A stretch of DNA of 29,687 bases from a virus, in IMG/VR virus record IMGVR_UViG_3300009071_000040, positions 1 through 29,687 of that record. One strand, written 5' to 3'. Both the position numbers and the translations under genes were made by a program. The notes under the pieces are model-generated. The model had not been told where the DNA came from. It worked only from the letters and a program-made list of their open reading frames with translations, and did not search any database. Each line of letters opens with the position of its first letter. Within the stretch, counting starts at the first letter, position 1. Below, piece after piece: positions 1 through 29,687 of this stretch.

Positions 1-89
1 ACATTGTCAGGTTATGATAGTGAAATCTCCATTGGAACAATATTGGTAGTATATAACGTAAATAAATAAATTTTAAAAAGAGGAAAATT

Positions 90-434
90 ATGATTTACAC
101 AAATTTTGACCACGTTATATCAAGTATGTTAAACTGGGATGTTGATAATGGTAAGAGTATTTCAGATACAAGTTCGTATATTAAAGATGATATACTAACT
201 ATGGAGTTAGAAGTACCTGGATTATCCAATAAAGATATTGAAGTTAACGTTGAAGATAGGTTATTAACAATTAAAGCTGAGAAAGATTCTCGTAAACTTG
301 AAAAGAAATATAAAATTCACGAGTCGTTTGACTTATCTGCTACAAATGCAATAGCTAAAGATGGATTACTTAATATTACAATTCCTAAATATGAAGATAG
401 GAAAGCAAAAAACATTAAGGTAACAGTTAAATAA
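90..434 (+). CDS. hsp20: Small heat-shock protein (Hsp20 / alpha-crystallin family)
   Basis: This 114-aa protein looks like an ATP-independent holdase chaperone that would bind unfolding proteins in the cytoplasm. The alpha-crystallin domain fills most of it, from about residue 28 to the end. The family signatures VPGLSNKDIEV (42-52), LLTIKAEK (58-65) and the late strand DGLLNITIPK (91-100) are all visible. The N-terminal arm is short (about 27 residues) and there is almost no C-terminal extension, so it is smaller than typical bacterial Hsp20 (about 140-160 aa). The ATG is preceded by a purine-rich AGAGGAAAA ribosome-binding site. Hsp20 genes are known from T4-like marine cyanophages. It is followed after 5 nt by a 67-aa ORF, and a terminator closes this two-gene unit. 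Confidence 0.88.
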   Translation: MIYTNFDHVISSMLNWDVDNGKSISDTSSYIKDDILTMELEVPGLSNKDIEVNVEDRLLTIKAEKDSRKLEKKYKIHESFDLSATNAIAKDGLLNITIPKYEDRKAKNIKVTVK

Positions 435-439
435 GTTAA

Positions 440-643
440 ATGTCAGCGTATTCGTGGTTTAGATATCCCAAATTACAACACAACAACAAGTTATATTTAA
501 TCAAGCGTAAAATACATTCCGACCGGCGTCCGATTGTAGAAACGTGGAAGTCTTATTTGAACTGCGACACTGTACTGAAGGGAAGCGATGGGTTTTTCTA
601 TTTCCTTGAAGAAGTTACGGATGTAGAGTGGCAAGAAATTTAA
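440..643 (+). CDS. Hypothetical protein, 67 aa
   Basis: This small soluble basic protein is not recognised. It is rich in aromatic and charged residues (for example YSWFRYPKL near the N-terminus and GFFYFLEEV near the C-terminus) and has no membrane segment or known motif. It starts 5 nt after the hsp20 stop and ends just before a strong intrinsic terminator, so it is probably cotranscribed with hsp20. Its central part (roughly 500-600) looks visibly richer in G and C than its neighbours, with several CG dinucleotides. That could indicate a different origin. Coding status rests on the intact reading frame and the operon-like position. Confidence 0.6.
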   Translation: MSAYSWFRYPKLQHNNKLYLIKRKIHSDRRPIVETWKSYLNCDTVLKGSDGFFYFLEEVTDVEWQEI

Positions 644-657
644 CAATTATTTAACAT

Positions 658-685
658 AGGGGGCTTGTATAAGTCCCCTTTTTTT
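658..685 (+). terminator. Intrinsic (rho-independent) terminator
   Basis: A hairpin with arms AGGGGGCTT (658-666) and AAGTCCCCT (671-679) gives nine pairs, including one G-T wobble, around a GTAT loop. A run of T to 685 follows directly. It lies 15 nt after the 67-aa ORF and should end the hsp20 transcript. The loop and upper stem also contain the putative -33 element of the next promoter. Confidence 0.88.
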
Positions 686-695
686 GTTATATTAG
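665..695 (+). promoter_or_regulatory. Putative host-type promoter for uvsE
   Basis: TTG at 665-667 is separated by exactly 20 nt from TATATTAG at 688-695, about 30 nt before the uvsE start. The same arrangement with the same 20-nt spacing occurs at 2902-2933 and 21338-21370. It resembles the Bacteroidota -33 TTTG / -7 TAnnTTTG promoter. The -33 element sits inside the preceding terminator hairpin. Confidence 0.6.
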
Positions 696-724
696 TAGTA
701 TAATAATTAATAAATGAAAACTGT

Positions 725-1636
725 ATGGTAAATTTAGGATACGCTTGTATCAATCAAACGTTAGGTAAACAAAAACCAAAGATTACTACAAATCGTAGTA
801 TGATTAAACGAACCTTTCTAAAAGAAGGTATATCAAAGTCATCTGGACTTGCTTTAGAGAACGCTAGAGACCTTATCGAAATAATCAAATGGAATCATAA
901 GAATGGGTTTAATCTGTTCCGTATGAGCTCTAATCTAATACCTTGGGCTAGTGAGTTCAAGTTAACAGATATGCCTGATTATCGTAAGTTCGCTATATTA
1001 CTAAATGGCGCTGGTAGATTAGCTGAAAAGTATGGTCAACGTGTAACATCACATCCTGGCCCATTTAACGTATTGGTATCACCAACTGACCGAGTTGTGG
1101 ATAACACAATCAAAGACTTAACTATACATGGTGAGACATTTGACCTCATGGGATTGTCTCGTACTCCTTACAATAAAATAAATATACATTGTAATGGTGT
1201 GTATGGTGATAAGATATCTGCTATGGATAGGTTCTGTAAGAACTTTGAGAGATTACCTGAATCAGTTCAGACACGTCTTACAGTAGAGAATGATGATAAA
1301 GGTTCTATGTACTCAGTAAAAGATTTAATGTACATACATGAACGTATTGGTATTCCTATTGTATTTGATTATCATCACCACACCTTTAACACTGGTGGTA
1401 TGTCAGAACAAGAAGCATTAGAGTTAGCTATGTCAACGTGGGGTGATATAAAACCTGTTGTACATTATTCTGAATCAAGAACACTTGAAGATGAGACTGC
1501 AAAACCACAAGCTCACTCGGATTACATCTACTCAGAAATAAATACATATGGTCATGATATTGACATTGTAGTAGAAGCTAAGGAAAAAGAGTTGACAGTC
1601 TTAAATTATCTTTCCAATTTTGGTAGACACCAATAG
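725..1636 (+). CDS. uvsE: UV-damage endonuclease (UvsE/UVDE family)
   Basis: This 303-aa protein would nick DNA 5' of UV photoproducts and abasic lesions, starting alternative excision repair. It has the TIM-barrel UVDE signatures in order: LGYAC at the N-terminus, FRMSSNLIPWASE (65-77), SHPGPF (109-114), INIHCNGVYGDK (152-163), LTVENDD (185-191), FDYHHH (214-219), VHYSE (246-250), AHSDYI (263-268) and EAKEKE (284-289). These supply the His/Glu/Asp metal ligands and the Lys expected for a three-metal enzyme. The length matches the bacterial family. It is transcribed from its own putative promoter immediately behind a terminator. T4 instead uses DenV, an unrelated glycosylase, for UV repair. 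Confidence 0.93.
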   Translation: MVNLGYACINQTLGKQKPKITTNRSMIKRTFLKEGISKSSGLALENARDLIEIIKWNHKNGFNLFRMSSNLIPWASEFKLTDMPDYRKFAILLNGAGRLAEKYGQRVTSHPGPFNVLVSPTDRVVDNTIKDLTIHGETFDLMGLSRTPYNKINIHCNGVYGDKISAMDRFCKNFERLPESVQTRLTVENDDKGSMYSVKDLMYIHERIGIPIVFDYHHHTFNTGGMSEQEALELAMSTWGDIKPVVHYSESRTLEDETAKPQAHSDYIYSEINTYGHDIDIVVEAKEKELTVLNYLSNFGRHQ

Positions 1637-1803
1637 GGCATAGTATGGGGAAAGCTTGTTATTATTTATTAATTAATTTAATAATCTATATTTATACTTG
1701 TGATTATCTTAGATAATTACTAAGTTATTAAGCTTAGCAACTTAGGTTGTGTAGATATAAGTACAAAACTAAAAGTTAATAAAATCAATTTTGGTACAAA
1801 AAC
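1637..1803. other. AT-rich intergenic gap with inverted repeats
   Basis: No convincing gene is seen in this 167-nt gap. It holds overlapping inverted repeats built on CTTAG/CTAAG: CTAAGTT (1720-1726) pairs with AACTTAG (1739-1745), and an upstream CTTAG can pair with CTAAG at 1720-1724. It also contains CTATATTTATA (1686-1696), which recurs at 17147-17157 in the only other sizeable gap inside the structural region. It is probably a regulatory region (promoter, operator or weak terminator) ahead of the membrane protein gene. Confidence 0.4.
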
Positions 1804-2892
1804 ATGAAAAAAATATTTAACAGGTCAAATATATTCATATTACTGATGATACTCAGTACACTTGCGTTGGCTGGTTCAGCAGCATACTATTCGGTCTTTG
1901 GGCTTAGCTCTTTATTTGCTGGAGCAAAAACAGAAGTAATAATTATGGCGGCTGCTTTAGAGTTCTCTAAATTAATAATAGCATCATACCTACATAACCA
2001 TTGGAATAAAGCTGGGTGGATGAAGTGGTATCTTACCTTAGCAGTAGGTGTATTAATGATAATCACATCAGCTGGTATCTATGGATTCCTAACTGCTGCT
2101 TATCAAAAAACAGCTGACCAACTTGGTGTTATGGATAAACAGATAAATGTAATTGAACTAAAAAAGAATAGGTTTAATGAACAATTAAATTATTTTATGA
2201 ATGAGAAATCCAGCCTAAGTACATCGATTGGTGATTTAAGGAATGGTATAACTAATAATAAGATACAATATAAAGACACGCTTGGTAATATAATTACGAC
2301 ACAATCATCCTCAACTCGAAGGTTATTAACAAAAGAGTTAGACTTGGCTGTACAATCACGAAATGATATTAGTATAAAGATAGAATCAGTTACAGATTCA
2401 ATTACAAGGCTTGACTTACAAATATTAGATTTAGAATCTAATAATGAGATAGCCGCTGAAATTGGGCCTCTTAGATATATGTCTGAAATAACTGGTAAAG
2501 CTATGAATGTAATTGTAAATTGGTTTACATTACTAATTGTCTTTGTGTTTGACCCATTAGCGATAGCTATGGTAATAGCATTAAATAAGTTATTAGGAAA
2601 CGATAAAAAAAATAAAGAAGCTGAAGATATTGATGATAGTGAGAAGGTTTTAGATATTATAGATGATGGTATGTGGACTGAAGAAGAGATGCAAGATTTT
2701 AACGAGCAGTTTAATGCTGATGAAAAAACGGGCGGAGATAGTGAAAAAGAGGTGGAAAAAGAACAACCTCAAAAAGAAGAAGTAAGGTTTGTTCCTAATG
2801 AAAAAGTTGAAACCTTAGACACTAAAGAACTTTATGGTGAATCCATAAAACGTAACTCAAAACACAACTACGCTGACACTTCTAAAAAATAA
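1804..2892 (+). CDS. Membrane protein with coiled coil (unknown function)
   Basis: This 362-aa protein has an unusual layout. Three hydrophobic helices lie near the N-terminus (about 8-30, 43-63 and 75-98). A long, mostly helical, charged region (about 105-215) follows that could form a coiled coil. A fourth transmembrane helix lies at about 236-262, and a very acidic, Lys/Glu-rich soluble tail runs from 268 to the end. The second helix carries the conspicuous stretch ALEFSKLIIASYLHNHW (51-67). The four-helix count predicts both termini on the same side, with the coiled-coil region exposed on that side as well. I do not recognise a characterised family. It could be an inner-membrane scaffold, a host-membrane modifier or a superinfection-exclusion factor, but nothing in the sequence decides. 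It stands between a long gap and a new promoter, so it may be monocistronic. Confidence 0.75.
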   Translation: MKKIFNRSNIFILLMILSTLALAGSAAYYSVFGLSSLFAGAKTEVIIMAAALEFSKLIIASYLHNHWNKAGWMKWYLTLAVGVLMIITSAGIYGFLTAAYQKTADQLGVMDKQINVIELKKNRFNEQLNYFMNEKSSLSTSIGDLRNGITNNKIQYKDTLGNIITTQSSSTRRLLTKELDLAVQSRNDISIKIESVTDSITRLDLQILDLESNNEIAAEIGPLRYMSEITGKAMNVIVNWFTLLIVFVFDPLAIAMVIALNKLLGNDKKNKEAEDIDDSEKVLDIIDDGMWTEEEMQDFNEQFNADEKTGGDSEKEVEKEQPQKEEVRFVPNEKVETLDTKELYGESIKRNSKHNYADTSKK

Positions 2893-2897
2893 ACAAA

Positions 2898-2924
2898 AAC
2901 ATTTGGTATTCTCATACAAATGTT
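2898..2924. promoter_or_regulatory. Perfect inverted repeat over a promoter (possible operator)
   Basis: AACATTTG (2898-2905) and CAAATGTT (2917-2924) are perfect 8-bp inverted repeats separated by 11 nt. The left arm ends in the TTTG of the putative -33 element, and the right arm stops just before the -7 element. There is no following T-run, so a protein-binding operator is more likely than a terminator. Confidence 0.45.
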
Positions 2925-2933
2925 GTATATTAG
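2902..2933 (+). promoter_or_regulatory. Putative host-type promoter for the ClpP/HD/sigma unit
   Basis: TTTG (2902-2905), a 20-nt spacer, then TATATTAG (2926-2933), 21 nt before the start codon at 2955. Both elements and the spacing match the sites upstream of uvsE and of the primase gene. Confidence 0.62.
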
Positions 2934-2954
2934 TATAACTTTAATAATAGAATT

Positions 2955-3596
2955 ATGGACGAACTATACGGAAATGAATCGAACACCTATTTAGATGATA
3001 GTATATCGGTTTCCTATAATAAAGAAGAGCAAGGAATGACAGACCCAAACAGAAAGTATTTCAGAGAATTCGACTATGGTATTGATACTAAAGATAATGT
3101 AATTATTATTGAAGGTGAAATACAATCAGGAATGACATTCTATGTCGTTGCTAAAACACGATTGTTAATGAAACTTAACGAAGATGTTAAGGTGTTCAAT
3201 ATTCTATTAAATTCTCCAGGAGGAGATGTAATAGAAACTTTGGCTTTAATTGACTTTATGGATACAATGAAAGCACAAGGTATAACTTTTAATATTATAG
3301 TTAGGGGAGCAGCCATGTCTGCAGCTGCATTACTACTTACTTGTGGAACTGGTAATCGAATGATATCAAAACATTCTAAGATTATGGTTCACCAATTATC
3401 AACAGTTGTTGTTGGTAAATTAAATGATGTAAAATCTAATGCTAAATTTAGCGAAGAATTAGAAAGCGATTGTAATGAATTAATGGCTAAATATTCTAAC
3501 GAAGATAAAGCATATTGGGAAAACATATCATCATCAGATTTCTTTATGTCATCTGAACGAGCTAAGGAGTTAGGAATAGTAGACGTAATAATTTAA
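2955..3596 (+). CDS. clpP: ClpP-like serine protease
   Basis: This 213-aa protein belongs to the ClpP/crotonase-fold peptidases. LLNSPGGDV (84-92) matches the ClpP INSPGG motif. Ser122 lies in GAAMSAAALLL, His146 in SKIMVHQ, and Asp195 in DFFMSSERAKELGIVD. Ser-His and His-Asp spacings (24 and 49) are almost those of E. coli ClpP (25 and 49), so the catalytic triad looks complete. The first 30 or so residues are a non-conserved extension, and Met28 is an alternative start. No head genes lie nearby, so I do not call it a prohead protease. It may work with host ClpX/ClpA or process phage proteins. It leads a unit with HD, membrane and sigma genes, driven by the promoter at 2902-2933. Confidence 0.85.
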   Translation: MDELYGNESNTYLDDSISVSYNKEEQGMTDPNRKYFREFDYGIDTKDNVIIIEGEIQSGMTFYVVAKTRLLMKLNEDVKVFNILLNSPGGDVIETLALIDFMDTMKAQGITFNIIVRGAAMSAAALLLTCGTGNRMISKHSKIMVHQLSTVVVGKLNDVKSNAKFSEELESDCNELMAKYSNEDKAYWENISSSDFFMSSERAKELGIVDVII

Positions 3597-3606
3597 ATAA
3601 TATAAA

Positions 3607-4389
3607 ATGACAAATTTCTTTACAGCAGAAGAACTTGTAGAAAACTACCAAAAGTTCAGAAAGTTAATCAACCAAACCTTTACTGGTGAAAGGTTGGAAT
3701 CTCTTAACAAAATGTATGACCATTATGAAGAGAGAATGATTTACACACCAGCATCATCAGTTGAACATTATCATAATGCATTTCCAGGTGGATATGTAGA
3801 CCATGTACTTAGAGTGTGTAGAAACTCACTAAAGGTATACGACCTATGGAAAGACCTTGGAATGATAATGGAAGACATTGACAGAGAGACCTTGTTGTTT
3901 ACAGCACTTCACCATGACTTAGGTAAGTTAGGTACTGCTGACAAAGACTATTATATAAAGAATGATTCTGAGTGGCATGTTAAGAATCAAGGAAAGATAT
4001 ATAAAACAAGTCCTGATATTCATTGGATGAATACCAATGACCGAACTATGTTCAACCTAAATCATTTTGGTGTAAAGTATACCGAAGTGGAAATGATAGG
4101 TATGAGATTAACTGATGGGTTATATGACGAAGGTAATAAACAATATTACATTAAGTACAATAACGATGACAGATTAAAAACCTCATTACCATTCATCATG
4201 CACACTGCAGACCAGATGGCTGCTATTTATGAAAACAAAAGATGGGAAACACAAGGTAGTAAAGTTAAATCAACTCGAAACCCCAATGGTAGACCGTCAG
4301 CTAAAGGTAAGTTAAGCGATACGTTTTCTAAACAAACAAAAACGTCTGTAAATGTATTTGATGCATTTAAAGACATAGTAGAAGATTAA
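3607..4389 (+). CDS. HD-domain phosphohydrolase
   Basis: This 260-aa protein has the metal-binding pattern of HD-superfamily phosphohydrolases: His66 in GGYVDHVLRV, the HD pair His103-Asp104 in ALHHDLGK (100-107), and a distal Asp202 in HTADQMA (199-205). Such enzymes hydrolyse nucleotides, cyclic nucleotides or nucleic-acid phosphoesters; the substrate cannot be read from the sequence. The HD core covers about 50-215. A low-complexity basic linker follows (about 216-245), then a short FDAFKDIVED tail. The start lies 10 nt after the clpP stop. Candidate roles are nucleotide-pool control, as in phage dNTP hydrolases, or removal of a defence second messenger. Both are inference. Confidence 0.82.
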   Translation: MTNFFTAEELVENYQKFRKLINQTFTGERLESLNKMYDHYEERMIYTPASSVEHYHNAFPGGYVDHVLRVCRNSLKVYDLWKDLGMIMEDIDRETLLFTALHHDLGKLGTADKDYYIKNDSEWHVKNQGKIYKTSPDIHWMNTNDRTMFNLNHFGVKYTEVEMIGMRLTDGLYDEGNKQYYIKYNNDDRLKTSLPFIMHTADQMAAIYENKRWETQGSKVKSTRNPNGRPSAKGKLSDTFSKQTKTSVNVFDAFKDIVED

Positions 4390-4390
4390 T

Positions 4391-4681
4391 ATGATAACAA
4401 CAATTATTATACTCAATACAATTGTATCATTAGTATTCATTTTTACAACATGGAATTTACTCCGTAAGAACGAAGCTACTGAGGATGTTGTTGAAGAGCA
4501 GGAAAACACAATATCGACAATCGCTCAAAAGATTGATAAGTCGATGGAAAAGTTAAAAGACTTAGATACCAAAGGAGCATTTGAAGCTGACGATGAGACT
4601 GGGACTATATTTAAGCAGATGTATGAAATAATAGAAGACTTAGAAAAATATTATGGCCAAGAAGCGAAGGAAACGAAGTAA
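4391..4681 (+). CDS. Small membrane-anchored protein (hypothetical, 96 aa)
   Basis: It has one N-terminal hydrophobic helix (about 2-21, rich in Ile and Val) and then a charged, probably helical tail with acidic clusters (EATEDVVEEQE, 28-38), consistent with a short coiled coil. No lipobox or known motif is visible. It starts 2 nt after the HD gene and its last 29 nt overlap the sigma gene, so the three are translationally linked. The layout of one anchor plus a coil resembles small phage membrane proteins and spanin-like subunits, but there is no lysis gene nearby and I do not assign it to lysis. Confidence 0.65.
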   Translation: MITTIIILNTIVSLVFIFTTWNLLRKNEATEDVVEEQENTISTIAQKIDKSMEKLKDLDTKGAFEADDETGTIFKQMYEIIEDLEKYYGQEAKETK

Positions 4682-5384
4682 GAGGTATTTTACAAAAATC
4701 ACAGAAATAGCTATAAACGCATATAATGGTTCTGATGATATGAAGTTAAAGAATAAAATCTACAATAGATTTATTCACTACCCATTCGATAAGTTGTCTG
4801 AAAATGTAATACATACTTACAAAACGTATTACTTCGATGTTCCTTACGATGACGTAAAGGCAAACGTAGTAGCTTTTCTAAATCAAAAGATAACTAAATT
4901 CAATGGAGAAAATGGTAGAGCATTTTCCTACTTTACAGTTGTAGCTAGAAACTACCTCTTCAATGAAAACAATCAGAACTACCAACGTATGAAGCAAAAA
5001 GATAAGGTAGAAGCGATTGATACTTCAAGAAATATAACGAATGAAGTATTTGATAAAGAAATGAGAGAATCGGTATCTGACTTTTTTGATTTCTATGTAA
5101 GATATATAGATGCTAATCTATTTAAATTGTTTACAAAAGAACGAGACCAAAAAATTGCTGACTCTATTAATGAGTTATTTAGAACACGACACGACCTTTA
5201 TTCGTACAACAAAAAGGCACTCTACATACTTATTAGAGAAAGAACCGGCGTACAAACACAATATATAACAAAAGTAATTGGAAAATTAAAATACTTATAT
5301 AAAGAATTATATATCGATTATTTAAATGGTGGTTTACAAAATCTAAACCATAGAATTGAGGAATTCAATGACCAAAGACGATGA
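4653..5384 (+). CDS. Late-transcription sigma factor (gp55-like)
   Basis: This 243-aa protein would direct host RNA polymerase to phage late promoters. A sigma region 2-like segment lies at about 67-106: ITKFNGENGRAFSYFTVVAR (80-99) matches the conserved kFd-ekGkaFsyFt pattern of region 2.2-2.3. A predicted helix-turn-helix at about 187-216 (ALYILIRERTGVQTQYITKV and onwards) sits where region 4 would be. The N-terminus is strongly basic (MAKKRRKRSKR). T4 gp55 ends in an acidic-hydrophobic clamp-binding peptide; this protein ends in NDQRR and has no such peptide, so it may not need the sliding clamp. It overlaps the upstream gene by 29 nt and the downstream gene by 17 nt. I am confident of the sigma fold and less so of strict gp55 orthology. 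Confidence 0.75.
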   Translation: MAKKRRKRSKRYFTKITEIAINAYNGSDDMKLKNKIYNRFIHYPFDKLSENVIHTYKTYYFDVPYDDVKANVVAFLNQKITKFNGENGRAFSYFTVVARNYLFNENNQNYQRMKQKDKVEAIDTSRNITNEVFDKEMRESVSDFFDFYVRYIDANLFKLFTKERDQKIADSINELFRTRHDLYSYNKKALYILIRERTGVQTQYITKVIGKLKYLYKELYIDYLNGGLQNLNHRIEEFNDQRR

Positions 5385-5730
5385 AATATTTAAAGGAAAG
5401 TCTTTTGCTGACTTGATGGGGGATATATACTCCAATCAAAAAAAGAAAGATAGACAAATTAAACTACTGATTGCACAACTTGAACCAATGGTCAAGAATC
5501 TAAATGATGCATCAGTAGTTGTTCCATTAATAAAGGAATATCTTGACATATCAGTTAGGAATGATGACGCATTAGTAAAACTAGCGGCTATTGTTCAAAG
5601 AATGATGAAAGACAATAACTCATCAGACGATGGTGGGTTTATGTTATCAGAAGACGAAAAGCGCCAACTAATGGACGCTATCGATGAAGTAGAAAAAGAT
5701 TTACCTAAAGAAGAAAGTGGAGACGAGTAA
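5368..5730 (+). CDS. Hypothetical protein following the sigma gene
   Basis: This is a 120-aa acidic, mostly helical protein. I place the start at the ATG at 5368 because GAGGA lies at the right distance upstream; an in-frame TTG at 5356 would add only four residues. It opens MTKDDEIFKGKSFADLMGDI, has a Lys-rich helix (about 25-35) and ends in an acidic tail (DEVEKDLPKEESGDE). The 17-nt overlap with the sigma gene and the 1-nt TAATG overlap with the gp5-like gene imply tight coupling. Its size and place beside the sigma factor recall T4 gp33, the late co-activator (112 aa), but no sequence motif supports that. Function unknown. Confidence 0.68.
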   Translation: MTKDDEIFKGKSFADLMGDIYSNQKKKDRQIKLLIAQLEPMVKNLNDASVVVPLIKEYLDISVRNDDALVKLAAIVQRMMKDNNSSDDGGFMLSEDEKRQLMDAIDEVEKDLPKEESGDE

Positions 5731-6785
5731 TGGTAGGTACTGTTAAACAAGTTAAACTTAATGACTCCGAATCTGATTTTCTACACTCCATAATAGTAGA
5801 AATCAATAATGGTGGAAACGCTTTTAGTGAAGTTGTAGCATGGCCAATGGACACGAATATTCAACGTGTTCCTGTTATAGGTGAAATGATTCATATTCTA
5901 AAACATCCCGGACCAGACGCTAGTTCATTATCAAGAACTTCAAGATACTACTATACAACTTCGGTATCTTTACAACGAAACATAAATCACAACGTACTTC
6001 CTAAATCTTCACTTGGGTTATCATCTGGTACAGACGGTGGTAGTTACGAAGCAGCTGCAGCAGGGAATCCATCGGGTGGTGGTTCTTCTGATTTTGCTTT
6101 TGATTTTGGATTTGAAGAAGTAGCTGACCTATCACAACTTCAACCATTTAGTGGTGATGTTTTACTTGAAGGTAGATTCGGTCAATCGATAAGATTAGGA
6201 TATACACCATCAGGAGCACAAACATCTAAAGAACCTACTTGGTCAGGCCCACCAGCAAACCCAATCACAATTTTAAGAAATACTCAAAAAGCAGATGGTT
6301 GGAACACATTCACAATCGAAGATGTAAATGATGACGACACGTCAATATACCTTACATCGGGACATAAAATATCCCTTGACTCAGCACATGATGTAGCTGG
6401 AGCTAGGGGGATTATACCAACAGCAGTCTACACTGGTAATCAGATTGTAGCTAATAGTGATAGGATTGTACTTAATGCTAAAACAGATAGTGTAGCTATC
6501 ATTGGTAGTGGTGATGTAAATATATCAACTCCAACATGGAAAGCTGCTATGGATAATATGTTTACTCAAATCGAAGAAATCAAAAATGAGTTAAATGAGT
6601 TAACAAGTGCTGTGAGTAGTTTTGCGCAAGCTGGAGCAATTGGAAACATTTCTACAACTCCAAACACTATTGTAGGGGTAAATGCCCCACTTGCTGGCGC
6701 AGGTGCTACACTCAAAGGACAAACAGCCGCAATAACAGCTCGTATTGCAAAAATAACGACTGAATTGGGCTTAATGAAACAATAA
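5730..6785 (+). CDS. 5: Baseplate hub/spike protein (gp5-like, no lysozyme domain)
   Basis: This 351-aa protein resembles the membrane-piercing spike at the tip of the contractile tail. An N-terminal OB-fold-like region (about 1-95) has the beta-rich pattern seen in gp5/gpV, including RVPVIGEMIHIL (46-57) and RYYYTTSVSLQRNINHN (72-88). A Gly/Ser-rich linker follows, then a second beta region opening LLEGRFGQSIRLGYTP. Short strands resembling a beta-helix come next (TSIYLTSGHKISL, NQIVANSDRIVLNAK). The C-terminus is helical and Ala/Ile-rich. No T4-type lysozyme domain is present, and the protein is shorter than T4 gp5 (575 aa). It begins the baseplate operon gp5-gp25-gp6-gp7, the same order as P2 V-W-J-I. 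Confidence 0.8.
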   Translation: MVGTVKQVKLNDSESDFLHSIIVEINNGGNAFSEVVAWPMDTNIQRVPVIGEMIHILKHPGPDASSLSRTSRYYYTTSVSLQRNINHNVLPKSSLGLSSGTDGGSYEAAAAGNPSGGGSSDFAFDFGFEEVADLSQLQPFSGDVLLEGRFGQSIRLGYTPSGAQTSKEPTWSGPPANPITILRNTQKADGWNTFTIEDVNDDDTSIYLTSGHKISLDSAHDVAGARGIIPTAVYTGNQIVANSDRIVLNAKTDSVAIIGSGDVNISTPTWKAAMDNMFTQIEEIKNELNELTSAVSSFAQAGAIGNISTTPNTIVGVNAPLAGAGATLKGQTAAITARIAKITTELGLMKQ

Positions 6786-6809
6786 AAATAATTTAAACTA
6801 TTTATTACT

Positions 6810-7256
6810 ATGGACACAAACAAATTTGTAAAAGCAATCAAATTGTTAATTAAAGAAGAGGTAAAAAAGCAAGTAGCTAAACAGACAATGGCTATTAAGG
6901 AATCTCTTTTAAAAGAAGCTAATACTCCAAAGCAAGCGATTAGTCGAAAAACTAAAAGTAAACCAAACACAGCAATGTTCAAAGAGAACAAGTTTTCTGA
7001 TTTATTAAATGAAACCGCTAATGATGGTCAATGGAGAAATATGAGTGGTACACCAAATGGTATGTTTGGGGCTGATATGGCTCAAGCATTTGGTGGTAAT
7101 GGTCAAGTAAATACATCCATGATACCACAAACAGATTCAGATGGACGAACAACTGATATGCAGAAAGTCGTTGACTCTGGTGTAGCAGATGCATTAACAC
7201 GAGATTACTCAGGGCTAATGAAAGCTATTAATAAAAAGAAATCAGGGTTATTGTAA
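6810..7256 (+). CDS. Hypothetical protein in the baseplate operon (148 aa)
   Basis: I do not recognise this protein. The N-terminal 35 residues form a Lys-rich amphipathic helix (FVKAIKLLIKEEVKKQVAKQ, 6-25). The rest is polar and Gly/Asn-rich (NMSGTPNGMFGADMAQAFGG) and ends in a basic tail, KAINKKKSGLL. It sits between gp5- and gp25-like genes and its stop overlaps the gp25 start by 1 nt (TAATG), which suggests translational coupling and a role in the tail or its assembly. Bases 6798-6807 (CTATTTATTA) just upstream resemble the CTATATTTATA motif seen in two longer gaps. Confidence 0.65.
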   Translation: MDTNKFVKAIKLLIKEEVKKQVAKQTMAIKESLLKEANTPKQAISRKTKSKPNTAMFKENKFSDLLNETANDGQWRNMSGTPNGMFGADMAQAFGGNGQVNTSMIPQTDSDGRTTDMQKVVDSGVADALTRDYSGLMKAINKKKSGLL

Positions 7257-7693
7257 TGGCAAAAGCTAGAGTATCACAAAAGATAAATCCTTTAGATTTA
7301 CAAAAGAATGTGGCAGTTGGAATACCATTCCCATTAGGGGGTACTCCAATATTCGCTAGCACTTACACAACACAAGACCAAGCTTTATCTAATTTAAAAA
7401 ATTTACTATTAACGCGTAAAGGAGAACGACCACTACAACCATTATTTGGAACAGATATTCCATCATTCTTATTTGAAAATATAACTCAAGAGCTATTAGA
7501 TAATCTAAAAGATACTGTATCGGAAGATATTAAATTCTGGCTACCATATATTAATATGACTGAAATAGTAGTAGAAAACTTAGCGGATAGTAATAGAGTT
7601 AATATTTCTTTTACATTTTCTGTTGGAGAAAGTGGAGCAAATAACATAATTATATTAAATGTAGATGAACAAGGTGGTCTATCAATAGCATAG
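7256..7693 (+). CDS. 25: Baseplate wedge protein gp25 (GPW/gp25 family)
   Basis: This 145-aa protein is the small wedge component that joins the baseplate inner ring to the sheath (T4 gp25 is 132 aa). The family signatures are clear. PFPLGG...FASTYTTQDQALSNLKNLLLTRKGERPLQPLFGTD spans about residues 20-65 and contains the conserved GER-P motif and the following FG. The region predicted to lie against gp6 and the sheath, FWLPYINMTEIVVEN, follows at about 92-106. It is followed after 11 nt by gp6, its usual partner. Confidence 0.93.
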   Translation: MAKARVSQKINPLDLQKNVAVGIPFPLGGTPIFASTYTTQDQALSNLKNLLLTRKGERPLQPLFGTDIPSFLFENITQELLDNLKDTVSEDIKFWLPYINMTEIVVENLADSNRVNISFTFSVGESGANNIIILNVDEQGGLSIA

Positions 7694-7704
7694 GGTAATA
7701 GGAT

Positions 7705-9627
7705 ATGGCAGATAAAATTAAAAAAGATGTTAGTTTAATAGGTAGAGATTTTGGAAGTATAAGAACTAATCTTATAGACTTCACAAAAAACTATTTCCCT
7801 CAAACTTACAATGACTTCAACGAGGCTTCTCCTGGTATGATGATGATGGAAATCGCATCATATGTAGGTGATGTACTTTCGTACTATACGGATGTTCAGT
7901 TAAGAGAGTCTCTATTAGAACAAGCACAAGAAAAAAAGAACGTATTTGCAATCGCACAATCTTTAGGATATAAACCTAAACTTAATGTGCCAGCAACTTC
8001 TAAGTTAAGTATGTACCAATTAGTTCCAGCTATTGGTACTGGTGTTAATGTATCGCCTGATTTTAGATACGCACTTACTCTTCAAGAAGGAGCTAAAGTC
8101 ACCGCAGAATCTGATGGTGATATTGCATTTACTACAAATCAAAAAGTTAGATTTAATTATTCATCATCATTCGACCCAACGGAAGTATCCGTTTATCAAA
8201 TAGATGACAATACAAATCTACCAGTAAAATTTCTTTTGAAAAAATATGTACAAGCTACAAGTGGTAAAGAGAAGGTTAAAACATATACATTCGGTTCTCC
8301 TAAGATATATGATAAGATACGATTAAAAGATGAAGATGGTTTAATTGACGTAATTAAAATAATGGATTCTGAGGGTGATGAGTGGACTAAGGTAGATTAC
8401 CTTGGGCAAGATACTGTATTTGAAGAATCACCTAACACATCAGAGTACTCACTAAAGCATTCAGCATTTGCAAGTGAAACTCCAGCTTTATTAAAATTAA
8501 AAAAAGTTCCTAAACGATATATAACTCGTGTAACAGACGAGGGGGAGATTGAAATTCAATTTGGAGCAGGCGTATCATCAAATGCTGATGAAGAGTTACT
8601 TCCAAATCCAGATAACGTTGGGTCATCATTGTACAATGCAACTGGTAACTTAAATCAAGGACTTGACCCATCAAACTTTTTGTATTCAAAAACCTATGGA
8701 GTCGCTCCAGCAAACACTACATTAAGTGTAACGTATAGAATTAGTAAGGGTGTTATTGATAATGTTGTTGCACAAGATTTGAATAAGTTAGCTAATGTAG
8801 TTATCGAAACAACAGATATAGGATTAGATGGTGACTTATTTAAAGAAGCTAAAAAGTCAATAGCAGTATCAAATGAAGTACCAGCAATGGGTGGTAAGTT
8901 TGAAGAGACCATGGATGAGGTAAGAGAAAATGCTAAAGCATATTTTGGAGCTCAGGCAAGAGCAGTAACACGAGAAGATTATGTAGTAAGAGCTTACGCT
9001 ATGCCACCTCAATTTGGTTCTATATCAAAAGCATTTGTGGCGCCAGATTTTCAAATCCAAACATTATTAGATGATGGGGTATTTACAGATACATCTGTTT
9101 CAAATCCATTAGCTATAAACTTTTATGTATTAGGATACGATTCTAACAAGAAACTTGCTTTAATAAACAACGCAACTAAAACAAACTTATTAAACTATAT
9201 GTCTTTTTATAGAATCCTAACAGATGCTATCAATATAAAGAATGCATATATAGTAAATATTGCTATTGATTTCGAACTTGTAGTTAAACCAAACTTTAAC
9301 GCTAACGAAGTTCTTTTAAATTGTATAGCTAAATTAAAAAATTATTTTGCAGTAGACAAAATTGGAATCAACCAACCCATTCTGTTATCTGACCTTTATG
9401 TAATGTTAGATGAAGTTGACGGTGTTCAGAGTGTGGTTAGACCGAACGCTTTAGGTGAGGGTGGTTTACAAATAATAAATAAAGATGGTGGTCAATATTC
9501 ACCACGAAAGTATAACATTAAGAACGCTACAAAGAAGGGTATTGTATACCCACCTAAAGACCCATCGGTATTTGAAATTAAATTTCCTGATATTGATATT
9601 CGTGGTAGAGTAGTTCCGTTATTTTAG
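7705..9627 (+). CDS. 6: Baseplate wedge protein gp6 (J-like)
   Basis: This 640-aa protein corresponds in size to T4 gp6 (660 aa), which forms the continuous ring of the baseplate. The N-terminal signature of the gp6/gpJ family is strong: NYFPQTYNDFNEASPGMMMM (residues 29-48), then EIASYVGDVLSYYTDVQLRE and AIAQSLGYKP. The conserved J-like core near residues 405-440 includes NAKAYFGAQARAVTREDYVV. The C-terminal third carries VDKIGINQPILLSDLYVMLD and VDGVQSVVRP, typical of the baseplate J C-terminal region. It lies directly between gp25 and a long virion-protein gene, with 9-11 nt gaps. A ribosome-binding-like AATAGGAT precedes the ATG. Confidence 0.93.
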   Translation: MADKIKKDVSLIGRDFGSIRTNLIDFTKNYFPQTYNDFNEASPGMMMMEIASYVGDVLSYYTDVQLRESLLEQAQEKKNVFAIAQSLGYKPKLNVPATSKLSMYQLVPAIGTGVNVSPDFRYALTLQEGAKVTAESDGDIAFTTNQKVRFNYSSSFDPTEVSVYQIDDNTNLPVKFLLKKYVQATSGKEKVKTYTFGSPKIYDKIRLKDEDGLIDVIKIMDSEGDEWTKVDYLGQDTVFEESPNTSEYSLKHSAFASETPALLKLKKVPKRYITRVTDEGEIEIQFGAGVSSNADEELLPNPDNVGSSLYNATGNLNQGLDPSNFLYSKTYGVAPANTTLSVTYRISKGVIDNVVAQDLNKLANVVIETTDIGLDGDLFKEAKKSIAVSNEVPAMGGKFEETMDEVRENAKAYFGAQARAVTREDYVVRAYAMPPQFGSISKAFVAPDFQIQTLLDDGVFTDTSVSNPLAINFYVLGYDSNKKLALINNATKTNLLNYMSFYRILTDAINIKNAYIVNIAIDFELVVKPNFNANEVLLNCIAKLKNYFAVDKIGINQPILLSDLYVMLDEVDGVQSVVRPNALGEGGLQIINKDGGQYSPRKYNIKNATKKGIVYPPKDPSVFEIKFPDIDIRGRVVPLF

Positions 9628-9636
9628 AGGTAAAAC

Positions 9637-11712
9637 ATGATTTATAGAATATATCCACAAAAAGACGCTACAATATACGAAGACAATGTTCGTAAGTCTC
9701 AAAACACAGGTAAAGATGAAATTCTTGAAGTCGGAAAGTTTTACGACACAGATAACACTACCCTATTAGGTAACTCACGAGCTTTAATTCAATTTAATTT
9801 AAACGAGTTAAAGAGTCTTGTGGATGCTGGTACAATAACATCACCACAATATAGACTTAGATTAGAAAACATTGAGAGTAGAGAAATACAATCGGACTAC
9901 ACTCTATATACGTTTCCATTAAAAGAATCTTGGGAAGAGGGTATTGGAAAAATAGACTATCCATTAAAAGACCAAAGTGTTACTTGGACACAACGACTAA
10001 GTGGTTCAAGTTGGGATACAGCAAATTCAACAGTGGACAAACCACTTGACGCTGCAACAGTTGGCGCATTAGAAGCATATTATGATTTCGTTGGTAATAC
10101 TGGTGGATTTACATTAGTTGAAGCTATCAATGGTACATTAGGTGAAGTACCATCTGTACAAGCAATAGATGGTAAGTTAGTATTATCATCATCTAATTTT
10201 AGTGGTGGAACGGCAAACTTGTCAGCATCATTGGACGATGCTAAAATATATAATATTCATTTTGATTTTAATAGAGACACATTATCAGGTGTAGATTTTA
10301 ATGTAATCGACCCAAGCGGTTCACGATTAAATGATGAAATTGTAGGATACAAGGAATCAATATCAGCTACTGGAACTTACAAACTTGGATTTACATCAAG
10401 TATGGCCGGTCAGTATAAAATACAATATACATTCTTTGATACTAACGGAGCTGATGGTTCATCGGGTAATATTGACAACTTCTTATTATTTGCAACAACA
10501 CCTCCTGGTACATTAATCTTAGACCAATTTAATGTTGAGTCAGATACACTACCTACTACTTACACCTTAAACCAACCAATTACGGGTGATGCTGGAAATC
10601 CACAAACTACTGGGTCTGCTGTCATTAGTAATAGTAAAATGCAATTAAACGCAAACGGATTTGGCGGAGCAACTCTTAATAGAAAATACTATTTACAAGC
10701 TGACGCTGGGTATACTGCTAGTTTCGATTTAGATTCTGGTAACTATAAAACAACATACGCTGATGGAACTGCACAAGGAATTGAATTTGATATTATTGAT
10801 CCTGATGGTCGTGTGGTTGACACAAATGACTTAACTGGATATGTTAAAAATATAACATCAAGCCTATCTCCATCAATTTCATTTAATGCACGTCAAAATG
10901 GAGATTATTTGTTTAGATGGACATTCTTCGCTAGTGGTAGTTATTCGGCTAGTGGGTCATTGGACAACTTTAATTTAATCTCATTTAATGTCGATACAAC
11001 CTCATCGTTATACGCCGATGTATTTTATGACGCACGTTGGTCTGTAACCGAAGGTGGGGGTACATGGTTCACGTCATCATTTAGCGGATTACACTACACC
11101 CAATCATTTGATAAATACACAGAAAGTTTTGACACCAATGTAACACAATATGTTACAGAGTGGATTGATGGAACTCGTAATAACAATGGGTTCATAATCA
11201 AAAAGAAAAATGTAGATGAGAGTTCTCCAACAAAGTTTGGTACAATCAAATTCTTTTCATCAGACACGCATACAATATATCCACCTGTTTTAGAAACACG
11301 ATGGGATGATTCTTCTTTTGTTACGGGGTCACTATCATCATTAGTTTCAGACGATATAGTAGTTTATGTTAAAAACCTACAAACCGAATATAAAGAAAAA
11401 TCAAAAGGTAAGATACGAGTATTTGGTAGAGAACGATATCCAAGTAGAAGTTTTGCGTCAAACCCATTAAAGTCTATAAAGTATTTACCAACCACATCAT
11501 ATTACTCGATAGTTGACGCCGATACAGACCAAGTTATTATTCCATTTGATACAAGCTATACAAAGTTAAGTTGTGATTCAAGTGGTAATTACTTTAACTT
11601 TTGGTTTAATGGATTACAACCTGAAAGATTCTATAAGTTTTGTTTTAGAGTAGACCAAGGTGGTACAACACGATACTATGATGATAATTTTTATTTTAAA
11701 GTGGTAAGATAA
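9637..11712 (+). CDS. Virion protein with split DNRLRE domain and duplicated insert
   Basis: This 691-aa protein is probably part of the baseplate or tail periphery. Its first 125 residues match the first half of a DNRLRE adhesive domain: DATIYEDN (10-17), SRALIQFNLNEL (47-58) and WEEGIGKIDY...VTWTQR. The second half of that domain appears only at about 500-556 (TNVTQYVTEWIDGTRNNNGF, then KFFSSDTHTIYPPVLETRW). Between them lie two related beta-rich repeats (about 148-286 and 292-450). Each ends in a DFxxIDPxGR-like strand, then a GxYxxxxTFF strand and an xSxxNIDNFxL or GSLDNFNL strand. A distinct C-terminal beta domain (about 560-691) follows. It sits between gp6 and a Gly-rich protein, and the ATG is preceded by TAGAGGTAAAAC. 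No characterised orthologue is recognised. Confidence 0.75.
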   Translation: MIYRIYPQKDATIYEDNVRKSQNTGKDEILEVGKFYDTDNTTLLGNSRALIQFNLNELKSLVDAGTITSPQYRLRLENIESREIQSDYTLYTFPLKESWEEGIGKIDYPLKDQSVTWTQRLSGSSWDTANSTVDKPLDAATVGALEAYYDFVGNTGGFTLVEAINGTLGEVPSVQAIDGKLVLSSSNFSGGTANLSASLDDAKIYNIHFDFNRDTLSGVDFNVIDPSGSRLNDEIVGYKESISATGTYKLGFTSSMAGQYKIQYTFFDTNGADGSSGNIDNFLLFATTPPGTLILDQFNVESDTLPTTYTLNQPITGDAGNPQTTGSAVISNSKMQLNANGFGGATLNRKYYLQADAGYTASFDLDSGNYKTTYADGTAQGIEFDIIDPDGRVVDTNDLTGYVKNITSSLSPSISFNARQNGDYLFRWTFFASGSYSASGSLDNFNLISFNVDTTSSLYADVFYDARWSVTEGGGTWFTSSFSGLHYTQSFDKYTESFDTNVTQYVTEWIDGTRNNNGFIIKKKNVDESSPTKFGTIKFFSSDTHTIYPPVLETRWDDSSFVTGSLSSLVSDDIVVYVKNLQTEYKEKSKGKIRVFGRERYPSRSFASNPLKSIKYLPTTSYYSIVDADTDQVIIPFDTSYTKLSCDSSGNYFNFWFNGLQPERFYKFCFRVDQGGTTRYYDDNFYFKVVR
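10078..10986 (+). repeat. Tandem pair of homologous beta modules inside the DNRLRE protein
   Basis: Copy 1 (10078-10494) and copy 2 (10510-10986) encode modules of about 140 and 160 residues. Conserved pairs include IHFDF/ASFDL, VDFNVIDPSGS/IEFDIIDPDGR, GYKESISAT/GYVKNITSS, GQYKIQYTFF/GDYLFRWTFF and NIDNFLLF/SLDNFNLI. The copies are diverged at DNA level, so the duplication is old. Confidence 0.7.
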
Positions 11713-11713
11713 T

Positions 11714-12304
11714 ATGGCAATGGCACCTACAACAAATCAAACATCTACACCAGTTAACGTAGATTCAGGAACTCCATTACAAGCACCAAGTGGAGAAAAC
11801 CCACAGGTGTCACGTCCTATTGAGCGAAACGTTAGAGGTCAGATAATATCATATGAGATAGTTCCAAATAGTTCAGACCTTGCAACACCAACATATGGAC
11901 AGTTGCCTGTACTACCAATAGAAGGTACTCCATCAACAAAAGCTACACGATATGATGACCAAACGTTTAGAAATAATATAGATACAGTTATCAAGAAATT
12001 GTCATTTGTATACCCAAGTGTTCCAGCCGGAATTAATACAGGAACTTATTCACAAATCCCAAGAGACTTAGCTACAACAGCTGGATGGGGTTATGTAGAA
12101 GGTCAAACAGAAACCACATCAATGGTGCCACCAGGTTACATTGATAATAATATGGCTAACCTTAATAATGCACAAGCTAATCAACCAGCTGGAAACACAA
12201 GTGGTGGTGGAGTAGGTAACCTATCGGGTGTTACTGGTGGTTCAAACTCCATTGGTGGTGGTGGTGGTGGAAACTATTACTCAGATGACTATTACTCAGA
12301 TTAA
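11714..12304 (+). CDS. Gly-rich hypothetical virion protein (196 aa)
   Basis: I do not recognise this protein. The N-terminal 45 residues are Pro/Thr/Ser-rich and look disordered. The middle (about 55-140) has a mixed region with RYDDQTFRNNIDTVIKKLSF and a TTAGWGYVEGQTE stretch. The C-terminal third is Gly/Asn/Ser-rich, contains a poly-Gly run encoded by GGT repeats, and ends in a duplicated YYSD motif. It begins 2 nt after the DNRLRE-protein stop and ends 9 nt before the nucleotidyltransferase gene. A small baseplate or fibre-attachment protein is plausible by position only. Confidence 0.65.
   Translation: MAMAPTTNQTSTPVNVDSGTPLQAPSGENPQVSRPIERNVRGQIISYEIVPNSSDLATPTYGQLPVLPIEGTPSTKATRYDDQTFRNNIDTVIKKLSFVYPSVPAGINTGTYSQIPRDLATTAGWGYVEGQTETTSMVPPGYIDNNMANLNNAQANQPAGNTSGGGVGNLSGVTGGSNSIGGGGGGNYYSDDYYSD
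12272..12301 (+). repeat. 15-bp tandem repeat encoding (N/D)YYSD twice
   Basis: AACTATTACTCAGAT is followed directly by GACTATTACTCAGAT, one base different. It encodes the acidic, Tyr-rich C-terminus of the Gly-rich protein. A GGT microsatellite (about 12254-12270) encoding poly-Gly lies just upstream. Both are simple repeats that can change length by slippage. Confidence 0.8.
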
Positions 12305-12312
12305 AGGAATAT

Positions 12313-12894
12313 ATGTTTTATTTTAGAGCAGGTAACATAGAAACTCGAACCCCATGGAATGAACCAACAATGATGGCATTCAAATCATGGTGGGGTCAGC
12401 TTAAAAAAGCTACTAACTTAGACGACTATAAAGTTTATTTAGTAGGTTCATTTGCAGAAAAAGTGTATGGTGCTAATATTAAAACAAATGATATTGATAT
12501 AATACTAAGAGGTGAGATTAAAAGTTATCCTAATTTAAAAGATGTTTTAGATAAAGCAATGATTTTAGGATTTCAAAATAAACTACTTATAGATATAAAA
12601 TGGCAAAATCAAAATCTTTATCAAGAGCATTTAGCTATAAGAAAAAAGTGTCAACGAATACAGAAAACTGAAAAGTTTACACGAATTAAAAATTTTACTG
12701 AATACGAAGCAAGAGATATTAATACGCCAAGGACTATAACAAGATATGAAACCAAATATAGAGTTACACCATTACCATGTGGATTGTATCAAATGGATGG
12801 TTATGATTATCGTACAATAGCTAAAGCTAAAAAAAGAGTACAAGAGGATATTTATTCTGGAGTACATTTGGATATAAAAAATGCCTTTAGATAG
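12313..12894 (+). CDS. Nucleotidyltransferase-fold protein
   Basis: This 193-aa protein has the active-site pattern of the polymerase-beta/MNT nucleotidyltransferase superfamily. VYLVGSFAEKVYG (41-53) supplies the helix-capping Gly-Ser, NDIDIIL (59-65) gives the first two carboxylates (Asp60, Asp62), and LLIDIKW (91-97) gives a likely third (Asp94). The C-terminal half is basic (RTITRYETKYRV, AKAKKRVQED), which may bind nucleic acid or nucleotide. All catalytic positions are intact, so an active enzyme transferring NMP to a protein, RNA or small molecule is expected; the acceptor is unknown. It lies inside the baseplate operon, 9 nt after a Gly-rich protein and overlapping the gp7-like gene by 14 nt. 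An alternative is an antitoxin-like MNT protein, but no HEPN partner is next to it. Confidence 0.75.
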   Translation: MFYFRAGNIETRTPWNEPTMMAFKSWWGQLKKATNLDDYKVYLVGSFAEKVYGANIKTNDIDIILRGEIKSYPNLKDVLDKAMILGFQNKLLIDIKWQNQNLYQEHLAIRKKCQRIQKTEKFTRIKNFTEYEARDINTPRTITRYETKYRVTPLPCGLYQMDGYDYRTIAKAKKRVQEDIYSGVHLDIKNAFR

Positions 12895-15800
12895 ATATAC
12901 AAATACCGACCAAGTTAATTCCAAGTCTCCTACTTTTGGGCAGACGTGGTCTGCAGACGATTTAGCCGCTATATCAAATGGGATAGTTGAGTTAGAGCTA
13001 CAACCACAAGATTTAACTGGTACTGGTGTACGGGGTCTTACGATTCCAACAATGGAGTACCACGTTTATTCTGGTGACCAAAGACAATACTCAAGTATTG
13101 GTAATCAAATAAAAACCAATGTTCCAGCAAATGGAACATCTCCTGCTATTTTAGTACAACCTGAAAAGGATATTAGATATGCTGGATTTCAATCGGGTAC
13201 ATATTCAATTGTATATAATCATGTTCATCAAGTAGCTAGGGGTAGAATAACAGAGATATCCGCAGACAAAAAAGAAATTAGAATTGCTTCAGTAACCCCT
13301 AATGCATTTTTGGGATTACGAAACGTATACAATGGAAAAAATATTGGAAGTCCAAGTAATTCTTTTGAGGGCAGAGATAATCATACGCCATTTATTTTAA
13401 ACTTAGGTAATAACAAAATAAATAATGTCTTAGATATGGCATTCTTTGGAACGTTAAATCCTGTTACTGTTGCCACTCTGCCCTATCCAAACGATGGAGC
13501 AGGTTTGGTTTGGATACCAACTTCTACAACCTTAGATGGTAATGGTGGTGTTGGTAAATGGGCAACGTTTATGGAAGTAGACACGACTCGACCATTCAAT
13601 ACAGTTTATCCGGGAAGTGCAACAGCGTATCCTGTAACCCAAAACTTTGATAGATATAAACTAACAAGAAACTCTAATACTACATTGTCTTGGATTAAGA
13701 AAGATGATGAGCCGTTCTTAACATCTGGATCATTACCACCAGATGTACCACAAGATACGGCAAGGTTAGTAGAAACGGGTGGTACTGTTGTTATTAATAC
13801 TGACAATCTTAGCTTAACATATAATACACAAGCTGATGGATTACAATCAGTAGATGAGGCAATATTAAAGTTATATACGGAAGTTGACTCATCAGTTAAA
13901 ATTAATGACGTAGTAGATGTTCAATTAGAATTAATAAAACCTTATGTTGAGAAATTAATAGTCTTCAATGCATTGGAAACAATCGGTAGTGCTAATGATT
14001 TTTCTGAACCAAACTTTAACTACGAATTAGCATCATCCAATAATGGTAGTGGAGAATTTGAAAGTTGGAATAGTTTGTTAGACGCAGGATACCCAACTAG
14101 CCAACAAGTAATAGACAAGTTTTTTAGTGGGTCTTTAGGTAACATTAAACTAAACACCGACCATTCAGATTTTTCAAACTTTGTAAACTTCTCGTCAGCA
14201 GCTGAGAGAGTCAAGAACTTTAGATATAAACTACAACAAATTGAAAGATTTGATTCAAGAATTTCCACATTAAATAATGTAAGTGGTTCTGAAGCATTAA
14301 CTAACATATCTCAATCACAAAATAGACGAGACGCATTAATTGGTGGATTTGACGATTTTGAATATTGGTTATATTATAGTAATCAAGCTTCACTATATAC
14401 ACATCACTCATCATCTGAGTTTATTGTAGAACCATACCCAAAAGCTTCTACAAATCCAAATGAGCTCTATGGGTCAACAACTTCACAAGGTAAGTTGTGG
14501 TATAATAAAACTTACAAAATAGCTGAAGACTATGATGCCGTAAACGCTGGAAGATTACGAAATTTAATTCCTGTAAATATACAAGATGACGAAAAGAACT
14601 CTGAGTATATAACATTTATTAATATGCTTGGGCAACATTTTGATATAGTATGGACTTACATAGAAGCTCTAACAACTGTAAACCTACGAGAAGAACATCC
14701 AAAAGATGGACTTCCAAATCAATTAGTCGATGTAGTAGCTGAAGGGTTTGGTTGGAAGTTGTTCAACGGATACTCAGACGCAGCTTTATGGAATTATGAA
14801 TTAGGTGTTAATAAAACAGGTACTAATGATGGGATTAATTCCGGCTCACTTGAGACGAAACCTACAAAAGAAATAGTACAAGAAACGTGGAGACGTTTAC
14901 TAAACAACTTACCTGGTATATATAAATCTAAAGGTACTGCTAGGTCATTTAAATCATTGATATCATCATATGGTATTCCAAGTTCATTTCTTAAAATTAG
15001 AGAGTATGGTGGGCCAAAAATCGCAGATACTAAAAATGTATACGAACACGATAGATTTGTATATAAACTAAAATTATCAGGCGGTCAACCAGCCATACAC
15101 CCATGGGATACTATACAATCTAAACGACCAGGTGCTATTGAAATTATAGGAAAAATGCCACAAGGTAACCATACTGTATTTAGATTACACCAATGGGATG
15201 GGGCTACTTCTGATTTGAGATGGCATTACAACTCTCAATTAGCTACTGGACATTTCTCAGTCACAAACGGAAGTTCAGCGTTTATGACCACACCAACTGT
15301 TCCATATAAGAAACAACGTGATATCGCTGTGACAGTAAACTCTGGTTCTGGTGGATATAGTTTATATTCTGCGTGGGTAGACGATTGGGGTGATATACTA
15401 GCTAATCCGACTGCATCAACAACATCACATGATATTAATATTATTTGGAACTCAACACAACAATCAAGTAGTTTAAACAGATTAGAATCTCCATTTAATA
15501 ATGGAATTAATACAACTTCAAGTATTCAAGAAGTCAGATATTATTCAGAACCATTATCAAATGAGATAATTCAAGAACACGCTAAAAATAGAGAAGCTTA
15601 TTTTAGTGACGACAATACAACTGACTTAGATTTAGATACTTCATTTGAAAAAGTATTATACAGAATATTTCCTGATAGTACTTTTAACACAATTAGTGGT
15701 TCTATAATATCAAGACATCCAAATCAAAAAATATCAACTTCGGACTATGGTCATTTCTTATCAGCATCATATGCAAACGGAAGTCCGAGTCAATTGGTGG

Positions 15801-17095
15801 GTGAAGTTGATACGATGTATGTAACAATTCCATCAGTAGGTGCATTAAACCTTACTAACAATAAAGTAAGAATTGAATCAGGTTCGTTAAAAGGCCCATT
15901 ACTATTTGATAAATCAAATGAAGTGAGTCAATATGATTTTGCTCCAAATGATTCAAACCTATTAGGAACATACTTTTCAACAACAGATACTGTCAACTTT
16001 GATATATACGCATCAGAGGGGTATTTTGAAATAGATGATTTAGTAGGGGATACTGATGTCAGAAATAACGATGGTTATGATATATTAGACTTTAGAGCTA
16101 GAAACTATTTTCAAAAGTATACTGGTCGTACTGGTATTCAATTAATCATAGATATGTTATCAAGATATGATATGTCTATATTTGATTCTATGAAACAAAT
16201 TGTACCTGCGAGAGCTGATTGGCACAAAGGTATATTGATTGAACCTCATGTATTTGAAAGAAATAATTACAAAAGACCTGACACTATATCACATACTGAC
16301 CATCAGTACAAAGCTAATCCTATTACTGTGGTACAAAGTATTAGTGGGTCATTCCTTCATTTGTCCTCAAGTATTGACATAGATAATTTTACATCAGCTG
16401 TTTACAAGTTTGAAAAAATACAAAGACTAAATATAACAACTGGTCAATACTTTGATGATACAAACCCGTATTGGGAATATTCACCAACAGGTTCACATAT
16501 AACAAATGCGAGAATGTCATCTCACTACTTAGAACCAAAATACTTTTATAGTAATTCAGTAAGTGCTTCTTTAGGAATCGAATTCGCTAATTCAGCATCG
16601 TTTCATTTCGCAAGAGTACAAGACACACGTCTTGCTGGTAATATAGAAAATTTACTTTACAATGGTTGTAAAATATCAAGTGATTCATTAACAACAGATT
16701 CATTAGATACACCCGATGGTGGGCCTGTGATTGAAATAACTAAAGTTGAACCAACTGTATTAGTGTACAATACTCCATCTGATAATGGTAGTGTAGGTTC
16801 AGGTGCTGGTAGTGGTACAAAACCTATCAAACCTGTTAAACTCGTTCCTGTTGAAGATTTAGTAGCATATATCAAAGAAGTAGATAAAGAAGACGCTGTT
16901 GATTCAGCACAAGACGTTGAGAGTTCATTCCAAGTATCTAAACCACTTCCAATCCCAAGGGTTAAAGGAATACGAGGTGGTAAAGCAGCTAGTAACCCAA
17001 AAATAATACCAAATCAAACTCGTATATCAACTGATATAGTTCAACGAGGATTAAGGGGTAGACGAAATAGAAACGCACGTAATTTAGGGTTTTAA
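12881..17095 (+). CDS. 7: Large baseplate wedge protein (gp7-like, with gpI-like segment)
   Basis: This 1404-aa protein is longer than T4 gp7 (1032 aa). The best clue is a segment at about 620-713 resembling P2 gpI and the matching part of gp7. It has LPNQLVDVVAEGFGWKLF, then RRLLNNLPGIYKSKGTARSF (671-690) and SLISSYGIPSSFLKIREYGG. A beta-sandwich-like stretch (about 763-905), with NHTVFRLHQWDG and a terminal VRYYSEPLSNEIIQEHAKNR, looks like a LamG/concanavalin fold. The N-terminal 450 residues are beta-rich. The C-terminal 110 are Pro/Lys/Arg-rich and probably flexible (GRRNRNARNLGF end). Order gp25-gp6-(three genes)-gp7 fits the T4/P2 baseplate core. The ATG lies inside the preceding gene, so translation is coupled. 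The gp7 call is inferred from motif and order. Confidence 0.65.
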   Translation: MPLDRYTNTDQVNSKSPTFGQTWSADDLAAISNGIVELELQPQDLTGTGVRGLTIPTMEYHVYSGDQRQYSSIGNQIKTNVPANGTSPAILVQPEKDIRYAGFQSGTYSIVYNHVHQVARGRITEISADKKEIRIASVTPNAFLGLRNVYNGKNIGSPSNSFEGRDNHTPFILNLGNNKINNVLDMAFFGTLNPVTVATLPYPNDGAGLVWIPTSTTLDGNGGVGKWATFMEVDTTRPFNTVYPGSATAYPVTQNFDRYKLTRNSNTTLSWIKKDDEPFLTSGSLPPDVPQDTARLVETGGTVVINTDNLSLTYNTQADGLQSVDEAILKLYTEVDSSVKINDVVDVQLELIKPYVEKLIVFNALETIGSANDFSEPNFNYELASSNNGSGEFESWNSLLDAGYPTSQQVIDKFFSGSLGNIKLNTDHSDFSNFVNFSSAAERVKNFRYKLQQIERFDSRISTLNNVSGSEALTNISQSQNRRDALIGGFDDFEYWLYYSNQASLYTHHSSSEFIVEPYPKASTNPNELYGSTTSQGKLWYNKTYKIAEDYDAVNAGRLRNLIPVNIQDDEKNSEYITFINMLGQHFDIVWTYIEALTTVNLREEHPKDGLPNQLVDVVAEGFGWKLFNGYSDAALWNYELGVNKTGTNDGINSGSLETKPTKEIVQETWRRLLNNLPGIYKSKGTARSFKSLISSYGIPSSFLKIREYGGPKIADTKNVYEHDRFVYKLKLSGGQPAIHPWDTIQSKRPGAIEIIGKMPQGNHTVFRLHQWDGATSDLRWHYNSQLATGHFSVTNGSSAFMTTPTVPYKKQRDIAVTVNSGSGGYSLYSAWVDDWGDILANPTASTTSHDINIIWNSTQQSSSLNRLESPFNNGINTTSSIQEVRYYSEPLSNEIIQEHAKNREAYFSDDNTTDLDLDTSFEKVLYRIFPDSTFNTISGSIISRHPNQKISTSDYGHFLSASYANGSPSQLVGEVDTMYVTIPSVGALNLTNNKVRIESGSLKGPLLFDKSNEVSQYDFAPNDSNLLGTYFSTTDTVNFDIYASEGYFEIDDLVGDTDVRNNDGYDILDFRARNYFQKYTGRTGIQLIIDMLSRYDMSIFDSMKQIVPARADWHKGILIEPHVFERNNYKRPDTISHTDHQYKANPITVVQSISGSFLHLSSSIDIDNFTSAVYKFEKIQRLNITTGQYFDDTNPYWEYSPTGSHITNARMSSHYLEPKYFYSNSVSASLGIEFANSASFHFARVQDTRLAGNIENLLYNGCKISSDSLTTDSLDTPDGGPVIEITKVEPTVLVYNTPSDNGSVGSGAGSGTKPIKPVKLVPVEDLVAYIKEVDKEDAVDSAQDVESSFQVSKPLPIPRVKGIRGGKAASNPKIIPNQTRISTDIVQRGLRGRRNRNARNLGF

Positions 17096-17146
17096 TTTAC
17101 CTTAAATAAACTATAAAACAAGAAATAGGTTAAATAATAAAAAAAA

Positions 17147-17165
17147 CTATATTTATATGTATAAA
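17147..17165 (+). promoter_or_regulatory. Candidate late promoter or regulatory palindrome
   Basis: The 84-nt gap after the gp7-like gene contains CTATATTTATA (17147-17157), also found at 1686-1696. It overlaps a perfect inverted repeat, TTTATA-TG-TATAAA (17152-17165). It is followed by an AGAGGAAAA ribosome-binding site. In T4 the late promoter is TATAAATA, which the reverse complement of this motif contains, but no genes run leftwards here. Treat as a weak candidate. Confidence 0.3.
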
Positions 17166-17179
17166 AGAGGAAAACAATT

Positions 17180-17821
17180 ATGGGATTTTTAGATAATTCA
17201 TCTGTAACAGTAGACGCTATACTTACTAAGCGTGGAAGAGAGTTACTTGCCGAAGGTAGGGACAAATTTCAAATCACTCAATTCGCATTAGCTGATGATG
17301 AGGTAGATTATGACCTTTGGAATCCCGCGCATTCATTAGGTAGTGACTACTATGGTATTGTAATCGAGAATATGCCAGTATTAGAGGCTATTACCGATGA
17401 GAACTACTTAATGAAGTATAAACTTCTATCGTTACCAAAAACAACAGTTAAGTTACCATACCTAACTGTATCACAAACTTCTATCTCAGTAAGAGAAGAA
17501 GAAATAATGGTGCCGATTAATGTTACAACCAAAAATGGTGGTAACGAACAATTAGGATACACTGCTATATTACTTAATAGTGACGTTGGAACAATAACAG
17601 GTAATGCTGGTGTTCCAGGAAAAGTAAGTCCTGTAATAAATGTTAATTCATACGCTACAAGTAAAGCAATCGCTGTTAATGGGTTAAACTCATTTTCATT
17701 CATACCAACTTCAACTCTACCTGTTGACAAAGTGACAACAACAAGAATTGTAATTATTGGTAATGAAACTGGTGGACGTGTAGAAGTAGATGTAACTGTT
17801 TCACCTAAGTTAAATCAATAA
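17180..17821 (+). CDS. Virion/tail protein with C-terminal Ig-like region (213 aa)
   Basis: The N-terminal half (1-95) starts MGFLDNSSVTVDAILTKRGR and continues ITQFALADDEVDYDLWNP and GSDYYGIVIENMPVLEA. I recall this arrangement from uncharacterised structural proteins of marine T4-like phages, but cannot check it here. The C-terminal half (about 96-213) is an all-beta, Val/Thr-rich stretch with alternating strands (TVSQTSISVREEEIMVPINV and TRIVIIGNE...RVEVDVTVSP), consistent with an Ig-like domain. Such domains decorate phage tails and aid surface contact. It opens a new unit after an 84-nt gap and is followed after 12 nt by another virion protein. The exact role is unknown. Confidence 0.7.
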   Translation: MGFLDNSSVTVDAILTKRGRELLAEGRDKFQITQFALADDEVDYDLWNPAHSLGSDYYGIVIENMPVLEAITDENYLMKYKLLSLPKTTVKLPYLTVSQTSISVREEEIMVPINVTTKNGGNEQLGYTAILLNSDVGTITGNAGVPGKVSPVINVNSYATSKAIAVNGLNSFSFIPTSTLPVDKVTTTRIVIIGNETGGRVEVDVTVSPKLNQ

Positions 17822-17833
17822 GAGGAATAAGAC

Positions 17834-19183
17834 ATGGCAATAAATGATTTTTTCGGTGGATTTGGAAACGGATTCGGAATGGGCTCTGGAGGCGGTGGTG
17901 GATACTATGGCGGTGGTAACCCTTACTTTAATACAAATGGTAGCAATCTGTTTGGCGGTGGTGAAGGTGTAAACTTTAACGGCGGCGGTGGTGGTGCAAC
18001 ATACTTAGGTGACCCACGAAATATATTAACTCAAGGCGGTGGTAATGTCGTAGCTACAGGTGGTGGTAATACTGTAGCCGCAGGTGGTGGCCCACGAAAG
18101 GCTGATATCGCTACAATAGATAATATCGCAGTTGATGATGTCATACAAGATGACACACCAATCATTCCAGCTGGAGCATATGATTATGGAAGTGGTAAAG
18201 TCTATTCGGCATTTACAACTGAAGACATTGTAGAAGGTGGAACTAAAAGAGTAACAAGAGGATTGTGGAGTGGTAATAGTGGTGAGTTAACTGTATTCCA
18301 TACTTCATCATACCAATCAAATACTCAAAAACAATATTACTATGAGATATATAACGGAGACCCAACTGTATCAACAAATGAACCTCAGTTCTCAGTTGCA
18401 TATGGTCACTACGCTGGTAGTGGTTCTTTAGGAACAAACGAAGATTCTCCTTCATCTGCTATATATTCTCAAATGCAACAAATCTTATTATCTTCAAATC
18501 AAAAGAAATTTAAGTTTTCTGATGAGTCACAAGATGACATATACGCTATAGCTATAAACAGAGCACGAATCAAAGATAGATTAGACCCAGGAAATTGGGA
18601 GTTATGTATCTCAGGTTCAGCTGGAAAACCAATGCTAAGACTTATTGATGATAGTGGAGACACAGACCAAGCAGGTAATGCTAGACAAACCAAGTACAAC
18701 ATTGTAAGTGGTTCTCTACTTAATGGTGTTCAAAGTTCGGCTCAAATATATGGTGAAGTATACCCACAACATGGTATCATCATATTAGGTGCAGCTGCTA
18801 TGGATGCTTCGGCTTCATTAGGAACAGTACGAACTGTATCAGACGCACAAAACCATAACAAATTGTTTAATGCAATTAGTGGTTCAGCTGAAGATAGTGT
18901 ACTAAATGGATTCCAAGCTAGAAGTGAAGAAGAGATAAAGTCAACATTCTATTTTATTAGAGCTAAGAACGCTGAGTATAACTTTAGTAATAACCCAACA
19001 TATGTTTCGGGTTCTGAAGGTAGATTAGCACAAAATACATTTGTAGGTGACCCTAAGACATATATTACTTCGGTAGGTCTTTACAATAATGATAATGAAT
19101 TGTTAGCAATAGCTAAGTTATCAAAACCAATACTAAAATCATTCTCTAATGAGATATTAGTAAAGGTTAAATTAGACTTTTAA
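17834..19183 (+). CDS. Gly-rich virion protein with shared C-terminal module (449 aa)
   Basis: The N-terminus (about 8-87) is extremely Gly-rich, with GG/GGG runs separated by Asn, Tyr and Phe, and probably forms a flexible or adhesive leader. The rest is beta-rich: about 110-360 holds strands such as YYYEIYNGDPTVSTNEPQFS and ILLSSNQKKFKF. The last 75 residues contain YITSVGLYNNDNELLAIAKL and end in VKVKLDF. That end is shared with the next protein (YITSVGLYNDGGELVAIGKL, ending VDVRLDF), so the two are partial paralogues. RBS AAGAGGAAT precedes the ATG. It is probably a baseplate-peripheral or fibre-connector protein; no enzymatic motif is seen. Confidence 0.72.
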   Translation: MAINDFFGGFGNGFGMGSGGGGGYYGGGNPYFNTNGSNLFGGGEGVNFNGGGGGATYLGDPRNILTQGGGNVVATGGGNTVAAGGGPRKADIATIDNIAVDDVIQDDTPIIPAGAYDYGSGKVYSAFTTEDIVEGGTKRVTRGLWSGNSGELTVFHTSSYQSNTQKQYYYEIYNGDPTVSTNEPQFSVAYGHYAGSGSLGTNEDSPSSAIYSQMQQILLSSNQKKFKFSDESQDDIYAIAINRARIKDRLDPGNWELCISGSAGKPMLRLIDDSGDTDQAGNARQTKYNIVSGSLLNGVQSSAQIYGEVYPQHGIIILGAAAMDASASLGTVRTVSDAQNHNKLFNAISGSAEDSVLNGFQARSEEEIKSTFYFIRAKNAEYNFSNNPTYVSGSEGRLAQNTFVGDPKTYITSVGLYNNDNELLAIAKLSKPILKSFSNEILVKVKLDF

Positions 19184-19196
19184 AAAATGAACCAGT

Positions 19197-20918
19197 ATGG
19201 CTATATTAAAAAGGATATTCAATCAAGGTATACAAACGTATCCCTTTATCGCTCATAAAACATATGAAGTGACGACTGCTAATTATTCGTCATCATTTGA
19301 AATATCTATACTACGAGGAACGTCACCCAATGGAACACATACGGAAGTATCTACTTCTAAACACCAAGGTGTAACATTCGATTCAACACTAGCAACTGGC
19401 TCAGGTGCTATAAGTGAAGAGTTAAATAAAATTCCGCAACAAGTAGTATGGTCTTCAATAAATTCAACGTGTTTTAAGAAAGATGGTAAGACGTTATATC
19501 CTACGGCATCAATCATATCGATACCTCAACAAAAAATAGGACTTGGTATTAAACCCAAATCTGTACAAATTACAGATTATTCTTTTGATGGTGGTAATTT
19601 ATTTTTAAGCTCATCATATCAAGACGATGACTTTGGTTACATTTATGATACCGAAATTGATACTACACATTTTATCAATGAAAGTAACAATAGAGTTTAC
19701 TTAGGATTTAATGGTGGTGTATTTGGTAAATTATATAAAGCAAGCAAAGATGAATCCATTTCCAATACTCCAATAGAAGTTTCTAATTTAAAAATTTGTA
19801 AGGGAATTGATACACAAGGACAATCACCAACACCGACATCGGCAAGTGGTTATGGTGTAACAATGACTGCTAATTCTGAATTAACAATACCAGCAGCTCA
19901 CCTTTCTCCATTTACAACATCCAGGTCGTGGGGAGTTTCTATGTGGATTAAACTACCACAAAGTCAATCATTTACAGAAAAAATAACTAATACTATTATT
20001 AATAAAAAGAATCAACGAGTAAACAACTACGCTGCTCATAGACCATTCAGAGCTGACCAATTGGATTTCAAAAGAAGACCTGATGCGTTTCCATTCTCAA
20101 TAGAAGTATATAATCAAGCCGCGGGTTCTGATAACGGAAAGCTAGCGTTTACATACAGTAGAAGTAGTGGTAAAGCATTACCAAGTATTATAGCAACTTC
20201 ATCGGCTAAAGTTAATAATGAATCATGGCATAATGTAATGGTAAGCCATACAGCCGCAACTGAAAAGACAAGTGGTCAACTTAATTTTTATCTAAATAAT
20301 GAAATAATGGGTAGTAGTGAAACTAGACTTACCGATATAATAGATAATGAGTATGACTTAAATATAATGTGTACTGACCAATCCAAAACGCAAAATGGAA
20401 CAAGTGGTTCTTTAGATGAAGTTAGAATTGTCACCCAAGAACTAACGAGTGGTAACAGAATGTCATTATATAATAACCACATAACAAGTGGTTCGGCATA
20501 TCAAACAAATAATGTAGGTTATGTGTTTCATAAAAAGGGGTTAATAGTAATAACAGACCCAAGGCCTAAATATCAAAATTGTTTTTTAGGTGATGGTAAT
20601 TGGAATTACGCTGACCACGATAGAACATTTGAATTTAAATACAAATCTACAAAAAAAATTGAACAACAATCGATACTATGTGAAATTGGAAAAAATGAGT
20701 TTAATGTATCACAAAATAACACCTTAAGACTAAGTGGTGTTGAAGATGATTATACTTTGAAGAACTTTGTAACAGGTTCTGATTTTAGACCATATATTAC
20801 ATCCGTAGGACTATACAATGATGGTGGTGAATTAGTCGCTATAGGTAAACTGGGTTCGCCCTTAAAGAAAAGACGTGATGTTGATGTCACAGTAGATGTT
20901 CGATTAGATTTTGAATAG
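19197..20918 (+). CDS. Virion protein with LamG-like domain (573 aa)
   Basis: Residues about 230-435 look like a laminin-G/concanavalin sandwich. They contain SWGVSMWIKLPQ, FSIEVYNQ, a VNNESWHNVMVSHTAA strand with the conserved W-H pattern, LNFYLNNEIMG, and GSLDEVRIVTQELTSGNRMS. The last motif is the typical closing segment of such domains. LamG-like folds often bind glycans, so receptor or surface contact is a reasonable inference. The N-terminal 200 residues are beta-rich and unrecognised. The final 70 residues share the YITSVGLYN...VRLDF module with the preceding protein. It is followed by an endonuclease gene after only 2 nt, so structural and DNA-processing genes share this transcript. 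Confidence 0.75.
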   Translation: MAILKRIFNQGIQTYPFIAHKTYEVTTANYSSSFEISILRGTSPNGTHTEVSTSKHQGVTFDSTLATGSGAISEELNKIPQQVVWSSINSTCFKKDGKTLYPTASIISIPQQKIGLGIKPKSVQITDYSFDGGNLFLSSSYQDDDFGYIYDTEIDTTHFINESNNRVYLGFNGGVFGKLYKASKDESISNTPIEVSNLKICKGIDTQGQSPTPTSASGYGVTMTANSELTIPAAHLSPFTTSRSWGVSMWIKLPQSQSFTEKITNTIINKKNQRVNNYAAHRPFRADQLDFKRRPDAFPFSIEVYNQAAGSDNGKLAFTYSRSSGKALPSIIATSSAKVNNESWHNVMVSHTAATEKTSGQLNFYLNNEIMGSSETRLTDIIDNEYDLNIMCTDQSKTQNGTSGSLDEVRIVTQELTSGNRMSLYNNHITSGSAYQTNNVGYVFHKKGLIVITDPRPKYQNCFLGDGNWNYADHDRTFEFKYKSTKKIEQQSILCEIGKNEFNVSQNNTLRLSGVEDDYTLKNFVTGSDFRPYITSVGLYNDGGELVAIGKLGSPLKKRRDVDVTVDVRLDFE

Positions 20919-20920
20919 TT

Positions 20921-21346
20921 ATGAATAAAAAAGGCAATTGGAGTCACATCCAAAAACAAAAAGGACATAAGTCCGGCCTTGAGACACGAATTGATGAACA
21001 ATTAAAAACTCAAGGAATTGATGGGGAGTATGAACAACACGAAGTATCATATACAATCCCAGCAACTTACCATACTTACAAACCTGATTTTAGATTACCC
21101 AATGATATCTTTATAGAATCAAAGGGATGGTTCTTACCAGAAGACAGAAAGAAGCATTTATTAATTAAAGAACAAAATCCTGACATGGATTTAAGGTTTG
21201 TATTACAATCCCCAAATGGTAAAATATACAAAGGTTCTAAAACCACTTATGCACAATGGTGTGAAAAGAATGGGTTTAAATGGGCTAAGAAAGAAATACC
21301 TCAAGAATGGATAGATGAAAAACCAATTAAGAAATTCTTTGGTTAA
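20921..21346 (+). CDS. T7-type endonuclease I (Holliday-junction resolvase)
   Basis: This 141-aa protein closely resembles T7 gp3 endonuclease I (149 aa), which cleaves four-way junctions and branched DNA before packaging. Matching stretches are SGLETRIDEQL (18-28), YTIPATYHTYKPDFRLPN (44-61), IFIESKGWFLPEDRKKHLLI (63-82), KIYKGSKTTYAQWCEKNGF and IPQEWIDEKP. The catalytic residues map to Glu21, Asp56, Glu66 and Lys68 (T7: Glu20, Asp55, Glu65, Lys67). T7 endonuclease I works as a domain-swapped dimer. T4 uses an unrelated enzyme, endonuclease VII (gp49), for this job. The gene starts 2 nt after the LamG protein and precedes a promoter and the primase. Confidence 0.95.
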   Translation: MNKKGNWSHIQKQKGHKSGLETRIDEQLKTQGIDGEYEQHEVSYTIPATYHTYKPDFRLPNDIFIESKGWFLPEDRKKHLLIKEQNPDMDLRFVLQSPNGKIYKGSKTTYAQWCEKNGFKWAKKEIPQEWIDEKPIKKFFG

Positions 21347-21370
21347 TTGAAATATTTTTTGTATATTTAG
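21338..21370 (+). promoter_or_regulatory. Putative host-type promoter for primase and Mre11-Rad50 genes
   Basis: TTTG (21338-21341, in the last codons of the endonuclease gene), a 20-nt spacer, then TATATTTAG (21362-21370). The primase ATG follows at 21377. A weak hairpin, AACCAA (21321-21326) with TTGGTT (21339-21344), and a T-run to 21360 precede the -7 element, so this may also be a terminator/promoter composite. The spacing equals that of the other two promoters. Confidence 0.58.
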
Positions 21371-21376
21371 AACAAT

Positions 21377-22312
21377 ATGGAAGATAGACTACTCGAATTG
21401 TTAGAGTCTGTTCTTGGTATATCCAAGAAAACGTCTGGTGATAATTACGCATTTTATTCACCATTCGTAGACCACTACAAACCTAAGTTAGAGATTAACA
21501 TTAGGATTACAGCTAATGGGCAAAACCCATGGCATTGTTGGATTTCTGATGAAAAGGGTAGAACCATCAAGGGGTTACTTAAAAAGATACGCGTATCCAA
21601 ACAAATTTGGGATGAGTATAATGCAATATTTAGTAGAATCAATAGATACAGCTACGACCAAGGTAACGACCAAGTTAACGACCAAGTTGAGCTTCCAAAA
21701 GAATTTAAACCACTTTACAAACCAACCTCATCATTCAAGTATAAACACGCTATGAATTATTTACTAAAACGAGGTGTTCGTCCAAGTGATATTGTAAAAT
21801 ATAATATTGGATATTGTGAGGATGGTGAATATAGAGACAAAATTATTATACCATCATATAATGATAAGGGTAAATTAAACTTCTTTGTAGGAAGGTCATT
21901 TTACCAAACAGAATATAAGCATAAAAATCCAAAGGTATCTAAAGATATAGTGGGATTCGATTTACTTGTAAATTGGGATACCCCATTAATATTATGTGAA
22001 GGGGCATTTGATGCAATTGCTATTCGTAGAAATGCCATACCTTTATTTGGAAAATCTATACAATCTGAATTAGAAAAGAAAATAATAGGAAATACCGTAA
22101 AAAAGTTGTATATTGTATTAGATTCGGATGCTATATCTAACGCTCTAAGCCTCGCTAAGAAGTTTATGTCGTATGGTATAGATACGCATTTAGTTGACCT
22201 AGGTGATGAAGACCCATCCGAAATGGGATATGAACGTATTAACAATAAAATCTATGATACACCAGCGCTTGATTTAAGAAAGCTCATGGAGTATCAGTTA
22301 TTTAACGTATGA
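21377..22312 (+). CDS. 61: DNA primase (TOPRIM, gp61-like) with degenerate zinc ribbon
   Basis: This 311-aa protein would synthesise RNA primers for lagging-strand replication. The TOPRIM core is intact: ILCEGAFDAIAI (205-216) gives the catalytic Glu208, and VLDSDA (247-252) gives the DxD pair Asp249/Asp251. A YRDKIIIPSYNDKGKLNFFVGRS stretch before it is typical of the DnaG-like core. In the N-terminal region FYSPFVDHYKPKLEINI...PWHCWISDEKGR keeps the shape of a CHC2 zinc ribbon, but the four expected ligand positions are Ser28, Val31, Cys54 and Ser57, so only one Cys remains. A 12-bp tandem repeat lies in the linker. The last 4 nt (ATGA) overlap the next gene. The gp61-like call rests on TOPRIM type and neighbours. 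Confidence 0.82.
   Translation: MEDRLLELLESVLGISKKTSGDNYAFYSPFVDHYKPKLEINIRITANGQNPWHCWISDEKGRTIKGLLKKIRVSKQIWDEYNAIFSRINRYSYDQGNDQVNDQVELPKEFKPLYKPTSSFKYKHAMNYLLKRGVRPSDIVKYNIGYCEDGEYRDKIIIPSYNDKGKLNFFVGRSFYQTEYKHKNPKVSKDIVGFDLLVNWDTPLILCEGAFDAIAIRRNAIPLFGKSIQSELEKKIIGNTVKKLYIVLDSDAISNALSLAKKFMSYGIDTHLVDLGDEDPSEMGYERINNKIYDTPALDLRKLMEYQLFNV
21653..21688 (+). repeat. Three 12-bp tandem repeats in the primase linker
   Basis: The units are TACGACCAAGGT, AACGACCAAGTT and AACGACCAAGTT. They encode a repetitive DQGNDQVNDQV linker between the zinc-ribbon-like part and the TOPRIM core. Copy number could vary between related phages. Confidence 0.8.
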
Positions 22313-25300
22313 AAAAAATAAAGTACATTGATGTCGGTGTTGAAAATATTGGTAAGATTTACCATATAGCCGATGTACATATTAGAAATTTAAAAAGACA
22401 CTCTGAGTATCGTGAGGTCTTTTCCCAACTTTATGGTTATATTCTGACCACAATGAGGGAAAATGACATCATTTACATTGCAGGTGATATTGTTCACGCA
22501 AAAACGGATATGTCTCCAGAAGTAGTTGATTTAACACAAGAGTTCTTTACTCGATTAGCTGACTTATTACCAACAATTGTAATTCCTGGTAACCATGACG
22601 CTAACTTAAATAATACATCAAGATTAGACGCACTTAGCCCAATCATCAACGCATTATCACATAAAAACCTACACTATATAAAAGATACGGGTGGTTTTGG
22701 TATTGGTGGTTATACTTTTATACATAAGTCAATATGGGACACCACAGTTGGATTCCCTAAAGCTACTGGATATAAAAAGAACAAGGGTCGTATTGGAATG
22801 TTTCATGGGCCTGTCGATAATATAGAAACAGAGCATGGGTTTGTTATTCAAAACCAAAATGTTAAAGTAGGTGACTTTACAAACTTTGATTTAGTATTGT
22901 TAGGTGATATTCATAAACCAAACAACCCAGTCATGGGTAACGAGCATATAAAGTATCCTGGGTCTCTCGTTGTTCAAAATCATGGTGAAGCTAAATATCC
23001 AAATCATGGTATATTAGTATGGGATATGGAAACCTTAACAAGTGAGTTTGTTCAAATACACAACGATTATGGTTACGTTACTATTGATATCGAGAATGGT
23101 AAAATAGTATCAGATAACCCCATACCTAATAAACCAAGAATACGAGTACGAGTAAAAGACACAAAAGCTTCTCAGCTTAATAAGATAATAGTAGATATTA
23201 AAAAAGGTCGTAAAGTACAAGAGCTTACAGTTCAAAAAGTACTTACTCGTAAACGTGATATTGAACATCAATCAATTATTTTACAAAACGTAAGAGATAC
23301 TGGTTTTCAAAATAAACTTATTAGTGAATACTTAGAAGAGACCGACCATTTAACCCAAGAACAATTAAGTGTTGTAACTCAGATTAATAATAACCTAAAC
23401 GACAAACTTGGTAAACATAACGTTATTAGTAATTCAACTTGGATTCCAAGACGTTTTGAATTTTCAAATATGTTTTCATATGGAAACAATAATGTAATTG
23501 ACTTCACTAATATGAAAGGGGCTTATGGAATATTTGCGCCAAACGCTAGTGGTAAGTCTACACTTTGGGATGCTCTATCATTTTGTATGTTTGATAAATG
23601 TTCAAGAACAATCAGAGCTGAAGATGTTTTAAATTATTCTAAGATGGGTTTTGATTGTAAATTCCAATTTGAATTAAATAATATTCAATACTTTATCGAG
23701 AGACACGCTAAGAAGAGTCCTAAGAGGGGAACTGTAAAAGTTGATGTAGAATTCTATCGTATGGTAGATGGGCAAAAGGAGTCTCTTAATGGAGAGCAAA
23801 GAAGAGAGACTAATTCTAACATTCGTGAATATATTGGAACATATGAAGATTTTGTTTTAACAGCAATGTCAACTCAATCTAATAGTAGCGGATTTATAGA
23901 AAAAACCCAAAAGGAACGAAAAGAATTATTAGCTCAGTTTTTAGATATGGATGTGTTTGAAGACTTATATCAAATAGCTAGTGAAGAATTTAGAGAACTA
24001 AATACGTTACTAAAGGATTACAAGAAACAAGATTTTCCTACAAAGTTAATAGACGCAGAGCAAACACTAACAAGTATAACAGGTTCACTTGATTCTTTAA
24101 ATATTAAAAAAGACGATTTAAATCTTAAATTAGAAAACACTAATACTAAGATTGAATTTCAAATGAGGGACTTAAAAGCAACTGAAGATGTTGGTGATAT
24201 TGATGAATTGGAATCTTCATTAAAAGATATAAATATCCTTCGTACAACACAAGACAAAGAGTGTACCTTTAATTTATCTCAATTAAAAAGTATAGAGATA
24301 TCTAAATCAGATGTAGAAACAAAACTTAAAGAGTTAGATATAAAAGCTTTAAAAGAAACAAATAAAAAGTTTTTACAATTAGATACTAAGTTTAACGAAG
24401 TTCAATCCAAGCTTCAAACACTTGAATTGGATATATCTCACAACAAATCTCATTTAGAAGGAATTGGTCAATTATCATTCGATGATGAATGTGAACATTG
24501 TGTAAAGAATCAAAACACTCCTTTTGCTAAAAAAGGAATAGAGTTACAAAGAGACATTGAAGCATCTCAAAAACAATACTCTAAATTGCTAAATGACAAA
24601 ACATCCTTATTAGATGAAAGACGTACATTTAATGTTAAAAAGGAATTATTAGAATATGAAGAACTATCTTCTGAGCTAACGTTATTAGAGAAGGATTGGG
24701 TAAGTGCTACGTTTGTATATGATAAATGTATGTCTCAAGTGAGAGAATACGATTCAGATATAAAAGATTTAAAACAAAAACTTGAACAAGCTAAAAAGCA
24801 AGAACAAGCAGTTGAGCATAATAAGTTGTTAAACGAAAAGATAAAATCTTTTAAAGACACACGAGAGATGATTCGTGAGAAACTATCCACATTGAACAAT
24901 GAGATTGTAGACGTGAACTCTGAAATTAAATTAGCTGAAAATTCAATTAAACAAGTAAACGAGTCAATTGAAAAGCTAAAGGGTATGGAACTCAAATATA
25001 ATGGATATGAATATTACATAAAATGTGTACGAAGAGATGGGATACCATACCAATTAATATCTGAAGTACTACCAAAATTAGAAATAGAAATAAACAACAT
25101 CCTATCACCAATAGTTGATTTTCAAGTATTATTAAATACTGATGGAAAAAACATTAATTCATATATAGCATATGGAACTGATGAGTTCTGGCCTCTTGAA
25201 TTAACAAGTGGTATGGAGAAGTTCATTTCATCAATTGCAATTAGAACGGCATTAATTAATGTATCTAACCTACCAAGACCTAATTTTATCGCCATTGACG

Positions 25301-25479
25301 AGGGATTTGGTTCATTAGATACGGATAACTTTAATTCACTATATTTATTATTTGATTACCTTAAGACACAATTTGATTTTATTATCACGATTTCACACAT
25401 CGATAAGACCCGAGATATGGTCGACCAGATAATAGATATCAGTAAAGTGAAGGGGTTCTCAAAAGTTTCATATTTATAG
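22309..25479 (+). CDS. 47-46: Single-chain Mre11-Rad50 (gp47-gp46 / SbcD-SbcC) fusion
   Basis: This 1056-aa protein joins two normally separate subunits. Residues about 1-375 are the Mre11/SbcD phosphoesterase: ADVH (21-24), GDIVH (59-63), GNHD (94-97), MFHG (164-167) and GDIHK (199-203). From about 380 on it is Rad50/SbcC. This part has Walker A APNASGKST (410-418), a Q-loop-like STQSN, a long coiled coil (about 560-895), a zinc hook CEHC (728-731), signature ELTSGMEKF (964-972), Walker B AIDE (995-998) with GSLD and TISH (His1030). T4 encodes gp47 (339 aa) and gp46 as two genes for recombination and end resection. There is no stop or frameshift at the junction. The first Gly of Walker A is Ala. 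It overlaps the primase by ATGA. Confidence 0.95.
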   Translation: MKKIKYIDVGVENIGKIYHIADVHIRNLKRHSEYREVFSQLYGYILTTMRENDIIYIAGDIVHAKTDMSPEVVDLTQEFFTRLADLLPTIVIPGNHDANLNNTSRLDALSPIINALSHKNLHYIKDTGGFGIGGYTFIHKSIWDTTVGFPKATGYKKNKGRIGMFHGPVDNIETEHGFVIQNQNVKVGDFTNFDLVLLGDIHKPNNPVMGNEHIKYPGSLVVQNHGEAKYPNHGILVWDMETLTSEFVQIHNDYGYVTIDIENGKIVSDNPIPNKPRIRVRVKDTKASQLNKIIVDIKKGRKVQELTVQKVLTRKRDIEHQSIILQNVRDTGFQNKLISEYLEETDHLTQEQLSVVTQINNNLNDKLGKHNVISNSTWIPRRFEFSNMFSYGNNNVIDFTNMKGAYGIFAPNASGKSTLWDALSFCMFDKCSRTIRAEDVLNYSKMGFDCKFQFELNNIQYFIERHAKKSPKRGTVKVDVEFYRMVDGQKESLNGEQRRETNSNIREYIGTYEDFVLTAMSTQSNSSGFIEKTQKERKELLAQFLDMDVFEDLYQIASEEFRELNTLLKDYKKQDFPTKLIDAEQTLTSITGSLDSLNIKKDDLNLKLENTNTKIEFQMRDLKATEDVGDIDELESSLKDINILRTTQDKECTFNLSQLKSIEISKSDVETKLKELDIKALKETNKKFLQLDTKFNEVQSKLQTLELDISHNKSHLEGIGQLSFDDECEHCVKNQNTPFAKKGIELQRDIEASQKQYSKLLNDKTSLLDERRTFNVKKELLEYEELSSELTLLEKDWVSATFVYDKCMSQVREYDSDIKDLKQKLEQAKKQEQAVEHNKLLNEKIKSFKDTREMIREKLSTLNNEIVDVNSEIKLAENSIKQVNESIEKLKGMELKYNGYEYYIKCVRRDGIPYQLISEVLPKLEIEINNILSPIVDFQVLLNTDGKNINSYIAYGTDEFWPLELTSGMEKFISSIAIRTALINVSNLPRPNFIAIDEGFGSLDTDNFNSLYLLFDYLKTQFDFIITISHIDKTRDMVDQIIDISKVKGFSKVSYL

Positions 25480-25501
25480 TTACATATTACGGAGTCTATG
25501 A

Positions 25502-28500
25502 ATGGCATTAGAGTACAGAAAACGATTTAAGCAAAAGCTTGATAAGATAAAGCCCGACATCATTGATGATTCGGCAACTTCATCTGATTTTTTTAATATT
25601 GTGGATTTACCACCATATCTTGGGTATGGTAAAAATTCCATGAGAATAGTTGGGTCTAATAAAAACTTATTACAACCCAATAGTCAAATTCAAGTTGAAG
25701 TATTAGATTCGGCTGGAAATCCTATATATTACGAAATCCCAAATAAGACATATTCCGATGGGTCTCGTGTAATTACAATATGGGTATATAACGATAGAGA
25801 AAATCCAAAAGAAAATACAGCACCAGGTACTGCGACTATTACAATTATAGGTACTGCTAAAAATAATGTACAAAGTAATGTTCCAGCGCGTGGTAGTAGT
25901 GGAAGTGGTCGAGGTCGTGGGTACAATGAGTCAAAGGCTTTACCATCTAATATATCACGAGATATTAGTTTAGATGATGAATCCCCTTTATTAAGACGTA
26001 GGGGTTCAGGTTCAGGACGTGGTGTTGGTAGACGATTAAAAAATAAACCCCTACCAGGTAAAATTGTAAAATGGTCAACAAAAATACCAGTTGTTATTGA
26101 AGACGCTTCGGCAGCTATTCTTGAGTTCGAAGCACCACAAATACCAACAGCTACTGTTTCAGCTAGTTTACGACCATTTACTAACTTCCAAATGGTAACG
26201 GGTAATGACCCATTATTATTAGGAATAGATACTAAACTGGCATTAAGAACTGATAGTTTTAATGTTAAGTATAATGCATCTAACTTTGGAAATGACGTAT
26301 CACTTCAATCAAGTGGTCAATTTAATGGTGAAATGCTTAATGGTAAGGCAGAAGTTAGATTAGACTTATCTAACATTACATTGTATCCATTACAAGACAG
26401 CCCAACATTCGCACAACCAACATCATTTACTTCAAGTATAACAGGTCTGACGAATGGTAGTATTGTAAAAATAAAAGATAAAATAACGGGTAGTAAAGAC
26501 CACGTTTACAAATACTCAGATTATGCTGACATACCAGCAGAAATTGAATACTTTTCATCAGCATCAAATTCAACAACTGAAAATTTAAATTCAATTGGTA
26601 GTTTTACAATACCATCATTGAAACCTTCTATTGGTGAAGTTGTTACTATACAAACTTCTATAAAATCTAAAGGTGTTCCAAGTGATTTTGAAATATTATC
26701 ATCAACAACTGTAAATGGAACTGAAAATATAACATATGATGTTTTAATCCCAACAAATCATATTGGTGACCCAAAAACAATTAAAATAGAATTCTTAAAT
26801 TCTGAATCGGTAATTTCTAAAACATTTATATTAATAGATGATGTAGTATTCCCCGCCGCAAATACATTTATTGGTGGTAAAGGTTCATTGATAACAGGTT
26901 CTATTTTTATATCAAACGCATTAGGTAGTGGTATTGAACTTGGTGGTGCGAGTAGTGGTTTCGTACGGTCAGTAGGATTTGAAGGACTAACATCAGCTTC
27001 ATTGGGAAAAGGTCCTGGTGGATTCATAATATATTCTGGTAGTGGAAATTTAGCAGTAGGGGTTGACCAACTTGATGGAGTTGGTATGCAATTCATTGGT
27101 GATAACGATAATAGTCACCTTATCTTCACAACATCAGGAAGTGGTACATTAGATATAAAGGCTGAGAAGTTTTTTATAGGTACACCTGGCAGTCAGTTTA
27201 TGAGTGGCTCTGGTGGTAACATTGAAATCAGCTCATCTTTATTTCACTTAGACCCTAAAGCAAATAGTGGAGCTGGTAGTTTAACTATTGGCGCTGATGC
27301 TACTATTTTAGGTAGTTTAACAACAGATAATATCCGAACTCCTGCCGTAATTAATGGAAGCCCATCTACACAAGCAAATGCTTCATCTTCTATTGACGCG
27401 GGTGGTTTTGCTAAATTTGTATCAGCATCAATAGGTGGGTGGGATATAACAACAGGTTCTATTGAAGGTGGTAACCTAATAATGAAACCTCAAGGTATTT
27501 TACAAACCAGAGATTTTGCAAGTGGATTAAAAGGATGGAAGATTTCATCTGAAGGAAATGGAACTGCTGAATTTGAAAATGTACGAATTAGAGGTACATT
27601 AAGAACAACTACATTTGAAAAAGAATCGGTAAACGCCGTTGGTGGACAATTATGGGTAGCTAACTCAACAACAATAACAGGTTCGGTCACATCAACTGAA
27701 ACTACAATGTCTGTAAAGAATGCTAGTGGATTCTCACAAGGTGAAATACTTTTAGCTAAAAAAGTAGATAACACTGGATTCCAAACAGAATACATCTTAT
27801 TACAATCAGCATCAGTAGATGGTGATAATTCTAATGAGGACGAAACTCATGGTAGAATATACGTTCAGAGAGCTTATGGAAGTGGTTCTTCAGGAGACTT
27901 TGTGGGTGACCTATCTTCAGCGGCTCAAGCATACGAAGATGGCCAAGTCATTGTTTCTACTGGTAAATTAAATACTGGTTACATTAAAATGAACGCCAAT
28001 CCAAATGATACGGCAACTCCATATATCGATATTGTTGAAAGAACAGGTAGTGGTTTATATGACGTAGCTCTAAAAGTAAGATTGGGTGATTTAAGTGGGT
28101 TAGCAGATTCATCTTATGTATTCGGTAACTCAAATCCAGGTTTTGGATTAATGACCGATAATGTGTTTCTCCAAGGTGGTATCATAGCAAACACAGGTTC
28201 GATTGGTGGAATAAAAATGGACGCTGGTAAATTATTTATCGGACAGGGTGTACATAGTAACACTAATACAGGATTCTATTTAGACTCAGCAAGTAACTTT
28301 TCTTTAGGAGAAAAATTAACTTGGGATGGGTCATCTTTAACTGTAAGAGGTCAGATTAGAATAGAAAATGGAACACCGGGTGGACAATCCGTTGAGGATG
28401 CTATTAACGAAGCTACTGCATCAGTATTAGCAGAAGCTACTGGTTCAAATACGGCTAGAGCATTATCTATTACAACAGATTCACAAGTATTCGCATTTGA

Positions 28501-29687
28501 TAGCGCTTCAGACAATACATCTACCCCAAGCTCTATTGTATTTACTGTATCTCAACAAAACCTAAGTGGCGCAGTCGCACAATCTGATATTACAATTACT
28601 AAAGCTGGTGGTGGTATATTTACAACCCCAGCAATCAATGGTGTTATTTCAAATGGTAGCGGCCAATTAAGTGGTAGTGTGGCATTCTCATCTTTAACAA
28701 ATAAGGCAGATTTACCACTAACAATTTCAGTTTCTAAAAATTCATTAACCGATTCTACAACAATATTTAAAGTAGAAGGTGGTACGGGTGGGTCACCAGG
28801 TGGAGATGGTTCAGACGGGTCAGATGGAACACCAGGTTCCGATGGTACTGACGCAGTAACTGCTTTCTTAACAAACGAGAGTCATACATTTGCCGCAAGT
28901 GCTACTGGTGTAGTATCAAGTTTTGTAGGTGGAGCTACCGACATTGAGGTATTTGAAGGTATAACAAATAAATCTTCACAATATACATTTAGTGGTACAG
29001 GTTCAGCTGGTGTAGGTTTTAATCAAAGTACCAAAACTTTTAGCATAACATCATTCGCCCACGATAGTGGCTCATTAACTATAACGGCTGTAAGTTCAAG
29101 CGTTCAATTAGTTAAAACAATGTCACTTGCTAAATCAAAAGAAGGTATAGATGGAACAGATGGTACAGATGGTACAGATGGTACTCCGGGTACTGATGGA
29201 AATGCAGGGTTAGATGGTAGTAGCGCTAAATCATTAATAGCAAGTGCTAACTCACAAGTATTTGCCTTTGCTAGTGCTTCGAGTAATACATCAACCCCAT
29301 CTAATATAATATTCTCATTTAATCAACAAAACTTAAGTGGTACTATTGATAGTAGTGATATTACAATTTCTTCTGCTGGTGGAAACGTAACTGGGTTTAG
29401 TCTTAATAACACTAATGTATCGGCTGGTAGTGGTATCGTAAGTGGTAGTATAACATTTTCAGGCGCATTAAATAGTGGTGGTTTAAATTCTACAAAAAGT
29501 AATTTACCAGTAACTATATCAGCAACAAAAGATTCTTTGACTGATACCATAACACTTTTTAAAGTAGAAGGTGGAACAGGTGGCTCTGATGGTTCTGATG
29601 GTTCTGATGGAACGCCGGGTTCTGATGGTACGGATGCTGTAACTACTTTCTTAACAAATGAAAGTCATATATTTGCATCACTAAGTA
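25502..29687 (+). CDS. Long tail-fibre protein with collagen-like tracts (partial, runs off the end)
   Basis: The frame is open from the ATG at 25502 to the window end: 1395 codons, no stop. I chose this start because the ATG at 25498 hits a stop after ten codons; GGAG lies just upstream. The first 150 residues include an RGSSGSGRGRG linker. The middle is beta-rich with fibre-like strands: GGWDITTGSIEGGNLIMKPQ (about 645-664), then GTAEFENVRIRGTLRTTTFE, resembling shaft modules of large phage fibres. From residue about 994 there are repeated modules separated by Gly-X-Y tracts at 1094-1117, 1215-1241 and 1358-1378, rich in GSD/GTD triplets. These probably form collagen-like trimeric stalks. 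It is likely the receptor-binding or long side fibre, placed away from the baseplate operon, 22 nt after the Mre11-Rad50 fusion. The C-terminal tip lies outside the window. Confidence 0.85.
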   Translation, partial: MALEYRKRFKQKLDKIKPDIIDDSATSSDFFNIVDLPPYLGYGKNSMRIVGSNKNLLQPNSQIQVEVLDSAGNPIYYEIPNKTYSDGSRVITIWVYNDRENPKENTAPGTATITIIGTAKNNVQSNVPARGSSGSGRGRGYNESKALPSNISRDISLDDESPLLRRRGSGSGRGVGRRLKNKPLPGKIVKWSTKIPVVIEDASAAILEFEAPQIPTATVSASLRPFTNFQMVTGNDPLLLGIDTKLALRTDSFNVKYNASNFGNDVSLQSSGQFNGEMLNGKAEVRLDLSNITLYPLQDSPTFAQPTSFTSSITGLTNGSIVKIKDKITGSKDHVYKYSDYADIPAEIEYFSSASNSTTENLNSIGSFTIPSLKPSIGEVVTIQTSIKSKGVPSDFEILSSTTVNGTENITYDVLIPTNHIGDPKTIKIEFLNSESVISKTFILIDDVVFPAANTFIGGKGSLITGSIFISNALGSGIELGGASSGFVRSVGFEGLTSASLGKGPGGFIIYSGSGNLAVGVDQLDGVGMQFIGDNDNSHLIFTTSGSGTLDIKAEKFFIGTPGSQFMSGSGGNIEISSSLFHLDPKANSGAGSLTIGADATILGSLTTDNIRTPAVINGSPSTQANASSSIDAGGFAKFVSASIGGWDITTGSIEGGNLIMKPQGILQTRDFASGLKGWKISSEGNGTAEFENVRIRGTLRTTTFEKESVNAVGGQLWVANSTTITGSVTSTETTMSVKNASGFSQGEILLAKKVDNTGFQTEYILLQSASVDGDNSNEDETHGRIYVQRAYGSGSSGDFVGDLSSAAQAYEDGQVIVSTGKLNTGYIKMNANPNDTATPYIDIVERTGSGLYDVALKVRLGDLSGLADSSYVFGNSNPGFGLMTDNVFLQGGIIANTGSIGGIKMDAGKLFIGQGVHSNTNTGFYLDSASNFSLGEKLTWDGSSLTVRGQIRIENGTPGGQSVEDAINEATASVLAEATGSNTARALSITTDSQVFAFDSASDNTSTPSSIVFTVSQQNLSGAVAQSDITITKAGGGIFTTPAINGVISNGSGQLSGSVAFSSLTNKADLPLTISVSKNSLTDSTTIFKVEGGTGGSPGGDGSDGSDGTPGSDGTDAVTAFLTNESHTFAASATGVVSSFVGGATDIEVFEGITNKSSQYTFSGTGSAGVGFNQSTKTFSITSFAHDSGSLTITAVSSSVQLVKTMSLAKSKEGIDGTDGTDGTDGTPGTDGNAGLDGSSAKSLIASANSQVFAFASASSNTSTPSNIIFSFNQQNLSGTIDSSDITISSAGGNVTGFSLNNTNVSAGSGIVSGSITFSGALNSGGLNSTKSNLPVTISATKDSLTDTITLFKVEGGTGGSDGSDGSDGTPGSDGTDAVTTFLTNESHIFASLS
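28481..29687 (+). repeat. Alternating A-collagen-B-collagen modules in the fibre
   Basis: Module A (SQVFAF...FKVEG) occurs at 28481-28780 and 29252-29572. Module B (AVTxFLTNESHxFA...) occurs at 28853-29143 and restarts at 29636. Between them are Gly-X-Y tracts of 8 triplets (28781-28852), 9 (29144-29224) and 7 (29573-29635). The period is about 780 bp, and the DNA of the copies is still similar, especially around the collagen-B junction, so duplication is fairly recent or kept similar by recombination. Confidence 0.85.

Follow-up and report, generated by a model that had tools for sequence, protein, structure and literature searches.

A natural Mre11-Rad50 (SbcD-SbcC) fusion encoded in one open reading frame of an uncultured tailed phage

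Can the Mre11 nuclease and the Rad50 ATPase form a single polypeptide in a phage, and what would such a chain do? The question was raised by a viral contig (IMG/VR record IMGVR_UViG_3300009071_000040; all 29,687 nucleotides, hereafter the window), in which a first-pass annotation had read both motif sets in one uninterrupted 1056-aa chain. The two proteins were taken there to be normally separate genes, and they are separate in all 12 split SbcD/SbcC pairs fetched (T4-like, T5-like, SPO1-like and others). Features of the locus are given below.

20921..21346, plus strand: T7 endonuclease I-like nuclease gene (Phage_endo_I; PF05367, E 5.4e-53; phrog_945)
21377..22312, plus strand: TOPRIM/DnaG-like primase gene (phrog_47, E 1.6e-30; TIGR00646 and TIGR01391, both below cut-off)
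22309..25479, plus strand: fused Mre11-Rad50 (SbcD-SbcC) ORF, 1056 aa (ORF, profiles, AF2 model, structure matches)
22309..23238, plus strand: Mre11 phosphoesterase core and capping domain, residues 1-310 (PF00149, SbcD structure matches, conservation)
23299..23409, plus strand: helix-loop-helix (HLH), residues 331-367, presumed Rad50-binding domain of Mre11 (AF2 helices 331-345 and 350-367; position in T. maritima)
23410..23439, plus strand: linker, residues 368-377, 10 residues (model, alignment)
23440..23949, plus strand: Rad50 N-lobe, residues 378-547, with Walker A 410-417 and Q-loop Gln 523 (model, alignment, structure match)
23950..25029, plus strand: coiled coil, residues 548-907 (AF2 model helices; fastest evolving large region)
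24490..24501, plus strand: zinc-hook CxxC (CEHC), residues 728-731 (both Cys in 43/43)
25030..25476, plus strand: Rad50 C-lobe, residues 908-1056, with signature, Walker B, D-loop and H-loop (model, alignment, structure match)

The ORF at 22309-25479 (+) is open throughout and encodes the Mre11/SbcD nuclease first and the Rad50/SbcC ATPase second; stops abound in the frame shown on the opposite strand. Residues 16-204 matched Pfam Metallophos (PF00149, E 1.3e-10, 42.4 bits; cut-off 21.5) and residues 16-99 matched NCBIfam SbcD (7.4e-12, below the curated cut-off). Residues 316-1055 matched PHROG phrog_77 SbcC (1.1e-50), residues 383-1047 Pfam SMC_N (2.3e-5, below its cut-off), and NCBIfam SbcC aligned best over 380-565 (1e-22, below the curated cut-off). 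An AF2 model (pLDDT 81.3; pTM low, 0.46) was matched over residues 14-310 by S. aureus SbcD (7dog_A, Z 25.0), over 13-310 by E. coli SbcD (4lty_B, Z 23.7) and over 378-1056 by the E. coli SbcC head (7yzo_D, Z 30.3). An Mre11 domain within residues 1-330 is thus detected by Pfam, NCBIfam and structure, and profiles, alignment and structure matches uphold the one-chain reading.

Motifs were counted in an alignment of 43 sequences, window included. All five Mre11 phosphoesterase motifs are present: D22/H24, G59-D60..H63 and G94-N95-H96-D97 are invariant wherever a row is not gapped (41 or 42 of 43), and H166 and motif V (G199-D200-I-H202) are kept in 43/43. All Rad50 ATPase motifs flank the coiled coil. 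Walker A reads A410-P-N-A-S-G-K-S, with G-K-S in 43/43 and the usual first Gly replaced by Ala in 43/43; Q523, hook C728 and C731, the signature S967-G-M-E, Walker B D997-E998, the D-loop L-D and H-loop H1030 are each found in 43/43. The zinc-hook CxxC sits in the coiled coil, where it may bind zinc. The first-pass claim of full motif sets stands, with two corrections: the last residue of motif II is His, and motif V reads GDIH, not GHxH. Since Asp replaces a His metal ligand in motif V and Ala replaces Gly in Walker A, activity could differ from that of canonical Mre11/Rad50. GHxH was seen in 5/6 split proteins looked at.

A linker of 60-100 residues had been proposed between the halves. In the model and alignment the true linker is only 10 residues (368-377); the rest of that stretch belongs to the closing part of the capping domain and to two helices (331-345 and 350-367). 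Linker length is 10 in 43/43 aligned sequences, and the letters are mostly variable apart from N375 (42/43). In Yoshida, Claverie and Ogata 2011, the Rad50-binding HLH of T. maritima Mre11 is placed comparably to residues 331-367, and the gap between the Mre11 and Rad50 chains of that complex is ~28 A, or 9-12 residues (PMC3175470). Docking of the HLH on the Rad50 coil is presumed here from the predicted helices and the T. maritima likeness. The fusion had been expected to constrain the M2R2 complex, but it need not, because domain order and spacing agree with the way the T. maritima chains meet; by this analogy, the 10-residue linker would suit the normal arrangement instead of straining it.

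The window protein is a true Mre11-Rad50 fusion within a known kind first described in 2011. As that paper describes, such fusions occur in Mimivirus (R555), a Bacillus phage, plasmids and eukaryotes; most keep the capping and HLH regions with a short linker of ~9-12 residues; R555-like genes are abundant among aquatic viruses, and scaffolds with R555 homologs also bear primase genes (PMC3175470). Mimivirus R555 is also named in PMC6466248. The window shares the 2011 features (a single ORF with Mre11 ahead of Rad50, capping and HLH regions, 10-residue linker), and R555, as the paper describes it, likewise carries a motif II His and has the first His of motif V replaced by Asp (PMC3175470). R555 is 1351 aa and from an amoeba virus, whereas the window protein is 1056 aa and from a tailed phage; R555 was compared through its published description. 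T4-like gp47/gp46 and bacterial SbcD/SbcC share domains, gene order, motifs and fold with the window but are two genes.

The same fusion was found in dozens of viral contigs at ~41-79% identity and is retained down to 36%. Further single-ORF fusions had been expected in Bacteroidota phages, and cultured phage records bear this out. Cultured carriers are Microcystis phage Mel-JY01, Tenacibaculum phages pT24 and PTm1, Sphingomonas phage PAU and Chryseobacterium phage MA9V-1. Mel-JY01 (WWT39521.1) has one fused CDS of 1066 aa, 40% identical over its full length; a TOPRIM primase-like gene lies upstream as in the window, but with a small gene in between, and an endonuclease I homologue was not found in the stretch examined. 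In the other four, the fusion is one CDS whose alignment covers 96-99% of the fused protein of a 735-kb phage and which carries GNHD, Walker A and CxxC motifs like the window. These jumbo-phage proteins are longer (1301-1326 aa), with an extended stretch ahead of the Rad50 lobe, and those of pT24 and PTm1 are 15-16% identical to the window in structural alignment. With Pfam alone, pT24 and PTm1 each showed just one half; Metallophos in PTm1 was found by further search.

In a Foldseek search of viral models, long giant-virus proteins ranked first, aligned over 1,100-1,400 columns (Tupanvirus, E 1.2e-74; Harvfovirus, Yasminevirus, Terrestrivirus, Catovirus). Phage pT24 ranked 11, and a 1009-aa protein of Listeria phage LMTA-57 (rank 12) may be another fusion. 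A plasmid search gave 4 records, each matching the Rad50 half alone. A genome scan with 118 pattern matches yielded 2 relatives; each lies on a short contig of a metagenome-assembled genome, probably a phage contig.

The TOPRIM primase-like gene shares its last 4 nt (ATGA) with the fused ORF. Its homologue was present in 82/86 loci and that of the endonuclease I-like gene in 74/86. A RecA family gene was found in 6/6 IMG/VR contigs of at least 129 kb, in Mel-JY01 and in the two huge phages, and was not found in 5 of the 14 records searched, namely PTm1, PAU and three contigs of 83-112 kb. The fused gene was the sole Metallophos match in 9/9 IMG/VR contigs (not proven complete), Mel-JY01 and PTm1; additional matches occurred in LR756508, LR756501 and PAU. 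The AAA_23 profile failed to match even the fused gene of contig G002, so absence by profile is weak evidence against separate SbcC/SbcD genes. In locus L003, where the gene is interrupted, an Rfam search for an intron (L003 4900-7000) returned two matches that are not introns and that scored below their gathering thresholds.

Very probably, the ORF product is a naturally tethered SbcCD-type Mre11-Rad50 nuclease for recombination-dependent replication. Misassembly or sequencing error joining two genes had to be considered, as the earlier reading rested on one contig, but its probability is now negligible. A second record (L011; IMGVR_UViG_3300025626_000006, 111,909 bp) carries the same fusion and lacks any stop or frameshift at residues 370-385; it differs from the window by 2 mismatches over 17,379 shared bases, both in the fused ORF, and its reads are possibly not independent. 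A single frame matches both halves in 93/94 loci (repeats and fragments included), and each of the five cultured phages annotates one CDS. Against relative L006 (79% identical), dN/dS was 0.10 overall, 0.06 for Mre11, 0.02-0.03 for the Rad50 lobes and 0.17 for the coiled coil, and is thus low on either side of the junction; overall values were 0.11 against L014 and 0.16 against L016, and dS was saturated against L005. An artefact is ruled out on these grounds, and the fusion is genuine and present in many phages. It is also unlikely that the chain is split by proteolysis or an internal translation start, with a mechanically unimportant tether. The mostly variable linker letters would fit a cleavable tether, and SbcD and SbcC overlap by a few bases in 5/12 split pairs (four phages, one plasmid), so that a fusion could arise through a minor, almost neutral step. 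The linker, however, is fixed at 10 residues in every aligned sequence, beyond the needs of a cleavable spacer, and the fusion endures across deep divergence. A separately initiated Rad50 was dismissed, as the window gene has no in-frame ATG, GTG or TTG between residues 319 and 387, and M388 and M402 are already inside the Rad50 N-lobe.

In Lamassu systems an SMC-like LmuB partners with an effector nuclease, LmuA, and a defence or counter-defence nuclease of this style, targeting host or rival DNA, was weighed as well. It is a very improbable reading, although the LmuB profile of PADLOC aligns to residues 392-1029 (E 2.5e-25), Lamassu complex structures stand at Foldseek ranks 28 and 29, and T4 gp46/gp47 mutants also fail in host DNA degradation, according to PMC5105663. 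The SbcC-like phrog_77 match is stronger than that to LmuB (the libraries differ), the N-terminal half is SbcD-like, and LmuA was not among the PADLOC matches listed for the fused protein, scanned by itself. The steady neighbourhood of resolvase-like and primase-like genes suggests a core gene over an accessory defence gene.

In the tethered nuclease, M2R2 would be built from two identical chains joined at their Mre11 halves and at their ATP-sandwiched Rad50 heads. Each Mre11 HLH would dock in cis on the coiled coil to which it is tethered, the linker being just long enough to reach the Rad50 N-lobe. ATP hydrolysis would then control access of DNA ends and hairpins to the metal-dependent nuclease site, and resected 3' ends would feed a cycle of RecA/UvsX-driven recombination and replication, with the products of the two adjoining genes, the endonuclease I-like resolvase and the TOPRIM primase-like protein, as putative partners. 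DNA-end resection and hairpin cleavage are the likely role.

Branches were very long in a first tree (19 fused and 6 split rows; 97/97), which also included one joined row; the tree was rebuilt with 31 rows after this row was removed. Single-half trees had 30 rows each, with L110, missed by the Walker A pattern, left out; R555 and the phage fusion of the 2011 paper, that of Bacillus phage 0305phi8-36, are absent from the trees. In the tree of each half the sampled phage fusions form one clade, which suggests a single old fusion event, a modest and possibly new point; those of pT24, PTm1, PAU and MA9V-1 form a separate subclade. The 2011 paper favours repeated fusions instead (PMC3175470). Somewhat short of even confidence is placed in the wider reading that all sampled tailed-phage fusions (Mel-JY01, uncultured, Bacteroidota jumbo and 735-kb phages) share one ancient fusion kept since, with the length-locked linker of this lineage enforcing cis pairing in a two-chain M2R2, and with the giant-virus R555 group perhaps from the same event.

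The exact phrase 'Mre11-Rad50 fusion' was not found in the open-licence literature searched, and among the matches listed, PMC3175470 is the one that bears directly on such proteins, with no report of experiments on a fused chain. A natural single-chain Mre11-Rad50 would reduce an important DNA-repair machine to two chains and could ease study of how Rad50 ATP hydrolysis gates Mre11. The fusions of the cultured phages are annotated merely 'AAA domain' (that of Mel-JY01 only as AAA domain protein) or 'metallo-phosphoesterase', and phage genes so labelled can be complete Mre11-Rad50 proteins.

The fused gene (window 22309-25479, + strand) was an uninterrupted frame of 1056 aa whose start codon overlapped the stop codon of the preceding gene (ATGA). 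An AlphaFold2 model was built on an alignment of 43 sequences (mean pLDDT 81.3, pTM 0.46). Profile matches and model features were assigned along the chain:

Residues 16-204, calcineurin-like phosphoesterase (Pfam, E 1.3e-10)
Residues 16-99, SbcD (NCBIfam, under the curated cut-off)
Residues 316-1055, SbcC family (PHROGs, E 1.1e-50)
Residues 380-565, best stretch of SbcC (NCBIfam, under the curated cut-off)
Residues 1-310, Mre11 core and cap (model)
Residues 331-345 and 350-367, two helices (model)
From residue 377, first Rad50 strand (model)
Residues 548-907, long helical coiled coil with CxxC at 728-731 (model)
After the coiled coil, Rad50 C-lobe (model)

The N-terminal part of the model was matched to S. 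aureus SbcD (7dog_A; Z 25.0, rmsd 3.6, 276 aligned) and the Rad50 part to E. coli SbcC (7yzo_D; Z 30.3, rmsd 3.6, 351 aligned). By profiles and model, both halves lie in the single frame, as the first-pass annotation had proposed; its linker of 60-100 residues ahead of the Rad50 lobe was revised to 10 residues (368-377). This length was kept in 43 of 43 aligned sequences, with mostly variable letters; in a separate alignment, the protein of the 735-kb phage LR756501.1 was one residue shorter, and Bacteroidota-phage proteins carried a different, longer stretch. For the T. maritima complex (3QG5), Yoshida and colleagues estimated ~28 Å from Mre11 end to Rad50 start, requiring 9-12 residues (PMC3175470). 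The fused architecture therefore looks suited to the ordinary Mre11-Rad50 complex, and we infer that docking would occur in cis within the chain.

The window and a second IMG/VR record, of 111,909 bp, differed by 2 mismatches over 17,379 shared bases, both inside the fused ORF. In a pattern scan of viral contigs, relatives were encoded by 556 of 600 stretches among the matches listed; of the 79 distinct loci kept from these, 74 gave matches that began at residue 1-14 and reached the end, or close to it, and five were partial at contig ends (L022, L029, L038, L047, L048). Both halves were matched by one reading frame in 93/94 loci (drawn partly from the matches listed; five being either the window or a repeat copy of another contig in the set), the sole exception (L013) lying at a contig end; the 93 take in one locus with an interrupted nuclease half (L003) and one whose coiled coil contains a stop codon (L026). 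Against a 79%-identical relative, dN/dS was 0.10 overall (Mre11, 0.06; Rad50 lobes, 0.02 and 0.03; coiled coil, 0.17), and overall values against L014 and L016 were 0.11 and 0.16; all are rough because dS was near or at saturation.

Catalytic letters were kept in every alignment row having them. Motif II of the fused protein ends in His, and motif V reads GDIH rather than the GHxH of SbcD, the same two replacements reported for Mimivirus R555 (PMC3175470). Among five other fused proteins inspected, motif V was GDIH in four and GHIH in one (PAU), whereas among six split SbcD proteins it was GHxH in five and GDLH in one. The Asp of GDIH is a candidate metal ligand.

Mre11/Rad50 fusions have been in print since 2011, and R555-like genes were described as abundant in aquatic viruses (PMC3175470); the window protein is thus a well-supported addition to a published kind. 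Modest additions made here are a linker of fixed length, the consistent resolvase-primase-MR neighbourhood, mislabelled cultured-phage members and a single-clade result. The same architecture was found in Microcystis phage Mel-JY01 (40% identity, one 1066-aa CDS), the 735-kb phage (1202 aa) and jumbo phages pT24, PTm1, PAU and MA9V-1 (single CDS of 1301-1326 aa, called metallo-phosphoesterase). Best matches among viral model structures were giant-virus proteins (Tupanvirus, 26% identity, E 1.2e-74; also Harvfovirus, Yasminevirus, Terrestrivirus and Catovirus), with pT24 ranked eleventh (15% identity); the domain content of these proteins was judged from length and alignment span only. A split-type Rad50 query (EFDG1) matched 3,628 phage records, and gene structure was checked for 12 split pairs (ten phage, two plasmid).

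In a joined tree of 19 fused proteins and the 12 split pairs set end to end, the fused proteins formed one side of a branch (support 100/99); nine rows had odd letter make-up and four had long branches. Quick-method trees of the Mre11 half and of the Rad50 heads (18 fused, 12 split) each gave the same division (SH-aLRT 96 each) and the same two fused subclades, which is consistent with a single fusion event and with the two halves being inherited together in the sampled phages. This is at odds with the repeated fusions concluded in 2011 (PMC3175470). Because the fused rows were chosen for their similarity to fused queries, the set would miss fusions near split lineages, for example the one described in a Bacillus phage in 2011; the trees comprised no giant-virus or eukaryote fusions.

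Other assigned genes of the window were:

Upstream of the fused ORF, T7 endonuclease I-like gene (PF05367, E 5.4e-53)
Upstream of the fused ORF, TOPRIM/DnaG-like gene (phrog_47, E 1.6e-30)
Downstream, large protein with a weak collagen-like tail match
Elsewhere, baseplate wedge genes
Elsewhere, head-maturation-protease-like gene

Neighbours were counted in 86 loci after removal of eight (five repeats, three apparently identical to L007). A TOPRIM homologue was present in 82/86; three of the four misses had almost no upstream sequence, and L004 (LR756501.1) truly lacked it. An endonuclease I homologue was present in 74/86; several of the 12 misses had short upstream sequence, and none was found in L002, L003, L004, L089 and L092 despite at least 3 kb upstream. 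In L045 and L046 the TOPRIM gene lies ~850 bases from the fused gene, against an overlap or near contact in most other loci, and the gap may hold an additional gene.

A RecA-family gene was found in 9/14 records (6/6 IMG/VR contigs of at least 129 kb, Mel-JY01 and two huge phages) and not in three contigs of 83-112 kb, PTm1 or PAU. Nine IMG/VR contigs, Mel-JY01 and PTm1 had one Metallophos match each, the fusion itself; LR756508 had two, LR756501 four and PAU two. AAA_23 gave a single match in eight of the nine contigs and missed the ninth's fusion. In LR756501.1 (672010-672690), beyond the fusion, a separate 566-aa frame and part of a 244-aa frame match AAA_23, with three further Metallophos matches elsewhere; these are possibly a second, split system.

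In the 484-kb uncultured phage LR756508.1 (L003, 4989-9214), the gene is broken in the Mre11 half directly after GDIH. The intervening ORF has an N-terminal match to TnsA-like endonucleases, and the rest of the gene forms an ORF of its own that has start codons close to its 5' end; no Rfam intron was found there. Locus L108 (2474-5754) is split into two frames at nearly this position after GDIH, its first piece bearing a short tail resembling that of L003; L108 has no endonuclease ORF, as if an insert had been lost and the split kept. The single stop codon in L026 (6524-6526) interrupts an otherwise intact ORF and may reflect either an error or a genuine truncation. Two short contigs with fused genes had been assigned to the bins of a Nitrosopelagicus genome (CALBOT010000005.1, L093) and of a bacterium (JAQUPX010000020.1, L094); they are probably phage contigs binned with cells. 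The window itself further carries an Hsp20-like gene (90-434) and an endonuclease gene (725-1636; phrog_8420, E 8e-54), whose product is perhaps, at a guess, of the UV-damage type.
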